Below are positions 1 through 64,000 of a DNA stretch of 64,000 bases, in pieces. The stretch is taken from the NCBI GenBank assembly GCA_938002965.1, contig CALKZY010000013.1, forward strand, positions 124,001 through 188,000, in the 5' to 3' direction. How positions within the stretch are numbered: position 1 is the first letter of the stretch; every line of letters begins with the position of its first letter. Both the position numbers and the translations under genes were made by a program. Source of the DNA: an uncultured Acidimicrobiales bacterium (lineage in GTDB: Bacteria; Actinomycetota; Acidimicrobiia; Acidimicrobiales; SZUA-35). The notes under the pieces were generated by a model that was given only the letters and a program-made list of their open reading frames with translations, was not told the DNA's origin and made no database searches.

Positions 1-127
1 GCGAGCTGGTATGCGACGAGGTAGGCGAGGACGACTTCTGATCTGAAGTTGTCTCGATACTGGCGGACCAGAACTCGGCGAACTTGGCGTCGTCGGCCTC
101 GGTAGTGGGGTCGTTGTCAGGAAACAT
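1..127 (-). CDS. 5' end of an unidentified gene, truncated by the window edge
   Basis: An open minus-strand frame begins with ATG at 127 and runs without a stop to the first base of the window, giving 42 residues that start MFPDNDPTTEADDAKFAEFW and end rich in Ser and Thr. The acidic beginning, FAEFW segment and GC-rich third positions look like real coding sequence. A weak purine-rich stretch (GGTGAG) precedes the ATG. The product cannot be identified from this fragment. It lies downstream of, and on the same strand as, the pentapeptide-repeat gene. Confidence 0.5.
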   Translation of the reverse strand, partial: MFPDNDPTTEADDAKFAEFWSASIETTSDQKSSSPTSSHTSS

Positions 128-203
128 ACTCACCCAACGCCACCGGCGGCAGTTCGGTTCCAAAGAAATCGCGGAAAATTTGCCGCCTAGTTCAGACCAG
201 CGG

Positions 204-1172
204 CTAGCGCAGCTTGACTCCGGCCGCCACCGGGTCAAATCCTTCCGGCCACGTCGTGTGCTTGTCAGCGGAAACTCCGCCAAAGTCCGCCTGCCGCATG
301 TAGGCACCAGACAACTTCGCACCGCTCAGATCGGCCTCACGAAGATTGGCGAATGACAGCGTGGCCCCACGTAGATTCGCCCGGCACAAATCGGCACCGG
401 CCAAGGTGGCCCTGCGAAGGTCCGCGTCCATCAGGTTTGCCTCACAGAGGTTCGCGTCGGACAGATCCGCTTCGGCCATCTCGGCGTGACGAAAGTCGGC
501 TGACGCCAAGTTCAGATCGCGCAGAACTGATCCGACCAAGTTGGCCGACTGCAGATCGGACTTCGACAAGACCACTCTGGTCAAGACAACCTCGGTCAAG
601 TTCACCCCCGTGAGATAGGCCTGGGACAAGTTGGCCCCGACCAGGTGGACCGACCGAAGGTCTGAACCACTCAAGTTGGCGCCGGTCAAGTCTGCATTCT
701 CAACATCGAGATCGCTCAGATTCGCTCCAGTGAGGTCGACACCAACGGCGGTTGCGTCAGTCAAGTCGGCGCCAAGCAGGTTGACTTCGCGGGTTTGAGC
801 TGATGAAAGGTCGGCTCCGGTGAGGTCGGCCAGCGAGAGATCAGCAGAGTGAAGATCAGCGCCAACCAGTTCGGCGCCGGGCAAATCGGCTGAAGCCAAG
901 TCGGCGCCGTCCAAGATCGACTGGCGCAGCTTGGCACCGCTCAGATTGGCTTCCCGCAGGTTGGCGCCGCTGAGGTTCGCCCCGGTCAGATCTGCCTGGC
1001 TCAAGTCGGCACCCCCGAGGTCAGCTCCAAGGAGATCCACAGCGACAAGCATTGCACCAGCCAGGTTGGCCCCACTCAAGTCAATGGTTTCGACCGCTCG
1101 CCCCTGCACCCACTCGTTCCACTGTTCCGGCCCACCGGCCAGGAGACGCTCAAGTAGTCGAAGATCGGCCAC
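204..1172 (-). CDS. pentapeptide-repeat protein
   Basis: About 85 percent of the 322-residue product is made of A(D/N)Lxx pentapeptides (for example ADLGGADLSQADLTGANLSG), which fold as a right-handed quadrilateral beta-helix. Family members include gyrase-protecting DNA mimics and many scaffold proteins, so no specific role can be assigned. I place the start at the GTG at 1172, 10 nt after the stop of the HNH-like gene. The longer open frame up to 1532 only reads through that gene out of frame and shows no family resemblance. A short non-repeat N-terminus (VADLRLLERLLAGGPEQW) precedes the repeats. The gene is probably co-transcribed with the HNH-like gene. Confidence 0.8.
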   Translation of the reverse strand: MADLRLLERLLAGGPEQWNEWVQGRAVETIDLSGANLAGAMLVAVDLLGADLGGADLSQADLTGANLSGANLREANLSGAKLRQSILDGADLASADLPGAELVGADLHSADLSLADLTGADLSSAQTREVNLLGADLTDATAVGVDLTGANLSDLDVENADLTGANLSGSDLRSVHLVGANLSQAYLTGVNLTEVVLTRVVLSKSDLQSANLVGSVLRDLNLASADFRHAEMAEADLSDANLCEANLMDADLRRATLAGADLCRANLRGATLSFANLREADLSGAKLSGAYMRQADFGGVSADKHTTWPEGFDPVAAGVKLR

Positions 1173-1182
1173 GAAACCGCCG

Positions 1183-1701
1183 TCACTTTCCGGAGTGGAG
1201 CAACAGCAAATACTGGCCGCCGCCAGGCTCGATGCTGGTAGTGCACTCGAGCGACGGTTCCAAGCGCGAAACACGATCAAGCAGCCACGCTGCCGCCGCT
1301 TCGGCGTCGGGCTCAGTCGGACAGCGACCCATGGCCTCACGCCCGCCTTTGCGGCTGAGCCGTTCAACACTGGTGATGATGACGGCCGGGTCAGCCACAA
1401 ACAACTCGTCAGGCCAAGCGATCTCCGGCTGCCTGGCCCCTTTGCCGGTATTGCAGGCTCGGTGAGCCAAGCGAGGTTCCAGCGGCACGCCCTGAGACCT
1501 CGACTTGGTCTTCGACTTGGCCTTGGTGACACGAGAGTCGACGCTGGGACCGAGGTCGTCGTTTACCGACCGGTCGGCGTCAACCGGTTCATCACACAGC
1601 CAGCACCGCCAGCCGTCCCGCTCACCGACCTCATCGATGCTGCGGGCATTGGGATCCTGATTGGCCTTGGCCTTCTTCGACGCCCGAGACATGCCCTGCA
1701 T
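1183..1701 (-). CDS. HNH-endonuclease-like protein
   Basis: The 172-residue product has a zinc-type CxxC (RDGWRCWLCDEP, about residues 31-42) and a second half-site RLAHRACNTGKG (about 82-93), the arrangement of the small actinobacterial HNH family. Where classical members have a D-H pair (SVDHV) this protein reads SVDSR, so the usual first catalytic His is replaced by Ser. Nuclease activity is therefore uncertain. The second part (residues 95-172) has no recognisable domain. A second possible ATG lies three codons in. It is followed after 10 nt by the pentapeptide-repeat gene. Confidence 0.7.
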   Translation of the reverse strand: MQGMSRASKKAKANQDPNARSIDEVGERDGWRCWLCDEPVDADRSVNDDLGPSVDSRVTKAKSKTKSRSQGVPLEPRLAHRACNTGKGARQPEIAWPDELFVADPAVIITSVERLSRKGGREAMGRCPTEPDAEAAAAWLLDRVSRLEPSLECTTSIEPGGGQYLLLLHSGK

Positions 1702-1744
1702 ACTACCGGGTCGATTCAGGGCACGAAGTGTGGGACGCTAGTTC

Positions 1745-2221
1745 GTGGCATTCGGTCAGTCTTCCGGTCCCCCGGCGACGGGTAAACAGTTGAACGAGCT
1801 GTTGGAGTTGCTCTCAGCCGCCGGGCACAGCGACTTTCGCGACGCCCGAGGCCCGATGGGATTCAACCAACGTCAAGCTGGTGGCAAGTTCACCAGGGAT
1901 GAGGCCGACGAGTTCATCGAACAACTTCAAACCGAGGTGTATGGCGACGGCCCGCCAGCCGGGTCACGCCCACCCGACGCCTCCCGCAGTGCTTCACGCG
2001 CCGCGCCTCGCCAATCTCAGTCCAAGATCGTGGCCCGGCCGCAGAACAAACAACGGAAGCCGTCGGTCAGGACGGCAGCTCCACGAACATCTGCGCCACG
2101 AACATCTGCGCCACGGGCAGCCGCCAGTCGGCCACCAACAAAGAAGCAGCTGGAGAGCGTATCGGCCGAGCTCTTGGCCGAGGAGCTTCGACGACGAGGC
2201 TGGACTGTAGAAGAGCCGTAG
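1745..2221 (+). CDS. hypothetical protein with Ala/Pro/Arg-rich linker
   Basis: GTG-initiated, 158 residues. The N-terminal part (residues 10-65) is predicted helical and contains ELLELLSAAGHSDFRDARG and FTRDEADEFIEQLQTEV. It is followed by a basic Ala/Pro/Arg/Thr/Ser-rich stretch with a repeated RTSAP motif, then a C-terminal helix ending LLAEELRRRGWTVEEP. The layout of two short folded ends joined by a disordered basic linker resembles small nucleic-acid-associated or regulatory proteins, but I recognise no family. It is divergent from the HNH-like gene with only 43 bp between starts. Confidence 0.65.
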   Translation: MAFGQSSGPPATGKQLNELLELLSAAGHSDFRDARGPMGFNQRQAGGKFTRDEADEFIEQLQTEVYGDGPPAGSRPPDASRSASRAAPRQSQSKIVARPQNKQRKPSVRTAAPRTSAPRTSAPRAAASRPPTKKQLESVSAELLAEELRRRGWTVEEP

Positions 2222-2285
2222 GCGACAGTAGTTCTAGTATTGACGTCGATTTACCGATACTGCTGTGCTGTCATAGGATCCAGTC

Positions 2286-3320
2286 ATGCAGTTTCATCTC
2301 GCAGTCAACATGGAACGCATCTCGCCCGACACCGATATGGGCGCAGTGCGCGATCACACCCTGGCCATGGTGCAGATGGCTGATGCAGCCGGGTTCGAGG
2401 TCGTCTGGGCGGCCGAGCATCACGCCCTGGAAATGACCATCGCCCCCAACCCGTTTCAGCTTCTCACCTGGTGGGCCGACCACACCAACGACATCCGTCT
2501 GGGGTGCGGAGTAGCCAACGCCGCCTACTGGCACCCCATCAACTTGGCCGGCGAGGCGGCCATGACCGATCTGCTTTCGGGAGGACGACTGGAGATGGGT
2601 GTTGGGTCGGGGGCGTACCAGCGAGAGTTCGACCGGATGAAACCAGGGCTTCAACAAACCGACGGCTACAAGCACATGAACGAGATGCTCCCGTTGCTGC
2701 GCCGGCTGTGGAAAGGCGACGTGGCCCACCACGGTGAGTACTGGCAGTTCCCCACCTCCACGTCATGTCCGAAGCCGGTGCAGGATGAGGTTCCGATGTG
2801 GGTGGCGGCCCGCGCTCCGGTCACTTTCGATTACGGAGTGGCCAACGACTGCAATGTCTTGAGCTGGCCGTTCACCATGCCGTTCAGCGAACTGAAGGAG
2901 TACCGGCAACGCTTGGACAACGCCATCGCTGCCAACGACGGCAGGTTCAACGGCCGGTGGGCGGTGATGCGCCACGCCTCGGTCTATGACAACGAAACCG
3001 ACCGGGCCGCCGCCATCGACTCGGTTCGCCACATCCTCGGCCTGTTCGGCAATCTGATGATGAAGAAGGGTGAGGTGGTCAACGGCTTCCCCGACCACAT
3101 TGCGCCAGAAGAGTTGGAAGGCAACGTCCGGTTCGACCCTCAGATGTTGGAGACCAACCTGATGTTCGGCTCACCCGATGAGGTCACAACCAAGTTGCGG
3201 GCGTACGAGGAACTGGGAGTGGACTCCTTCATCTACTACGCATCGATGGGACTCGGCCACGATCAACAGCGACGGTCACTCCAGCTATTCATCGATCACG
3301 TCCTACCCGAGTTCGCCTAG
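2286..3320 (+). CDS. luciferase-like flavin/F420-dependent monooxygenase
   Basis: A 344-residue protein of the bacterial luciferase-like (LLM) family, a TIM-barrel that uses FMNH2 or F420H2. Family signs include WAAEHHALEMTIAPNPFQLL near the N-terminus, LSGGRLEMGVGSGAY in the middle and the C-terminal MFGSPDEVTTKLRAYEELGV. The substrate is unknown. Its stop codon overlaps the GTG of the following alpha/beta hydrolase by one base (TAGTG), so the two are translationally coupled. The same gene pairing recurs at 21553-23393, which suggests an oxidation-then-hydrolysis module, for example oxygenative ester or lactone formation followed by hydrolysis (inference). Confidence 0.88.
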   Translation: MQFHLAVNMERISPDTDMGAVRDHTLAMVQMADAAGFEVVWAAEHHALEMTIAPNPFQLLTWWADHTNDIRLGCGVANAAYWHPINLAGEAAMTDLLSGGRLEMGVGSGAYQREFDRMKPGLQQTDGYKHMNEMLPLLRRLWKGDVAHHGEYWQFPTSTSCPKPVQDEVPMWVAARAPVTFDYGVANDCNVLSWPFTMPFSELKEYRQRLDNAIAANDGRFNGRWAVMRHASVYDNETDRAAAIDSVRHILGLFGNLMMKKGEVVNGFPDHIAPEELEGNVRFDPQMLETNLMFGSPDEVTTKLRAYEELGVDSFIYYASMGLGHDQQRRSLQLFIDHVLPEFA

Positions 3321-4147
3321 TGGACACCGCTGCGGTGACGGGCCGAACATCAGACGGAACCGCCTATCGAACGACAGGGCCCGCCGATGGGCCAGCGGTC
3401 GTACTGATCCACGGGCTCGGGCTCAGCCAAGCTCTCTGGGACGACCATGTCGGGTTCTACACCGACCGGTATCACACCATCACCTACGACCTGTACGGTC
3501 ACGGCGAAAGCGCTCCTGTTCCGGCTGAGATGCGACCGGCGTCATTGACCGGCTACGCCGCCCAGCTTGCCCGGCTACTCACCGAGCTGAAGGTCGGTTC
3601 TGCTCACATCGTGGGGTTCTCCATCGGAGGAATGATCAACCGACGCTTCGCTCTCGACCACCCGACGTTGACTCGATCGCTTGTGATCATGTCGTCGCCC
3701 CACGATCGGGGTGACGACGGCCAACAGGCGGTCGAAGCCCGGGCGGCCTCGGTGCGAGACCAGGGGGCCATGGCCACCATGGACGCTGCCCTGGTCCGTT
3801 GGTTCACCCCGGGTCACCTGGAGGTCCACCCCGAGCACGAAGAGCAGGTGCGGGCCTGGCGCTTAGCCGCCGATCCCGAAAGTTACGCCCAGGCCACCTG
3901 GGTGCTGGCCAACGGCGTCCGCGAGCTCATAGCCCCCGACCATCAGCCATCGGTTCCCACTTTGGTGTTGACCGGGGCCGACGACACCGGCAGCACAGCG
4001 GCAATGAGCAAGGCCATCTCCACCGCCATCGCAGGGTCCACTTACGCCGTCATCGACAGCTACCGACATCTGGGTCTGCTGGAATCGCCCGAAGCCTTCT
4101 CCGACCCGGTTCGAGCATTCCTCGACCGGCTTGAACACGGCGGCTAA
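3320..4147 (+). CDS. alpha/beta hydrolase
   Basis: 275 residues with the alpha/beta hydrolase core: oxyanion region LIHGLGLSQALWDDH, DLYGHGES, nucleophile elbow GFSIGG (Ser at about residue 100), acid region TGADDTG and a catalytic His in SYRHLGLLESPEAF. It resembles 3-oxoadipate enol-lactonase and related esterases or lactonases. It starts with GTG overlapping the stop of the luciferase-like gene, so one transcript carries both. The paralogue at 22590 sits in the same position behind another luciferase-like gene. Confidence 0.88.
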   Translation: MDTAAVTGRTSDGTAYRTTGPADGPAVVLIHGLGLSQALWDDHVGFYTDRYHTITYDLYGHGESAPVPAEMRPASLTGYAAQLARLLTELKVGSAHIVGFSIGGMINRRFALDHPTLTRSLVIMSSPHDRGDDGQQAVEARAASVRDQGAMATMDAALVRWFTPGHLEVHPEHEEQVRAWRLAADPESYAQATWVLANGVRELIAPDHQPSVPTLVLTGADDTGSTAAMSKAISTAIAGSTYAVIDSYRHLGLLESPEAFSDPVRAFLDRLEHGG

Positions 4148-4182
4148 CTGTTAGAAGGACCACTACAAGCAGCTTGCTCGGA

Positions 4183-5697
4183 CTAAAGCTGGAATACGTG
4201 AATAACCGGCACCGGTGAGAACTCTTCCTGCGAGGTGTCGGCCTCAATCTGCACGATGTAGGCCACGTTGTTCTCAACGTCGAACGAGATCGAGCTGAGG
4301 AACCAGTCACATCTCGGGATCAAGTGTTCGGCAGGATTCCAGCTGCGGTACGGCTCCAACGCAGCGGGTTCCATCTCGCCGCTGGCGACAGCGGCCAGAT
4401 CGTCAGGCCGATAGAACATAATCTGAGGCTCGTAGGGGTCAGCATGGATTCCGGCGTATTGACTGCAATCACCCTCATTAGGTAGTCCCTCTCGAACCTC
4501 GCCTAAGCCGCGCCGCCCGACGGTAACAACGGCTGATAGCCCATCGGACGTGGTCACCCATGCTGCGCCCGGTGCCACGTCGGCCCGGCCGTAGTCGGCC
4601 AACTGATCGCCATCGAGGTAGGAAGCCAATTCAAGTGCGTCGACCCGACTGTTCGGCTCCCCAGTATCCGGCGGGCTATAGGCAAAGAACGGTGGACCCC
4701 AGCTTCGGGTGCTCGACGTCGCCTCGTCCTTATGGCCGGTGATCAACTGCCTGCCGCCGAAGTGTTGGTCGGCGAAGTCGTTGGGAACCGTCAAGAGGTA
4801 GCCAGCGGTGACGAGATTGTTGGCTTCTCCTAAGAACCATGGCCCTTGAGGGTCCGGCTGGCCGAGATCGAGGCTGGAGTGGCCGTGACCGGGGATGTCA
4901 CTGTCAGTCACGTTGTTGTACTGCCAGATCGACCAGTGAAGTCGACTGCCAGTAGGACCGTCGACCACCTCGAGACCGCCGTAGCGGTACTCGCCGTCGC
5001 CGCCCACTGATTCCGATCCGACAAACTCAAACGCCCGACCGTCTGTGATGTCGGCGAATGGTTGGAGTACTTCGGCTACCGGCAAACCCTCGGTGGAACC
5101 GCGGTGAGCTGCCGGTTCGGGAATGGTCAGCTCGGCCACGCCCGGATTGTCCTGTGGGTGCCCAGACATGAACAGCGAGCCGGTGAAGCTGTCGGTGTCA
5201 TCGGGGTCACCGGACGGGTTGAAGGCCGAAACCGCCCCACCAAATGCGAACTGGGAGTCACCGACTTCGCCAGCCGGTGCCAGGTACGCACCCAGGTAGG
5301 CGAAGTCGTCTTCGGTAACAAGTCCGTCCTCGGAAGCGACAAGGTCCTCCTCGCCAATACTGTCTTCAACAATGGACTCATCTTCAACAACGCTGTCTTC
5401 GGGCTGCGGTTCCCCTTCTTCTTCTTCCGGTTCGCCGTCGTTGTTTTCGTTCAGGTCTTCGCTCTCGGTGGTTCCGTCGGTTGTGACCTCGATCGACTCC
5501 TGGATGGGGGCGAACGCCAACCAGCCGGCAACTCCGACGGCGAGCACGGCTAGACCGACAGCTCCTGAGGTCAGGCGTTGAGAGGTTCGAGTTCGCTGGG
5601 CGGCGCGACCTTTTACCGACGACAATGACCCCGGTTCAAGGTCAACCGCGGTGTCTGCTGATTCGAACAACTGGCGGAGTTCGTCTTCAGGCGTCAT
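4183..5697 (-). CDS. membrane-anchored putative anti-sigma/sensor protein
   Basis: 504 residues starting MTPEDELRQLFESAD. The ATG lies in an ATGA overlap with the sigma-factor stop, which fixes the start and argues for coupled translation. Residues 1-40 form a short cytoplasmic segment typical of regulators paired with ECF sigma factors, followed by one membrane helix (about 43-65, GAVGLAVLAVGVAGWLAFAP), a very acidic linker and an extracellular domain of about 390 residues. The outer domain contains repeated hydrophobic/Gly/Trp segments and may be a beta-propeller, which I cannot confirm. The likely role is to hold the neighbouring sigma factor at the membrane and respond to an external signal. 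Confidence 0.75.
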   Translation of the reverse strand: MTPEDELRQLFESADTAVDLEPGSLSSVKGRAAQRTRTSQRLTSGAVGLAVLAVGVAGWLAFAPIQESIEVTTDGTTESEDLNENNDGEPEEEEGEPQPEDSVVEDESIVEDSIGEEDLVASEDGLVTEDDFAYLGAYLAPAGEVGDSQFAFGGAVSAFNPSGDPDDTDSFTGSLFMSGHPQDNPGVAELTIPEPAAHRGSTEGLPVAEVLQPFADITDGRAFEFVGSESVGGDGEYRYGGLEVVDGPTGSRLHWSIWQYNNVTDSDIPGHGHSSLDLGQPDPQGPWFLGEANNLVTAGYLLTVPNDFADQHFGGRQLITGHKDEATSSTRSWGPPFFAYSPPDTGEPNSRVDALELASYLDGDQLADYGRADVAPGAAWVTTSDGLSAVVTVGRRGLGEVREGLPNEGDCSQYAGIHADPYEPQIMFYRPDDLAAVASGEMEPAALEPYRSWNPAEHLIPRCDWFLSSISFDVENNVAYIVQIEADTSQEEFSPVPVIHVFQL

Positions 5698-6188
5698 GAG
5701 CGCTCCTCGATGAGATGACGTAGCCGGTCGATTGACCGGGCCAATCTGCTCTTCACGGTTCCCTCCCGAATTCCAAGCGTCTCTGCCGTCTCGGCCACCG
5801 ACATTCCGAGCGAGAATCGACAAGCCACGACGGTTCGTTGATCCACCGTCAGCCGTTCCATGGCGTTCATTAGGTCAACGTGGTCGGCGAACCCGGTCGG
5901 GTGAACTTCGTCGGCTCGGCGATGAACGAACTCGTCGTCGGCCACCAACCATTCCCGCCTTTTCTCCCGGCGTCGACCTCGCAACCATGACAGACCCCAC
6001 CGCCGACCGGTAACAAACACCCATCCAGCGGGATTGGCTGTGACCCCAAGCGTGTCCCACCGCTGATAGGCCCTGGCCATCGCTTCGTCAACGGCTTCCT
6101 GCCCTAGCGAAGCATCGCCGAAGGTATAGGTGAGCGCCCGGCCGATTTCGTCCCGGTGGTCGGTGTAGAACTGGTCGAAATCTCGCAT
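5694..6188 (-). CDS. ECF-type RNA polymerase sigma factor
   Basis: 164 residues. Region 2 spans roughly residues 1-65 (DFDQFYTDHRDEIGRALTYT, EAMARAYQRWD) and region 4 roughly 105-160 (LTVDQRTVVACRFSLGMSV, GIREGTVKSRLARSIDRLR, a helix-turn-helix). It belongs to the SigE/SigM-like sigma-70 group. I choose the ATG at 6188 because the 33 extra residues upstream do not look like sigma region 1 or 2. The stop overlaps the start of the membrane regulator at 4183-5697, giving the classic sigma/anti-sigma operon. Confidence 0.88.
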   Translation of the reverse strand: MRDFDQFYTDHRDEIGRALTYTFGDASLGQEAVDEAMARAYQRWDTLGVTANPAGWVFVTGRRWGLSWLRGRRREKRREWLVADDEFVHRRADEVHPTGFADHVDLMNAMERLTVDQRTVVACRFSLGMSVAETAETLGIREGTVKSRLARSIDRLRHLIEERS

Positions 6189-6477
6189 CGCCGAAGACAA
6201 AGAGCGTACCTGAACTGACAGCGCGGTTGTACTTGGGCGTTGGGCCAAGACCGACATTGATGTTCCGGACAGACTGCTCACGACCACTCAACGCCACCGC
6301 CAGCCAATCGGTTCCAACAAAGTCCAAAAAAGTCGCCCGATTTGGTTAAAGCCACCCAGTTTTAACGTAACAACATGATGTTACGCTGACACCGCTCAGC
6401 GACCCAGAACACCGATCGTCGAGCAACCGCCGCCAACGTCGGGCGAGATCATCGCACCGTCAGAAGGAACAATCATC
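6189..6477. promoter_or_regulatory. divergent intergenic region with a 20-bp inverted repeat
   Basis: This 289-bp region separates the sigma-factor gene (minus) from a secreted-protein gene (plus). At 6366-6385 it holds CGTAACA-ACATGA-TGTTACG, a perfect 7-bp inverted repeat with a 6-bp centre, about 93 bp upstream of the plus-strand ATG. This is a plausible dimeric repressor or activator operator. An AT-rich stretch (about 6340-6372) beside it could contain promoter elements, but none matches a consensus well enough to mark. Confidence 0.45.
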
Positions 6478-6837
6478 ATGAAACCTCAGTTTCCTACCGC
6501 CATTCGTCGCGCCCGATCTTCGCGTCTAGCACTAGGGGCCAGCGTTGTCGCCGCCACGACATTCGCCTTAGCCAGTCCGAGTTCGGCCGACCACACCCAT
6601 TCCAAGAAGACCGGAAACGGCACATGTGTTCTGCTGGCTCCAAAAGGTGGGGAGGATCAGGTCAGCCTCCCGTACGCCACCGAGCAGCAAGTCGAGGCCA
6701 CCCGAGCCCACCCCATCCACCTCCGAGTCCATCTGGGCCAGCCCGGCTCTGACGGTTCGATCGGTGTTTACGGATCAGCCGGGGATCCCTGTGCCGATTC
6801 CGGGCGTTACGTGAACCTCAGAACCAACATCGAGTAG
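6478..6837 (+). CDS. small secreted protein of unknown function
   Basis: 119 residues with a clear Sec signal peptide: basic start, hydrophobic core ALGASVVAATTFALA and a likely cleavage after SSA (about residue 37). The mature part is about 80 residues, with two Cys (GTCVLL and GDPCADSG) that could form a disulfide, and a His-rich beginning ADHTHSKK. A good ribosome site (AGAAGGA) lies 9 nt before the ATG. It is divergent from the sigma-factor operon and could be one of its targets, which is inference only. No domain recognised. Confidence 0.75.
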   Translation: MKPQFPTAIRRARSSRLALGASVVAATTFALASPSSADHTHSKKTGNGTCVLLAPKGGEDQVSLPYATEQQVEATRAHPIHLRVHLGQPGSDGSIGVYGSAGDPCADSGRYVNLRTNIE

Positions 6838-6935
6838 TGGCTATGCCAAGCAGTCGGGACTAGTAGTTGGGACTGCTTGTTGGGATTAGTAGTTGATGGT
6901 GACAGTGGTTGACGACGATGAGGTGTCAGCTTCGA

Positions 6936-7694
6936 CTAAAACACCGTGTACCCGCCGTCGAGACACACTTCTTGTCCGGTGTGGTACGTCTGGGTCGGGT
7001 CGGCCAGGAAGGCCCCAACTTGGCGAAACTCGGAGGGTTCCGCCCAGCGTCGAACTGGAGTCCGTTTGATCGTGGCATCGCGAAAGGCGTCCCACTGGTA
7101 GGCGCCGCTGGCCAGGTCGGTCACAGTCCATCCCGGCAGCAGCGAATTGACCCGAATCTGATAACGGGCCAGACCCACTGCCAAGGCGCGAACCAAACCG
7201 TTGAGGGCCGTCTTTGCCGTTCCATACGCTTCGTTGCCGGCGGCGCCGTGGATAGCTGAAGTGGACGAAACAGCCACCAGGCTGCCACCCTCACCCTGTT
7301 CAACCAACGCCTTGGCCGCTTCCCGCAGCGTCAAGAAGACGCCGTCCAGATTGGTAGCCATGACCGTCCGCCACTCTTCCAGTGGCAGCTCAAGAAATGG
7401 CGTGCCGGTACCGCTGCGCCCGGCATTGGCGAACAGTCCGTCCATGCGGCCGAACGCCTCGGTCGAGCGCCGAACTGACTCGATCACTTGCGCTTCGTCG
7501 GTAACATCACATACCAACGACGTGGCACGCCCGCCCAGTTGCTGAAGGTGTGCCTCGGCGTCAGCGTTCTTGGTTTCATTGCGACCCCAGATCACCACTG
7601 ATCCGCCAGCCATGACGATGCCTTCGGCCATTCCCAAGCCGATTCCTCCGTTGCCCCCGGTCACCACAAACACTTTGCCTGAGAGGTCGATCAC
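6936..7694 (-). CDS. short-chain dehydrogenase/reductase
   Basis: 252-residue classical SDR. It has the cofactor motif TGGNGGIGLG (residues 12-21), CDVTDEAQV, FANAGRSG (NAG motif), catalytic Ser in AVSSTSAIHG, the YGTAK variant of YxxxK, and a C-terminal DGGYTVF. Substrate unknown. The absence of a basic residue right after the Gly motif does not settle the NAD/NADP preference. It is monocistronic as far as can be seen. Confidence 0.9.
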   Translation of the reverse strand: MIDLSGKVFVVTGGNGGIGLGMAEGIVMAGGSVVIWGRNETKNADAEAHLQQLGGRATSLVCDVTDEAQVIESVRRSTEAFGRMDGLFANAGRSGTGTPFLELPLEEWRTVMATNLDGVFLTLREAAKALVEQGEGGSLVAVSSTSAIHGAAGNEAYGTAKTALNGLVRALAVGLARYQIRVNSLLPGWTVTDLASGAYQWDAFRDATIKRTPVRRWAEPSEFRQVGAFLADPTQTYHTGQEVCLDGGYTVF

Positions 7695-7751
7695 GCCTCA
7701 CACCCTTTCGCGCTGGTCGACCACAACGATAGGGCATTGTCGAGAGCTGCT

Positions 7752-7874
7752 GTGGCTGGCGCCGAGGTCAAAGGGACGACCCCGGCCGACATCGAGCTTG
7801 ACGGCCCACAGGGCACGTTCATCGGTGAAGACGCCGGTGGCTTCAACCTGGACAAGCTGCACCCCACCGAATAA
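7752..7874 (+). CDS. possible 40-residue ORF or gene remnant
   Basis: GTG at 7752 to TAA at 7872-7874 encodes VAGAEVKGTTPADIELDGPQ followed by a Gly/Asp/Asn/Leu-rich tail ending KLHPTE. The composition and codon use are coding-like, unlike random antisense. The same frame stays open upstream to about 7690 without an ATG, so this may instead be the tail of a decayed gene. No good ribosome site was found. It lies between the SDR and a strong hairpin that could act as its terminator. Confidence 0.35.
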   Translation: MAGAEVKGTTPADIELDGPQGTFIGEDAGGFNLDKLHPTE

Positions 7875-7917
7875 CTCGCAGTGAAGTAGGCGTGCGAAGT
7901 AGCTAGTTACGTCAGCC

Positions 7918-7949
7918 GAGGGCGGCCCAGCATCATGCGGGTCGCCCTC
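7918..7949. terminator. strong hairpin between convergent reading frames
   Basis: GAGGGCGGCCC and GGGTCGCCCTC pair over 11 bp (one G-T wobble) around a 10-nt loop that is itself GCAT-C-ATGC. There is no T-run on either side, as is common for actinobacterial terminators. It sits between the small plus-strand ORF ending at 7874 and the minus-strand acidic repeat protein ending at 8067, so it could terminate both. The rest of 7875-8066 holds only a 25-codon minus-strand coding-like stretch (7993-8070) without a start codon. Confidence 0.5.
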
Positions 7950-8066
7950 GCTGCGTCCCGCATACCGCGGTGGAGGTTCGACCCGGCGCCCATCAGTCGC
8001 CGTGGCGGATGTCGGCTATGACCAGCCAAGTACCGCCGATGGCAACGAGTAGTCGCTCGTCGTCAG

Positions 8067-10340
8067 CTACTGAGGCGCCTTGCCGTCCGGTGACAGAGCG
8101 TCGTCGCCTTCGAGACTCAAGTCATTCAAGGCCGTGTCGATGGCGTCGAGATCGATGCTCAGGGCATCAAGATCGGACATCGTAGGCAGCGGGTCCATGC
8201 TCGGGAGCGGCAACTCGTCTTGCACCACGCCGACGGCGGGCTCTGAACCCGCATCGTCAGATGCTGAACCGGTCGGCGTCAGTTCCGTCCCATCCAAGGC
8301 GTTCTCTAGGCGTGTCAGTTGGGCGGCCAAACCGGTTAGGTCCAGTCTTGGCCGCTCTGAACCTGCTTCGCCATCAGGCCTGACTCCAACCCCGACTCCG
8401 ACCGCGAGATCAGGAGTGGGATCATCCGAACCTGTCGGCACGACATGCGTTTCAAGTTGGACCTCAGCTGGTCCGCTTTCCGAGGTCGGCTCGGTCCGGT
8501 CCAATACACCAGTCTCGACGTCCGGTTCCCCGCTCGGCTCGGCGACATCATCATCGGATTCGACCCCAGAATCTGACTCGACAACCTCATCATTATCGGG
8601 GGCTTCGTCGAGCCCAACCGCCGGAACCTGATCGACACCCTCAATGGAACCCGCAACGCCAACAGCGTCCAACGACACCACATCAGCATCAGCATCGAGA
8701 TCGACACCGCCATCGCCATCGCCATCGCCACTGGAATCGCCACTGGAATCGTCACCGATCCCCTCTACTGAGAAATCTGTGAGCACCATCGGCTCGACCG
8801 ACTCGGCCGACATCTCAGAACCGGCCTCAGCGACAGCATCGGTGAGGGATTCGCCTACAAAGGCAGACTCGACCTCCGCCTCCGAGAGAGGCTCAAGGAG
8901 AACCTCCGGATCGGTAGCAGACACCACCGACTCCGCAGCCTCATCGGACCGCTCAGCATCGACAGGAGGCCGCCCATCAACATCGACACTGTCGACGCCA
9001 TCAACACCGACAGTCCCAGCTGACTCGACAACCTCATCAGGTTCGGACGGTTCGTCGAGCCCAACCGCCTGAACCTGACCGACACCCTCAATGGAACCCG
9101 CAACGCCAACAGCGTCCAACGACACCACATCAACATCAACATCAACATCAACATCGGCATCGGCATCGGCACTGGAATCGTCACCGATCCCCTCTACTGA
9201 GAAATCTGTGGACGCCATCGGCTCAGCGTCGGTGGGGGATTCGCCTACAAAGGCAGACCCGACCTCAGCCTCAGAGAGCGACTCAACAAGCACCCCCGGA
9301 TCGGCAGCAGACACCACCGACTCCGCAGCCTCATCGGACCGCTCAGCATCGACAGGAGGCCGCCCATCAACATCGACACTGTCGACGCCATCAACACCGA
9401 CAGTCCCAGCTGACTCGACAACCTCATCAGGCTCGGCTACCTCATAAGGCTCGGACGGTTCGTCGAGCCCAACCGCCGGAACCTGACCGACACCCTCAAT
9501 GGAACCCGCAACGCCAACAGCGTCCAACGACACCACATCAACATCAACATCGAGGTCGACATCAACATCGACGCTGGAATCCTCGCCGATCCCCTCTACT
9601 GAGAAATCTGTGAGCACGATCGGCTCGACCGACTCGTCCGACATCTCAGAACCGGCCTCAGCGACAGCGTTGTAGCCGGCCGACTCAGCAATCGGATCTT
9701 CTACGCCAGAGCGCCACCCCAAGTCGGTGTCAACCGACACATCTCGCTCAACCTCACCCTGAACATCAACGTCAGGCTGCAGCTCAGACTCGTTCTCGCG
9801 ATCGGCCGCTCCAATCGCAGCTGACGGACCGACGGGTGCAACCGTCTCCACCACACCGTCCGACACTTCAAGATCAAGATCAAGATCAAGATCAGAGTCA
9901 GAGTCAGAGTCAGAGTCGATCTCGGGCTCGACAGCCTCTCCAGACCCAACACGTTCCTCGCCAAGCTCGACTCCGGGGTCCGGTTCATTCGTATCGACGC
10001 GATCCACATTGAAGCGGCGCACCTTGGCATGATCCCCATCCAAACGGCCCACATCGACGTTCTCAATCGAATCGTCGAGACTACTTTCCTCAGCGGGCCG
10101 ATCCTCAGGCACCACCACCTCAGGCACCACCACCTCAGGCACAACCACCTCAGGCACAACGACCTCAGGCAAGCCGTCTGAATGCTCTGCCCCGGACACA
10201 GCCTCGGGCTGGGCGTCCGGCTCTATCTGCCCATCGGGCTCGACGGTCGGGGTCGGCTTGTTATCTGATGACTTGCGAGCCGACCATCGCGATCGGGCAG
10301 CCTTGATTCGATCCACTATCCGGGTCACGAAGCGAAACAC
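8067..10340 (-). CDS. giant acidic repeat protein (Asp/Ser/Val/Glu-rich)
   Basis: 757 residues, almost entirely low complexity. The basic amphipathic start (MFRFVTRIVDRIKAARSRW) is followed by four PEVVV repeats, alternating Asp runs (DSDSDSDLDLDLDLE and similar) and three large near-identical blocks containing TDFSVEGIGxDSS, VSLDAVGVAGSIEGV and VDVDGRPPVDAERSDEAAES. There is no signal peptide and no clear membrane helix. The C-terminus (about residues 670-757) is more complex and contains LTRLENALDGTELTP and ALSIDLDAIDTALNDLSLEGDD. The strong negative charge suggests a disordered, possibly Ca2+- or DNA-binding-protein-interacting scaffold, but no function is known. Divergent from the hydrolase gene at 10425. 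Confidence 0.7.
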   Translation of the reverse strand: MFRFVTRIVDRIKAARSRWSARKSSDNKPTPTVEPDGQIEPDAQPEAVSGAEHSDGLPEVVVPEVVVPEVVVPEVVVPEDRPAEESSLDDSIENVDVGRLDGDHAKVRRFNVDRVDTNEPDPGVELGEERVGSGEAVEPEIDSDSDSDSDLDLDLDLEVSDGVVETVAPVGPSAAIGAADRENESELQPDVDVQGEVERDVSVDTDLGWRSGVEDPIAESAGYNAVAEAGSEMSDESVEPIVLTDFSVEGIGEDSSVDVDVDLDVDVDVVSLDAVGVAGSIEGVGQVPAVGLDEPSEPYEVAEPDEVVESAGTVGVDGVDSVDVDGRPPVDAERSDEAAESVVSAADPGVLVESLSEAEVGSAFVGESPTDAEPMASTDFSVEGIGDDSSADADADVDVDVDVDVVSLDAVGVAGSIEGVGQVQAVGLDEPSEPDEVVESAGTVGVDGVDSVDVDGRPPVDAERSDEAAESVVSATDPEVLLEPLSEAEVESAFVGESLTDAVAEAGSEMSAESVEPMVLTDFSVEGIGDDSSGDSSGDGDGDGGVDLDADADVVSLDAVGVAGSIEGVDQVPAVGLDEAPDNDEVVESDSGVESDDDVAEPSGEPDVETGVLDRTEPTSESGPAEVQLETHVVPTGSDDPTPDLAVGVGVGVRPDGEAGSERPRLDLTGLAAQLTRLENALDGTELTPTGSASDDAGSEPAVGVVQDELPLPSMDPLPTMSDLDALSIDLDAIDTALNDLSLEGDDALSPDGKAPQ
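8641..9668. repeat. in-frame tandem long repeats inside the acidic protein gene
   Basis: Three copies of a unit that starts TCAATGGAACCCGCAACGCC begin at 8641, 9088 and 9496. The spacings are 447 and 408 bp, both multiples of three, and the third copy is partial. The DNA is almost identical between copies except for the variable-length AT(C/G)-rich runs that encode Asp/Val repeats, where copies differ by whole codons. This is the mark of recent duplication with unequal crossing over or slippage that preserves frame. Confidence 0.85.
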
Positions 10341-10424
10341 TCGACCATGGTGGCAGCAAGTGTCGTTGTTTCAACCAACAGGGGCTGCACTACGCTCGGG
10401 GCCAGTTCAAGGGAGTGAACCAAA

Positions 10425-11426
10425 ATGAGCGAGCCAACCAGCATGCGATACCGGGATGAAGCCATCGGACTGTCAAGCCCCGATGGGGTCACCATCGTCG
10501 GGGTCAATCTCGAAATCCCGTCGGCTGACCCCATTAACTTCCACCAAGCCATCACCGATCCGGAGTCCTGCCCAAAGACCACCATCGACGGAAAGCTGTT
10601 TATGCAACCCGTCGAGCAGACAGGCGATGCCCCCCAACCCTTGGTCATCGTGGTTCCCGGCAGCCTCGGTGTCGGGCCCAACCACAGCGCCCATGCGACC
10701 ACATTGGTGGGCGACGGCCATAACGTCTTCGTGCTCGACCCGTTCGGGGCGCGTGCCGTGACGTCCACCGTGGCCAATCAAACTCACTACAGCTTCGCCG
10801 CCAGCGGCTTCGACGTGTTGGCCGCGTGGAAGGTGCTCGCCGCCGACGACCGGATCGACAGTCGACGTGTCAATGCCCAAGGGCACAGCCGCGGTGGATC
10901 GGCTGTTCTGACCGCAGCCATGCGTCGCTTCGCCGACCCCATCGTCGGGCCAGGTAATGGCCTGGCCGGGATCTACGCCGTCTACCCATGGTGCGGCTAC
11001 ATGTTTCGTGACCCGTCGGTTGGGTCGACCGTGGTGCGATCAATCGTGGGCGACCTCGACGATTGGTTGTCCCCGCAACAGGTTCAGGGCCAGATTCACG
11101 CTATTGCCGCCACTGGCGCCCAGGCCACAGTCCGCGTTGTGCCCGGAGCATGTCACAGTTTCGATCGCCTACAGAATCGGGAAGTGCTCGAAGATGCTTC
11201 AGTGGCTCCCGGAGCACCCGCCACCTTCATCGAGGACGACGGGTCAATGGCCTGCCCGTACTTCGAGCAACCATCGGCCGATCTAACCGATCGAGACGTC
11301 TTTGTCGCCGCCATTAAGGCCGGCCACGGAAAGAAGGGGGCCACCATCGGTTCGGTTGAGGGTCAACCCAAGCTGTTCGTCGAGGACATGTTGGCCTTCC
11401 ACCGTCGCCTACTGGGTACGAATTGA
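10425..11426 (+). CDS. alpha/beta hydrolase of dienelactone-hydrolase type
   Basis: 333 residues. Core signs are LVIVVPGSLGVGPNHSAHA (oxyanion strand), VFVLDPFGAR, nucleophile elbow GHSRGGS (Ser at about residue 154), and a late His in PGACHSFDR. The N-terminal 65 residues (SSPDGVTIVGVNLEIPSADP) form an extra beta segment seen in large dienelactone-hydrolase-type proteins. Substrate unknown. A good ribosome site (AAGGGAG) lies 9 nt before the ATG. It precedes the M24-family gene by 31 bp, so the two and the racemase-like gene probably share a transcript. Confidence 0.8.
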   Translation: MSEPTSMRYRDEAIGLSSPDGVTIVGVNLEIPSADPINFHQAITDPESCPKTTIDGKLFMQPVEQTGDAPQPLVIVVPGSLGVGPNHSAHATTLVGDGHNVFVLDPFGARAVTSTVANQTHYSFAASGFDVLAAWKVLAADDRIDSRRVNAQGHSRGGSAVLTAAMRRFADPIVGPGNGLAGIYAVYPWCGYMFRDPSVGSTVVRSIVGDLDDWLSPQQVQGQIHAIAATGAQATVRVVPGACHSFDRLQNREVLEDASVAPGAPATFIEDDGSMACPYFEQPSADLTDRDVFVAAIKAGHGKKGATIGSVEGQPKLFVEDMLAFHRRLLGTN

Positions 11427-11457
11427 GAAGGCTGATCGTGCGGTAACGTCGAGAGCC

Positions 11458-12609
11458 ATGCCGGTCCACTTCACCGAAACAGAAATGACAGAGCGGACGC
11501 AACGGGCGTCAAGCGCTGTGAGCGATGCAGGTCTGGACGCTCTGCTTGTCTTCAAACAGGAGTCGATGTATTGGCTCAGCGGGTACGACACGTTCGGATA
11601 CGCCATGTTCCAGTGTCTGGTACTCACCGCTGACGGTCGACAAACCCTTCTCACCCGCATGCCCGATCGGGGAACGGCGAGATACACCTCCAACCTTGAC
11701 GACGTCCGCATCTGGACCGATGTCGAAGGTGTCGACCCGGCCCAGGATCTGTTGATCATCTTGGATGACCTCGGCCTCAAGGGTGCTCGACTGGGCATCG
11801 AGCTAGATAGCTACGGGCTGAAGGCTTCCAACTGGATACTGTTGCAGGCAGCGTTGGACGGCTTCTGCACCTGGACTGATGCCTCCACTGTTATCCAGGA
11901 GCTGCGCCGCACCAAGAGCCCGGCCGAGCTGACCTACATCCGCCAGGCGGCGACACTGGCCGACGACGCCTGGGACGCCGCTGTCAACCGGGCCGCAGCC
12001 GGTGTGTCTGAAGCAGACGTTCTGGCCGACATGCAAGATGTCATGCTGCGGGCCGGAGGTGACTACGCCGGCAACGAACTGATCATCGGTTCGGGCCCGG
12101 CGGCGCTGATGGTTCGCTACACCTCGGGCCGCCGCATACTGTCAGCGCAGGACCAGCTGACGCTGGAGTGGTGTGGCGTGCAGCGGCGCTACCACGCCGC
12201 CATGATGCGCACCCTCTTGATCGGCGAACCGTCGAAGGAACATCAGGCCATGCACGCCGCCAGCCGGGCCGCGCTGGAAGCCTGCGAGTCGGTGATTCGA
12301 CCGGGAGCAACGCTGGGTGAAGTATTCGACGTGCACGCAGCCGTCTTGGACGAAGCAGGTTTCCAGCGGCATCGTATGAACGCTTGTGGATACGGCATGG
12401 GCGCCGTTTACGCTCCCATTTGGGTCGACTGGCCAATGCTGTACCACGGGAACCCCCTGACGTTTGGCGTCAACCAGGTGTACTTTCTCCACATGATTCT
12501 GCTCAACCTCGACGACGGCGTGGCCATGACTCTCGGCCATTCGGTGGAAGTCACCGACGACGGCTGTCAACGCCTTAGCCGCTCCCCACTGGACCTTGTA
12601 ACAAGATAG
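11458..12609 (+). CDS. M24-family (creatinase/prolidase-like) hydrolase with altered metal site
   Basis: 383 residues with the two-domain creatinase/aminopeptidase-P layout: N-terminal domain (GLDALLVFKQESMYWLSGYD) and a pita-bread domain from about residue 150 (ELRRTKSPAELTYIRQA). The usual five metal ligands are mostly changed: the first Asp is Glu (LTLEWCGV), the second lies in a segment reading HAAMMRTL, and the late region reads CGYGMGAVYAP and YFLHMILLN. That fits a metal-independent creatinase or ectoine-hydrolase-like amidase more than a peptidase. I start at ATG 11458 because the frame upstream overlaps the previous gene. It is followed by an Asp/Glu-racemase-superfamily gene, a combination known from ectoine utilisation (EutD/EutA), so ectoine or another amide is a candidate substrate. 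Confidence 0.75.
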   Translation: MPVHFTETEMTERTQRASSAVSDAGLDALLVFKQESMYWLSGYDTFGYAMFQCLVLTADGRQTLLTRMPDRGTARYTSNLDDVRIWTDVEGVDPAQDLLIILDDLGLKGARLGIELDSYGLKASNWILLQAALDGFCTWTDASTVIQELRRTKSPAELTYIRQAATLADDAWDAAVNRAAAGVSEADVLADMQDVMLRAGGDYAGNELIIGSGPAALMVRYTSGRRILSAQDQLTLEWCGVQRRYHAAMMRTLLIGEPSKEHQAMHAASRAALEACESVIRPGATLGEVFDVHAAVLDEAGFQRHRMNACGYGMGAVYAPIWVDWPMLYHGNPLTFGVNQVYFLHMILLNLDDGVAMTLGHSVEVTDDGCQRLSRSPLDLVTR

Positions 12610-12644
12610 GCGTAAGAAGATAGGCGCAACGAGATAGGCGTGAT
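12603..12644 (+). repeat. 14-bp tandem repeat, three copies
   Basis: AAGATAGGCGTAAG, AAGATAGGCGCAAC and GAGATAGGCGTGAT follow one another directly. The first copy contains the TAG stop of the M24-family gene. The array fills most of the 52-bp gap before the racemase-like gene. It may reflect slippage, or form a spaced ribosome-entry or protein-binding region. Each copy carries another TAG. Confidence 0.7.
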
Positions 12645-12661
12645 GAAGTGAAAGCAACAAG

Positions 12662-13402
12662 ATGAAACCAGGCATCAAATTTGACGACGGACGATTCGAT
12701 CGGGCGAAGCTGGGCTTCGTCCTGCTGTCAAGCGAGCAGACGGTCGAAAGTGACATGATGCGCTGGGCCCCTGAGGGCGTAGGCGTGCACTTCACCCGGG
12801 CACTCAACCCCGATCAGATCACCGTAGAAACTCTCGGCGCCATGGCCGACTCGCTGGCACCGGCCGCCGCGGTACTTGCCCCCAACGCCGACCTCGATGT
12901 CATCTGCTACGCCTGCACAAGCGGAAGCGTGGTCATGGGCGAAGACTTGGTATGCCGGCAACTTCAAGCCGGCAATCCAACGGCCAAGGCGACCACGTTG
13001 GTCAGCGGCGTGTTCGCTGCCCTGGATGCGCTTGGAACCAAACGAGTGGTGGTCGGGACCCCGTATTTGGATGACATCAACCGTATTGAGGCCGACTATA
13101 TGATCGCCAAGGGTTACGACGTCGTAGACCTCCAAGGCCTAAACATCACTAACGACTCCGACATGGTGCGGGTGACCCCCGACTACATCCGGGACTTCGC
13201 TATCAGCTTGGACCGACCGGAGGCCGAGGCGATCTTCATCAGCTGTGGGGCGCTACGGACAATCGACGTAGTGGAACAAATCGAAGCGGCAACCGGCAAG
13301 CCCTGCGTCACCAGCAACCAGGCCATGTTGTGGCATTGTCTTCGCCTGGCCGGTATCGATGATCGGTTTGACGGGCTCGGGCGACTGGCCCGTGAGCACT
13401 AG
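12662..13402 (+). CDS. maleate isomerase/arylmalonate decarboxylase-like enzyme (Asp/Glu racemase superfamily)
   Basis: 246 residues. Both superfamily cysteines are present: CYACTSGSVVMG (about residue 82) and IFISCGALRTIDVV (about residue 194). The body includes VVVGTPYLDDINRIEADYM and the typical C-terminal PCVTSNQAMLWHCLRLAGI. Enzymes of this group isomerise maleate, decarboxylate arylmalonates or racemise Asp/Glu. The ectoine-cluster protein EutA belongs here too. Its position right behind an M24 creatinase-like gene supports a shared catabolic role. The exact reaction cannot be told from sequence. Confidence 0.82.
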   Translation: MKPGIKFDDGRFDRAKLGFVLLSSEQTVESDMMRWAPEGVGVHFTRALNPDQITVETLGAMADSLAPAAAVLAPNADLDVICYACTSGSVVMGEDLVCRQLQAGNPTAKATTLVSGVFAALDALGTKRVVVGTPYLDDINRIEADYMIAKGYDVVDLQGLNITNDSDMVRVTPDYIRDFAISLDRPEAEAIFISCGALRTIDVVEQIEAATGKPCVTSNQAMLWHCLRLAGIDDRFDGLGRLAREH

Positions 13403-13421
13403 GCGGCCGACACCCCAGGTA

Positions 13422-14120
13422 TCAGGGTGACTCGTCGCTGGTAGCGGCAGGAGACGCACCTTCGTCGTCAAGGTCAATGTGGTTCACCGGTTCGGCCGAA
13501 GCGCGAACCACACCAAGCAGGTTGGCGGCGATTCGATGCATAAACCGGTAGTAGATGGCGAGGCCGACAACATCACGGGCCGGTTCGTCCGACATCACGT
13601 AGCTGTCCATGCGGGCCTGGCAAACGGCGATCACCATGTCAACCTCATCCCGGTATTGCCGAACGGCATCGGGCCCAGGGTCGCTGGTTGTCATTAGCTC
13701 GGCCGCTCGTGAGAACAGCACGGAGACTGCTTCTCGTTCGCTCATGAGCGTTTCGGCATCAGGTGCGGCCGTCAGAGCAACACCTGACTCGTTCAGTTCG
13801 AGAATGTCCTTGGCGAAGTCGCCAACCCGCTCGATCTTCTTAAGCAGCAGCGTCAGACCGAGCACGGTCTCGATGTCGGAACCGCCTCGGGCTGAAATGT
13901 GTCGCATGAGATCGCTGCGAAGGCGTTGCTCAGTGCGGTTGATCCGGCGATCGGTTTCCCGAATTTCGCGGGCTGTAGCTTCGGCGTCGGCATCGGTCAA
14001 CAGAGCATGTGTGGCCAGGTTGAACGAATGGTGGGCTAGTCCGAGCATTTCAATGGACTGCGAGACAACGTGTTCGAAGTCGCCGTGCTCAGAACTGCCC
14101 CTAATTATCGACAGACTCAT
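13422..14120 (-). CDS. PhoU-like regulatory protein
   Basis: 232 residues, all-helical, starting MSLSIIRGSSEHGDFEH. Two PhoU-type three-helix repeats are visible, one around LGLAHHSFNLATHALL to RTEQRLRSDLMRHI and another around AVSVLFSRAAELMTT to YYRFMHRIAANLLGVV, the latter with the helix end MHRIAAN. The middle carries LTLLLKKIERVGDFAKDILEL, close to the E/DxxxD metal-cluster helices of PhoU. No phosphate transporter genes lie nearby, so it may act in phosphate signalling from a distance or with a Na/Pi cotransporter elsewhere. The ATG at 14120 is preferred over the longer frame. It is divergent from the gene at 14212. Confidence 0.78.
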   Translation of the reverse strand: MSLSIIRGSSEHGDFEHVVSQSIEMLGLAHHSFNLATHALLTDADAEATAREIRETDRRINRTEQRLRSDLMRHISARGGSDIETVLGLTLLLKKIERVGDFAKDILELNESGVALTAAPDAETLMSEREAVSVLFSRAAELMTTSDPGPDAVRQYRDEVDMVIAVCQARMDSYVMSDEPARDVVGLAIYYRFMHRIAANLLGVVRASAEPVNHIDLDDEGASPAATSDESP

Positions 14121-14211
14121 GGTGCTGCCCCCTAAGAAACCGATTCTACCTTGGCGCCCCGGCTGAACCATTAGAGCGAGCCTCTGGTAAAACAGTCCAG
14201 CGGAGGACCCC

Positions 14212-14949
14212 ATGACTCACCTACACGAAGAACAGCTCGATATCACGACGCCCGATGGCGACATGCCGACGTTCGTGGTCCACCCGGCCGATGCTGGCCC
14301 CTATCCGGTTGTGCTGTTTCAAATGGACGCACCCGGCATGCGAAGCGAAATTCACGACATGTGTCGCCGGGTGGCGGCCGAGGGCTACTACGTCATTTCG
14401 CCCATGCTTTACTACCGGTGGGTGCGCTCCTACAACCTGTTCGAAACTGGTGACCGAGACCGCATGTTTGAGCTGATGAACGGCTTGAGTAACGCTATGG
14501 CCTCGGCCGATGCTGCCGCTTGCTTCGATCATGCTGACAACGACGACGCGGCCGACGCCACCCAGTGCGGAACTGTCGGCTACTGCATGAGCGGTCCGTT
14601 TGCCATTGTCGTAGCTGCCGACCACGCCGAGCGGGTTCAGGCCGCTGCTTCCATTCACGGTGTGCGCTTGGCCGTCGATGCCGACGACTCGCCTCACCAC
14701 CGGCTTGGCGATGTCACCGGCGAGATCTACGTGGCCTGCGCCGAAACCGACGAGTACGCCCCGCCGGAGATGATCGAGAAGTTCACTGCCGCCATGACTG
14801 CTACCGGAACCGCTGGCCAGGTCGAGTGGTATCCGGGAACCGAACACGGCTTCGCCTTCGCCGAAAGACCACACTATGTGCCCGATGCCTCAGAACAGCA
14901 TTGGAGTCGGATCCTCGATCTGTTCAACCGACGACTGGTCCAGCAGTAG
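14212..14949 (+). CDS. dienelactone hydrolase family protein
   Basis: 245 residues. Catalytic triad of carboxymethylenebutenolidase type: Cys in VGYCMSGPFA (about residue 125), Asp in CAETDEYAPP and His in GTEHGFAF. The N-terminal PVVLFQMDAPGMRSEIHDM is also typical. The family opens dienelactones in aromatic-ring degradation, but many members act on other esters or lactones. A GGAGGA ribosome site precedes the ATG. The SDR gene starts 4 nt after its stop, followed by a TPP-dependent enzyme, so this is the first gene of a three-gene catabolic operon. Confidence 0.88.
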   Translation: MTHLHEEQLDITTPDGDMPTFVVHPADAGPYPVVLFQMDAPGMRSEIHDMCRRVAAEGYYVISPMLYYRWVRSYNLFETGDRDRMFELMNGLSNAMASADAAACFDHADNDDAADATQCGTVGYCMSGPFAIVVAADHAERVQAAASIHGVRLAVDADDSPHHRLGDVTGEIYVACAETDEYAPPEMIEKFTAAMTATGTAGQVEWYPGTEHGFAFAERPHYVPDASEQHWSRILDLFNRRLVQQ

Positions 14950-14953
14950 TTCG

Positions 14954-15739
14954 ATGTCAGTTCAACGCCTGTCGACCCTCAACCGGTCCGTGGAAGGTCG
15001 AGTCACCCTGATAACCGGAGCCGGGTCGGGAATGGGCCGAGCTACTGCCTATCTGTTCGCCGACGAAGGTGCCTACGTTGCTGTCACCGATGTCGATCAC
15101 ACCGCAGCTGAAGAGGTTGCCGGCGAGATTGTTCAAGCTGGGGCCACGGCCAGAGCTTGGGCGCTGGACGTTACCGACCCGAATCAGGTCAACGAAGTAG
15201 TGGAGGGCACCGTCGGGCACTTTGGGCGGCTAGATCATGTCATCAATAACGCCGGCCTGGCCCGATTCGCCGCCATTGACGACCCACACTATGAAGAGCA
15301 ATGGACGATAAGCCTCGACGTTTTATTGACCGCTCACACCAGAACGGTGCGAGCCGCTCTAGCCCATCTCCGGTCATCGGACGCCGCCCGCATCGTCAAC
15401 ATTTCATCCACTGAAGGATGGGGCGCCACGAAGTATGCCAGCCCATACACGGCGGCGAAACACGGTGTAATCGGACTGACCAAGTCGTTGGCCGTCGAGC
15501 TGGGTCGTGGCGGCATCACTGTGAACTGTGTCTGCCCCGGACCTATCGACACCGCCATGACGGCCGCGGTTTCCCAGGCGGACAAGGAAACGTTTGCCAA
15601 GCGTCGGACCGCCGTCGGCCGGTACGGCACAGCGGAGGAAGTGGCACACGCAGTCTTGAACTTTTGCCTACCGGCCTCCCAGTACATGACCGGTGCCGTA
15701 TTGCCGGTTGATGGTGGACTGCTGGTCAAGAACACTTGA
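14954..15739 (+). CDS. short-chain dehydrogenase/reductase
   Basis: 261 residues starting MSVQRLSTLNRSVEGRVTLI. Motifs are TGAGSGMGRA (cofactor), TDVDHTAAE (Asp after beta-2, suggesting NAD), NNAGLARFA, catalytic Ser in NISSTEGWG, YTAAK, and CPGPIDTAM. It lies 4 nt after the dienelactone-hydrolase-type gene. I reject the longer in-frame start at 14876 because it lies inside that gene. Substrate unknown. Confidence 0.88.
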   Translation: MSVQRLSTLNRSVEGRVTLITGAGSGMGRATAYLFADEGAYVAVTDVDHTAAEEVAGEIVQAGATARAWALDVTDPNQVNEVVEGTVGHFGRLDHVINNAGLARFAAIDDPHYEEQWTISLDVLLTAHTRTVRAALAHLRSSDAARIVNISSTEGWGATKYASPYTAAKHGVIGLTKSLAVELGRGGITVNCVCPGPIDTAMTAAVSQADKETFAKRRTAVGRYGTAEEVAHAVLNFCLPASQYMTGAVLPVDGGLLVKNT

Positions 15740-15779
15740 CCAGCCAATTGGAACGATTAAGAGAGCGAGCACTTCTCAC

Positions 15780-17414
15780 ATGACTCCGACCGGAGCGGCC
15801 ACGACCGTCGCCCACCAGGTAATCGAAGCTATACGGCTCAGCGGCATCGACACCCTCTACTGCCTCCCAGGCGTTCAGAACGATGACTTCTTCGATGCCC
15901 TAGTCGATGCACGCGACATCCGAACGGTGGTAGCCCGCCATGAGCAGGGCGCAGCCTACATGGCCATGGGTGCTGCCCAGGTCACCGGCAAACCATCGGC
16001 GTGCTGTGTGGTCCCTGGTCCCGGTCTGCTCAACGCATCAGGAGCATTGACCAGCGCCTACTGGGCCTACGCTCCGGTATTGGCGGTCGTCGGCCAGATC
16101 GCCACCTTCCAACAGGGCCGCGGTTTGGGTGTCCTCCATGAACTACCAGATCAAAGTGCGGTGTTGAAACAGGTCACCAAGACATCAGAGCTCATCAACG
16201 ACCCGTCGCGGGCCAACATTCAGATCCAGTCGATTCTCGACCAGCTGCACAGCGGTGTACCTCGCCCCGTCGGACTTGAAGTTCCAGTCAACGTCTGGGG
16301 TAAGCCGATCGACGGGCCAATCGAAGCCCCGACCGTGTCCACCCCGCACCCCGACTCCGTCGACGTTGAGGCAGCAGCAACCCTCATCGAGCAGGCCAAG
16401 AACCCTTTGATCGTTGTCGGGTCCGGGGCCTACGAGGCATCAGCCGAAGTCAAAGCGTTGGCCGAGCGGCTTCAGATTCCGGTCACCACCCGTCGGATGG
16501 GTCTCGGTGTTCTTCCCCACGATCACCCGCTGTGGCTGCCGCTGCCGGCCACCTACAAGATGTGGCCCGATGTCGACGTCGTCATCGGAATCGGATCTCG
16601 GGTCGAGTGGCCGCTCAATTTGTGGGGCACCGACGCCGGTCTTCAACTGGTCTCAATAAACATCGACCCCGAAGAAGTAAAGCGGCATCCGAACCTGCCA
16701 GGCGTCGGACTGTGCGGCGACGCCGCTGCGGTCTGCACCGAGTTGCTAGCGGCCATCGGCCCCGGAGAACGCCAATCGAAGGCGGCCGAAGTTGACCGTC
16801 AACGCCAAGCCTTCATGGAGGCAGCCGAGTATCTGGAGCCACAGAAGGAGTACACGGCAGCCATCAATGCCGAAACACCGGAAGACACCGTCATCGTGGA
16901 AGACGTCACTCAGATCGGTTTCGCCAGCCACCTTTTCCTGCACCGCAGCCAGCCTCGAACGTTTTTGAGCTCCGGGGCGGCCGGCACCCTAGGGGCGGGA
17001 ACAGCGGTCGCCATCGGAGCGGCCGATGCCACCGACCGACCAGTGGTCTGCATTACCGGCGACGGCGGCTTTCTGTTCACGGCAACCGAGTTGGCCACTG
17101 CGGTACAGCACGAAATTCCAGTCAACATCGTGCTGTTCAACGACGGAGCCTACGGCAACGTCAAGCGAATCCAGCAAACCCGATTCGGGCCGGATCGAAC
17201 TATCGCGTCGACGTTGCAGAACCCCGACTTCGCCAAGTTTGCCGACGCGTTCGGAGTTCGCTATTGGCACACCGACTCACCCGACGGCTTGGCATCGGCC
17301 CTGCCCGACGCCGTTGCCCACCAGGGTCCGACACTGATCGAAGTTGAGGTCGGCGAGATGCCAAACCCGTGGCCGCTCTTCGTGCCCGGCCCCAAGAGGG
17401 GACAGCGGGCTTAG
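15780..17414 (+). CDS. thiamine-pyrophosphate enzyme, acetolactate-synthase/benzoylformate-decarboxylase family
   Basis: 544 residues with all three domains. The N-terminal PYR domain has GVQNDDFFDAL and the cofactor-activating Glu in VARHEQGAAYM. The central domain contains NPLIVVGSGAYEA. The C-terminal PP domain has the TPP motif GDGGFLFT to NDGAYGN. It belongs to the broad acetolactate synthase-like group, but no small regulatory subunit or ilvC is nearby, so it is more likely a catabolic 2-oxo-acid carboligase or decarboxylase. It is third in the operon after a dienelactone-hydrolase-type protein and an SDR, 40 nt downstream. Confidence 0.85.
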   Translation: MTPTGAATTVAHQVIEAIRLSGIDTLYCLPGVQNDDFFDALVDARDIRTVVARHEQGAAYMAMGAAQVTGKPSACCVVPGPGLLNASGALTSAYWAYAPVLAVVGQIATFQQGRGLGVLHELPDQSAVLKQVTKTSELINDPSRANIQIQSILDQLHSGVPRPVGLEVPVNVWGKPIDGPIEAPTVSTPHPDSVDVEAAATLIEQAKNPLIVVGSGAYEASAEVKALAERLQIPVTTRRMGLGVLPHDHPLWLPLPATYKMWPDVDVVIGIGSRVEWPLNLWGTDAGLQLVSINIDPEEVKRHPNLPGVGLCGDAAAVCTELLAAIGPGERQSKAAEVDRQRQAFMEAAEYLEPQKEYTAAINAETPEDTVIVEDVTQIGFASHLFLHRSQPRTFLSSGAAGTLGAGTAVAIGAADATDRPVVCITGDGGFLFTATELATAVQHEIPVNIVLFNDGAYGNVKRIQQTRFGPDRTIASTLQNPDFAKFADAFGVRYWHTDSPDGLASALPDAVAHQGPTLIEVEVGEMPNPWPLFVPGPKRGQRA

Positions 17415-17429
17415 AAGTCCACCGATCGG

Positions 17430-19127
17430 CTAGGAGTCGGCCACCTCGTCCGTTGCCGCCTGGCCCGGTGCTGCTGGCGTTTCCACTGGTGGCTCAGGCA
17501 CATCAACAGGCGGACCAGACCCACGCGGAGTCTCAACAGGAGGTCCAGGCCTGTCGACGGGAGGCTCAGCTGGAACTACAAAGGCGGGAGGGGTAGCCGG
17601 CGGACCAGAATCAACCGGCGGACCACCAGAACCAGGACGATCACCCGGCGGAGTTACGGGAGACTCGCCCCCCGGAGGTTCCTGGCCTGAGCCTTCATCA
17701 GTATCGTCGTCGACCTCGACCTCATCGTCAACCTCGATCTCGTCATCGTCGCCGTCGTCGTCGTCGTCGTCGAGTTCTACCTCAGCGTCATCATCCACAT
17801 CAGGCGTTTCGGCCTCATCGTCCACTTCAGGCGGTGTTTCGACTCCATCGTTGTCAGCTTCAACATCGGCAGGCTCGTCAACGTCGTCTGCCACATCTTG
17901 GTCCGACGGAGGTGAGTTCTCGACATTGATGGCAACCGACTCGTCCACAACAACCGGCGGAGTATCCGACGCCAACAACTCCTCGGCCTCATCATCGGTC
18001 ACCAATTCCGACGTCACATAGGCGGCGGAGACCTCAGCAGCCTGCGGCGGTGCTGCTACCTGCTCAGTCGGCGACGATTCAGAAGACGACGGTGCAGAAG
18101 ACGACGGTGCAGAAGACGACGGTGCAGAAGACGACGGTGCAGAAGACGACGATTCAGAAGACGACGATTCAGAAGACGACGATTCAGAAGACGACGATTC
18201 AGAAGGAGCCTGTGTTGCCGCTGGCTGCGCTACGGGAGACAGGACGGCGGACGGCGATGGTGAGCTGGGCGAGATACCGGCACTGGATGTCGGAGACTCG
18301 TTCACCGGTGTATCCGACCGGCCCGTCCCCGTGGAGACAGGCGACTCGTCGCCGTTGGAGATGACGCTCTGGTCCAAGCTCCCGGCTGGAGAGGAGTCAG
18401 CCCGAGCTGGCTCCATAGCGTCTTGCGATGTCCCATCCTGAGATGCGGCGGCCGCGCTCGCACTGACATCGCTAACCGCGGCCGAGAACTCGGTCGTCTC
18501 GCTAGTGGGCGAATCGTCCATCGCCGCTAGTTCGAAGTTGAGGTCCGGCGGAGGGTCGACCTCGCCGGTTGGCTCCTCAGCGGAAGACCTAGACGAAACG
18601 TCCGGCGTGACTTCGGTGGATCCTTGACCGTCGACATCGGGAGTTTCTTGTTCGACGGTGTCTTCGGCGTCGGACTGTGGGTTGGCCGCCAGGTCCGCCT
18701 CCTCAGGCCCTCGACCATCGTTACCTCCGGCGGCGCTTGCCACTCCGGGGGCGACAAACTGAACCAATGGGCGCAGGTACTCGTCAGCCTCGGACCAGAT
18801 GACTTGACCGAATCCGAACGCAGCCAGTCCGGCATAGGCGACGACGGCCAGTTTGCCGAGATTCATGGCGAACGTGACATACATTCTGCGACGGCCGTCG
18901 TCGTCCACGAACACCTGGGTGACCGGCTCCGAAACGTCGCTGATGACTTCGACCCCTTGGCGGCGCTCCAATCCGTCCAACTTGAACGGAAGCGTTCGTG
19001 TGGGATGATCCGGCGTGTCTTCGCCAATGGTGGATGTGAAGCCTTCGGCCGCTACATCGTCAGCGGTCAACGGATTCGGGGCCTCTAGCTCAGGTCCGTG
19101 GTCAGGGGTGGTGTGCATTGCAGTCAT
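17430..19127 (-). CDS. Ser/Asp/Pro-rich single-span membrane protein
   Basis: 565 residues from ATG 19127, which has GGAG 8-9 nt upstream; the longer frame to 19145 begins with TTG. Residues about 1-75 are cytoplasmic and acidic, about 78-100 form one membrane helix (MNLGKLAVVAYAGLAAFGFG), and the rest is a long outward low-complexity stalk. The stalk has Ser-rich repeats (SSSES then SSSAP units), a run of Asp/Glu-Val repeats and a Pro-rich end with GPPVDxG and PPVETP repeats. This architecture fits a surface stalk or exopolysaccharide-interacting protein. It is downstream of, and 54 bp from, the deacetylase-glycosyltransferase gene, so they are likely co-transcribed. Confidence 0.72.
   Translation of the reverse strand: MTAMHTTPDHGPELEAPNPLTADDVAAEGFTSTIGEDTPDHPTRTLPFKLDGLERRQGVEVISDVSEPVTQVFVDDDGRRRMYVTFAMNLGKLAVVAYAGLAAFGFGQVIWSEADEYLRPLVQFVAPGVASAAGGNDGRGPEEADLAANPQSDAEDTVEQETPDVDGQGSTEVTPDVSSRSSAEEPTGEVDPPPDLNFELAAMDDSPTSETTEFSAAVSDVSASAAAASQDGTSQDAMEPARADSSPAGSLDQSVISNGDESPVSTGTGRSDTPVNESPTSSAGISPSSPSPSAVLSPVAQPAATQAPSESSSSESSSSESSSSESSSSAPSSSAPSSSAPSSSAPSSSESSPTEQVAAPPQAAEVSAAYVTSELVTDDEAEELLASDTPPVVVDESVAINVENSPPSDQDVADDVDEPADVEADNDGVETPPEVDDEAETPDVDDDAEVELDDDDDDGDDDEIEVDDEVEVDDDTDEGSGQEPPGGESPVTPPGDRPGSGGPPVDSGPPATPPAFVVPAEPPVDRPGPPVETPRGSGPPVDVPEPPVETPAAPGQAATDEVADS
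18081..18200. repeat. 15-bp microsatellite, eight units
   Basis: Four units of AGAAGACGACGGTGC are followed directly by four of AGAAGACGACGATTC. On the minus strand they encode SSSES repeats then SSSAP repeats in the stalk of the Ser-rich membrane protein. The units are identical within each group, pointing to recent in-frame expansion and probably to length variation between strains. Confidence 0.9.
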
Positions 19128-19181
19128 GGTGGTGGTCTCCAGCAAGCGACATGTGTGCGTCAGCCTGCAGACAGAAGGGTG

Positions 19182-21368
19182 TCAGTCGTTAGACGTGCCG
19201 ACCAGCTGTCGGGTCGCGGGTTTCGAGATGTTGGCGGACTCAACGTTGAGCCCCACCCGTTTGGGTTTGTTCCACTTCTCGCGACGACCGGTCAGGGCCG
19301 ACGAAATTGCGGTCACGGTCACCATCAGGGTGAAGTAGCGAAAGAACAGCAGCTGAATTGGCGCGTGCAACAGCACTCCAAGGCGTTCACGCTCAAGCCG
19401 GACAGCAACACCGGTGGTGATTAGATGCATCACGATCGTCAGCCCAACAGCCCAAACCAGCGGACCAACCTGGCCCGTGATGACGGCCAGAATGGCAAAG
19501 ACGTCGGTCAGAGGTGTAAGCGGGAGAAGGACGAGATCCAACAGGGTGATGGCCAGAACCTTGCGCCGGTAGCCATTGCCGTCGGTGGACTCCGCCGATG
19601 CGAACCGGTGTCGCCACATCACCTGGAAGACGCCATAGGTCCAGCGAATTCGTTGCTTCCAGAACGTCAGGAGGTCGATGGGTGCTTCGGTCAAGGCGAC
19701 CGCCTGGGGGACGTAGGCCAAGCGCCAGCCCGCCGAACCCAGGGCCACGGTCAGGTCGGTGTCCTCGGCCATGGTCTCCTCAGGCACGCCTCCCACCTCG
19801 TCGAGGGCGGACTTGCGGAAGGCGGCCACCGCCCCGGGCATACAGGAGATGGCATTGATCCCCTCTTGGGCCTGACGCAGCAGTGTGCAGCCGACGATGT
19901 ACTCGACGTTCTGAACCTTAGTGAGCAGGTTGGTTGCCCAGTTCCCCACCTTCGGGTAACCGGCTACAGCACCGACATCTGAATCAGCGAACGGCCGGAC
20001 CAGGTCGGCAACCGTGGTCGGTTCAAACACGGTGTCGCCGTCGACCAGAACGCAGAAGTCGTGAGAGGCAGCGTTGATTCCGGCATTGAGAGCCGAGGCT
20101 TTGCCCCCGTTTGGTTTGGATAGGACCCGAACCTGTCGGACCCCGAGGGCCTCTTCGATTGTGTTGTCCGACGATCCGTCGTCCACCACCATGATCTCAA
20201 GTGGGCCGTCGTAGTTCTGGAGGAGAAACGAATCTAGGGCGTCGGCAATTCCGACTTCTTCGTTGTAGGCCGGAACGATGACGGTGACACCCGGCGCGAA
20301 ATCCTCGGCCGCTGGGCGACGTCGCCGGGCTTGCATCCAGGCCAAAGCGATAAGTCCGACCGAGCGCAGCAGGAACAGCGGCGCCACAATCCAGGTAAGC
20401 AAACGCAACCAGTCACGAAGATTGACGAACAAGCTAGCGCTTTGAGCGACGAAGAAGTTGAGCAGTCGCTCACCGACAGCGACCGTCGCTGTGCCCTCGA
20501 TGCCACCGTATTCGGACGCCACGACGAACTCGTAGCCGGCTTGTTTCAGCTCGGGGATCAGCAGGTCTATCGCTTCTGCTGTTTGCAGCGGTCTCGGCCC
20601 GGCACCGTCGTGCAAGGTGATGATTGCGCTGGCGCCGTCCTCCGGTATCGACTGGCGGGCAATCTCGGCAGCGGAAAGACCGTCGAAGTCGCGGGGCATG
20701 ACCTCGCTGAAAATCATGGTCAGATCGCCCTGTTCCTGAGCCACGCGGGCGGCCCACAGCTCACGCTCGGATTGGAAGGTGATCTGGCCGCTGTAAGGCG
20801 GTCGGGCGATGACCGGCTTCACACCGGTAAAGCCGACCACAACACGCTGATTCAACTCGTATTGGCGAAGCACCTCACTGGCGGTCAAGTCACCCATGCG
20901 AGAGTGGTTGTAGGAGTGGAGGCCGATTTCGTGGCCCTCGTCAACGATTCGCCGGACAATGTCGCGCTCAACCGTTACGTGCCGACCGGTGATGAAGAAT
21001 GTGGCTCGGACATCGTGTTTCGACAAAACGTCGAGCACGTCTGGGGTTTCTTCGGGATCAGGGCCATCGTCGAAGGTCAGGGCGATCACTGGCGCTCCTG
21101 GACGCCCATCGACCCATTCCACTGGCGGTATGGCCCCGGGGAGGCGCACCGTATCTCGATCCTCGGTGGGCGCTCCAGCGTCTGAGCGGCCAACAATAAG
21201 CTGATCACCGAGCGTCAGCAACGCCGAAAACCCGAGCATTCCTAATGCCGTCAAGACGACCAGTACAGTCAACGCCCGGTTGAGTTGGCGTCCGACTACG
21301 TCTGGTTCTTTTGCACGAGGGCGCGGCAGATTTGCCGTATCGACATTACTCGGTTGTGTCGTCGCCAT
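19182..21368 (-). CDS. bifunctional polysaccharide deacetylase-glycosyltransferase 2 membrane protein
   Basis: 728 residues in three parts. An N-terminal membrane helix (residues 31-56) is followed by a NodB deacetylase domain (about 90-290) with VIALTFDDGPDPEET and the zinc motif HSYNHSRMG. After another membrane helix comes a processive GT2 domain (about 350-580) with VIVPAYNEE, VVDDGSSD, LVDGDTVF, ETMAEDTDLT and QRIRWTYG. Two or more C-terminal helices complete it. It probably makes and partly deacetylates a beta-linked amino-sugar polymer (hyaluronan/PNAG/chitin-type) while exporting it. A GGAGG site precedes the ATG. The stalk protein gene follows. Confidence 0.9.
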   Translation of the reverse strand: MATTQPSNVDTANLPRPRAKEPDVVGRQLNRALTVLVVLTALGMLGFSALLTLGDQLIVGRSDAGAPTEDRDTVRLPGAIPPVEWVDGRPGAPVIALTFDDGPDPEETPDVLDVLSKHDVRATFFITGRHVTVERDIVRRIVDEGHEIGLHSYNHSRMGDLTASEVLRQYELNQRVVVGFTGVKPVIARPPYSGQITFQSERELWAARVAQEQGDLTMIFSEVMPRDFDGLSAAEIARQSIPEDGASAIITLHDGAGPRPLQTAEAIDLLIPELKQAGYEFVVASEYGGIEGTATVAVGERLLNFFVAQSASLFVNLRDWLRLLTWIVAPLFLLRSVGLIALAWMQARRRRPAAEDFAPGVTVIVPAYNEEVGIADALDSFLLQNYDGPLEIMVVDDGSSDNTIEEALGVRQVRVLSKPNGGKASALNAGINAASHDFCVLVDGDTVFEPTTVADLVRPFADSDVGAVAGYPKVGNWATNLLTKVQNVEYIVGCTLLRQAQEGINAISCMPGAVAAFRKSALDEVGGVPEETMAEDTDLTVALGSAGWRLAYVPQAVALTEAPIDLLTFWKQRIRWTYGVFQVMWRHRFASAESTDGNGYRRKVLAITLLDLVLLPLTPLTDVFAILAVITGQVGPLVWAVGLTIVMHLITTGVAVRLERERLGVLLHAPIQLLFFRYFTLMVTVTAISSALTGRREKWNKPKRVGLNVESANISKPATRQLVGTSND

Positions 21369-21393
21369 TTCGCCCGCTTTCCTCCGTCGCCCA

Positions 21394-21419
21394 CCCGGCC
21401 TTGCACTGCCGGGCTTTTT
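21394..21419 (+). terminator. intrinsic-terminator-like hairpin in the leader of the glycosyltransferase gene
   Basis: CCCGGC-cttgcact-GCCGGG followed by CTTTTT has the shape of a Rho-independent terminator on the plus strand, although no plus-strand gene ends here. It could stop antisense transcription coming out of the minus-strand gene. In the minus-strand transcript the same hairpin lies 26 nt before the ATG and could affect translation. No known riboswitch pattern was recognised. Confidence 0.45.
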
Positions 21420-21442
21420 GAGGATCGCATAATCAGCCTACG

Positions 21443-21457
21443 GCTAACGTCGTTAGC
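21443..21457. promoter_or_regulatory. 15-bp palindrome in a divergent promoter region
   Basis: GCTAACG-T-CGTTAGC is a perfect 7+7 inverted repeat with a 1-bp centre. It lies 75 bp upstream of the glycosyltransferase ATG (minus) and 96 bp upstream of the luciferase-like ATG (plus). The size and shape match a TetR-type operator. The regulator is not adjacent. Confidence 0.5.
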
Positions 21458-21552
21458 AGGCAATGCCCATCAGGTGTGAAACAGGTCATGCGGACTAGAT
21501 CGGCTGGCCCGGCGACTGCATCATTTCTGCCGCCAAGCAGCGACCCTCTACC

Positions 21553-22593
21553 ATGCAGATCGTGAAGTTCTGTCTGCAGCTCTCGGCTGACTACGCCGAC
21601 ACGTCATACGGGGCCGACCGGGTATATGGCGACATGATCGAACAAGCGGTGTTGGCCGATCGGCTGGGCTTTGAATCGGTTGCCGTCACCGAGCACCACC
21701 TCGTCAACTGCCTGATGAACCCGGCGCCCCTCCAATTTGCGGTCAAGGTCGCAGCCCTAACCAAAACAGTCAAAATCATGACCGCCGTTGTTGTCCTGCC
21801 GTTGCACGACATGCGCATTCTGGCCGGCGAAGTCGTCGTGGCCGACACCCTCACCGACGGCCGCCTATTGCTCGGGGTAGGCCGAGGTGCCTTCGCCTAC
21901 GAGATGGAACGCATGGGAGTCCCCATGGACGAAACCAGAGACCGATTCGACGAGTCGCTAAACGTTCTGTTGGCTTTGCTCCATGAAGAAGAGGTCTCCT
22001 GGAACGGCACCTACTACTCCTTTGAACCTCTGACCGTAATGCCTCGACCGGTACGGCCCGGAGGCCCGCCGATCATGCTGGCGGTGCTCAACCCCGAAGG
22101 CATCAAGGCCTGCACCAAGCGGGGATTCCACATTCAGACCACACCGCTCGCCGGTGACGACGATCTGTTCAAACGCCAAGTGGACGCTTTCACGTCAACC
22201 CGCGATGAGCTGGGACCGGCCGGGTCCGATCTGACACTGTCGTTGTCACGGGTGGCCTTTGTAGTCACGTCCGACCAACACAAGCGGGCCGTTCAGCAAC
22301 AGGCCCACCACTACTACGGTCGATTCGACAACATTTTCACTGGCCCCGGCCTGGTCGACCATGGGGCGGTCGAACCGCTCCTCCATCACCAGAGTGTTGA
22401 AGAGCTGGCTGACAGCCTGGTTATCGGTTCGGCTGAAGAAGTGGTGGAACAGCTGGCCGTTTACGATCAAGCCGGTGTGGACCGCATGATCCTCAACATC
22501 AACTTCGGGGTCGACCAATCACAAACGGTGGAGTCGATTCACGCTCTAGCCGAAGGCGTGCTGCCCCATTTCAATCGAGGAGAGCAGACATGA
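21553..22593 (+). CDS. luciferase-like flavin/F420-dependent monooxygenase
   Basis: 346-residue LLM-family protein with ESVAVTEHHLVNCLMNPAPL, LTDGRLLLGVGRGAFAYEM and the C-terminal VIGSAEEVVEQLAVYDQAGV. It is first in an apparent operon with an alpha/beta hydrolase (ATGA overlap) and a TauD-like gene. It is the paralogue by position of the gene at 2286. Substrate unknown. Confidence 0.88.
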   Translation: MQIVKFCLQLSADYADTSYGADRVYGDMIEQAVLADRLGFESVAVTEHHLVNCLMNPAPLQFAVKVAALTKTVKIMTAVVVLPLHDMRILAGEVVVADTLTDGRLLLGVGRGAFAYEMERMGVPMDETRDRFDESLNVLLALLHEEEVSWNGTYYSFEPLTVMPRPVRPGGPPIMLAVLNPEGIKACTKRGFHIQTTPLAGDDDLFKRQVDAFTSTRDELGPAGSDLTLSLSRVAFVVTSDQHKRAVQQQAHHYYGRFDNIFTGPGLVDHGAVEPLLHHQSVEELADSLVIGSAEEVVEQLAVYDQAGVDRMILNINFGVDQSQTVESIHALAEGVLPHFNRGEQT

Positions 22594-23393
22594 CACCGTC
22601 CAATCCAATCGACTGCGTCCACTACGTGAACGGAGATCCAGCCAAAGACCTGACCCAAGACAAGCCGGTGCTCTTTCTCATTCACGGCATCGGCTCCTGG
22701 CACCACACGTGGGACTCGCTACTCCCCCGGCTCACCCAATCATTCACCGTTGTCACCTACGACCTTCGAGGTCACGGTGCATCCCCGGTGCCAATCGAGC
22801 CGTTCGGTCTGGACGATCTGGTTGACGACCTGGACTACCTGAGGGCCAAGCTCGGGATCGAACAGGCTCACTTCGCCGGTCATTCGTTGGGCGGAATGAT
22901 CGGCCCGGCCTACGCCCGCCGATACCCCGACCGGGTGTTGTCGCTGGGCCTGTTGTCGACCGCCGCCTTCCGTACCAACGACGACACTGCCAAGGTTCGA
23001 GGCGTAGTGGCGACCATGGAAGAACAGGGCATCGACAAGGTTCTGCCGACCCTAACCAACCGTTGGTTCACCGATCCGTTCGCCGAGGCCAACCCCGATG
23101 TCATCGAAGCGCGCTTAAAGCGGGCCATGGCCACCCCGGCCGACATCTTCCTTCAGGTATTTCACATCTACGCCAACACCGAGATGTCGCCCTACCTGGC
23201 AGATCTGGACATGCCCGCCCTGGTCTTGACCGGCGAAAACGACGGTGGGTGCAACCCGCGGCTCAACCATCAAATCGCCGATGCGCTACCGAACTCGACG
23301 TTGGTGATCCTCCCCGGCTACAAACACTCGATCCTGCTGGAGGCCGGGCCCGTGGTAGCCGAAGAGTTGTCGACATTCATCGAGAGTCTGTGA
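22590..23393 (+). CDS. alpha/beta hydrolase
   Basis: 267 residues. Motifs are FLIHGIGSWHHTWDS, YDLRGHGAS, nucleophile elbow GHSLGGM (Ser at about residue 98), LTGENDGGCNP (acid region) and a catalytic His in PGYKHSILLE. Its ATG overlaps the stop of the luciferase-like gene as ATGA. It resembles enol-lactonases and related C-C or ester hydrolases. It should act on the product of the coupled oxygenase (inference). Confidence 0.88.
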   Translation: MTPSNPIDCVHYVNGDPAKDLTQDKPVLFLIHGIGSWHHTWDSLLPRLTQSFTVVTYDLRGHGASPVPIEPFGLDDLVDDLDYLRAKLGIEQAHFAGHSLGGMIGPAYARRYPDRVLSLGLLSTAAFRTNDDTAKVRGVVATMEEQGIDKVLPTLTNRWFTDPFAEANPDVIEARLKRAMATPADIFLQVFHIYANTEMSPYLADLDMPALVLTGENDGGCNPRLNHQIADALPNSTLVILPGYKHSILLEAGPVVAEELSTFIESL

Positions 23394-23400
23394 GCAGCCA

Positions 23401-24442
23401 ATGACACCAACGTTCAACCCGGACCCAGTCGATCCAGCCACACAATGGCGCAGCTCCACCACCGAGCTGGAAGCCTTTACTCGGCACGTACCAAGCAATC
23501 ACTTCGACCAGCTGATCTCGGCGGCGCGCCAATGCCTTGCAGACGGTCGCTCGCCTGAGTCGCTGTCAGCGACCGATCTGCCATTGGGGGACTTGAGCGA
23601 CGGAGTGCAAGACCTAAGGCAACAACTTATAATGGGCCCTGGATTCGCCCTGGTTGAAGGTTTCCCCGTGCACGACCTCGACCAAACCGAAATCCAGATG
23701 ATGTTCTGGGCCATTGGTCTGCACCTCGGATCACCGGTATCGCAGTCAGTCATGGGCGAACGCCTCGGTCACGTCACCGACGTCACGGCAACCGACCCCA
23801 ACGCTCGGGCCTACCGGAACAAGAGCGAGCTGACACCTCACACCGACCCGGGCCGACCTACTCACCTTCTTGTGCATTCACCCGGCAGCTCGCGGTGGCA
23901 TCAGCCGATTCGTGAGCTCTATGGCCATTCACGAGGAGATCAGGCAACGTCGGCCCGATCTGCTGGAACGCCTTTACCGCGGCTACCACTATCACCGCGG
24001 AGGCGAGAACCGGCCAGGGTCACCAGCCATCACACCCCATCGAGTACCGGTTTTCAGCCAACACCGCGGCCTCACCAGCTGCAGGTACGTTCGCTACTAC
24101 ATCGAGGTGGCCGCCGCCGAAGACAACTCGATTGTGCTCGACGAAACCGACCGGGAAGCCTTCGACCTGTTGGAGGAGTTGGCCGCCGATCCCGACCTGC
24201 ACTTCGAGTTCGTACTGAGGTCAGGTCAGGCAGTGTTCGCCAACAACTTCACCGTCATGCACGCCCGCTCCGGGTTCGAGAACGACCCTAAACTTCCACC
24301 TCGGTTGTTGTTGCGGCTCTGGCTTTCGACCGATCCACGACGTCCCGTCACGCCCAACATCGCCCACTTCGAGGGTGAACCAGGCATTCCCCCGGTTGAA
24401 GGCCGCACGCCGTCGTACTCGTCGGACGTTGCTATCCAGTAG
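23401..24442 (+). pseudogene. TauD/TfdA-like Fe(II)/2-oxoglutarate dioxygenase, +1 frameshift
   Basis: The first frame (23401 to about 23850) encodes the N-terminal half up to the iron-binding KSELTPHTDPG (His and Asp ligands). The second half continues in the next frame from about 23855 (DLLTFLCIHPAARGGISRF) to the stop at 24442, including the distal His segment FANNFTVMHARSGFEND and LLLRLWLSTD. Removing one base from GACCCGGGCCGAC (about 23845-23857) restores a single reading frame of about 346 residues. The original frame runs on out of register to 24291. It is either a real pseudogene or a one-base sequencing or assembly error. It is third in the operon behind the luciferase-like and hydrolase genes, 7 nt after the latter. 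Confidence 0.85.
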
Positions 24443-24469
24443 CCAGCGTGGAATGGCTGGATCCCGGTG

Positions 24470-25417
24470 CTATCTATAGGCGGCGAACACCTCTTCGATC
24501 GCCTTCATCTGTCCGCCTGATGTTGAAGACGGCACCAGAATAGGGCGGTTGACTCCGGCCTCGAACCAGGCTTCAACACCGTCGCGAACCTCATCGACCG
24601 ATCCGTACAGCGTGCAATCGGCCAACCAACGGTCGCTCATGGCGGCCATGATGGCGTCTTTGTCCCGGGAGGGAAGAACGGCTTCCACGGCATCCATTTC
24701 ATCGCCGTACCCGGCCTCACGCCAGTAGTTTCGATAATTCGGCAGGGACACGTAGCCCACCATCGTCGAGCGGTTACGAGCCGCAGCAGCATCTCGATCA
24801 TCATCGATCACGGTGGGAATCATGTTGCCCACAAAGAAGTCATCGGTTGAACTCGCTTCGCCACCGCCGGCGGCGATAACCGACAACGAGTGACCCATGT
24901 GCGAACGGGCGGCGTTGGCCCACACCGCCCCTTCGCTGACGTCGGTGGCCAGGCCGACCATCTTGTCCCGAAGGGCGGCCAGCACGATGGGAGGCATCCC
25001 GCCGGAACGCTCGGAGACCTTGCGCATGGCGGCCACGTACTCCCTGGTGTCAGACAGCGGCTTGCCAACGTCAATACCAAGTCGTTTGTGCACCGGGCCG
25101 TGAGTCACGCCTATGCCGAGGTGGAACCGTCCGCCAGACACCTCGTCGATGTACCCAGCCGTTCCGGCCAGCGCTGCCGGGTGCTGCAGGTAGATCGGCT
25201 GGATGGCTGTCCCGAACTCAATGGTGTCGGTGACATGGGCGATGGTGAGGCACAGACTCATGGCGTCGCCGAGGCTGGGGCAGAAGATGCCGCTGAAGCC
25301 ACGACGTTCCATTTCAATCACCGTCTCGGTGGTCGTCGCCCGCTTGCCGGGGACTGAGACGAGGGACAGGGCGGGCATTCGGCTGACGTTGTCGCTGCCT
25401 GGAGTATCGCTGGACAT
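24470..25417 (-). CDS. luciferase-like F420-dependent oxidoreductase
   Basis: 315 residues. LLM features are MERRGFSGIFCPSLGDAMS, ATxIQPIYLQHPAALAG-type TIM-barrel strands, EVSGGRFHLGIGVTHGPVHK, and the C-terminal LYGSVDEVRDGVEAWFEAGV. The GIGVTHGPVHKRLG loop is typical of F420-dependent members in actinobacteria. It is convergent with the TauD-like pseudogene. Substrate unknown. Confidence 0.87.
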   Translation of the reverse strand: MSSDTPGSDNVSRMPALSLVSVPGKRATTTETVIEMERRGFSGIFCPSLGDAMSLCLTIAHVTDTIEFGTAIQPIYLQHPAALAGTAGYIDEVSGGRFHLGIGVTHGPVHKRLGIDVGKPLSDTREYVAAMRKVSERSGGMPPIVLAALRDKMVGLATDVSEGAVWANAARSHMGHSLSVIAAGGGEASSTDDFFVGNMIPTVIDDDRDAAAARNRSTMVGYVSLPNYRNYWREAGYGDEMDAVEAVLPSRDKDAIMAAMSDRWLADCTLYGSVDEVRDGVEAWFEAGVNRPILVPSSTSGGQMKAIEEVFAAYR

Positions 25418-25501
25418 GGCTTCGATTCTGGCCTGTTACGGGTCTGATGCACCAACCGGGGTGATGGCGCGGCCGACTGCCGTCATCGCTAAGCTCGCTA
25501 T

Positions 25502-25897
25502 ATGCCGAAGAAAGAACTTCAGCTGGAGACGCCGTTCAAGCGAGGCGAGCAGGTGGTCACCACCCGTGACGTCCTCCACATCCCGGCTGGAACTGCCGGC
25601 AAAGTCCAGATGCACAATGGCCTGGGCATGTGGAACCGTTATTGGGTGATGTTCGACGGCGACCGCCAGGTTGGCCAGGTCGACCACAACGATCTCGTTC
25701 GGCCCTACCAATTGGAAAGTTGGCTCCAGCGAGAGCAGGACAAGGCCGATGCGGCCGCTCGATCCGAAGAGGAAGCGGCGGCAGCTGCTGAAGCCTCGGC
25801 CGATTCAGGCAGTGGTGGCGGTGGCGGAATCGCCGACCAAATTCCGGCCGACCTACTGGAGCGAAGTCGGGCAGCGAAGCAACGCCTCCTCGGCTGA
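25502..25897 (+). CDS. small SH3-like-domain protein of unknown function
   Basis: 131 residues. Residues 10-65 look like a small SH3/KOW-type barrel (PFKRGEQVVTTRDVLHIPAG, WVMFDGDRQVGQVDHNDLV). It is followed by a helical, Ala/Glu-rich linker, a Gly run and a C-terminal helix ADLLERSRAAKQRLLG. There is no signal peptide. It resembles small conserved actinobacterial proteins without known function. It is divergent from the luciferase-like gene at 24470, with 84 bp between them. Confidence 0.7.
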   Translation: MPKKELQLETPFKRGEQVVTTRDVLHIPAGTAGKVQMHNGLGMWNRYWVMFDGDRQVGQVDHNDLVRPYQLESWLQREQDKADAAARSEEEAAAAAEASADSGSGGGGGIADQIPADLLERSRAAKQRLLG

Positions 25898-26330
25898 CAT
25901 CTGCCGACCCGAGGTCTCGCTGAGCGCGATACCTTCCCAAGCTCAAATTCTGAGACAGTTCTGGCTAAAGAGTCGGACATAAGTCTTTGACGTAGGCAAT
26001 CTTCTTCTAGCCAATCCGCGCCACCTCTACTAGGTTGCCCGATGAACAGCCGTGCAGCTCTCAGGCGACGCAAGCACCAGAGTTGCATACCCGGCACGGC
26101 CAACGTCCTAGATTCTTCTTGGGCTGACCCAACCGCCGCAGGGTCAGCCCAAGAAAACTCTCCCGATCCGGTGGACTCCAACAGCGAGGCCACCGGATAT
26201 CGGCGTTTTGAAACCGAGCAGACAGTCGCCCGGCAGCTCTCAGACAGCTCTCAGCACGACTTTGAGATGCTCTCCACAACGACAAATCGGAACAGGTACC
26301 CAGCCGCCCGATCTCACACGGAGAGTTCAG
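25898..26330. promoter_or_regulatory. 433-bp regulatory region before the exporter/two-component operon
   Basis: No convincing gene. A plus-strand open frame at 26042-26344 overlaps the following ATG and has no family signal. The region contains a long hairpin (26116-26155) and, 76-97 bp before the lipoprotein ATG, the tandem 11-bp repeat CAGCTCTCAGA-CAGCTCTCAGC (26234-26255), with a third copy of CAGCTCTCAG at 26055-26064. Direct repeats with an 11-bp period are typical binding sites for OmpR/PhoB-type response regulators. Such a regulator is encoded in the operon that follows. Confidence 0.55.
26116..26155. terminator. 15-bp perfect stem-loop
   Basis: TTCTTGGGCTGACCC, a 10-nt loop (AACCGCCGCA) and GGGTCAGCCCAAGAA form a perfect 15-bp stem. 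It could end the transcript of the SH3-like gene that stops at 25897. It lacks a T-run on the plus strand, so a regulatory role in the leader of the next operon is equally possible. Confidence 0.45.
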
Positions 26331-27008
26331 ATGACAGAGCGTAAAACCAGTAACAGGGCCTCAAGCCCGAAACCCGGACGCTTGGCGGCCGCCATCGCGG
26401 CGCTGGCCCTGATGGTTTCAGCTTGTGGAACCGAGACAGCGACTGAAGAACCGTCGGTCGCTGCCCTTGACGCTGATTCCGAAACGTCCAGTGGCCAAGA
26501 CACGACAGGCCCCGACGGCAACCAGGATTCCGATCCGCCAACCGACACTGAGATCGAACAGGCCGAACTTCAGTTTCAGCAGTGCCTGGAGGACAACGGC
26601 ATCTCAACCGGCGGGGCACCAGGGGAAGCTGGCGGCGAGGTGGTCGCCGGGTCCGATGACAGCGGAAGCCAAGCCATGGTGCAGGAGTTCGAAGTTGGCG
26701 ACGACTTTGAAGCAGCCGAGGCAGCGTTTGCCGAATGTGATCGATTCCTGGAAGACGTGTACGGGGCCTACACCCCAAGCCCTGAAGAAGAAGCCGCTTT
26801 TCAACATGCTGAAGCGGCCTTCGAAACATGCATGAGCAACAACGGGATAGAGATTGACACCTCAGGTGCGGAAGGCGCCGCGATTTCCTTCAAAGTCGAA
26901 CCCGGCGACGACGGCGAATTCGAGCAGGTCATGGACGTCTGCTCCAAAGAAGCCTTCGCTGACCTTGACGGTGAGTTCTCCGACTCCACCGAGGACGCTG
27001 ACTCATGA
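26331..27008 (+). CDS. secreted lipoprotein at the head of an exporter operon
   Basis: 225 residues from ATG 26331, with GGAGAG 6 nt upstream. The signal peptide ends in a lipobox (LALMVSAC), so the mature protein is a lipid-anchored acidic protein. After a disordered Thr/Asp/Glu-rich stretch come two matching segments with paired Cys: AELQFQQCLEDNGIS and AEAAFETCMSNNGIEID, plus FAECDRFLEDVYG and MDVCSKEAFADL. These look like two copies of a small helical disulfide module. Its stop overlaps the next ATG (ATGA). It may be a substrate-binding or sensing partner of the exporter; the function is unproven. Confidence 0.82.
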   Translation: MTERKTSNRASSPKPGRLAAAIAALALMVSACGTETATEEPSVAALDADSETSSGQDTTGPDGNQDSDPPTDTEIEQAELQFQQCLEDNGISTGGAPGEAGGEVVAGSDDSGSQAMVQEFEVGDDFEAAEAAFAECDRFLEDVYGAYTPSPEEEAAFQHAEAAFETCMSNNGIEIDTSGAEGAAISFKVEPGDDGEFEQVMDVCSKEAFADLDGEFSDSTEDADS

Positions 27009-28161
27009 GCGACCCCACACAGACACGCCGACGCCGTAAACTCGGCTTCGGCCTCGTGGCCTTGGCGGCGGTTATCACCCTGCTGGTAGCCGGAGCGCTG
27101 CTGGGTCCAGCCACCGGACTTCGGGTCGACGCCGACAACAAAGCGGCGGCTTCGCCGGGCAGCGGAACCGGAGCGACAGCCGACAGCCGCCCAACCGGCT
27201 TGGAAACCATCACCACAGGTGATCTGGTCGAACGCCAGGACGAGACTGGGACCGTTGCCCACGGCGACACCTGGACCGTGCAAATCGAGACGCAAGGAAT
27301 CGTCACCGCTGTTCCGGCAGCCGAAACCACCATCAATTTCGGCGACACGTTGATCGAGGTCGACGCCAAACCGATCATGTTGGCTGAAGGCGACGTACCG
27401 CTGTATCGCTCGCTCAACTATCAGGCTCGCAAACACCTCAAAGGCCCTGATGTCGAGCAACTCCAGCAGTTCCTACTGGACGCCGGACACGACGATTCGG
27501 AACGCCTCAAGGCCGACGGCGACTTCGGCCTGTCAACCCACCGAGCGGTCAAGGCTTGGCAGAAAGACAACGGTCGGGAACAGACTGGCACCGTCGACCG
27601 ATCGCAACTGGTGTTCAACCCCGCACCGGTACGGATCGATACTTCCCCTCGAGTCGGGAGCCAGTTCTCTGAACTGTCGGTCACCGAAGCCAGCCAGCGA
27701 GTCACCGCCCAGTTCGCCGCCCGACAGCAGGCGTTCGTCGAGATCGGTTCATCGGTTGAGCTACAGCTGGGCTCCGGTGAGATCCTGAGTGGCACGATCA
27801 CCGAAACCACATCCACCGTGTCCGACCAGGGCGACCGGGTTGTCGAGGTAACCATTCAACCCGACACCGACCTACCCAGCGGCACCGAACGGCTCAAGGT
27901 GATCGCCTCGAACGTGGCGGCCAGGGACGTGCTCATCGTCGGGGTGCGCGCTGTTCTGGCACTGGCCGGCGGCGGCTACGGGCTGGAAGTTGAGACCGGC
28001 AACGGAACGGACCTAAGGGCGGTTGAACTAGGCGCTGTCGTGGACGACCAGGCCGAAATCACCGGCCAATTCGCCGAAGGGGACAAGGTTGTAGTGCCGA
28101 TCGACCTGCTCGACTCAGCTTCTGAAGACAACGATGAGGAGGGCACCGAAGGTGACGACCA

Positions 28162-28165
<4 letters not shown>
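27005..28165 (+). CDS. membrane-fusion (adaptor) protein with peptidoglycan-binding domain
   Basis: 386 residues. There is one N-terminal membrane helix (about 13-38). HlyD/MacA-like beta-barrel and lipoyl-type strands (residues about 75-130 and 230-340) flank a peptidoglycan_binding_1 domain (about 140-200: GPDVEQLQQFLLDAGHDDSE, GDFGLSTHRAVKAWQKDNG). Such hybrids are common in actinobacterial MacB-type exporters, where the PG-binding part presumably ties the adaptor to the cell wall. It overlaps the upstream gene by ATGA and the ATPase gene by GTGA. The C-terminal tail is acidic. Confidence 0.85.
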
Positions 28166-28850
<685 letters not shown>

Positions 28851-28854
<4 letters not shown>

Positions 28855-30071
28855 CCACGTCAGCTCGCATACCGACGATCCGATTTCGATCACGGCTGCG
28901 CCCTGAAGATCTGCTCCGAACCGGAACCTCAGGAATCCGGAGCCGACCGGGGCGAGCGGCCTTTACCGCAGTAGGCATCGCCATCGGCATCGCCTCCATG
29001 GTCGCCGTACTCGGCATCTCGGCTTCAAGCCGAGCTGACCTGCTGACCGAACTGGACCGCCTGGGAACCAACCTATTACAGGTTCAACCCGGCCAGGACC
29101 TGTTCGGCGAGTCGGCAACCCTCCCGGCCAACGCCCCGGGCATGATCAGGCGTATCGGCCCCGTCGACGGCGCGGCATCAGTGGCGAAACTGCAAACCTC
29201 CGTCCAACGAAACGATCGGGTACCGGCATCAGCCAAGAACGGGCTGACCGTTCACGCCACCGAACCAGGCCTGATTGACACGCTGGAAGCCACCATGGGC
29301 AACGGCCGATTTCTCGACGAAGCGTCGAGTCAACTCCCCACCGTCGTGCTCGGGTCGGTGGCGGCTGAACGGCTCGGCACTGTCGACGTCGAACCGGGCG
29401 TAAGGGTGTGGATCGCCAACCGCTGGTTCTCGGTCATCGGAGTGATGGAACCCATGGCTCTGCACCCCGACCTCGACCGCAGCGCCTTCATCGGGTTATC
29501 GACGGCCCGATCACAGCTGGGGGTTGAAGGCCTCCCGTCGACTATCTACCTTCGCACAGCCCCGACCCAGGTCAACAATGTTCGGGCCGTGTTGGCCCGC
29601 ACCGCTAACCCGGCCGATCCCAATGAGGTGCAGGTGGCACGGCCGTCCGACGCTCTAGAGGCCCGTGCACAGGTGGATCAGAATCTGCAACGCCTCTTGC
29701 TCGGTTTGGGCGGCGTGGCCCTACTGGTCGGCGGCCTCGGTATCGCCAACGTCATGATCATCTCGGTGCTGGAACGGCGAACCGAGATCGGAGTTCGACG
29801 AGCCTTGGGTGCCACCAAAGGTCACATCGCCGTCCAGTTCGTGGTGGAGAGCACACTCTTAGCTCTCCTCGGCGGACTGGCCGGAGTAGCCATCGGATAC
29901 GCCGTGACCGGCGGCTACGCCCGTCGACAGGGCTGGATCATCGACCTCCCTGTAGAGGCGCTGGTTCTCGGTGTGGCCGCTGCGCTGGCGGTGGGAGCGC
30001 TGGCCGGCCTGTACCCAGCAGCCCGAGCGGCACGACTCGACCCGGCTGAAGCCGTTCGACCCGGCGGCTAG
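28851..30071 (+). CDS. ABC transporter permease (MacB/FtsX family)
   Basis: 406 residues with the FtsX/MacB layout. There is a cytoplasmic start (LRPEDLLRTGTSGIRSRPGR), TM1 (FTAVGIAIGIASMVAVLGIS), a large outer MacB_PCD domain (about 50-270) and three C-terminal helices (about 285-400), with ERRTEIGVRRALGATKGHIAVQF between TM2 and TM3. Such exporters use mechanotransmission to push lipoproteins, peptides or antibiotics across the envelope. ATGA overlap with the ATPase gene. Confidence 0.92.
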
Positions 30072-30119
30072 CCCAGTGGCCACTGCACCCTGTGACACGT
30101 CCCCGCTCGCCTATTCTGT

Positions 30120-30167
30120 GACATCAACGCCCGCCAAAGCGTGCTCATGGACATCAACGCCCGCCAA
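30120..30167 (+). repeat. 18-bp direct repeat before the response regulator
   Basis: GACATCAACGCCCGCCAA occurs at 30120-30137 and again at 30150-30167, 30 bp apart, just upstream of the ATG at 30177. It may be a local duplication or a binding site for internal control of the two-component genes. The second copy covers the normal ribosome-binding position, so regulation of translation or repression is possible. Confidence 0.6.
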
Positions 30168-30176
30168 GGTACAACC

Positions 30177-30836
30177 ATGCGACTGCTACTGATCGAAGAC
30201 GACAATGACATCGCCCTGGTCGTCGACCAGGCGTTGGCTGCCGACGGCCATCAGCTCGACCGAGCGGCCGACGGTCTCGATGGACTGTGGATGGCCCGCG
30301 AAGGTGACTACGGCGTGATCGTCCTGGATCTGTTGTTACCCGGCATGAACGGATTCAAAGTGTGTCGAACCCTTCGAGATGAGGGGCGACACACCCCAAT
30401 CCTGATGTTGACAGCCAAAGTAGGTGAGTATGACGAAACCGAAGGCTTCGACTGCGGTGCCGACGACTACCTCCGCAAACCGTTCTCCCCGGCCGTGCTG
30501 CGAGCTCGGGTGACGGCTCTGCTTCGTCGGCCACCAATGGTCAAAAACGTCGAACGTCTGAGCCGGGGCGGGGTCAACCTCGACCCCTCGACCCGGGCGT
30601 GCCAGGTAGATGGACGGCCGGTTGAGTTGACCGGCAGGCAGGCCCAACTGTTGGAAGCGCTTCTACGCACCGAAGACCAGCCGGTTTCACGGCTCCAGCT
30701 GACCAACTCCGTTTGGGGAGCCGACTTCGACGGCGATCCAAACGTCGTCGATGTCTACCTCGGCTACCTTCGGACCAAGATCGGTAGGGACAAAGTGGAG
30801 AACGTCCGAGGACTCGGCTACAGGATCCGAGCATGA
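30177..30836 (+). CDS. OmpR-family response regulator
   Basis: 219 residues. The receiver domain has LLIEDDNDIA (acidic pocket), the phospho-acceptor Asp in VIVLDLLLPGMNG (about residue 51) and the Lys in DDYLRKPFSPAVL. The C-terminal winged-helix domain (about 125-219) has LTGRQAQLLEALLRTEDQPV and VDVYLGYLRTKIG, ending GLGYRIRA. ATG 30177 is preferred to the in-frame 30141 because the receiver begins there. It probably binds the 11-bp repeats at 26234-26255 to control the exporter (inference). The kinase gene follows. Confidence 0.92.
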   Translation: MRLLLIEDDNDIALVVDQALAADGHQLDRAADGLDGLWMAREGDYGVIVLDLLLPGMNGFKVCRTLRDEGRHTPILMLTAKVGEYDETEGFDCGADDYLRKPFSPAVLRARVTALLRRPPMVKNVERLSRGGVNLDPSTRACQVDGRPVELTGRQAQLLEALLRTEDQPVSRLQLTNSVWGADFDGDPNVVDVYLGYLRTKIGRDKVENVRGLGYRIRA

Positions 30837-30858
30837 TGCCAAGTCACAGGTTCACAAC

Positions 30859-32466
30859 ATGATCCCCAGTTCACTACGAGCCCGGGTCACCGTTATCGGG
30901 GTCATCACCGCCGCCTTGGTCCTAGGCCTAGGAGCCTGGGTGACGGTTCGAGCGCTGTCCAGCCAGCTGCGCGGCGACCTAGACCGACAGAACGCAGAGG
31001 TTCTGGACACGCTGGCCAACGCCATCGCCGATGGCGCCGACCCCCAGCGCCTGTTCATTCCCATTGGTGCCGGCGGAACCGACTTTGCTATTGAGGACAC
31101 AGACGGCGCCATCCTAAACTCGAGCTTCCTGCCCTTTACTGGGGAAGGCACCGAATTCTTGGCCGGTGGAGCGGTGACCGAGTCGGCATTCGGAACCGTT
31201 GGCCCTGACGGTCTGGTTGTGGCCGAAATACCCATCAACTTCGACACCGGGCTGACGGTAACCACTCCCGACGGGTCCATCATCCAGTTCGAAGGCGATA
31301 TCCCGGCTGAGCTGGTTGAAGCGTTGGCGTCCGGACAGCTGACCGAAGTCGACCTGGTCGGCGCAGCACAAGTGGCAATGCCACAAAACGCTGAAGAACT
31401 TGCCGCCTCAAGCCTGGACGAGCTCCCCGATGAGATCATCGAAGAGCTGCTCAATCCCATCCCGCTCGACGAGCTGGACGCTGGCGACTGGTTCGAGACC
31501 ACACGGACAGCAGTTGCGCCCTCGGGCCAAGAGTTGACGTTGGTGGCCTTCAGCCCTCTCGGAGTAATCGGACGAAGCGTTGATCGCCTGGCCGTTGCCA
31601 TGGCCATCATCGTTCCCCTGCTGGTTCTCGTCGGCGGGTTTGCTTTGTGGTTTGCTCTCGGAGCAGCGCTTGACCCGGTGCGACGAATATCGGATGAAGC
31701 CCGACGTATCGCTCCTTCCAACTCCGGCGACCGGCTGCCGGTGCCCGAATCCGGCGACGAAATCGCCGCGCTGACCGTGACGCTCAACGACATGCTGGAC
31801 CGACTCGATGCCGGCCTGATCCGCCAACGACAGTTCGTGTCCGACGCTTCCCATGAACTGCGGTCGCCGCTGACAGCGGCACGCGGAATGGCCGAACTCC
31901 TCAAAGACCGATCCGACCTGCCGGACGACGTCGACGGCAACATCAAAGCTCTCGGCCGCAGTACCCGCCGACTAGAAGTCATTCTCGACGACCTAACCGA
32001 TCTCGCCGCCTCCGGCATCTCCGGAGACACCCACGAGTTCGACCTGACCGATGTGGTCCTCGACGAGGTCGAGCAGGTGGCGGGAACGACTCCGAACATC
32101 TCCTTCTCGACCTCGGGTATCGAGGCCATGGTGGCTGTCGGCCGCGCTGTACCCATCGGTCGAGCGGTACACAATTTGTTGACCAACGCCGCACGGTACG
32201 CCTCGACCCAAGTCGCCGTTGCCACCGCGGTGACCGAAACCGGGCGAACCCAAATCATCGTTGATGATGACGGCCCTGGCGTGCCTGAAGGAGACCGTGA
32301 TCGAATCTTTGACCGGTTCGTGCGACTGAGCGAAGACCGCTCCCGCGTTACCGGCGGAAGCGGTCTTGGACTATCGCTGGTGGCATCCATCGCTGAAGAC
32401 CACGGCGGCAGCATCGCCTGCACCGATAGCCCGCTCGGCGGGGCCCGTTTCGTTATCGAGTTCTAG
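30859..32466 (+). CDS. sensor histidine kinase
   Basis: 535 residues. TM1 at about 10-32 (VIGVITAALVLGLGAWVTV), an outer sensor domain of about 200 residues, and TM2 at about 243-265 (MAIIVPLLVLVGGFALWFAL). These are followed by HAMP, the HisKA box FVSDASHELRSPLTAARG and a HATPase_c domain with NLLTNAARYA, DDGPGVPEGDRDRIFDRF and GGSGLGLSLV. It pairs with the response regulator 22 nt upstream. Its location behind an exporter suggests it senses envelope stress or the export substrate. Confidence 0.92.
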   Translation: MIPSSLRARVTVIGVITAALVLGLGAWVTVRALSSQLRGDLDRQNAEVLDTLANAIADGADPQRLFIPIGAGGTDFAIEDTDGAILNSSFLPFTGEGTEFLAGGAVTESAFGTVGPDGLVVAEIPINFDTGLTVTTPDGSIIQFEGDIPAELVEALASGQLTEVDLVGAAQVAMPQNAEELAASSLDELPDEIIEELLNPIPLDELDAGDWFETTRTAVAPSGQELTLVAFSPLGVIGRSVDRLAVAMAIIVPLLVLVGGFALWFALGAALDPVRRISDEARRIAPSNSGDRLPVPESGDEIAALTVTLNDMLDRLDAGLIRQRQFVSDASHELRSPLTAARGMAELLKDRSDLPDDVDGNIKALGRSTRRLEVILDDLTDLAASGISGDTHEFDLTDVVLDEVEQVAGTTPNISFSTSGIEAMVAVGRAVPIGRAVHNLLTNAARYASTQVAVATAVTETGRTQIIVDDDGPGVPEGDRDRIFDRFVRLSEDRSRVTGGSGLGLSLVASIAEDHGGSIACTDSPLGGARFVIEF

Positions 32467-32471
32467 ATCGA

Positions 32472-33746
32472 CTACTTCTCGTAGTAGACCCGTAGCCGGT
32501 GGAGTAACTGGCTAATCGAAACCCATACCGAGATCTCCACGATCTCCGACGACGACAGGTTCTTCTCCGCCTGTTCCACTATGTCAGCCGACATCTCAGC
32601 CGGGCTGGGAGCGATGGCATGAGCCACCGTCAGGGCAGCTACAGCCCTTTCGTCCAAGCCATTGGCGGGGACAGACGGATCGAACTCCTCGACCGCCGAC
32701 ACCCGCTCGGCAGATACACCGTGAGTCTCGGCCAACGAACGAGCAGAGTCGGCCAACGACTCATTACCTATCCGCTGAGCGAACACCAGGCCAACAAGTG
32801 CCTTCAAACCGATACTCAGCTCAGACTGGGAGGCATCAAGGTTATGACGCAACATTGAGGTCAACGCCCGCGCCGCTTTGGCGTGAGCCATCTCAGTCAG
32901 GACCGGCTCGTCGAAACCGTACTCTTCGGCGATCATCGTCCGGCCCCGGGTCGGGCCCTTGGGGATGCCCGACATCCAAGCGCGCTCCAAGCGAATGGCA
33001 CCCGGCGCATTACGCAAGACGGGAATCATCGTGCGCCAACTGTCAACCGGAACCTCGTCGACCCCACCGTCGGGTTCGATCTCCTCCTCGTGAGCCCAGT
33101 CGTGTTGGCCGACCGACCAGCCGGTCGGTCCGATGAGTTCGGCCACATCGTTGATCGACTCTTCCTCCAGCTCGACACCGACGGCGTCCATAAACTTGTT
33201 GAGAAACCCCATCATGGCGACGCCCAAGACTATCCATTCGGCGTCGCTGGCCGAGTAGTGACGACGCAACTCTTGGGCTAGATCCGGGGTGTAGTGATGT
33301 GGGACCGTGGACAGAGCTTCGGCGATAGCCACTGTGGCCGCTTCCTCGTCGGTTCGTTCCTCGCCTGTAACCGCCTCAGCCGATGATCCTCTACGCAGCG
33401 CAAACGAGCACGTGTGAGCCGAGCAGTAGGCGCATTCGGCCGCACGCGATGACGCGTACATGCCCAAGCCGACGATGTCCTTGGGGGCGCCGACACCCAT
33501 CAGGGACGCTGGCAGGTTCAAGAAGTTGGGAACCAGCAGGTTGTAGCTTCGGAACCCAGGCTCCCAGATCTCCAGGTATGGATCACAGTTTGGAACCACA
33601 CCGATCAAGGCATTCACCATGGTCAAAACCGGCTGGTACCGAGACTCCAACTCATCAAAATCGACTCTGTCCTTAGCCAATGCCTGAGCTAAGGTCGTCT
33701 TGCGTCCAGTGTCCGCCGTTTCCACTGCCTTCTCCGATCGATACAT
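32472..33746 (-). CDS. carboxymuconolactone-decarboxylase/AhpD-family protein, two-domain
   Basis: 424 residues. The redox-type motif lies at about 112-121 (AAECAYCSAHTCSFALRRG: CxxCxxHxC), the hallmark of AhpD-like peroxidase or disulfide proteins. A second, related helical repeat (about residues 290-400, with LKALVGLVFAQRIGNESLAD) lacks the Cys pair. The fold is all-helical. It probably acts in peroxide or thiol chemistry rather than true muconolactone decarboxylation. It is convergent with the histidine kinase, 5 nt between stops. The intact CxxC here is a useful contrast to the CxxU-type gene at 48781. Confidence 0.8.
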   Translation of the reverse strand: MYRSEKAVETADTGRKTTLAQALAKDRVDFDELESRYQPVLTMVNALIGVVPNCDPYLEIWEPGFRSYNLLVPNFLNLPASLMGVGAPKDIVGLGMYASSRAAECAYCSAHTCSFALRRGSSAEAVTGEERTDEEAATVAIAEALSTVPHHYTPDLAQELRRHYSASDAEWIVLGVAMMGFLNKFMDAVGVELEEESINDVAELIGPTGWSVGQHDWAHEEEIEPDGGVDEVPVDSWRTMIPVLRNAPGAIRLERAWMSGIPKGPTRGRTMIAEEYGFDEPVLTEMAHAKAARALTSMLRHNLDASQSELSIGLKALVGLVFAQRIGNESLADSARSLAETHGVSAERVSAVEEFDPSVPANGLDERAVAALTVAHAIAPSPAEMSADIVEQAEKNLSSSEIVEISVWVSISQLLHRLRVYYEK

Positions 33747-33939
33747 ACGCCGCTACGGAGTCCATTCGCTGTTCCGCCAACGCCTCATAGAGCACAACCG
33801 CAAGCAGGCACCTCAACGGATCCGCCAGCATTCCTCAGTGGGTGGTGGTCGGTTGCGAACAAACACCGACTCAACAACCAGTCTTACCCAAGACGGCGAA
33901 AGATTGAAATCGAAATGGTCGAAATCAAGGGATATTCAT

Positions 33940-35055
33940 CTAGGACTCAGGATCCAACACGACGTCCAAGCCAACTGGTTCCGGCTCGTCAAGCTGCTCG
34001 AAAGTGCATTGAGCGGGAGCTTTGTCCGGTCTCCAGCGGAGCACCTTGGTAACCTCGCGGAACCGGCCATTCAATGTGCTGCCATATTTCACTTCAACTA
34101 CCTGCTCGATCCGCAGTGGCACCCACGAGTGGTCCTTCTTAGCGCTCCATCGGTTTGGCGCTCCGGGCATCCGGCCTTCAGCTACCCGCTGGGCGTCATG
34201 TTCCGCCCAAGCTCGCCACGGATGGGCCTCAAGGGCTCCATCGGTCAGCGGCTGAAGTTCGTCAACCAGCTCGGCCCGCCTTCTTGCCGTAAAGCTGGCG
34301 GCTACGCCGACATGACTCAAAACCGGTTCGCCATTTTCTGGATCGTCCTCGGAGTCCCGATACAGACCAAGCAGGAGCGAACCGACTCCGTTGCCATCTT
34401 TGTGCCAACGGAACCCGGCCACGACGGCATCGGCGGAACGAATGTGCTTCACCTTCAATTGGGTCCGCTTGTTTTCGACGTAGGGATCGTCGACCGGTTT
34501 GGCGATGAGACCGTCGAGACCAGCCCCCTCAAACACTTCAAACCAGCGCGCCGCCGTTTCACGATCGGTGGTGGTCGGAGTCAGATGAACGGGGGCTTCA
34601 ACCCCAGCCATGGCCTCCTCCAGGCGCTGACGGCGTTGCGAGAACGGAATCTCTCGCAAGTCCTCATCGCCAATGGCCAGGAGATCAAAGCCGATGAAGG
34701 CGGCCGGAGTTTTTTCGGCCAGCATGTTGACTCTGGTTTCAGCTGGATGGATTCGTTGCTGCAACGCCTCGAAATCCAACTTGTTGTCGGTTGCCACAAT
34801 CAGCTCGCCGTCTATCACGCATCGTGGTGGCAGCATGGCCCGAATCGGATCCAGTATCTCGGGAAAGTAGCGGGTCAGCGGGCGTTCATTGCGCGAACCT
34901 AATTCCACCTCGTCACCGTCGCGGAACACGACGCAGCGGAAGCCGTCCCACTTAGGTTCGAACATGATGTCCCCGTACTTCCCATCAGGCTCGGGCAGGC
35001 CCTTTACGGCCTTGGCCAGCATCGGTTTGACCGGAGGGTTAACGGGAAGATCCAT
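33940..35055 (-). CDS. ATP-dependent DNA ligase (LigC-like)
   Basis: 371 residues starting MDLPVNPPVKPMLAKAVKGL. The nucleotidyltransferase motif I is FEPKWDGFRCVV (active-site Lys), followed by motifs VIDGELIVA, FDLLAI, GLDGLIAKP and the late QLKVKHIR. An OB-type C-terminal domain (about 225-371) contains VGSLLLGLYRDSED. It lacks the polymerase and nuclease domains of LigD and is close to mycobacterial LigC-type ligases. ATG 35055 is chosen; the longer frame to 35304 runs into the divergent carboxylase gene. Confidence 0.88.
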   Translation of the reverse strand: MDLPVNPPVKPMLAKAVKGLPEPDGKYGDIMFEPKWDGFRCVVFRDGDEVELGSRNERPLTRYFPEILDPIRAMLPPRCVIDGELIVATDNKLDFEALQQRIHPAETRVNMLAEKTPAAFIGFDLLAIGDEDLREIPFSQRRQRLEEAMAGVEAPVHLTPTTTDRETAARWFEVFEGAGLDGLIAKPVDDPYVENKRTQLKVKHIRSADAVVAGFRWHKDGNGVGSLLLGLYRDSEDDPENGEPVLSHVGVAASFTARRRAELVDELQPLTDGALEAHPWRAWAEHDAQRVAEGRMPGAPNRWSAKKDHSWVPLRIEQVVEVKYGSTLNGRFREVTKVLRWRPDKAPAQCTFEQLDEPEPVGLDVVLDPES

Positions 35056-35142
35056 GGTGACCTCGATGGTAGTGGCGCCGACTATGGCCGTGCTGGCGCT
35101 CGACTTGGGCGGACGGCCCAAATCGCCGGTACTCTGCTCTTC

Positions 35143-36693
35143 GTGGCTGACCATCCCATGAGCGAGAAGCTGGCCGACCTCAACCAACGTCGGGACCAGG
35201 CGTTGAACGCAGGACCCGAACGGGCTGTCGAGCGTCAGCGGGAAAAAGGCAAAATGCTGGCCCGGGAACGGCTGGACTACTTCTTGGACGACGGCTCGTT
35301 CCACGAGCTCGACATGTTGGCCCGGACCCGCAACCCCGACGCTACCGATCGGCCCTACACCGACGGGGTGGTGACCGGCTGGGGAACCGTGGACGGCCGC
35401 AAAGTCTTCGTGTTCAGCCAGGACTTCACCATCATGGGTGGATCACTGGGCGAAGTGTTCGCCGAGAAGATCCACAAACTCATGGATCTGGCCCTGTCCA
35501 CCGGGGCCCCATTCATTGGGCTTAACGACGGTGCGGGCGCTCGCATCCCCGAAGGCGTAGTGAGCCTGGACGGTTACGGCGGCATCTTCTACCGTAACGT
35601 GCAGGCCTCCGGTGTTATCCCCCAGATCAGCGTGATCATGGGTCCGTGCGCCGGTGGTGCCGTCTATAGCCCGGCCATGACCGACTTCATCTTCATGGTG
35701 CGGGAAACATCGCACATGTTCATCACCGGACCCGACGTGGTGAAGACCGTGACCGGCGAGGACGTGACCTTGGAAGAGTTGGGTGGAGCCGGAAGCCACT
35801 CAAGCCGATCCGGCGTGGCAACCTTTGTCGCCCCCGACGAAAAGGCCGTTCTGGACGAGGTTCGCTACCTACTCTCGTTCCTGCCTTCGAACAACATGGA
35901 TTCGCCGCCGCTGGAGACCTCCGGTGACGACGCCCAGCGTCTGTGCCCGGCTCTGGGCGAAATCCTGCCTGACAGCTCGAATATGCCCTATGACATGAAG
36001 TCGGTCATCACAGAAGTGGTTGACGACGGCGACTTCTTGGAATACCACGCGGCCTGGGCCAAGTCGATCGTCTGTGGCTTCGCCCGCATGGACGGCCACC
36101 CGGTTGGCATTGTGGCCAACCAACCAATGGTGCTGGCCGGTGTCCTCGACATCGAAAGTGCATCCAAGGCGGCCAGGTTCGTTCGAACCTGCGACGCTTT
36201 CAACATTCCGATTCTGACGTTCGTCGACGTGCCCGGCTTTCTACCCGGTGTCGATCAGGAATATGGCGGCATCATCCGCCACGGTGCCAAGCTGCTGTAC
36301 GCCTACTGCGAAACTACGGTACCTCGCATCTCGATCATCACCCGCAAGGCATACGGCGGGGCGTACGTGGTCATGGACTCCAAAGGCATCGGTTCTGATC
36401 TGTCACTAGCCTGGCCATCAGCCGAGCTGGCCGTCATGGGCCCCGAGGGCGCCACCGACATCGTGCACCGCCGTGAGATCCAGTCGGCCGCCGATCCCGA
36501 GACCCGTCGCACTGAGCTGATCGACGACTACAAAGAGCGGTTTGCCAACCCGTGGATCGCAGCCGAACGAGGCTACGTCGATGACGTGATCGACCCGGCC
36601 GAAACTCGGATCAAAATCATCGCTGGACTCGACATGCTGCGCTCAAAACGCGAAGAGCTACCCCAGCGCAAACACGGAAACGTCCCACTTTAA
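35143..36693 (+). CDS. pccB: acyl-CoA (propionyl-CoA type) carboxylase beta subunit
   Basis: 516 residues, full-length carboxyltransferase. N-terminal half: AVERQREKGKMLARERLDYF, DGAGARIPEGVVSLDGYGGI, IMGPCAGGAVYSPAMTDF. C-terminal half: DVPGFLPGVDQEYGGIIRHG, RKAYGGAYVVMDSKGIGSD, AWPSAELAVMGPEGA. It ends in LRSKREELPQRKHGNVPL, typical of PccB/AccD. Start GTG 35143 or ATG 35158 cannot be separated, as neither has a good ribosome site. The biotin-carboxylase alpha subunit is not in the window. A small epsilon-subunit-like ORF lies at 61352. Divergent from the ligase gene. Confidence 0.92.
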   Translation: MADHPMSEKLADLNQRRDQALNAGPERAVERQREKGKMLARERLDYFLDDGSFHELDMLARTRNPDATDRPYTDGVVTGWGTVDGRKVFVFSQDFTIMGGSLGEVFAEKIHKLMDLALSTGAPFIGLNDGAGARIPEGVVSLDGYGGIFYRNVQASGVIPQISVIMGPCAGGAVYSPAMTDFIFMVRETSHMFITGPDVVKTVTGEDVTLEELGGAGSHSSRSGVATFVAPDEKAVLDEVRYLLSFLPSNNMDSPPLETSGDDAQRLCPALGEILPDSSNMPYDMKSVITEVVDDGDFLEYHAAWAKSIVCGFARMDGHPVGIVANQPMVLAGVLDIESASKAARFVRTCDAFNIPILTFVDVPGFLPGVDQEYGGIIRHGAKLLYAYCETTVPRISIITRKAYGGAYVVMDSKGIGSDLSLAWPSAELAVMGPEGATDIVHRREIQSAADPETRRTELIDDYKERFANPWIAAERGYVDDVIDPAETRIKIIAGLDMLRSKREELPQRKHGNVPL

Positions 36694-36717
36694 CTTAGCT
36701 CGTCCACCTATCTCTGG

Positions 36718-36746
36718 CCAGGCGACGTCAGGTGCCTGATGCCTGG
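36718..36746. terminator. hairpin between convergent carboxylase and metH genes
   Basis: CCAGGC and GCCTGG enclose an inner CAGG-TG-CCTG, giving a nested inverted repeat. It covers the stop codon of metH (minus) and lies 24 nt after the carboxylase stop (plus), so it could serve as a two-way terminator. No T-run is present. Confidence 0.4.
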
Positions 36747-39700
36747 TAGATCGGTGCGAGCCATCGTTCAACTTCGGAGATTGCCATACCTTTGCGTTCG
36801 GCGTAGTCCTCAAGTTGGTCGCGAGCAATCCGGCGAACGCCGAAGTAGCGACTCTCCGGGTGGGCGAAGTACAAACCGCTGACAGCGGCAGCCGGGGTCA
36901 TAGCATACGACTCTGTAAGTTCGAGTCCGATGGCTTTAGTTACATCGAGGAGCTCGAAGATTGTGCGCTTCTCAGTGTGGTCAGGGCATGCTGGGTAGCC
37001 AGGGGCCGGTCGGATGCCCTGATACCGTTCCTTGATCAGCTCATCGTTGTCAAACCAGTGGTGTTCGTAGCCCCACAGCTCAGCTCGAACTAGCTGATGC
37101 AGATACTCGGCGGTCGCTTCGGCAAACCGATCAGCCAGAGCCTTGATCATAATGGCCTGATAGTCGTCGTTTCCTGCCTCGAACTCCGATGCGATGTCTT
37201 CGACGTGACTTCCAGTCGAAACAGCGAACGCTCCGATGTAGTCCTCGATCCCAGACGACACTGGCGCAATGAAGTCCGAAAGCGCAAAGTTCGGACGGTC
37301 ATCAGCGTGGACGACCTGCTGGCGAAGAGTGTGGAGGACCGTCGGCTTGGTCGAACGGGTGCTGTCGACATAGACCTCGATGTCGTCTCCGACTGAGTTG
37401 GCCCCCCAGAATCCCACTACGGCTCGGGCTTCGATCCACTCCTCAGAGATCAGTTGATCAAGCATACGTTGGGCATCATCGAAGAGTTGGCGGGCAGCTT
37501 CACCCACAACGTCGTCGTTGAGGACACGAGGATAGCTGCCTACCAGATCCCATGAACGGAAGAACGGGGTCCAGTCGATGTACTGGCAGAGTGTTCCGAG
37601 GTCGATATGACTGATCGTCTGCGCACCGGTGAATGAGGGCTCCACCGGCGAAAATTGTGCCCAATCAATCGGTGTTTGATTGGAACGGGCTTCGGCGAGG
37701 GGAACAGATGACACCCGCTTGTCTTTACGACTCGCCCGAACGGTCTCATATTGATTGCGAACGTCTTCGGTATAGCGATCAGCGTCGTCGCCAACTAGTT
37801 GGCTGACCACCCCAACAGCACGAGACGCATCTGGCACATACACGGTGGGCCCCGAGTAACACGGAGCGATTTTGACTGCGGTGTGCACCTCGCTGGTTGT
37901 CGCTCCTCCGATCAGTAGCGGGATCTCCAAGCCCTCGGCCTGCATATCGGTGGCGACGCGAACCATCTCGTCGAGGCTTGGTGTGATCAAACCCGACACG
38001 CCGACAACATCAACATCTTGTTCGACTGCAGTGCGCAGGATCTTGTCGGGGGCAACCATCACCCCGAGATCGATGACTTCATAGTTGTTGCAACCGAGCA
38101 CCACACCAACAATGTTTTTTCCGATGTCGTGCACGTCGCCTTTTGCCGTGGCCATAAGCACCTTGCCATTGGTGCGAGCCTCGCCGCCTTCGGCTTCCAT
38201 GAAAGGCTCAAGGTGGGCCACTGCCTTCTTCATTACCCGAGCGCTCTTGACGACCTGGGGCAGAAACATCTTGCCTGCGCCAAACAGGTCACCGACCGCG
38301 TTCATGCCGTCCATCAGGGGTCCCTCGATGACGTGCAGAGCCCGGTCAGCCGCCTGGCGAGCTTCTTCGGCGTCGTCGACCACAAACTCGTCGAGACCGT
38401 GAACAAGGGCGTGACGGAGGCGTTCCTCCACCGACCCACTGCGCCAAGTCATGTCCGTCGCCGATGCCATCGTCGCCGCCTCAGCGTCTGCGGCAACCTC
38501 CACCAGACGTTCGGTGGCGTCGTCCCGACGGTTAAAAATAGCGTCTTCAATGCGTTGACGAAGGCTGGCCGGGATATCTTCGTAGACCGGCAGGCGGCCA
38601 GCGTTGACAATGGCCATCGTGAGCCCGGCGTCAACGGCGTAATAGAGAAACACAGCGTGGATTGCCTCACGCAAGGCGTTGTTGCCTCGGAAGGCAAACG
38701 ACAGGTTGCTTAGACCACCTGAGACATTGGTCAGTGGCATCCGTCGCCCGATTTCGCGGGCGGCATCGATGAAGTCGATGCCGTAGCGGGCGTGCTCCTC
38801 TATCCCGGTCGCCACCGCAAAGATATTTGGATCAAAGATAATGTCCTCAGGGGCAAAGCCGGCCTCACCAACAAGCAGGTCGTATGCCCGCTGACATACG
38901 TCCACCTTGCGGTCAAAGGATTCGGCCTGACCGGTCTCATCGAAGGCCATCACCACAACGGCGGCTCCATACCGTTGGGCCAGCCGCGCTTGATGGAGAA
39001 ACTCGTCTTCGCCTTCCTTGAGGCTGATTGAGTTGATGATGGACTTGCCCTGAACACATTTGAGGCCAGCTTCGATGACCGACCACTTCGATGAGTCGAT
39101 CATCACGGGGACCTTCGTAATGTCCGGTTCGGTGGCAATAAGGTTCAGGTATCGGGTCATTGCCTGCTCGGAGTCGAGCATGCCCTGATCCATGTTCACA
39201 TCGATGATCTGAGCACCGCTGTCGACCTGATCACGTGCGATAGCCACCGCCGCGTCGTACTCATCGTTCCCGATGAGACGGGCGAACTTGGCCGATCCAG
39301 TCACGTTAGTCCGCTCGCCAACGTTGACCAACAACGAGCTGTCATCGATCGTCATGGGCTCAAGGCCGCAGAGTCGTGTTGCCGCCGAGATGGCTGGGAT
39401 GGCCCTCGGCGTTGCCTCATTCCCAAGTTCGGCAATAGCAGCGATGTGAGCGGGCGTGGTCCCGCAACACCCACCAATGATGTTGACAGTACCGGCGGCC
39501 AGCATCTCAGAGATGGCGGCAGCAGTTTCGACAGCGGATTCGTCATACTCGCCAAGCTCGTTTGGCAGCCCGGCGTTTGGGTGACAGCTCACCAGCGAGT
39601 CGGCGACCCGCGACAACTCATCAATGTGGGCTTTGAGATCGCGGCCACCGAGTGCGCAGTTCAACCCCACCGAGAGCGGTTTGGCATGGCGAACCGAGTT

Positions 39701-40417
39701 CCAAAACGCTTCAACAGTTTGGCCCGAAAGGGTTCGTCCAGAGCGATCGGTGATCGTTCCTGAGATCATCAGCGGGATGTCAATACCTTCTTCGTCTCGG
39801 TACTCCATGACGGCATAAATCGCAGCCTTGGCGTTGAGGGTGTCGAAAATGGTCTCGATCATGATCACATCGGCACCACCTTCGAGGAGACCGTCGAGGG
39901 CGTCGCTGTACGCCTCTCGCAGCTGATCAAAAGTGATGTCACGCCGGGCAGGATCTTCGACATCAGGGCTGAGACTGCAGGTCTTGCTAGTCGGGCCGAG
40001 CACGCCGACAACCCACCGTGGCCGTTGCCGGGTACTGGCCTCGTCAGCAACGCTACGAGCGATCCTGGCACCGGCGACGTTGAGGTCTCGGGCAAGGAAG
40101 CCTAAGCCATAGTCAGCTTGGCTAATCGTCGTAGCATTGAACGTGTTCGTGGCAAGTAGGTCGGCTCCAACGTCTGCAAACGATCGATGGATATCCATAA
40201 TTCTGTCCGGCCGGGTCAACGACAAAAGGTCATTGTTGCCGAATAGCTCAAAGGGATGGTCGCCAATTGCCTCCTGGCGAAAGTCAGCCTCGACAAGACC
40301 GAGCTTTTGAATGCTTGTGCCCATTGCCCCGTCGAGCACGAGAACGCGTTGCTCTAGATGTTGCCGAAGCGCAACTATCCGACCGGCTCGACGGGCGGCG
40401 CTATGTTGGTTTGCCAT
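36728..40417 (-). CDS. metH: cobalamin-dependent methionine synthase
   Basis: 1229 residues, full length. Domains in order: homocysteine S-methyltransferase (about 20-330, zinc Cys in LNCALGG and [10 protein letters not shown]); pterin-binding domain (about 360-620, [14 protein letters not shown]); cobalamin cap and B12-binding domain (about 680-920, with the lower-ligand motif [18 protein letters not shown]); and the AdoMet activation domain (about 940-1229, [15 protein letters not shown]). It methylates homocysteine using 5-methyl-THF and B12. It is last in the sulfate-to-methionine operon, 45 nt after the DUF4202-like gene, and metF upstream supplies its methyl donor. No B12 riboswitch was seen before it. 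Confidence 0.96.
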
Positions 40418-40461
40418 GGGCGACGGTGGCTTCTCGGTTTCTTGGAGGGTGGCTGGTACAA

Positions 40462-41061
40462 CTAGCCCTGTGACGCTTCCGCCAGCACTTGGCGCGCAGT
40501 TTCGGTGAGTGCAATCGTGTCGATAAGGGCCACGGCCTCGGGTGACATCTTGTCGGCTGTTTTCTGTGCGACACGGGCCATATGGCCCCGCTCCAGGCGG
40601 GCAATCATGGCCTGCAGCTCGGTCTCAAGAAACACCAGGCACGCCACATCTTCGAGATGCTGGGTCTCGGGGTCGGTTCGGAGGCGGGTGCGGTTCAACA
40701 GTTCGGTCGTTCGCTCCACCGATGGTGGAGGCCAGCCAAGGTCCTTCATGATCGCAGCCAGCGAGGAGGCTTGATGGACTTTGTTATCACGCCGCCACTT
40801 AAGGTATCCGGCCCTCCCTTCCGGATAATCAGATCTAAGAACCTCCCATCGTCTAAGGTGATGGGCCCGAACCGCTGCTTCCAGCTCGGGGCTCGGGGCA
40901 TCGTCCAAGCGGGTGAGCCAGATCGAGGCCAGCCGTCCTTGGCGAAGGGCGCGGGGTTGTTGTGTTTGGGTATCGACATTGGGGTCGTTGCGATTGACCT
41001 CGTCGACTTCCTGCAACGTGCTGTCGATGAGGTGGCGGGCTATTGCTGAGGAATCAGTCAT
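40462..41061 (-). CDS. DUF4202-like protein in the sulfur-assimilation operon
   Basis: 199 residues, all-helical by appearance and cytoplasmic. Segments [45 protein letters not shown] and [16 protein letters not shown] match what I remember of DUF4202, a family often found beside sulfite reductase or sulfur genes. The conserved His/Arg/Asp pattern hints at an HD-like or nucleotide-handling activity, which is unproven. ATG 41061 overlaps the sulfite-reductase stop as ATGA; an alternative start lies at 41070. Its place between the reductase and metH suggests a role in sulfur assimilation. Confidence 0.75.
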
Positions 41062-42848
41062 GTTGCGCATTCGCTTACGGCGTTGCGGTTCACCGTGAAC
41101 GGCCCTGTCTCGGCGTAGTCGACATAGAACTCTGGGCCCTCGGACGGATCTGGGAAGTGGTCGAGGTCGGCTAGATCCTTGGCCAGTGTGGCGACGCCGC
41201 CGATGCGATCTATCCAGGACCGGAACGGTTCGTGGGCGTTCCGTTCATTTTGGTAGCGGGCCAGGATGCGTACTGTAGCTTCCGGGACAGTCCGAGCTGG
41301 CAACCGGAGGACTTGCTCCCCGAAGTGGATACGTTCTTGCCCCACATAGCCACCAACGAGAAGTTGATATCCGGGTGCCGATGTCCGGTGAGCCCGCCGC
41401 TCAATACCAAAGAGACCGATATCGGCAACGTGATGTTGCCCGCAGGAGTTCATGCAGCCCGAAATGTTGATGCGCATCCCCCCCATATCAGCCAGGTCTG
41501 CGTCTTCAAGTGCTTGGCTGATGGCATTCGCCAGGCCTCGGGACTGAGTAGTGGCTAGTCCACAGGTGTCAGCACCAGGGCAGGAGACAACATCGCGAGC
41601 CAGCTCGGCAGCCGGTTGTGCCATATCCAAATCAACCAGTCGCCGATAAATCGGTTCAAGTTGATCTTCGGCCAGGTCCCGAATGACAAAGTTCTGGCGG
41701 TTTGACAGTCGGCCTTCGACATCGAATTCTCTAATAATCGAGGCGATCCCCCGGAACTGTTGGGCAGTGACATCACCGAGCTGACACGAGGCGTAGGCCG
41801 ATACGGTCTTATTAGCTGCACCTCGAACGACATTGGTCCGCACCCATTTCGAGAACGATGATCTGTCACCGATCGAAACGGCGGTGCCCTGGCCTATTGG
41901 CGTAATGTCGCTGTCAAGCGAGAAACCAGCAGGTTCATCGCCATTCTCAAGGACTTGGAGCGGAAGGCCCCCAGGCCATCCAGCTGCTGCCGGGAGCAGC
42001 CTGCGTTGGGTGAGGACTCTGCGTTGGACCTCTTCAAATCCCAACTGATCGACAACCCATTTCATCCTCGCTCGAAGCTTGTTTTCGCGGTTCCCGGTTT
42101 GTTCGAACACTCGGAGAACGGCTTCGATTGTCGGCAGCAGATTCTCTCGGCTGGTAAACGGTTCGAGCGCCAGCGCCGGGTGGGGATTTGCCCCCAAGCC
42201 ACCGGCAATGTAGACCCGAAAACCTCTCTCAGGCCGACCATCGTCTTGAGTTCGCGTGGTGGCGATCACGCCGACATCGTTGAACATGGCCTGTCCGCAA
42301 TCAGTGTCGCAACCCGAAAAATTGATCTTGAACTTTCGGGCCAATCGCTGGCCCAACGGATTTCGAAGCAGGTAGTCGTTGGTGGCTTGAGCCCAGGCCG
42401 AAATGTCGAGTGCCTCCAGTGGGCACGCCCCGGCCAGGTGGCACCCTTGAACATTGCGCACCGTGTCGCCGCACGCTTCCCGACTTGACAGTCCAACCGA
42501 TCCGAGGTGTTCAAGAATGTCAGGTATGTCCGGCAGTTGGGCGAAGTGGAACTGGAGGTTCTGTCTGGTGGTGATATGGCCCCAACCTCGCGAGTATCGC
42601 TCAACGACAGTCGCCATTCGATCGAGCTGTTCGGGGCTCACTGCACCATAGGGGATTCGAACTCGAACCATCTGGTTCTGACCACCCTGGCGTTGGCCAT
42701 AGATCCCGTTCGTCAAACGAAAGACCCGGAAAACGTCCTCTTCGACCTCGCCAGCCAAGTATCGATCGAGCATCGACCGGAAGCGCTCGATATCGGCTCG
42801 AATCGCTGGATCATTGACTTCTGGTCGGGTGACTGCTGCGTCAGACAT
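41058..42848 (-). CDS. sir: ferredoxin-dependent sulfite (nitrite/sulfite) reductase
   Basis: 596 residues with two ferrodoxin-like half-domains and two siroheme/4Fe-4S domains. The cluster/siroheme ligands are in DVVSCPGADTCGLATTQSRG (Cys pair) and INISGCMNSCGQHHVADIG (CxxxC). The N-terminal half has VRVRIPYGAVSPEQLDRMA, TTRQNLQFHFAQLPD and INFSGCDTDCG. Nitrite and sulfite reductases share this fold. The neighbours cysH, the siroheme genes and metH point to sulfite. It overlaps the methyltransferase gene by 8 nt, and I choose ATG 42848 over the longer frame. Confidence 0.92.
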   Translation of the reverse strand: MSDAAVTRPEVNDPAIRADIERFRSMLDRYLAGEVEEDVFRVFRLTNGIYGQRQGGQNQMVRVRIPYGAVSPEQLDRMATVVERYSRGWGHITTRQNLQFHFAQLPDIPDILEHLGSVGLSSREACGDTVRNVQGCHLAGACPLEALDISAWAQATNDYLLRNPLGQRLARKFKINFSGCDTDCGQAMFNDVGVIATTRTQDDGRPERGFRVYIAGGLGANPHPALALEPFTSRENLLPTIEAVLRVFEQTGNRENKLRARMKWVVDQLGFEEVQRRVLTQRRLLPAAAGWPGGLPLQVLENGDEPAGFSLDSDITPIGQGTAVSIGDRSSFSKWVRTNVVRGAANKTVSAYASCQLGDVTAQQFRGIASIIREFDVEGRLSNRQNFVIRDLAEDQLEPIYRRLVDLDMAQPAAELARDVVSCPGADTCGLATTQSRGLANAISQALEDADLADMGGMRINISGCMNSCGQHHVADIGLFGIERRAHRTSAPGYQLLVGGYVGQERIHFGEQVLRLPARTVPEATVRILARYQNERNAHEPFRSWIDRIGGVATLAKDLADLDHFPDPSEGPEFYVDYAETGPFTVNRNAVSECAT

Positions 42849-43620
42849 GTATTCGTTCTTCCTGCCGTTTTTCTGGTAGTAGATCGGTGACTGGGCTGAC
42901 ACTGTCGGGTGAAGCCATCACGTCGGTTGCCGCCGTTGGGCCAACCACGATGACTGCCGGGTTGTCAATTGGGCGACGTCCCAGGTCGACAAGGTGACAG
43001 CGCACGGTGTTTTGTTGGGCGGTGGCGGCGTTGCTGACCACGGCGACAGGGGTGTCGGCGGCTAGGCCGGCGAGCAGTAACTGCTCTTGGATTTGGGTTG
43101 CCCGGCGCGCTCCCATCAAGATGACCAACGTTGTGTCGAGCCTGGCCAGAGCCGACCAGTCGATGCTGCGAACCTTGTCGGCTTGCTCGTGGCCGGTGAC
43201 TACGGTGAACGAGCTACTCGCCCCTCGATGGGTGACCGGGATTCCGGCCAGGGCCGGCGCGGCTATCGATGAACTGATTCCAGGCGTGAGTTCTACATCT
43301 ACTCCGGCCTCAACCAGCGCCAGAGCCTCTTCGCCACCTCGCCCGAAGACGAAGGGGTCACCGCCCTTCAGGCGGACGACGGTATTGAAACGACTACCGC
43401 GATCAATCAGAATCCGATGGATCTCTTCTTGATCCACTCGGGGGCCGTTCGGGTTCTTGCCCACGTAGACGATCTCCGCCCACGGGGACGCCAGCGCCAA
43501 AACGTCGCCACCGATCAGACGGTCATGGATAATCACGTCGGCGGCCTTTATCAATCGAGCCGCCTTCAATGTCAACAGGTCAGCGCTACCCGGGCCGGCA
43601 CCTACGAGATGAACTGTCAT
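42841..43620 (-). CDS. cobA: uroporphyrinogen-III C-methyltransferase
   Basis: 259 residues. SUMT motifs: VHLVGAGPGSADLLTLKAAR, HDRLIGGDVL, VRLKGGDPFVFGRGGEEA, VELTPGISSSIAAPALAGIP and TLVILMGARR. It makes precorrin-2 for siroheme, and possibly for B12, using two AdoMet. It overlaps the precorrin-2 dehydrogenase gene (ATGA) and the sulfite reductase gene, so all siroheme steps are coupled to their consumer. Confidence 0.94.
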   Translation of the reverse strand: MTVHLVGAGPGSADLLTLKAARLIKAADVIIHDRLIGGDVLALASPWAEIVYVGKNPNGPRVDQEEIHRILIDRGSRFNTVVRLKGGDPFVFGRGGEEALALVEAGVDVELTPGISSSIAAPALAGIPVTHRGASSSFTVVTGHEQADKVRSIDWSALARLDTTLVILMGARRATQIQEQLLLAGLAADTPVAVVSNAATAQQNTVRCHLVDLGRRPIDNPAVIVVGPTAATDVMASPDSVSPVTDLLPEKRQEERIHV

Positions 43621-44372
43621 AGTCGCTCTTGCGCTGGTTCGGCGATGGCGAAGACATCGCTGTCGACTCCTAGCGAGTTGGTTATGAGCTGGCGAGCTTC
43701 CGCCCTCTTGCCCTGGCTAACGAGACGCAACAGCCCACTGTCCAAAGCCTTGTCCCAGCCCGGCATCTCACTGGTTCCATGGGTTTGGCGGACCGAACGC
43801 CGAACTTCTGCGAGAACATCAAGCAGTTTGCTGTAAGACTCGTCAAACTCCGTTTCGAATCGACGCCGGAGCCATGCCGCCAAAGCCGGGCTCTTCCCAT
43901 TGGTTGATACGCTGATGGACAAGTCTCCCTGTCGGGCGACCGACGGGAGCGTAAACATGCAGTTGGTCGGGTCGTCGGCGCTGTTGACCCAGACGTTGTG
44001 TCGTTCACCGTCTTCGTAGACCTGCCGGTTGACATCGGGGTCATCGGTACAGGTGATAGCCAACCGGTAATCGGCGAGTTCGCCTCTGCGATACCGACGA
44101 TTGGCGAGGCGAAGCTGCGACGTGGCCGTTGCCTGCTCCGTTAGCTCGAGGAGTATTCTCGGGGCCACGACTACAACTTCAGCCCCGGCAGCTAGCAGTC
44201 CGGCTGTCTTGTGTACCGCTACCCGACCCCCACCAACAACAAGACACTTCTTGCCTGCCAGCACGAGGTGGACAGGGTACGACTGGTGGGGAGTGTTACT
44301 GTTAGGAGCCAACTGGTCCGCATTGTTACAAATCGTTTCGGAAGTCGCTGGGGTCTTTGAGGTCGAAGGCAT
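43617..44372 (-). CDS. precorrin-2 dehydrogenase/sirohydrochlorin ferrochelatase
   Basis: 251 residues, matching the N-terminal half of CysG or Met8p. After about 33 non-conserved residues comes the NAD-binding KKCLVVGGGRVAVHKTAGLL, then VVVVAPRI, ITCTDDPDVNRQVYEDGERH, VNSADDPTNCMFTLPSVARQ and GDLSISVSTNGKSPALAAWL. The Asp in CTDDPD is the expected catalytic residue. It oxidises precorrin-2 and inserts iron to give siroheme. It lies 9 nt after metF and overlaps the methyltransferase gene. Confidence 0.9.
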   Translation of the reverse strand: MPSTSKTPATSETICNNADQLAPNSNTPHQSYPVHLVLAGKKCLVVGGGRVAVHKTAGLLAAGAEVVVVAPRILLELTEQATATSQLRLANRRYRRGELADYRLAITCTDDPDVNRQVYEDGERHNVWVNSADDPTNCMFTLPSVARQGDLSISVSTNGKSPALAAWLRRRFETEFDESYSKLLDVLAEVRRSVRQTHGTSEMPGWDKALDSGLLRLVSQGKRAEARQLITNSLGVDSDVFAIAEPAQERL

Positions 44373-44381
44373 TGGTCGCGG

Positions 44382-45341
44382 TCAACTCGCCTGACTGGCC
44401 TCATAGCCAACGCCGGGAGCAACACCAAGGATGTGACAGAGGGCGGAGGTCAGATTCGGTTTGTTCATTGTGTAGAAGTGAAACTGCTGCACTCCGTTTT
44501 CGACAAGCTCGTTACACTGCTCGGCGGCTACCGTTGCTGCGATTAGATCGCGAATCTCGGGCGCTTGATCGAGACCGTTGAAGAGCTCGTGCAGCCATGG
44601 GGGCACACTTGTGTTGCACCGCTGCGCGAATCGACAAATGTTGGTGTAGTTGGTTATCGGCATGATGCCGGGAACAACCGGTTTATCAATCCCGGCTTTA
44701 GCGATCCGTTCAAGGAAACGCAGGTACAGGTCGTTGTCGAAGAAGAACTGGGTAATCGCCCGGTCGGCTCCGCAGTCCAGCTTGCGTTTGAGAGCGTCCA
44801 GATCAGCCTCAGGGGAAACCGCTTTTGGATGGACCTCGGGGTAGGCGGCGACAGAGATGTCGAGTTTGTGCCCATCGGGGTGACTACGTAGCCCAGCAAC
44901 CAGTTCAGCCGCGTTCCCGTAGCCAGCAGATTGGATGTCGCTTTCGGTGCGATCGGCTGAGTTGGGTGGGTCGCCTCGTAGCGCAACAATACGAGTCACG
45001 CCGACACTGAGATAGGAGTCGACTACCTCGGAGATCCGCGACTTGCTGACCCCCACACAAGTCAGATGCCCGGCAACGGAAACAGGGACAGCCCCGGTGA
45101 TGGCGTCAATAGCCTCAAACGTTTTGTCTTGATCGGAACCACCGGCGCCGTAGGTGACGCTTATGAATTCCGGGTCAAACGTCGCAAGCTTCTTGGCAGT
45201 GCGGTTGAGTTCACTCAATTTCGATGGTGTCGCTGGTGGGAACACCTCAAATGAGACCGTGATGTCGGATCTCAACGGAGTCACTTGCGAGCGTCTCCGC
45301 TGCAGACGCTCGGCCGCTGAGTCAACCAACTGTTTGTTCAT
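44382..45341 (-). CDS. metF: 5,10-methylenetetrahydrofolate reductase
   Basis: 319 residues, a TIM-barrel flavoprotein. SFEVFPPATPSKLSEL, ISVTYGAGGSDQDKTFE, HLTCVGVSKSRI, VALRGDPPNSA, AYPEVHPKA and the C-terminal FHFYTMNKPN are all characteristic. It makes 5-methyl-THF, the methyl donor for MetH in the same operon. I choose ATG 45341, which overlaps the cysH stop as ATGA, over the longer frame beginning at 45401. Confidence 0.95.
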   Translation of the reverse strand: MNKQLVDSAAERLQRRRSQVTPLRSDITVSFEVFPPATPSKLSELNRTAKKLATFDPEFISVTYGAGGSDQDKTFEAIDAITGAVPVSVAGHLTCVGVSKSRISEVVDSYLSVGVTRIVALRGDPPNSADRTESDIQSAGYGNAAELVAGLRSHPDGHKLDISVAAYPEVHPKAVSPEADLDALKRKLDCGADRAITQFFFDNDLYLRFLERIAKAGIDKPVVPGIMPITNYTNICRFAQRCNTSVPPWLHELFNGLDQAPEIRDLIAATVAAEQCNELVENGVQQFHFYTMNKPNLTSALCHILGVAPGVGYEASQAS

Positions 45342-46036
45342 CGGTCGTCCCTTTCCGGCAACTTGACGCTGTTGGGCGACGAGGAATAGTGCAGACCGCA
45401 CTCGGTTCGGTCAGAGCCGGGCCAACGACCGGACCGTAGATCGTCGCCGACAGTCGACGTTGTGCATGGTCGACATCCGATCGACCCGTACCCCAACTGG
45501 CGCAGCGGATGAACAATCAGATCGTTGGATTCGACATAGGTTTCGACGTCTCTGTCTGACCACTGCGCCAGTGGGTTGAGCTTCACCAAGCCTCGATGGT
45601 CGTATTCGACGACATCAGCATTTGCACGCTGCAGCGTCTCAGCTCGTCTCAACCCGCTGATCCAAGCCCGTTGACCGCTGAGGGCACGGCTAAGCAGCTC
45701 CGGTTTGAGTTCGCAGCAAGAATGGCCGATCGGCTCCTTCCCCGCACCCGAGTTGGGGGAGACCACCTTGACCGATACCCCATAGCGCTGATTGACACGA
45801 GCAACCACCTCGAGGGTTTCGTCGAATTGGAACCCGTTGTCCAGAAAAACAATTGGGAGAGTCGGATCCACGCTCATGACGATGTCGATCAACACGGTGT
45901 CCTGCATTGAAGACAGCAAACACATGTCGTTTGGGAAATTCGTCAAACCCCAAGACACGACAGATGCCGCCGAAGCTGATTTCAAAGCGAGAGCTTCTCG
46001 TTCAAAGGACTGTCGAGTTGGTGCAGCGGTGACCAT
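45338..46036 (-). CDS. cysH: assimilatory APS/PAPS reductase
   Basis: 232 residues. It has the PAPS-reductase core LPIVFLDNGFQFDETLEVV and the 4Fe-4S cysteines of the APS-reducing class: the pair in GHSCCELKP and the CxxC in IGCRPCTT. The catalytic C-terminal ECGLH follows. The four extra Cys favour adenylylsulfate (APS) over PAPS as substrate. First gene of the seven-gene operon. The sulfate-activating genes (cysD/cysN) are not in the window. Its promoter region holds the direct repeat at 46065-46103. Confidence 0.94.
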   Translation of the reverse strand: MVTAAPTRQSFEREALALKSASAASVVSWGLTNFPNDMCLLSSMQDTVLIDIVMSVDPTLPIVFLDNGFQFDETLEVVARVNQRYGVSVKVVSPNSGAGKEPIGHSCCELKPELLSRALSGQRAWISGLRRAETLQRANADVVEYDHRGLVKLNPLAQWSDRDVETYVESNDLIVHPLRQLGYGSIGCRPCTTSTVGDDLRSGRWPGSDRTECGLHYSSSPNSVKLPERDDR

Positions 46037-46064
46037 CTCTCCACCCTACACAAATCCCGACCTA

Positions 46065-46103
46065 TTTGGTCAACAATTATTCTCGATAGCTTTGGTCGAC
46101 AAT
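46065..46103 (-). promoter_or_regulatory. direct-repeat operator before the sulfate-to-methionine operon
   Basis: On the minus strand ATTGTCGACCAAA (46103-46091) is followed 26 bp later by ATTGTTGACCAAA (46077-46065). The repeats differ at one base, and the nearer one ends 29 bp before the cysH ATG. The second contains TTGACC, which could be a -35 element with TGTAGG 17 bp further on as a weak -10. This is a likely site for a sulfur-status regulator binding on one helix face. Confidence 0.5.
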
Positions 46104-46126
46104 CAACCCCGGCTCGAAGACTTAAC

Positions 46127-47287
46127 TCAACAGCCGCCGCTGGGTGATGGCGCATTCCGGCCGAAGTAGCGAGGCACGGTGGGGTCGACCACCTCGACAT
46201 GGACGTGCGGCCACGATGGCTCAGCGGTGAGAGCATCGATCTGCGATACGAACGGGAAGACCGTGGCCTTGGCTGCAATCTCGTCGCCAACCGAGACCCG
46301 GTCACCAGCCTGCACCGCCACACCTTGAACATGAAGGATCTTGACCTCCAGGTCTGGCCGACCGTCAGGATGGATCACCACGAAGCCGTCGTGGTAGCGG
46401 CAATACAAAACGTACTCGCCGGCCCGATCAACTACCCCGGCCACCGGCGACCCGATCGGCGTCGAAGGATGCACGGCGACGTCAGCCGCTCCAGCCCGGT
46501 CAGTGTCACGGTTTCGGGAGTCCATCACCTCATGGCTGATAGGCGCCGAACCCGACGTCAGATGCTCCATCGGGAGCGCACCGGAGTGATTCGATTGGTG
46601 GTAACCCACCAGCTCTATCGCCCCAACCGAACCGGCTACTACCGGGGCGTGAATCGTCAACTCTCCTGCCGACCCAGCGGACTCGGCGGTCAGGACAGCC
46701 ATTGAAGTTGCCCCGGTCAACGTCACCTGGCGTGGAGTAACTGATCCGCTGCCTGCTCGACAAGGGCGGGCCGGAACCGCATCTGACGGATATCGGTGAC
46801 GAGCTCGGAACTCTTCCGAGTGGGCGATGTGCAACACCACCTCTCCCCTGGTCAACAGTTCAGAGTCCAAGCGATCGGCCCAATAGTCGACCCCTAGGGG
46901 TTGACCCTCGCGACCCAACACGTTGCGGTAGATCAACTCGACGAACGGACGATGTTCCAGCGCTCCATAGCGGGTGGCGAACTCCAGACCATCGGCGAAT
47001 TGCTCGGCGATCTCAGCCAGCGTGGCGCACCGGTCACGGCGTTCAATCCAGAACAACGCGCCCTCAGCCTTCGGTTCCCGCAGGAAAAACGCCCAGTACA
47101 GCCGGAACACGGTGGCGTGATCGCCGGTTAACTCGTCTAGCTCGGCAACATCAGCGAACGTCGGGGCTCGAGGGTCAACTTCAGCACCAGCCGGAGCGCT
47201 AGGCGCAATGGCCGATCCTACGACGACGAGCACGAAGATGAGCAGGCCAAAGCCTGAGCGGGAAGGGCCGGGCGGCGGTCCGGGCAT
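46127..47287 (-). CDS. secreted DUF4214-like/M23-type peptidase-like protein
   Basis: 386 residues with an N-terminal signal peptide (GLLIFVLVVVGSAIAPSAPAGA). Residues about 45-165 carry two DUF4214-like repeats (YWAFFLREPKAEGALFWIER and IYRNVLGREGQPLGVDYWAD). The C-terminal third resembles an M23 endopeptidase: VAVHPSTPIGSPVAGVVDRA, VQAGDRVSVGDEIA and WPHVHVEVVDP. The HxH and one His (KILHVQ) are visible, but the first His of the HxxxD pair appears replaced (GAADVA), so activity is uncertain. DUF4214-like repeats also occur in the protein at 58265. It lies upstream of cysH on the same strand. Confidence 0.72.
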   Translation of the reverse strand: MPGPPPGPSRSGFGLLIFVLVVVGSAIAPSAPAGAEVDPRAPTFADVAELDELTGDHATVFRLYWAFFLREPKAEGALFWIERRDRCATLAEIAEQFADGLEFATRYGALEHRPFVELIYRNVLGREGQPLGVDYWADRLDSELLTRGEVVLHIAHSEEFRARHRYPSDAVPARPCRAGSGSVTPRQVTLTGATSMAVLTAESAGSAGELTIHAPVVAGSVGAIELVGYHQSNHSGALPMEHLTSGSAPISHEVMDSRNRDTDRAGAADVAVHPSTPIGSPVAGVVDRAGEYVLYCRYHDGFVVIHPDGRPDLEVKILHVQGVAVQAGDRVSVGDEIAAKATVFPFVSQIDALTAEPSWPHVHVEVVDPTVPRYFGRNAPSPSGGC

Positions 47288-47356
47288 TGGTTCAGGCTAG
47301 AGGCAACCGCCATCTCCGAGACCGCCCGTTTACCATCGGTGTGCCACTATGCCCGT

Positions 47357-48268
47357 ATGAAGTTTTCAATCTGGCCGTCAATGAGCCGACCTACCGACGA
47401 GACACTGAATCTGGGCCGCCTGGCCGATGAACTCGGCTACTTTGGCTTCTGGTTTGCCGACCACTACATGGCTAACACCAACAGCGAAGAGATCATCCCC
47501 GGCGACATCCACGAAGTCTGGTCGGTACTACCGGCGGTAGCGGCGGTTACCGAGACGGTGCGGGTCGGCCCGCTGGTGTCGCCAACATCGGTGCATCATC
47601 CTGCGGTCCTGGCCAATCGCGCCGCCACGCTCGACCATGTGGCCCACGGGCGCTTTGTACTTGGTCTGGGCGCCGGCTGGCAGATCAACGAACACAAGGC
47701 TTACGGCATCGAACTGGAGGAGCCCAAGCAACGCGTGGACCGCTTCGAAGAGGCCATACAGGTCATTCGCTCTCTGCTGGATGAAGATCGCACCACCTTC
47801 AACGGCCAGTACTACACCATCACCGATGCTCCGTCGGAGCCGGCCCCGATACAGTCCCCGTTGCCGATCGTGGTCGGTACCGGGCGACCCCGCATGTGTC
47901 GCATCACCGCCCGCTACGCCCAGGAATGGAACAGCTGGGGTACTCCGGAAACGGTCAAGCCGAAACTAGACACATTCCTAGCCGCCTGTGACAAGGTCGA
48001 TGTCGACCAGGCCTCCAAGCACAAATCGGTACAGGCTCTGCTGGTAGTCACCGATGACCAGACCAAGATTGACTCGGCGCTGGCTGGCCCGATGGGAGAC
48101 AACACCATCGCCGGATCGCAACAGGTTCTGGTTGACACACTAGGCCGGTACGCCGAAATGGGATTCGACGAAGTCATCATCCCCGATGCCACGTTGGGTG
48201 ACATGCCGGAGGCCCGAGCCGATGCCTACCGCTGGTTCATGGAAGACATCGCCCCACAGCTGGCCTAG
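47357..48268 (+). CDS. luciferase-like F420-dependent oxidoreductase
   Basis: 303 residues from ATG 47357 (GTG 47339 is possible). LLM signs: GYFGFWFADHYMANTNSEEI, VRVGPLVSPTSVHHPAVLAN, HGRFVLGLGAGWQINEHKAYG, FEEAIQVIRSLLDEDRTTF and PLPIVVGTGRPRM. The ARF/GxGxGW loop and the HHPAVLA motif are frequent in F420-using members. Divergent from the secreted M23-like gene. Substrate unknown. Confidence 0.9.
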   Translation: MKFSIWPSMSRPTDETLNLGRLADELGYFGFWFADHYMANTNSEEIIPGDIHEVWSVLPAVAAVTETVRVGPLVSPTSVHHPAVLANRAATLDHVAHGRFVLGLGAGWQINEHKAYGIELEEPKQRVDRFEEAIQVIRSLLDEDRTTFNGQYYTITDAPSEPAPIQSPLPIVVGTGRPRMCRITARYAQEWNSWGTPETVKPKLDTFLAACDKVDVDQASKHKSVQALLVVTDDQTKIDSALAGPMGDNTIAGSQQVLVDTLGRYAEMGFDEVIIPDATLGDMPEARADAYRWFMEDIAPQLA

Positions 48269-48288
48269 TCGGCCAAGGGACGCCTTGA

Positions 48289-48747
48289 GTGACCCATGAG
48301 GAAAACCACCACTTGCTGCGGGCGTGCGCCACCTCTAGGCTTCCGGCACACCAGTCAAGCAGTGATATCGCCAAGCTACGCCAGGACTTGGGTATCGACG
48401 CTGACATCGACGACGCCGCAATAGTCAGCGCCCTTGAATCGGCCGGCGCCGCCGCTCCAAACGCCGCGTTGCTTAGTGCTGCGGTCACCGCGGCCATAAC
48501 CGCGTCCAACAACGCAGCGGCAGGAGCCGGTCGCTCGGGGCAACGAACCGTCGACATCATGAAGAACGTTCAGGACTTCACTGTTGGTATGGCCAATTCC
48601 GAGGTTGGGATGATCGCCGCTCAGGCTGCGGCCGGCAAGCAAAGCGGCGGAGCCAGCACCATTGGTGGTTTGATCAATGCTGCAAGCAAGGCCCAGAAGG
48701 TTATCAATCTCGCCGAGTCGGAGGACAAACAGCCCGTAGCCGACTGA
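48289..48747 (+). CDS. Ala-rich hypothetical protein
   Basis: GTG start, 152 residues, 20 nt after the luciferase-like gene on the same strand. The N-terminal 25 residues look unstructured. The rest is Ala/Ser-rich helix: IAKLRQDLGIDADIDDAAIV, AALLSAAVTAAITASNNAAA and AAQAAAGKQSGGASTIGGLI. There is no signal peptide or clear membrane span. No family recognised. It could be shorter if translation starts later. Confidence 0.5.
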   Translation: MTHEENHHLLRACATSRLPAHQSSSDIAKLRQDLGIDADIDDAAIVSALESAGAAAPNAALLSAAVTAAITASNNAAAGAGRSGQRTVDIMKNVQDFTVGMANSEVGMIAAQAAAGKQSGGASTIGGLINAASKAQKVINLAESEDKQPVAD

Positions 48748-48780
48748 TTTCTGCTTTCGAGTAGGCGTCGAAAGCTGGCG

Positions 48781-49269
48781 CTACTCCGAGACCGGACCCA
48801 GGAGCTGCTTGGCCGCGTTGCCGGCCCTGTTGTTGAGGTTGGCTTGTCCGCCAACCAAGATCAGCTCGGACAATTCGATCTCGGTAAACAGCTCTCGCAG
48901 TGACGCCACCAGGGTGGGGTCGAGGGCGTGGGTCTCGCCTGACATGGCGTCGGCCAGGGCCAGCGCACCCAACTCACGGTCATCGAACAGTTCGGCCCAC
49001 GTTTCGGGCTTGTCCAACGCGTCGATCTTTTCGTCCGACACTCCTCGTCGTCTCGCCGAGACGACATGGCCATCGAGTCAAGTGGGGCACTGGTTGATGA
49101 TCGACGTGCGGAGGAAGACCAGCTCTTTCATGGCCGGCGTTACTGCCGCGTCGTCGGACCAGATGGCCTTGCCGAACGTTGTATACGGGTCGGCTGCGTC
49201 TTCGACCTGGGCCAAGGTATAGGCCAAGGGTGCGCCGGAGAGTTTGTATCGAACCTTCATTGCTTTCAT
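48781..49269 (-). CDS. candidate selenoprotein, AhpD/carboxymuconolactone-decarboxylase-like (CxxU)
   Basis: Read as one gene of 162 residues with UGA (49078-49080) decoded as selenocysteine at position 64. Upstream: VTPAMKELVFLRTSIINQCPT. Downstream: LDGHVVSARRRGVSDEKIDA, then LDKPETWAELFDDRELGALA and a C-terminal helix pair. AhpD-family proteins have E/LR(T/A)SxxNxCxxCxxxH here. The UGA falls exactly on the second Cys and the His three residues later is conserved (C-P-T-U-L-D-G-H). A matching hairpin follows (separate entry). The frame is open for 98 codons after the UGA, with family-like sequence, to a TAG. It lies 10 nt behind a glutathionyl-hydroquinone-reductase-like gene, so both may form a thiol-redox operon. 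Alternatives are a nonsense mutation or a sequence error, which would not explain the hairpin and exact placement. SelA, SelB, SelC and SelD are not in the window. Confidence 0.8.
49047..49080 (-). promoter_or_regulatory. putative bacterial SECIS element with its UGA
   Basis: After the UGA (49080-49078) come 12 nt, then GTCGTCTC-GGC-GAGACGAC (49065-49047), a perfect 8-bp stem with a 3-nt loop that begins with G, 20 nt after the UGA. The general bacterial SECIS model asks for a 4-16 bp stem, a 3-14 nt loop with G in the first two positions and a UGA-to-loop spacing of about 16-37 nt. All are met. It would be the SelB-tRNA(Sec) landing site. Confidence 0.75.
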
Positions 49270-49279
49270 TATGGGCCGT

Positions 49280-50281
49280 TCAGGCCGCTATTGAGGCGCT
49301 GTGGTCTTCCTGCGGTAGCGGCGGACCAGGTGGCGTGCCGTCACCGAACGGGCGACCACCCAGCGACTCACGACCGTGATCAGTGAGCAGGCCACTCAAG
49401 TCCGGGCCGAGGGGGGTCACCTGTGAAGGGTTGATGGTGGTGTGAACCACGTAGTAGTGCTCCTTCACCTGACCGAAGTGAACCGTGTCGCCGAAACCGG
49501 GCGTCTGGTACAAGTCGCGCACGTAACCCCACAGAGCCGGCATCTCCGACAGCTTGTTTCGGTTGCACTTGAAGTGGCCGTGGTAGACGGCGTCGAAACG
49601 GATCAGCGTGGTGAACAGTCGAACGTCGGCTTCGGTGATGTGGTCACCGACCAGGTATCGCTGGTTCGTCAACCGTTCTTCCAACCAGTCGAGTCGGGAG
49701 AACAGGGTGCGGTAAGCATCCTCGTAGGCGGACTGTGACGAGGAAAACCCGGTGCGATACACACCGTTGTTAACGTCGTGGTACACCAGCTCAGCCACCT
49801 CGTCGATCTCGTCACGCAGTTGATCGGGATACAGATCGGGAGCGCCTGACCGGTGGTGGTCGGTCCACTGGGTCGAGAGGTCAATGGTGATCTGAGGAAA
49901 GTCGTTGGTGACCAGATGGCCCGACGGCACATCAACTATGGCTGGAACCGTTATCCCTTTGGGATACTCGGGGAAACGCTTGAGGAACGCATCCCGCAGC
50001 CGTTCGATTTTCAGTACCGGGTCAACACCCCCGGGGTCAAGGTCGAACTGCCAGCTCCGCCAGTCGTGCGTTGGCCCGGCAAAGGCCAATGAGATAGCGT
50101 CCTCCAATCCAAGAAGGCGGCGTACGATCGTCGTCCGATTGGCCCAGGGACATGCGGCCGCTGCCACCAATCGGTATCGGCCGGGCTCCACCGGCCATTG
50201 GGTGTCGGAGTCGTCGACAGAACGCATGATGCGATCGGTCACGTACTCAGTGTCCCGCTCAAAGGCGCCGGTGTTGCTCAC
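49280..50281 (-). CDS. glutathionyl-hydroquinone reductase-like (GST-fold) protein
   Basis: 333 residues of the YqjG/ECM4 type. The thioredoxin-like domain has the CPW motif in AAACPWANRTTIVR (Cys at about residue 44), GPTHDWRSWQFDLDPGGVDP and KGITVPAIVDV. The helical domain has GVYRTGFSSSQSAYEDAYRT, NQRYLVGDHITEADVRLF, LIRFDAVYHGHFKCN and TPGFGDTVHFGQVKEHYYVV. Members reduce glutathionyl-quinones. Actinobacteria mostly use mycothiol, so the true thiol partner here is probably different. It is first in an operon with the candidate selenoprotein, and divergent from the sulfatase remnant. Confidence 0.9.
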   Translation of the reverse strand: MSNTGAFERDTEYVTDRIMRSVDDSDTQWPVEPGRYRLVAAAACPWANRTTIVRRLLGLEDAISLAFAGPTHDWRSWQFDLDPGGVDPVLKIERLRDAFLKRFPEYPKGITVPAIVDVPSGHLVTNDFPQITIDLSTQWTDHHRSGAPDLYPDQLRDEIDEVAELVYHDVNNGVYRTGFSSSQSAYEDAYRTLFSRLDWLEERLTNQRYLVGDHITEADVRLFTTLIRFDAVYHGHFKCNRNKLSEMPALWGYVRDLYQTPGFGDTVHFGQVKEHYYVVHTTINPSQVTPLGPDLSGLLTDHGRESLGGRPFGDGTPPGPPLPQEDHSASIAA

Positions 50282-50403
50282 GAAGTCCTCCGTGCTTGTT
50301 GGTCCCCTCCAGTCAACCGCGACCCAAGGCCGATACTTCGCACCAATCCCACTTCACCCCAAGCCCACTTCGCTCCTGAACGCCAAGCGTTGCTACGTTT
50401 GAG

Positions 50404-52313
50404 CCGATGACTATGGGCAACCGAATAGGCAGGACCGTGGCCGAGTCGACTCCGCACTGGCCGAAGTCCGAGCCGCCGGATTCGGGCCTAGTGGGCCATT
50501 CGACGGCTGGCCGCTCGGCCGGGGCTTCGACCGGTTCTACGGCTTCCTCGACGCCGAAACCGATCAGTACTCTCCCGAACTGGTTAGGGATAACACTCAC
50601 ATCACTGCACCCGGAACATACGCGACCGGCTACCACCTCACGGAAGATCTCATTGACCAGGCCTTGGCTTTCGTCAAAGGTCATGAGGCGGCCACACCCG
50701 ATGTGCCGTGGTTCTTGATGGTGTCTCCCGGCGCCTGCCACGCCCCTCATCAAGCTCCCAAAGACCTCATCGACAAGTACGACCAACGGTTCACCAAGGG
50801 GTGGGATGCCACCCGTCGGCACCGACTCGATCGCCAACTAGAACTAGGCGTCGTGCCACCCAAGACCGGCCTACCGGCTCGCAACGACCGAGTGGAGGCA
50901 TGGGACAACCACACTGACGACGAACGTCGCCTGTTCACTCGTTTGCAGGCGGCCTATGCCGCCATGTTGGAACACACCGACACTCACCTGGGACGCCTTG
51001 TCGAGCACCTTGACACCTCGGGCCAGCTGGACAACACCATCGTCTTGGTGTTGTCAGACAACGGAGCCAGTCAAGAGGGCGGGCCGCTCGGTTTCGTGAA
51101 CGCCATGTCGGTTTACAACATGGTCCCGGAACCCATGGACGAGAAGGTGGCCCGCATCGACGACATAGGCGGCCCCGACACTCACTCCAACTTTCCGCTC
51201 GGATGGGCCATGACCGCAAATACTCCCCTCAAGCGGTACAAGCAGAACACGCATGGTGGCGGTGTCCGCGACCCTTTGGTCATCCACGCTCCGGGCATGG
51301 TCGACGATCCCGGCGGGCTCCGCCAACAGTTCTGTCATGTGGCCGACTTGGCACCGACAGTCCTGGATCTGCTGGGGATCGGGAAGGCGGCCGAGCCGGC
51401 AATGACCGGCGTCAGCTTTGCCGCCACGGTGGGCGACCCCGAAGCCGAACCAGCCAAGACCACTCAGTACTTTGAAATGTTCGGCCACCGGGGTATCTGG
51501 CACGACGGATGGAAGGCCGTTGCCTTCCATCAGCCAGGCACACCATGGGAGGACGACCAATGGGAGCTGTACCATCTCGACGCAGACTTCAGCGAACTCC
51601 ACAACCGTGCTGATTCCGAGCCGGAGCGACTGCAGGCGCTGAAAGAGCGTTGGTGGGCCGAGGCCGAAGCCAACAAAGTGTTGCCACTGGACGATCGCTT
51701 CGGTGAACGGTTCGCCGAGAACGCCGTCCGCCATACTGGCCGTCGCCGCACCTACACCTTTTGGGCCGGGATGGGCCATCTACCCTCAGACGTCGCCCCC
51801 GACCTGCGCAGCCGCAGTTACACCATCACCGCCGAGGTGGACATCCCGAGCGGCGGGGCGGATGGGGTTCTGATCGCCCACGGCGATGCCACCTGCGGCT
51901 ACTCGCTGTTTGTGCAAGACGGGTACCTGGTCCACGATTTGAACATCGGGGGCAACCATCAGATGGTGCGATCTGATCGCCCGGTTCCCACCGGCGGACC
52001 CTGCACCTTGGCCTTTCAGATGGCCCGATCCCCCGGCGAGGGGCCGTTTCCTCACGGCACCGGCACGCTTCTGATCGACGGCGAACCGACCGGGATTCTC
52101 GAGACCGACCGAATCTTCTGGTTGATGATCTCGTGGTCCGGCTTGGACGTCGGGTTCGATCGAGGCACCACTGTTTCAGACTACGACCGCACCGGTCGAC
52201 ACATCGGACCGTTCGCCTTCACCGGCACGCTGCACAAGGTGACCGTTGACCTTGAAAATGATCAGGACGTCGACAGCGATGCCTCGGCTGACCTCCAAGT
52301 CAGCCGAGACTAG
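50404..52313 (+). pseudogene. arylsulfatase missing its N-terminus and active site
   Basis: A frame open from 50404 to the TAG at 52311-52313 reads like the last three quarters of an arylsulfatase: GPFDGWPLGRGFDRFYGFLD (about 50491), VSPGACHAPHQAPKDLIDKY, VLVLSDNGASQEGGPLG, FPLGWAMTANTPLKRYKQNT, HGGGVRDPLVIHAPG and a C-terminal beta domain. The formylglycine motif CxPSR and the first metal-binding Asp residues, normally about 100 or more residues earlier, are absent. No ATG or GTG occurs in this frame before 50664, where a TTG could start a 549-residue fragment. The stretch upstream is intergenic. It is a 5'-truncated remnant, unlikely to be an active sulfatase. Confidence 0.8.
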
Positions 52314-52334
52314 GCAGCGACGCGAGGCCTGCGG

Positions 52335-53096
52335 CTAGCAGTCAAAAGTGATGATTTCTATGCCTTGGATCAGGGCTTGAGGATCGTAGTCCTCGGTCTC
52401 GTTGTAGCCCTCCTCAGTGACATAGACACCAGCTTGTGGGCCTGTTCCGGTACGGAAACTGATGGCCTCGGGCCCAGCGGCGAAGGCAACGTACTCTCGA
52501 CTCTCACCCTCGATGCTGTAGCTGAGGGTTGCCGGGCCGTAAACGCTGGCGGCGACGGCCAGCTCTGCCCCGGGGCCAACCCCAGCGGCCGTCTGATAGC
52601 GAGGCGTGTCCGCAAGGAAGTAACTGAGCTTCGGCCCTTCCCCGACGATGGCCAGGGCGTAGAACTCGACGTCGCCGGAAGCATTGGTGACGGTCACTCC
52701 TTCGGTGTCAGCCAACGGCCCCTGGTCCTCGTATGGTCCGACTTCCAGATCGGGCAGTGCTGCCACTAAGTCGTCTCTGGTCATGCACAGTTCGGCTGCA
52801 CCGAATGAGGTGTCGGTGACAACGACGGCAGGAGCCTGGTCGAGGCCGTCGCCGTCTGGGGCGTCGCCGTTTGCGGCGTCGGTTGATTCGGCTGTCGAGT
52901 CAGCGGCCACTGTCGTGGTTGTCGTTTCGGCGCCTTCGCTAACATCGCCTTCTTCGGCCGCCAGATCAATGGTGCTGGAAACACCACTGTCGGCCTCGTC
53001 GGAGTCGGCGTCTCCCCCGCATGCGGCTAATCCCGAAGCCATGCTCACCATCATCAAAACGCCAACGCCAAATCGCGCCCGCCGTCCACTACTCAT
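52335..53096 (-). CDS. secreted lipoprotein of unknown function
   Basis: 253 residues. Signal peptide with lipobox GLAAC (Cys at about residue 26), then an acidic, Thr/Ala/Asp-rich linker of about 65 residues. A folded part (about 100-253) contains AELCMTRDDLVAALPDLEVG, NASGDVEFYALAIV, AELAVAASVYGPATLSYSIE and a final FDC. The two Cys (LCM and FDC) could pair. No known domain recognised. It is downstream of the MarR gene on the same strand, 98 bp apart. Confidence 0.72.
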   Translation of the reverse strand: MSSGRRARFGVGVLMMVSMASGLAACGGDADSDEADSGVSSTIDLAAEEGDVSEGAETTTTTVAADSTAESTDAANGDAPDGDGLDQAPAVVVTDTSFGAAELCMTRDDLVAALPDLEVGPYEDQGPLADTEGVTVTNASGDVEFYALAIVGEGPKLSYFLADTPRYQTAAGVGPGAELAVAASVYGPATLSYSIEGESREYVAFAAGPEAISFRTGTGPQAGVYVTEEGYNETEDYDPQALIQGIEIITFDC

Positions 53097-53194
53097 TGAT
53101 CTCCACCTCGAGAGTCAAATCCGATTCGTCGTCAGCCATCGTAGACCGATCGCTGTCGACAACAGCGTCAGCGATGGGCCAACGGCTGCCACCG

Positions 53195-53710
53195 TCATCT
53201 GTCTCCCGGAGTTGCTTGGGGGTTGAGGTATTCGGGGTGGTCGCATAGCGCGGCGGCCACCGGGCCGAGTGCCTCGGCCAAGGCCGCTGTTTGCGCCGGT
53301 GAAAGGTGGTCGAAAATCACTCGCCGTACGGTGCGAACGTGATCAGGGGCTGCTGCTTTGAGCCGATTCACTCCGTTGGCCGTCAAGGTTGCTTGCTTGA
53401 CTCGCCGGTCGTTGGGGTCCTGGTTGATGTCGATGTCACCCCGATCAACCAGACGCTTCATCCGGTGGGTCAGGCGGCTCGGGGACAGGTCGGCGTCGTC
53501 GGCTAGGTCGGTGAGCCGCATGGTGTTGTCGGGGACCTCCGACAGGGTGACCAGAATGTGATAGTGCACGCCTAGCAGGTCGTGGTTGACCCGCATGTCC
53601 CGCTCGATTTCAGGAAAGGCTCGTTGGACGAGGGTGAGAATGGCCCTCCACGCCGAAGCCTCTTCGGCATTGAGCCAGTTCGGCTCTTCAGACTCTGTCT
53701 CGTTCTCCAC
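53195..53710 (-). CDS. MarR-family transcriptional regulator
   Basis: 171 residues. Winged helix-turn-helix: YHILVTLSEVPDNTMRLTDL, ADDADLSPSRLTHRMKRLVD, RGDIDINQDPNDRRVKQATL (the conserved DxRxxxxxLT wing). Dimerisation helices lie at both ends. It is divergent from the FMN-reductase gene and probably binds the two palindromes between them, repressing itself and the reductase. Confidence 0.92.
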   Translation of the reverse strand: MENETESEEPNWLNAEEASAWRAILTLVQRAFPEIERDMRVNHDLLGVHYHILVTLSEVPDNTMRLTDLADDADLSPSRLTHRMKRLVDRGDIDINQDPNDRRVKQATLTANGVNRLKAAAPDHVRTVRRVIFDHLSPAQTAALAEALGPVAAALCDHPEYLNPQATPGDR

Positions 53711-53727
53711 AACTATCAGCGTATAGC

Positions 53728-53788
53728 TTGACGCGTCAACAAATCCGGGATACGTTGAGGATTCAGAGATTAACTTGATGCGTCAAGT
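53728..53788. promoter_or_regulatory. two palindromic MarR-type operators
   Basis: TTGACGCGTCAA (53728-53739) is a perfect 12-bp palindrome, 18 bp before the MarR start codon. ACTTGATGCGTCAAGT (53773-53788) is a near-perfect 16-bp copy with one central mismatch, 91 bp before the FMN-reductase ATG. The repeated TTGAyGCGTCAA core at a 47-bp spacing is typical of MarR autoregulation. Confidence 0.75.
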
Positions 53789-53878
53789 GAATGACCACAC
53801 CATGACATCCGAGCCAACAAATCCAGACAGAGGCCATCGCCGGATAGTCCACGTTCGAATCAGTTAAGGAGTTACGAC

Positions 53879-54421
53879 ATGAAGATCCTGGCCATTCCGG
53901 CCAGCCCCAGCGTCAACGGAATCAACCGTCAGCTATTGGGGCACGCCGCCCGACTACTCGAAGGTGGACTGGTGCCCAATGCCGAAGTCGAGTTCATTGA
54001 CCTCAACGACTACGAGCTTCCGATCTACACACCGCAGCGTGAGCAGGAGGGCGCTGTCCCGGCACTTGCCCACGAGCTGTACGACAAAGTCGGATCAACC
54101 GACACAGTCCTCATATCGTTCGCCGAGTACAACGGGTCCTACACCTCGGCGTGGAAGAACATCTACGACTGGATGTCGCGCATCGACATGGCCGTCTACC
54201 AGAACAAGAAGGTGATCATGTTGGCCGCCAGCCCAGGCCCACGAGGCGGAGCCGGCGTGCTTGGTGCGGCAACGATGAGTGCACCCTTCTTCGGGGCCGA
54301 GTTGGTGGGTAGTCTCGGCATCGCCCGTTTCCACGACAACTTCGATGCCAACACCGGCGAGCTGTCGGACCTCGACCTCAACGCCCAACTCGAGAAGCTT
54401 CTGGCATCGCTGGCCGACTGA
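53879..54421 (+). CDS. NADPH-dependent FMN reductase family protein
   Basis: 180 residues, flavodoxin-like. Starts with ILAIPASPSVNGINRQLLGH (phosphate-binding loop), then FAEYNGSYTSAWKNIYDWMS (the typical PEYNxxxxxxLKNxxDW region) and KKVIMLAASPGPRGGAGVLG. Such enzymes reduce quinones, azo compounds or chromate. Its ribosome site AAGGAG is 6 nt before the ATG. Regulation by the divergent MarR protein is likely. Confidence 0.9.
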   Translation: MKILAIPASPSVNGINRQLLGHAARLLEGGLVPNAEVEFIDLNDYELPIYTPQREQEGAVPALAHELYDKVGSTDTVLISFAEYNGSYTSAWKNIYDWMSRIDMAVYQNKKVIMLAASPGPRGGAGVLGAATMSAPFFGAELVGSLGIARFHDNFDANTGELSDLDLNAQLEKLLASLAD

Positions 54422-54520
54422 GCCGATACTCACTACTGTCAGGGTTCACCTCGACATCTCCTGACCCAAGCACGTTTCGCACCCAACTGCCGTCAACCAT
54501 CCATCTCTGAGGAGAATCTC

Positions 54521-55177
54521 ATGGCCGATCAAAACCTGAAGGTGCAACCCGGCGGGCCATACGTGGTAACCGGAGCCGTTCCACTTCGAACCAAAACCCC
54601 GGTGATATCCGAAGACGGCGAACCTCTCACCTGGCGGACCGGCGAGATCACAGACGAAGGCGCAGCCTACGCCCTTTGCCGTTGCGGCGGTTCCGCCAAC
54701 AAGCCGTACTGTGACGGCACCCACGCCAACAACGGCTTCGACGGCACCGAAGCGGCCGCCACCGACGACTACGCCACCCGCCGAACCGCCTACCCCGGGA
54801 CCGGGATCGACGTGTACGACGACCGGTCCATCTGCGTCCACGCCGGATTCTGTGGAAACAAGGTGTCCAATGTCTGGAAGATGGCTCCCAAGACTGACGA
54901 CACCGTCGTCCGTAGCCAGGTCATGGCCATGGTCGAACGCTGCCCGTCGGGAGCGCTCACCTACGAGGTGGCAGGCACCGAAATCGAACCGGACCTGCCC
55001 ACCGAGATCGCCGTCATTCCCGACGGCCCACTGTGGCTGAGCGGCGGAATCGCCGTGGAACGATCAGACGGCCAGCCGGTGGAAATCCGCAACCGGGTCA
55101 CGCTGTGCCGCTGCGGTCACTCGGCGTCAAAACCGCTATGCGACGGCTCCCACAAAGAAGCTGGCTTCACCGGCTAG
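54521..55177 (+). CDS. double CDGSH iron-sulfur protein with an internal Fer4-like domain
   Basis: 218 residues in three parts. First CDGSH zinc-finger-type domain: LCRCGGSANKPYCDGTH (about 47-63), binding a 2Fe-2S cluster by three Cys and one His. A middle domain with ICVHAGFCGNKVSNVWK and ERCPSGAL (about 105-150), like the divergent 4Fe-4S mono-cluster domain (Fer4_19). Second CDGSH: LCRCGHSASKPLCDGSH near the C-terminus. The fused form is known in bacteria and may move electrons or act in Fe-S or redox sensing. It lies 99 bp after the FMN reductase gene with GAGGAG 7 nt before the ATG, so it may be in the same regulon. Confidence 0.9.
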   Translation: MADQNLKVQPGGPYVVTGAVPLRTKTPVISEDGEPLTWRTGEITDEGAAYALCRCGGSANKPYCDGTHANNGFDGTEAAATDDYATRRTAYPGTGIDVYDDRSICVHAGFCGNKVSNVWKMAPKTDDTVVRSQVMAMVERCPSGALTYEVAGTEIEPDLPTEIAVIPDGPLWLSGGIAVERSDGQPVEIRNRVTLCRCGHSASKPLCDGSHKEAGFTG

Positions 55178-55287
55178 CGATCTGACTCATAGTCCCCATG
55201 CTCCCGCACCGGAGGCTCTGCGGCACAACATGGAGGACTACAACTCCAACCAGCTGCCTCAAGAGACGGCGCTCGTAGGCTCGGGCT

Positions 55288-56190
55288 ATGGAATCTCCTT
55301 CCTTCCTGCTGGAGGTCAGCCTGGCCGATGACGATGGCGCGCCAGATGAACCGTCCCCGGCTCAAGACACTCCGGACTCCGACGGCGAATGGGACCCGAA
55401 CGACTTCCCCAGCTGGTATCGGGACAAGGTCGCCCCCGCAGAGAACGAATCGGATGACGATGAGTTGGGCGCCCTTGAACCGAATGATGGTGAATCGAAC
55501 GGCAAGAAGTCGAACGACGAGCCAACCAACTATCCCTTTGGCCTGGCCGCAGTCCAGACGCTGGATCGTCTCAAGTTCGCGCCTATCACCGTGCTGGTTG
55601 GGGACAACGGATCGGGCAAGTCGACGATCGTCGAAGCCATCGCCGTAGCCGCCGGATTCAACCCCGAAGGTGGCAGCAGAAACCTGAACTTCGCCACCCA
55701 CGACACCCATAGTGCTTTACACGAGAGATTGGTGCTGAGATGGGAGATGAGACCCCGATGGGGTTGGTTCCTGCGAGCAGAAACCTTCTATGGCATGGCG
55801 TCACACATTACCGAGGATGACGATCCCTCGGGCGGCGTCGCCCACATCTTTCCCGACCTACACAACCGGTCTCACGGTGAGTCGTTCCTCACCTTGGCGG
55901 AGAGCCGCTTCACCGGACGAGGTCTGTATCTGTTCGACGAACCCGAGTCTGCGCTGTCAATACAGGGCCTAATGCGTCTCTCTGCCCTAATCAACCAGTC
56001 GATGGCGAGAGGCTCACAGTTCATCATCTCCACCCACTCGCCGCTGCTGATGGCGCTGCCGGGAGCCACCATCTACGAGCTTGACGCCGACTCCGGTATC
56101 GAACAACTGGCTTTTGACGACATGACGTCCACCGTTCTCTGGCGGCGTTTCTTCGATGACCCTCTCAGTTTCCACCAGACGCTTGCCTGA
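55288..56190 (+). CDS. AAA/ABC-type ATPase (predicted ATPase, COG3910-like)
   Basis: 300 residues. Walker A is VGDNGSGKSTIVEAIAVAAG (about residue 110), Walker B LYLFDEPESALSIQGLMRLS, and the switch His is in IISTHSPLLMALP. A HGESFL segment sits where the ABC-type signature is expected. The N-terminus holds an unusual acidic/Asn-rich stretch (about 12-82, DDDGAPDEP to NGKKSNDEP) before the catalytic core begins at AAVQTLDRLKFAPITVLVG. Single-gene ATPases of this sort are common, and the function is unknown. No nuclease partner is adjacent. Confidence 0.85.
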   Translation: MESPSFLLEVSLADDDGAPDEPSPAQDTPDSDGEWDPNDFPSWYRDKVAPAENESDDDELGALEPNDGESNGKKSNDEPTNYPFGLAAVQTLDRLKFAPITVLVGDNGSGKSTIVEAIAVAAGFNPEGGSRNLNFATHDTHSALHERLVLRWEMRPRWGWFLRAETFYGMASHITEDDDPSGGVAHIFPDLHNRSHGESFLTLAESRFTGRGLYLFDEPESALSIQGLMRLSALINQSMARGSQFIISTHSPLLMALPGATIYELDADSGIEQLAFDDMTSTVLWRRFFDDPLSFHQTLA

Positions 56191-56289
56191 TTGACAATCG
56201 TTTTGAACCACCTGGCGCCGGTCAGCTAGCGTTGTTTCACCACCACAACCCTTCGCCGCCAGTCGGCGACACCTAGCAGGGGAACACCT

Positions 56290-58224
56290 ATGCCACCAAC
56301 CTCGTCCTCGCGTTTGGCGCGTTCATTTCGATTAGCGATCTTGGCGCTGACACTCATTGCCGGCAGCCAGCTCGCCGTTGGAGGCGCTGACGCCGAACAG
56401 CCGGCCGAAGAAGACGTTTCCATCTGGCGGGTCTTCGTTGACGACCAGACCGACGTCAACCGCCTGGCCAACGGTAACTACGACCTAGTCGAAGGCCGGG
56501 GCGACGACTATCTCCTGGTCGTGGGTGAAGACGCCACCGCCACCCAACTTCGGCGCGACGGATTCCGCATTCAGCGTGACCGTCAACTCAGCCCGATTAA
56601 GGGTGTTGACGGCAGAGTCCAAGCCAACGGCGCCTTCGCCGCCGCAGCCGCCACCTTCTACGGCGGGTACCGCACGGTCGATGAGCACTACGCCCACCTC
56701 GATCAGGTTGCAGGCGACCACGGATCGCTGGCCACGGCCTACGACTACGGCGACTCGTGGCGCAAGACAACCGGTGCCACCAATCCCAACGAACTGAAAG
56801 CCATCTGTCTCACGGCCAAGCAGTCGGGTGACTGCCAGCTCAGCCCAAACTCGAACAAACCGAGAGCCCTGGTCATGGCCGCCATCCACGCCCGAGAACT
56901 ACAAACCTCGGAAGTGGCCTACCGCCTCATTGACGAGTTGACCGATGCCTACGGCACCGATCCGGAAATCACCATGATCATGGATACCACCGAGACCTGG
57001 ATCATTCCGGTGGTCAACCCCGACGGCCGCGAGATCGTGGAGAGCGGGGGCAACAGTCCGTACCTGCAGCGTAAGAACGCCAACGACTCCCGAGGCAACT
57101 GCGCCGAACCGCCAACTGCCAGCAACCATCACGGTGTCGACTTGAACCGTAATGCCTCGGCCTACAACTACGGCGGCATTGGCACGTCTACCAATGCCTG
57201 CGCACAGACCTATCGGGGTGAGGGCCCGGCGTCGGAACCCGAGCAGGCCTTCCTTGAAGCGCTGTTCCGCGACCTCTGGCCCGACCAGAAGGGCGCACCC
57301 GGCGACGCAGTGGCCTCCAGCGCCACCGGAACCATGATCACCATGCACAGCTACGGCAACCTCATTCTGCTCCCACCCGGGGCCGGCGGGACCACCCCCA
57401 ACGACAACGAGCTGCGGCACCTGGCATTTCGCATGAGCCATTACAACGGCTACCAGACCGGAACCGGTCCGGAGATCTTGTACGGAGTCACCGGCGCCAC
57501 TGACGACTTTGCCTACTACGACCTCGGTGTGGCCAGCTTCACCTACGAGCTGTCCCCATCGAGCGGTTCATGTTCCGGCTTCACCCCCAACTACAGCTGT
57601 GTCGACTCGTCGATATGGCCCATCAACCGGGACGCTCTGCTGTATTCGCTGAAGGTGGCCGGATCACCATATGTCACCCCACTCGGGCCGACGGCGCTGT
57701 CGGCCTCTACCTCGGCTTCGTCCGTTTCCCAGAACGAGTCGATCACGGTTTCAGCTTCGGTCGATGACAACGCACTCGGCACCAGCGGGATCAGCCGGCC
57801 GGGCACGCAGAACGTCGTGGCCGCCGAGTACTACCTTGACGTTCTTCCCACCGATGGTGGAACGGCAGTGGCCATGTCGGCCGCCGACGGATCGTTCAAC
57901 GAGCGTTCGGAATCAGCGCAGGCCACCATTGACGCAACCGAATTATCGGTCGGTCAACACACCGTCTATATCCGAGGGCGAGACGCCGGGGGAACCTGGG
58001 GTTCGTTCACAGCCGCCACCTTCGAGGTGACCGAAGGCAGTGGGCCGACCACCACGACCACGACAACTCAGCCGACGACCACAACAACGACAACTCAGCC
58101 AACGACAACGACGACTACAACTCAGCCAACGACCACAACAACCACCACTGAACCAAGCACCACCACGACACGGCGCACCAACAAGAAGGGCAAGCCGGTC
58201 GGGCCCCGGCCTCGACCGATCTAG
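56290..58224 (+). CDS. secreted M14 zinc carboxypeptidase with Thr-rich tail
   Basis: 644 residues. Signal peptide (RLAILALTLIAGSQLAVGGA), propeptide (about 37-125), then the M14 domain (about 130-455). Zinc ligands are in AIHARELQTSEV (HxxE) and TMHSYGNLILLP; substrate region VNPDGREIVESGG and GVDLNRNASAYNYGG; catalytic Glu in ASFTYELSPSS. A beta-sandwich region of about 115 residues follows, then about four TTTTTTTQP repeats and a basic C-terminus. It would trim peptides outside the cell. The Thr-rich linker suggests a cell-wall spacer. No sorting motif or C-terminal helix was seen. Confidence 0.92.
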   Translation: MPPTSSSRLARSFRLAILALTLIAGSQLAVGGADAEQPAEEDVSIWRVFVDDQTDVNRLANGNYDLVEGRGDDYLLVVGEDATATQLRRDGFRIQRDRQLSPIKGVDGRVQANGAFAAAAATFYGGYRTVDEHYAHLDQVAGDHGSLATAYDYGDSWRKTTGATNPNELKAICLTAKQSGDCQLSPNSNKPRALVMAAIHARELQTSEVAYRLIDELTDAYGTDPEITMIMDTTETWIIPVVNPDGREIVESGGNSPYLQRKNANDSRGNCAEPPTASNHHGVDLNRNASAYNYGGIGTSTNACAQTYRGEGPASEPEQAFLEALFRDLWPDQKGAPGDAVASSATGTMITMHSYGNLILLPPGAGGTTPNDNELRHLAFRMSHYNGYQTGTGPEILYGVTGATDDFAYYDLGVASFTYELSPSSGSCSGFTPNYSCVDSSIWPINRDALLYSLKVAGSPYVTPLGPTALSASTSASSVSQNESITVSASVDDNALGTSGISRPGTQNVVAAEYYLDVLPTDGGTAVAMSAADGSFNERSESAQATIDATELSVGQHTVYIRGRDAGGTWGSFTAATFEVTEGSGPTTTTTTTQPTTTTTTTQPTTTTTTTQPTTTTTTTEPSTTTTRRTNKKGKPVGPRPRPI

Positions 58225-58264
58225 TCCACTCACCAAACCAGGATCGCCGATGGACCGGTGTGGC

Positions 58265-59743
58265 TCAGCAACCAATGCCGAGCCACACCGGAACATCGCG
58301 GCCGGTTCCGGCCACGACGCTCTGGCCGGCGATGTTCATTTCGGTTGATGCTCCGCCGTCAAACTTGATCAGGTCCTCATAGCCGTTGTTGCGGAACCAG
58401 GTCAGCAGGTCGCGGGTATCCACAGTGGAAGTAGCGCCGAAGACCAGACGCTGGGTGTCCTGGTCGACGGCCACAAACGAGTGATTGCGGGTCTGGTAGG
58501 TGTAGGGATCGACGCTGTAGTCGCTCAAGAAGTTGTGGTCGTCCTGGCCCGACACTCGAAGTGGGACACCGGCGCTGGCCCAGATCCACTCGTTGGTGCC
58601 GACGATCTCTTCGGGCTCGAGGTTCTGCAGGTACGGCGAGATTTCTGCAGCCGCCTGCCATTGCTCCAACACCATGGCGCCGTCGTGGAACATCACGCTG
58701 TTCAGCCTGGTGTCGCTGCTAGTGACGGGGTTACCCGGCCATGTTTGAATAACCGTCTTGGGGCTCGTGTCGACTCGGAGCCCGAACACTCCCCGGTCAG
58801 TTCGATCCGATGAGCTCTTGGTATGGATGCCGTCGACGATACCGACGCCCAGCGTGTCGGGATTGGATTGGTCCTTGGTGGCCAGCGACATCCAATTGGC
58901 ATTAATCGACGCCACGGTGCACCGCTCGGTACTTGCGTCGAAAACACGGTTGGCGATTGCTCGGTTCATGTCGACCTGGACGCCCCGGAACGAGCCTGTC
59001 CCACCGCTGACCCGACTAATTGTTTTGTCGAAGGCCTGGTAGCCGTTGACGGCCAGGCTGGCTGAAGCCAGCGGAACAATTCCCTCAACGATGCAGTGGT
59101 CGGAGGCCGCCGTTTCTTCGGTGTAGATGCTGTGGCAGGTCCCGGTGAAACGCAGGTACTCCCGCAGCTCACTGAAGTTCACCACCATCTCGTGACGTGA
59201 CAAGCTACCGCTTTGCAGTAGCCCTGCCCAATAGGCCTCTCCGCTGTCGGTAGCGGTGCGGCACAAGATGTTGTCGTACACCAAACGGACAAACTCGAGG
59301 TCGGAAACGTTGCCGTATCGATTCTGGAACTCCGGCCCGTCGGTGAAGTTCTTGGCGATTTCTTTGAGAGACTTTCCGCTGGCCCGAACGCCGGCCCAAT
59401 AGTCAAGTCCCGACTCCACCGGCTGGCGAAGAAAGACCGCCTGGTAAAGCCTCCACACCTGAGCGTGGCGCTGTGAGAAGCCGACGATGTCATCGAACTC
59501 GGCGCCTGGACCGGAGATGGCACACTGCCCCGACGCCGCCGAAGCGGACGAACCGGCCAACGGGGGAACAGCTACAACTGAGCCGACGGCCAGGAGTATG
59601 GCCACAACGCTAGGCATCCACCAGGAGGAGCGACCCGTCGTTGTCAAGCTCGGTGCTTCGGCGCGGACGGTTCTCAACTGGCGATCTTCTCTCACCCCAA
59701 GATGAACGACAGGCAGACAACCGGACCTGAGAACGGTGAGCAC
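58265..59743 (-). CDS. secreted DUF4214-like/phosphodiester-glycosidase-like protein
   Basis: 492 residues. A membrane or signal segment lies at about 43-70 (MPSVVAILLAVGSVVAVPPL); starting at M43 (59617) is an alternative. DUF4214-like repeats follow (VWRLYQAVFLRQPVESGLDY, FVRLVYDNILCRTATDSGEA). The C-terminal half (about 230-492) resembles the NAGPA/phosphodiester glycosidase domain, with VASINANWMSL, GVFGLRVDTSPKTVIQTW, HSFVAVDQDTQRLVFGATS and the signature KFDGGASTEMNIAG. It may release sugar-phosphodiester caps from wall polymers. It is convergent with the carboxypeptidase. Confidence 0.82.
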   Translation of the reverse strand: MLTVLRSGCLPVVHLGVREDRQLRTVRAEAPSLTTTGRSSWWMPSVVAILLAVGSVVAVPPLAGSSASAASGQCAISGPGAEFDDIVGFSQRHAQVWRLYQAVFLRQPVESGLDYWAGVRASGKSLKEIAKNFTDGPEFQNRYGNVSDLEFVRLVYDNILCRTATDSGEAYWAGLLQSGSLSRHEMVVNFSELREYLRFTGTCHSIYTEETAASDHCIVEGIVPLASASLAVNGYQAFDKTISRVSGGTGSFRGVQVDMNRAIANRVFDASTERCTVASINANWMSLATKDQSNPDTLGVGIVDGIHTKSSSDRTDRGVFGLRVDTSPKTVIQTWPGNPVTSSDTRLNSVMFHDGAMVLEQWQAAAEISPYLQNLEPEEIVGTNEWIWASAGVPLRVSGQDDHNFLSDYSVDPYTYQTRNHSFVAVDQDTQRLVFGATSTVDTRDLLTWFRNNGYEDLIKFDGGASTEMNIAGQSVVAGTGRDVPVWLGIGC

Positions 59744-59927
59744 ATCTACTCACGGGTGACAGAAGGTCAAATAGCTCCCATGGGCGCTTGAAGAGCGACC
59801 ACCCAGGTACCCTCGCAATCGTCGTAGGCGAAATTCGAACCGTTTCGAAGGTGGAGAAGCGGCAGGAGCGCCCCGATCGAGCGTCGCGACGATCGTCCAC
59901 CACCGGTAGCTGACTCTGGATTGGAGG

Positions 59928-61241
59928 GTGTCAACTGTGGCTGGGAGGAAGCAGGCAGCTATCGCCGTCGCGTTGGCGCTCAGCGCGCTTGTAGTCTTGG
60001 CCCTTCGAAGTGGGGACGGCAGCTCCGACGCCAGCGCCAACAACAGCGCCGCCACAGCCCGCGAGTCAGCTGAACCATCCGACCCACCGGTCGACCCGGC
60101 TGAAGAATCAGGCAACGAAGCACCGTCTGCGCCAACCGAGCAGGACGATCTTCCGGCCGCTACTCCCGGCGAGGACGTGCTGCCCGAACCGATCGAGCCC
60201 AGCTCCGACATCCTGGCCGAGGTCCTGGGTAACTACGACGATGGGGGCCTGATCGTCCTGCCGGCCGGCATCTACAAGGTCGGCGATCTTGACGGACTCA
60301 ACCCGTCGTCCCGCCTAACCGTTGTCGCCGAACGCCGGAACGAAGTTCAGGTGGTCAGAACCGCCGATGAAATCGGTGAAACCGACTTCTGGATCAAGAA
60401 CAGCTCCAACATCACCTTCGCCGGGATCTGGTTCCGAGACGTGTCCACGGTCGTCTCGTCCTCTTCGGACATTGAGTTCCGCTATACCAGACACTCATAT
60501 CCAATCGAGGCACACCCCGACCCCGCCAACACCTGGTGTTCGAGTAACAGCCAACCGAATGGGCTAGAAATCAACGGGCGGTCGCAGAACGTCGACCTTT
60601 ACGGCGTTTCCATCGACGGTATCGGCAACGACGGCATCAAGCTGGTCCAGTCCGACCATGTCGACGTCGTCGGCACCGTGATTACGAACGTCAACCACGG
60701 CTTCCTCCAGAAGGGGAACACCAACGGTGACTGCAGTTCGGTGGACGGCGACAACTATCACTATGACGGGGTCCAGTTCGTTAACGGATCGGTCGACGAC
60801 TTCACGCTGAAGGACTCTTACGTTGGGCGGCGAATCGTCATGCAGGTCGACGCTGGCGGCGAGAGCAACGGCAATGTCGTCATTGACAACGTCTGGTTGA
60901 TGGCCGAAGCGTCAGACGAATATCCCGCCGAGTACGACTGCGTGACCATGCTGATGCGCGTGAACCGTGACGCTGCCTCGGGCGCTCGGCAAACCGTCAC
61001 CACCAGTGACTTGTGGTCGTTTTGTGATCCGTCCATCGATGGCGAGCTGCATTGGACAACCGGCGGGAACCGAGGCGACGATCTGATCATCAACGGACAG
61101 GTCATTCCCGAAACACAGACGAACACCAACGTCCAGTTCGACGAAGTCCGCTTCGCCAAAGCCGATATCAGCAACTCGCCAGCCGCAGTTTGGCGAGCCG
61201 CCAACCCCTACCAAGAGTGGCTGCTGGATCAGTTGCCCTAG
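59928..61241 (+). CDS. membrane-anchored beta-helix (pectate-lyase-like) protein
   Basis: 437 residues, GTG start at 59928 (GTG 59937 possible). One N-terminal membrane segment or uncleaved signal (AAIAVALALSALVVLAL), then an acidic Pro/Glu linker of about 60 residues. A right-handed parallel beta-helix follows (about 95-380), with repeated short strands such as FWIKNSSNITFAGIWFRDVS, NGLEINGRSQNVDLYGVSID and DFTLKDSYVGRRIVMQVDAG. Proteins of this type bind or cut polysaccharides, but no catalytic set is clear. Ends QEWLLDQLP. Confidence 0.78.
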   Translation: MSTVAGRKQAAIAVALALSALVVLALRSGDGSSDASANNSAATARESAEPSDPPVDPAEESGNEAPSAPTEQDDLPAATPGEDVLPEPIEPSSDILAEVLGNYDDGGLIVLPAGIYKVGDLDGLNPSSRLTVVAERRNEVQVVRTADEIGETDFWIKNSSNITFAGIWFRDVSTVVSSSSDIEFRYTRHSYPIEAHPDPANTWCSSNSQPNGLEINGRSQNVDLYGVSIDGIGNDGIKLVQSDHVDVVGTVITNVNHGFLQKGNTNGDCSSVDGDNYHYDGVQFVNGSVDDFTLKDSYVGRRIVMQVDAGGESNGNVVIDNVWLMAEASDEYPAEYDCVTMLMRVNRDAASGARQTVTTSDLWSFCDPSIDGELHWTTGGNRGDDLIINGQVIPETQTNTNVQFDEVRFAKADISNSPAAVWRAANPYQEWLLDQLP

Positions 61242-61256
61242 AGCGGATTCGGCGGA

Positions 61257-61286
61257 GTTAGCTCTCCTGCGGGAAGTGGAGCTAAC
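61257..61286 (+). terminator. hairpin after the beta-helix gene
   Basis: GTTAGCTC and GAGCTAAC form a perfect 8-bp stem that can extend by CC/GG with a bulged T. It lies 16 nt after the beta-helix stop and directly before the GTG of a small ORF. It may be a terminator or an attenuator for the short genes that follow. Confidence 0.5.
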
Positions 61287-61349
61287 GTGGCTGACCAGCC
61301 TCGCGACATGCTGGAGACACTGAGCTGGATGCTGGAGACACTGAGCTGA
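61287..61349 (+). CDS. possible 20-residue leader peptide with internal duplication
   Basis: GTG to TGA encodes VADQPRDMLETLSWMLETLS. The DNA holds a 21-bp tandem duplication (GATGCTGGAGACACTGAGCTG, twice, about 61307-61348) that keeps the frame. It ends 2 nt before the ATG of the next small gene, so translation could be coupled. It may be a leader peptide, an upstream coupling ORF or chance. Confidence 0.35.
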   Translation: MADQPRDMLETLSWMLETLS

Positions 61350-61351
61350 CC

Positions 61352-61519
61352 ATGCAAATTCGTCCCGTGCCAACTGATGAGGAGGCAGCCGCTATTGCTG
61401 CTGCGTTGACCGTTGGCTGGCCGGAACCGCAGGAGGCTCAGCAAACGGCGACGTCAAGTCGGTGGCGTTTCAGCGGTCGTTGGTGGCATCACAACCCTCG
61501 GCGGCGACGACGGCCTTGA
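61352..61519 (+). CDS. acyl-CoA carboxylase epsilon-subunit-like small protein
   Basis: 55 residues from ATG 61352. The start IRPVPTDEEAAAIAAALTVG resembles the (I/V)RGxPT(D/E)EELAAL helix of actinobacterial AccE/PccE epsilon subunits. The middle is a variable Pro/Gln/Ala linker and the end, SRWRFSGRWW followed by a basic tail, matches the aromatic/basic end of that family. Epsilon subunits tie acyl-CoA carboxylase alpha and beta subunits together. The beta subunit at 35143 is 25 kb away. It lies 46 nt before the enoyl-CoA hydratase-family gene. Confidence 0.6.
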   Translation: MQIRPVPTDEEAAAIAAALTVGWPEPQEAQQTATSSRWRFSGRWWHHNPRRRRRP

Positions 61520-61565
61520 TCGTAACAAGCCGTCAGTCTGGACCTTCCAAACCTGGAGAGACGTA

Positions 61566-62444
61566 ATGGGCTACGAGTGCTTCGACATCAGTGTTTCCGA
61601 CAAGGTGGCGCATCTCAAACTCATCCGGCCGGAAAAACACAACTCTATGGTTCCATCATTTTGGCGGGACCTACCAGAAATCGTGGACGCCCTCTCTGCA
61701 GAGGGGGCCGTGCGAGCACTGGTCATTTCTGCTGAAGGCAAGCACTTCTGCTCGGGCATGGACATCAGCGTCTTCACCGGCGGAAACCTCGACGGCCCGG
61801 AAGTCGACAAGGCAGAGGCCGCTGATAAAGACAAAGCCAAGAACATGTTCCGCAGTCGCCGCAACGAACGCTTCCGCAGCACGGCCATGAAGCTGCAGGA
61901 CACGTTCAGCTGTCTCGAGCGGGCTCGCATGCCAGTGCTCTGTGCCATTCAAGGCGCTTGCGTCGGCGGAGGAATCGACATGGTGTCAGCCGCCGACATG
62001 CGCTACGCCGACCAGTCCACTTTCTTCTCGATCGCCGAGATCAATATCGGTATGACCGCCGACGTTGGCACGCTGCAACGAATGCCCAAGTTGGTCCCCG
62101 AAGGGCTGGTTCGAGAACTGGCGTTCACCGGACGCCGTTGGACGGCTGATGAGGCTATGGCCGCCGGGTTCGTCAACAAGGTCTTTCCTGATCACGAGTC
62201 TCTGGTGTCCGGCGTACTCGACGTGGCGGCCGAGATCGCCGACAAGAGCCCAATGGCCGTTTGGGGCACGAAGCGAACCATTAACTTCACCCGCGATCAT
62301 TCAGTGGACGATGGCTTGGAGTTCATCGCCAATTGGAACGCCGCCATGTTCGACACCGACGACATGACTGAAGCTTTCTCCGCCCAAATGGAGAAGCGTC
62401 CCGGCGACTACCCCGACCTTCACCCCCTGAGCGACGGCATCTAG
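61566..62444 (+). CDS. enoyl-CoA hydratase/dienoyl-CoA isomerase-like protein
   Basis: 292 residues from ATG 61566; the upstream extension to 61413 is out of register with the small ORF there. Crotonase fold: ALVISAEGKHFCSGMDISVF, MPVLCAIQGACVGGGIDMVS, FFSIAEINIGMTADVGTLQR, MPKLVPEGL, AMAAGFVNKVFPDHESLV. The ExxxGxxADVGTLQRxPK signature is that of delta(3,5)-delta(2,4)-dienoyl-CoA isomerases, where Glu and Asp are catalytic. Probable role in beta-oxidation of unsaturated fatty acids. Tail ends GDYPDLHPLSDGI. Confidence 0.9.
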   Translation: MGYECFDISVSDKVAHLKLIRPEKHNSMVPSFWRDLPEIVDALSAEGAVRALVISAEGKHFCSGMDISVFTGGNLDGPEVDKAEAADKDKAKNMFRSRRNERFRSTAMKLQDTFSCLERARMPVLCAIQGACVGGGIDMVSAADMRYADQSTFFSIAEINIGMTADVGTLQRMPKLVPEGLVRELAFTGRRWTADEAMAAGFVNKVFPDHESLVSGVLDVAAEIADKSPMAVWGTKRTINFTRDHSVDDGLEFIANWNAAMFDTDDMTEAFSAQMEKRPGDYPDLHPLSDGI

Positions 62445-62465
62445 AGGCCACCAGCCGTCAATTGG

Positions 62466-62831
62466 TCAATCCGCCAAGTTGGTCTCTGCCGTTTCGATGT
62501 AGACCGCCAGAAGGCAACCGTTCTCGGTCGACGAATTGTGGATGGTGCCTCGACGTAACAGCACGAGGTCGCCCGGCCCGTATCGGTAGCCGTCGTGATC
62601 GGTCAGGTCCCCCTCGATGACCAGGAACTGTTCATCGCAGGTGTGGCGGTGAGGTGTGGTGGACGAGCCAGGTGCCAGGCGATAGAGGTGGAAGCCGACG
62701 CCCGGTTCCCGACTCCGGTCCAGCTGCAGAACCGACTCGGTTGAGCTGGATACGCCGTCAACCTCAAATGGCTCAAAGTCGGCGTCGCGGTAGTTAGCCA
62801 CTAGGCGATCCGCCTCGGGTATAGGTTCCAT
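62466..62831 (-). CDS. cupin-domain protein
   Basis: 121 residues from ATG 62831, with AGGAGA 6 nt upstream. Single-domain cupin: motif 1 TTPHRHTCDEQFLVIEGDLT (His-x-His and Glu metal ligands), motif 2 YGPGDLVLLRRGTIHNSS (final His). It likely binds a metal; enzyme or sensor role unknown. Convergent with the hydratase gene, divergent from the lipoprotein gene. Confidence 0.88.
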   Translation of the reverse strand: MEPIPEADRLVANYRDADFEPFEVDGVSSSTESVLQLDRSREPGVGFHLYRLAPGSSTTPHRHTCDEQFLVIEGDLTDHDGYRYGPGDLVLLRRGTIHNSSTENGCLLAVYIETAETNLAD

Positions 62832-62940
62832 TGCCTGTCTCCTTAGCGATCGACGGTAGTGAAGATGTAGAACCATGTTGTACCTTGAGCTTTGGTTTCT
62901 CAAGGTGGTCGGAAATCTAACGCAGGCGGTTCATGCTCCG

Positions 62941-63843
62941 GTGGCAACGTTTAGATCGGTGATCAAGCCCTCGGCCCTGGCGGCCGTCGTTTCGCTTACG
63001 TTGCTTGCCTGCGTGGACGACGATCCGGAAGCGAACGCAAGTCCGGATGAAAACTTGGAGGCGCTGTCCGGCTCAATTCCGCCCAGAGCCAACATCGGTG
63101 CCACAACCACCGCCATCTACAACACACCGGCGTCGCTGGCGCTGGGCACGCACCGTTTGCTAATCAAAGCCGAAGGCGTCGACGGGCTCGAGTTCGGCAG
63201 TCCCGACGACACCGCAACGCTGGTTCTCACCCAGGGAGCCGAGATCGTCGAAGCCGACACATACTGGGTTTGGACTGTCGAAGGTTTTAACGGCTTCTAC
63301 GCCGCCAACGTGACGTTCGACCGTCAAGGCGAATGGGACGTAAGGCTGGAGAGCCGCGGCGGGCGGGCCGCCACGTCGACTATCAACGTCGGCGCCATCG
63401 CTCCGGTGCCGACCACCGGCAAGTCAGCTATCGCGTCCGAGTCGAAAACCATTGACCGCTTCGACATCGACGAGCTGACCACTGACCCCGACCCGGACTT
63501 GGATCTCTACCAAATGACAGTGGCCGATGCCGTCACCTCGGGCAAACCATCGGTGTTGGTGTTCGCCACCCCGGCGTTCTGCCGCACGGCGGTGTGCGGG
63601 CCGATCGTTGACGAAGTCAGCGAGATACGGCCCGACTACCCCGACTTCAACTTCGTGCACGTCGAGGTGTATGAGCCGTTGGATCAAACTGACAACGAAC
63701 TGATCCCCGTACTACCGGTGGTGGAATGGCAACTGCCAAGCGAGCCATGGGTATTCGTGGTCGACGGCGAGGGCACGATCACCTCGGCTTTCGAAGGTTT
63801 CTTGACCCAAGATGAGCTACGCCAAGCCCTCGACAGCCTCTAG
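62941..63843 (+). CDS. thioredoxin-fold lipoprotein
   Basis: 300 residues from GTG 62941, which places the lipobox (SLTLLAC) 24 residues in. The ATG at 62875 gives an unusually long leader, and GTG 62959 is also possible. After an acidic linker come a beta-rich domain (about 45-160, THRLLIKAEGVDGLEFGSPD, WTVEGFNGFYAANVTFDRQG) and a thioredoxin-like domain with KPSVLVFATPAFCRTAVCGP (CxxxxC), FNFVHVEVYEPLD, EPWVFVVDGEGTITSAFEG. It resembles extracytoplasmic redox proteins of the TlpA/Sco type. The CxxxxC spacing is unlike CxxC thioredoxins. Confidence 0.82.
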   Translation: MATFRSVIKPSALAAVVSLTLLACVDDDPEANASPDENLEALSGSIPPRANIGATTTAIYNTPASLALGTHRLLIKAEGVDGLEFGSPDDTATLVLTQGAEIVEADTYWVWTVEGFNGFYAANVTFDRQGEWDVRLESRGGRAATSTINVGAIAPVPTTGKSAIASESKTIDRFDIDELTTDPDPDLDLYQMTVADAVTSGKPSVLVFATPAFCRTAVCGPIVDEVSEIRPDYPDFNFVHVEVYEPLDQTDNELIPVLPVVEWQLPSEPWVFVVDGEGTITSAFEGFLTQDELRQALDSL

Positions 63844-63947
63844 CCAACTGGGGTGGGTCGGGTCGATCGGATCGCACCACCGTAGACTTCGGGGCTATTG
63901 CCGTCTCGGCGGCCGGAACCCTTCACGCAGCCGAAAGGCCAGCATCC

Positions 63948-64000
63948 ATGGCAACCGAGTCCTCGTCTTCCAAGACCAAAAGCAGTTCTCGCACGAGCAG
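63948..64000 (+). CDS. 5' end of an unidentified gene, truncated by the window edge
   Basis: ATG at 63948 begins MATESSSSKTKSSSRTS and continues past the window end. The basic Ser/Lys-rich start suggests a disordered N-terminus. A GAAAGG site lies 9-14 nt upstream. TAGACT at 63881-63886 could be a -10 box for it. The product cannot be named. Confidence 0.5.
   Translation, partial: MATESSSSKTKSSSRTS

What the first reader, a model, noticed from the sequence alone, without database searches (positions are those of the whole stretch)
48781..49269. Candidate selenoprotein: AhpD-like protein with Cys-x-x-Sec and a fitting SECIS hairpin
Two short minus-strand frames join through one in-frame UGA into a full-length AhpD/carboxymuconolactone-decarboxylase-like protein. 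The UGA replaces the second Cys of CxxC and is followed by the conserved His (C-P-T-U-L-D-G-H). An 8-bp perfect hairpin with a GGC loop lies at the spacing expected of a bacterial SECIS. Gene callers would report two unrelated fragments and lose the active site. I recall that AhpD-like selenoproteins have been described before, so the novelty lies in this lineage and in its pairing with a GST-type reductase.
Basis: partly seen in the sequence, partly recalled or inferred. Interest (0 to 1): 0.92.

Follow-up and report, generated by a model that had tools for sequence, protein, structure and literature searches.

The report
Selenocysteine AhpD-like protein in Acidimicrobiales
A small bacterial redox protein of the AhpD family carries selenocysteine, read from a UGA codon, in its active site, as do all the close full-length relatives found here; it is a new, well-supported member of an already known kind of selenoprotein.

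Summary
On the minus strand, 49269-48781, two frames join through one in-frame TGA (49080-49078) into a 162-residue AhpD/CMD-domain protein with C61-P-T-U64-L-D-G-H68. A hairpin with a GGC loop follows and fits the published bacterial SECIS model. The genome encodes tRNA-Sec, SelA, SelB and SelD. TGA is kept in 30 of 30 aligned full-length members (45-74% identical to the window's) and in two more; no Cys form of this subfamily was found. The hairpin shows paired changes at four base pairs and its codons are nearly frozen, although its folding energy is ordinary. Protein constraint continues past the TGA. UGA is therefore almost certainly read as selenocysteine. The predicted fold is AhpD-like, and the Glu-Cys-Sec-His spacing equals the AhpD proton relay, so a selenol/thiol peroxidase or disulfide reductase is most likely; substrate and partner are unknown. 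Pairing with the GST-type protein is not conserved (a homologue near the gene in 1 of 29 other loci). AhpD-like CxxU selenoproteins have been known since 2005, so this is an apparently Sec-only subfamily of a known kind. Two more CMD-family frames of the same genome carry TGA at the second Cys of CxxC.

The parts
48781..49269 (-). AhpD/CMD-family selenoprotein gene, 162 codons plus TAG stop; a start at the second ATG (49260) is as likely, since that Met is nearly invariant in relatives
   Evidence: sequence, translation; Pfam CMD, TIGR00778; alignment; predicted AhpD fold
49078..49080 (-). in-frame TGA decoded as selenocysteine 64 (last position of C-P-T-U)
   Evidence: TGA in 30 of 30 aligned full-length members and in both further members found; tRNA-Sec, SelA, SelB, SelD in the genome
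49043..49069 (-). SECIS hairpin: 9-bp stem (49066-49058 with 49054-49046), loop GGC (49057-49055), with an outer two-pair extension across an A/A mismatch
   Evidence: fold; alignment, covariation; model hits starting at the TGA of the window and of 29 of 29 full-length genome-contig loci and in 21 of 21 loci of the order search (the two sets overlap)
49066..49125 (-). predicted catalytic residues Glu49, Cys61, Sec64, His68 (spacing 12, 3, 4), as in the AhpD proton relay
   Evidence: E49, C61 and position 64 invariant, H68 nearly so; spacing compared with M. tuberculosis AhpD and PA0269 as given in PMC3141380; in the model E49 lies on helix 45-59 and positions 64 and 68 on helix 62-74
49280..50281 (-). 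upstream GST-fold protein (CPWA motif, 333 aa), 10 nt from the selenoprotein start; a neighbour in this genome, not part of a conserved system
   Evidence: GST_N_2, GST_C_2; homologue in the fetched flank of 1 of 29 other loci

Best explanation
The gene encodes a selenoprotein. SelB, bound to the hairpin just after the UGA, delivers selenocysteyl-tRNA, and UGA 64 is read as Sec. The product is an all-helical AhpD-like protein in which Sec replaces the second Cys of CxxC. Glu49 and His68 activate the Cys61/Sec64 pair; Sec64 reduces a hydroperoxide or an oxidised partner, and Cys61 resolves it through a selenenyl sulfide that a cellular reductase opens again. Decoding as Sec rests on comparative evidence (my confidence of 0.96 is for this). 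The chemistry is inferred from fold and spacing identity with AhpD (about 0.6). Substrate and reductase are unknown.
For: Machinery: tRNA-Sec 66.3 bits over cut-off 47 and called tRNA-SeC by ARAGORN; SelB 253.7 bits summed in one frame over cut-off 242.25; SelA 326.9 bits beside SelB; SelD 364.9 bits, itself with an in-frame TGA. Conservation of TGA: 30 of 30 members, and 22 of 22 matches in 21 of 397 genomes of the order (overlapping the same set, 2 new). The two patterns that fetched the 29 loci lie outside the TGA, so Cys forms were not excluded. SECIS: 4 of 11 pairs with changes on both sides, 17 cells, 0 of 500 shuffles; codon positions in the hairpin differ 0.004/0.080/0.199 against 0.291/0.219/0.555 downstream; the four limits of the bSECIS model in PMC13188914 are met (MFE -18.9). 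Protein constraint continues past the TGA. TGA still ends 11 of 28 of these same genes, so no code change. All 10 family genomes that carry the gene have SelA, as do 6 of 6 carrier genomes tested by locus, at least one of them already among the 10. Fold: AlphaFold2 model with mean pLDDT 92.2; best PDB matches are P. aeruginosa AhpD/PA0269 chains, probability 1.00, TM-score about 0.7 by query length.
Against: No protein-level evidence. Stem energy is not unusual. The machinery genes lie on other contigs of an assembly rated 91.46% complete and 6.12% contaminated. SelA is in 36 of 39 family genomes, so its co-occurrence discriminates little. His68 is Arg in the member from Thermomicrobiales. M. 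tuberculosis AhpD itself is a weak fold match (E 0.46, TM 0.52), and Bmp8 debrominase matches about as well by TM-score as the AhpDs. Peroxidase activity is untested.
Confidence: 0.96

Rival explanations
1. The TGA is a real stop or a sequencing or pseudogene lesion, and the downstream frame is a remnant or a separate gene starting at GTG 49041.
For: An ORF of 86 aa from GTG 49041 can be called mechanically. One relative (L066) is only a 3' remnant.
Against: The same TGA in 30 of 30 diverged members, similar protein constraint on both sides, CMD domain spanning the TGA, conserved hairpin with compensatory changes. A start at 49041 would lose the CxxU motif.
Confidence: 0.02
2. UGA is read as another amino acid (reassigned code or a suppressor) rather than as Sec.
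For: Nothing direct; an open frame fits any sense reading.
Against: 11 of 28 of these genes end in TGA, the adjacent GST ORF ends in TGA, Sec machinery and SECIS are present, and CxxC is present in all 33 distant relatives read from the phylum and family searches (29 of the 37 phylum matches were fetched).
Confidence: 0.01
3. The protein is a selenoprotein but not a peroxidase: a CMD-fold enzyme for another reduction, such as reductive dehalogenation (as titled for Bmp8 debrominase) or disulfide exchange with a dedicated partner.
For: The profile matches the chain titled Debrominase Bmp8 weakly (6ohi, E 0.0004), and the model matches it by fold (6ohj E 6.5e-4, 6ohi E 2.9e-3, TM 0.74-0.75). Position 63 is an invariant Thr, not the His or Tyr of characterised AhpDs. 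No neighbour family recurs in more than 5 of 30 neighbourhoods, so no partner is suggested.
Against: Glu-Cys-x-x-Sec-x3-His spacing is exactly that of AhpD, and the best solved matches by sequence and by fold are PA0269/AhpD chains, for which weak H2O2 reduction is reported (PMC3141380).
Confidence: 0.3
4. The selenoprotein and the upstream GST-type protein form a functional pair.
For: In the window the two genes are on the same strand, 10 nt apart. The nearest relative, L040, also has a homologue upstream on the same strand.
Against: A homologue of the GST lies in the fetched flank of only 1 of 29 other loci (L040, 85.6% identical), 1.87 kb from the gene. 10 of the 29 have a flank under 4.8 kb, so a few could be missed.
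Confidence: 0.07

Closest known systems
AhpD-like 1 (COG2128) and AhpD-like 2 (pfam02627) selenoproteins, and CMD domain-containing selenoprotein, from marine metagenomes (PMC1088965, PMC2398784)
   Same: CMD/AhpD domain with CxxU motif
   Different: AhpD-like 1 and 2 have many Cys homologues in the same survey (902 and 207 in the GOS table); none was found for this subfamily here.
NCBIfam NF053654 YciW-related (seleno)protein
   Same: Best-scoring curated (seleno)protein model for the window protein; AhpD-type core
   Different: 39.7 bits against a cut-off of 310: not a member
NCBIfam NF041047 GSU3128 family and NF041238 AhpD_rel_CFYUT (seleno)proteins
   Same: AhpD core; weak matches by 30 and 21 of 30 members at E 0.01
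   Different: Window protein 16.7 bits against 110 for NF041047 and no match at E 0.01 to NF041238
Pseudomonas aeruginosa PA0269/AhpD (2ijc, 2o4d, 7xw1) and M. tuberculosis AhpD
   Same: Active-site spacing Glu-12-Cys-3-Cys-4-His; PA0269 chains are the best fold matches
   Different: Sec in place of the second Cys; Thr at the His/Tyr relay position; by sequence only profile 44-148 aligns; M. tuberculosis AhpD is a weak fold match

Membership tests
Bacterial selenoprotein | in-frame UGA, conserved at a redox position in homologues | tested here: met
   30 of 30 aligned members TGA; CxxC in the 33 distant relatives read
Bacterial selenoprotein | SECIS: 3-9 nt apical loop, 4-16 bp upper stem, G in first two loop positions, 16-37 nt from UGA to loop, MFE at most -7.5 (limits as printed in PMC13188914) | tested here: met
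   GGC loop, 9 bp, 20 nt, -18.9 kcal/mol; covariation
Bacterial selenoprotein | SelA, SelB, SelD and tRNA-Sec in the genome | tested here: met
Bacterial selenoprotein | selenium in the protein | not testable with these tools
   needs labelling or mass spectrometry
AhpD/CMD family (PF02627, TIGR00778) | score above curated cut-off | tested here: met
   55.6 bits vs 23 and 44.4 vs 27.8, with C written for U
AhpD-like fold | structural match to solved AhpD-like proteins | tested here: met
   model pLDDT 92.2; 7xw1 and 2ijc, probability 1.00, TM 0.71-0.72 by query length, 33% identity
AhpD-type peroxidase | Glu, CxxC, His proton relay with spacing 12, 3, 4 | tested here: met
   E49, C61, U64, H68, with Sec for the second Cys; compared with PMC3141380 passages; relay position 63 is Thr, and His is Arg in L064
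AhpD-type peroxidase | hydroperoxide reduction | not testable with these tools
   assay needed
Known NCBIfam AhpD (seleno)protein equivalogs (NF053654, NF041047) | score above curated cut-off | tested here: not met
   39.7 vs 310; 16.7 vs 110, window protein
AhpD-like 2 selenoprotein of the GOS survey | sequence similarity to the published members | not tested
   sequences not held; only table rows seen

The most novel reading that the evidence does not exclude
This is an obligate selenocysteine subfamily of AhpD: it arose once, spread through several families of one order (mostly titled Acidimicrobiales) and reached a Thermomicrobiales lineage, and never reverted to Cys, although the distant AhpD relatives read here outside the own genome all have CxxC. 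That would imply a reaction that Cys cannot support in this scaffold, in environmental bacteria whose selenoproteomes I found hardly described.
Probability: 0.45. Interest if true: 0.55.

Novelty: new member of a known kind. Interest (0 to 1): 0.42.

Why it matters
A gene caller that treats TGA only as stop would split this gene and lose the active site; the comparative case here is strong enough to add a selenoprotein subfamily to annotation models. It shows a bacterial family that widely keeps the Sec pathway (SelA in 36 of 39 genomes), with three CMD-family frames carrying TGA at the catalytic position in one genome. A Sec-only AhpD subfamily would offer a clean test of what Sec gives that Cys does not.

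Tried and rejected
Rejected: ordinary stop or pseudogene, code reassignment, and functional pairing with the GST (see rivals). Folding energy as evidence for the SECIS was tried three ways (dinucleotide shuffles; synonymous recoding of the window's stretch and of 29 relatives; 27 other 42-nt stretches of the gene, three of them with a lower z than the window's -1.63 or near it) and is not distinctive, so I do not use it as proof. A first scan of genome contigs with the single protein found nothing; the alignment scan then gave 30 loci. A model of this SECIS gave one strong hit in the own genome, this gene; three others have E above 2, one of them the opposite strand of the same hairpin, and the tool scored 150 of 5533 candidates. 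SelD and the two other TGA frames show differently built hairpins. The Rfam scan of the window gave nothing. The first structure polls found the job unfinished; it was collected. The second structural aligner was not available. L104 and L106 were left out of the tree because no CxxC was read in them. Genome searches in class, phylum and order were samples (395, 396, 397 genomes) with at most 9 candidates scored per genome, so a rare Cys form could be missed. Literature searches for Acidimicrobi- with selenocysteine or selenoprotein and for CPTU with selenoprotein (0 papers) listed no paper whose title or abstract start reports this subfamily; for those I saw listings only, and most subscription journals are not held.

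Full report
What is there. On the minus strand a frame from ATG 49269 to TAG 48781 is interrupted once, by TGA at 49080-49078. Read through, it gives 162 residues, MKAMKVRYKLSGAPLAYTL...INQCPT-U-LDGHVVSARRRG...NLNNRAGNAAKQLLGPVSE. With C written for U, it matches Pfam CMD over residues 24-85, across the TGA (55.6 bits, cut-off 23), and TIGR00778 ahpD_dom (44.4, cut-off 27.8). Met 4 (ATG 49260) is nearly invariant in relatives, so 159 residues is also possible.

Machinery. The same assembly holds tRNA-Sec (66.3 bits, cut-off 47; ARAGORN tRNA-SeC with anticodon tca), SelB (253.7 bits summed in one frame, cut-off 242.25), SelA immediately beside it (326.9 bits) and SelD (364.9 bits), the last with its own in-frame TGA in HGAG-U-ACK. 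SelA is found in 36 of 39 genomes of the family; the three without it gave no match to the gene, and all 10 that carry it have SelA. SelA was also found in 6 of 6 carrier genomes tested by locus, including the Thermomicrobiales one; at least one of the six (that of L040) is already among the 10.

Relatives. In the family, 14 of 39 genomes gave 16 matches at E 1e-8: 11 genes in 10 genomes with TGA, one 3' fragment, and four distant paralogues without stops. In the class, 4 of 395 genomes matched at E 1e-20, all with TGA. A scan of genome contigs with an alignment used two patterns away from the TGA and returned 30 loci from 69 pattern matches. Twenty-nine are full length and all 29 have TGA at the same codon; the thirtieth (L066) is a 3' remnant. 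Record titles name 21 of the 30 loci as Acidimicrobiales or Acidimicrobiaceae, 7 only as Actinomycetota or Actinomycetes, one as a bacterium and one (L064) as Thermomicrobiales. Window plus 29 make alignment A3: 45-74% identity to the window, TGA 30 of 30. In the order, 21 of 397 genomes gave 22 matches at E 1e-20, each with one TGA and none without. Of the 21 loci fetched there besides the window's, 18 are copies of loci already held, two are new, and one (L131) was not caught by my motif filter, though it has the SECIS model hit. In total there are at least 32 distinct full-length genes, none with Cys. These are samples with capped candidate lists, so a rare Cys form could be missed.

Distant relatives. 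A profile search of 396 genomes of the phylum matched 33 at E 1e-12; besides the window none of the 37 other matches holds a stop. The 29 loci fetched of these all have CxxC, as do the four distant family paralogues; of the 10 other CMD frames of the own genome, 6 have CxxC, 2 have CxxU and in 2 neither was read. On a tree of 71 rows (30 Sec members, 39 Cys rows, two own-genome Sec rows; the two without a motif left out) the 30 lie on one side of a branch with support 100/99, in 100% of 200 bootstrap trees. Several rows have long branches, and the nearest Cys group joins with weak support (83/67), so the point of origin is not resolved.

SECIS. The hairpin (49069-49043) has a 9-bp stem starting 11 nt after the UGA and a GGC loop 20 nt after it. 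The model printed in PMC13188914 asks for a 3-9 nt loop, a 4-16 bp stem, G in the first two loop positions, 16-37 nt spacing and at most -7.5 kcal/mol (passages read); all are met (-18.9 kcal/mol for the 42 nt after the UGA). On 30 sequences 97.6% of cells pair, four of eleven pairs show changes on both sides (17 cells), and none of 500 shuffles reaches the covariation score. That control ignores relatedness; the slid controls give at most 8 such cells. On the first 13 sequences alone the signal was weaker (2 pairs, 4 cells, 7 of 500). Codon positions in the hairpin differ from the window at 0.004/0.080/0.199 (261 codons), against 0.295/0.170/0.520 upstream (1758) and 0.291/0.219/0.555 downstream (2383). 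Ser is TCG in 30 of 30, Ala GCG in 28 of 28, Arg+9 AGA or AGG in 28 of 28, though AGA makes up about 10% of Arg codons in these genes. Stability alone is ordinary. A covariance model of the element hits the TGA of the window and of all 29 full-length genome-contig loci, L064 weakly (22.2 bits, E 0.018), and hits all 21 loci of the order search. In the own genome its only strong hit is this gene.

Not a stop, not a new code. Third positions change 2.5 times as often as second positions after the TGA (3 times before it), so the downstream part is under protein constraint. The same genes end in TGA in 11 of 28 cases, so TGA keeps its stop meaning.

Mechanism. PMC3141380 (passages read) gives the AhpD proton relay as Glu118, Cys130, His132, Cys133, His137 in M. 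tuberculosis and Glu36, Cys48, Tyr50, Cys51, His55 in PA0269. Here Glu49, Cys61, Sec64 and His68 have the same spacing; position 63 is an invariant Thr. Glu49, Cys61 and position 64 are invariant in 30 of 30, and His68 is Arg in L064. The best solved sequence matches are PA0269 chains (2ijc E 5.5e-16; 2o4d E 7.1e-16). An AlphaFold2 model from the 30-row alignment, with C for U, has mean pLDDT 92.2 and pTM 0.87, is all helical, and puts Glu49 on helix 45-59 and positions 64 and 68 on the next helix, 62-74. Foldseek ranks P. aeruginosa AhpD/PA0269 first (7xw1 E 2.7e-5, TM 0.71 by query and 0.85 by target, 33% identity); M. tuberculosis AhpD is a weak match (E 0.46), and Bmp8 debrominase matches at TM 0.74-0.75. 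That Sec would be the attacking and Cys61 the resolving residue is inferred; my recollection that the second Cys is the more reactive one in AhpD comes from no call. Electron donor and substrate are open.

Neighbourhood. The GST-fold ORF (49280-50281) ends 10 nt before the gene. A homologue was found in the flank of one other locus of 29 (L040, 85.6% identity, 1.87 kb upstream on the same strand). No family of neighbours recurs in more than 5 of 30 neighbourhoods (flanks up to 5 kb, 10 of the 29 loci with one under 4.8 kb). The adjacency is local.

Other selenoproteins of this genome. Of 11 CMD matches in the genome three hold one TGA: this gene; L109, with C-M-W-U; and L111, with C-H-Y-U, which passes the TIGR01926 cut-off with C written at the TGA (131 vs 81.8 bits). 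In both the TGA takes the second Cys of CxxC. L111 resembles the known AhpD-like selenoproteins that PMC13188914 lists under TIGR01926.

Known or new. AhpD-like CxxU selenoproteins were reported in 2005 (27 sequences, PMC1088965, passages) and 2008 (AhpD-like 1, 299; AhpD-like 2, 70; PMC2398784, table rows). The window protein falls far below the cut-offs of NF053654 (39.7 vs 310) and NF041047 (16.7 vs 110). The searches listed no paper that names this subfamily in what I saw, but I could not compare with the published metagenome sequences. Verdict: real, new member of a known kind, with the unusual trait that no Cys form was found.

Noticed in passing
L109 (G000 contig 3, 64782-64988, -): Second CMD-family frame of the same genome with an in-frame TGA at the second Cys of CxxC (G-C-M-W-U-H-D-F); best NCBIfam model NF053654 at 107.4 bits, cut-off 310. 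A hairpin can fold after the TGA.
   Followed up: partly
L111 (G000 contig 30, 68019-68153, +): Third CMD-family frame with in-frame TGA (S-C-H-Y-U-I-V-H-H); TIGR01926 peroxidase-related, 131 bits over cut-off 81.8. A 7-bp hairpin can fold after the TGA.
   Followed up: partly
L018 (G000 contig 17, 47905-48840, +): SelD itself has an in-frame TGA in HGAG-U-ACK, with a strong hairpin just after it.
   Followed up: partly
window 50027-50115 (-): ARAGORN calls a tRNA-Ala inside the GST-type ORF; Rfam finds no tRNA in the window at gathering score. Probably a false call.
   Followed up: partly
window 50403-52313 (+): Sulfatase-like frame that seems to lack its N-terminal part (a stop closes the frame just upstream); named from its look, no family scan run. 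Homologous frames lie near the gene in L040, L042, L049 and L064.
   Followed up: no
L066 / L029 (1457-1618): A 3' remnant of the selenoprotein gene (residues 103-156) without the CxxU half: a decayed or rearranged copy in an assembly titled Acidimicrobiaceae.
   Followed up: partly
L064 (5001-5450): Thermomicrobiales member keeps TGA and a hairpin of diverged sequence, but has Arg in place of the conserved His (C-D-T-U-V-R-A-R); it sits on a long branch among the other members.
   Followed up: partly
L052 and L056 (one assembly, JAJRXF01): One assembly carries two diverged copies of the selenoprotein, both with TGA and hairpin.
   Followed up: no
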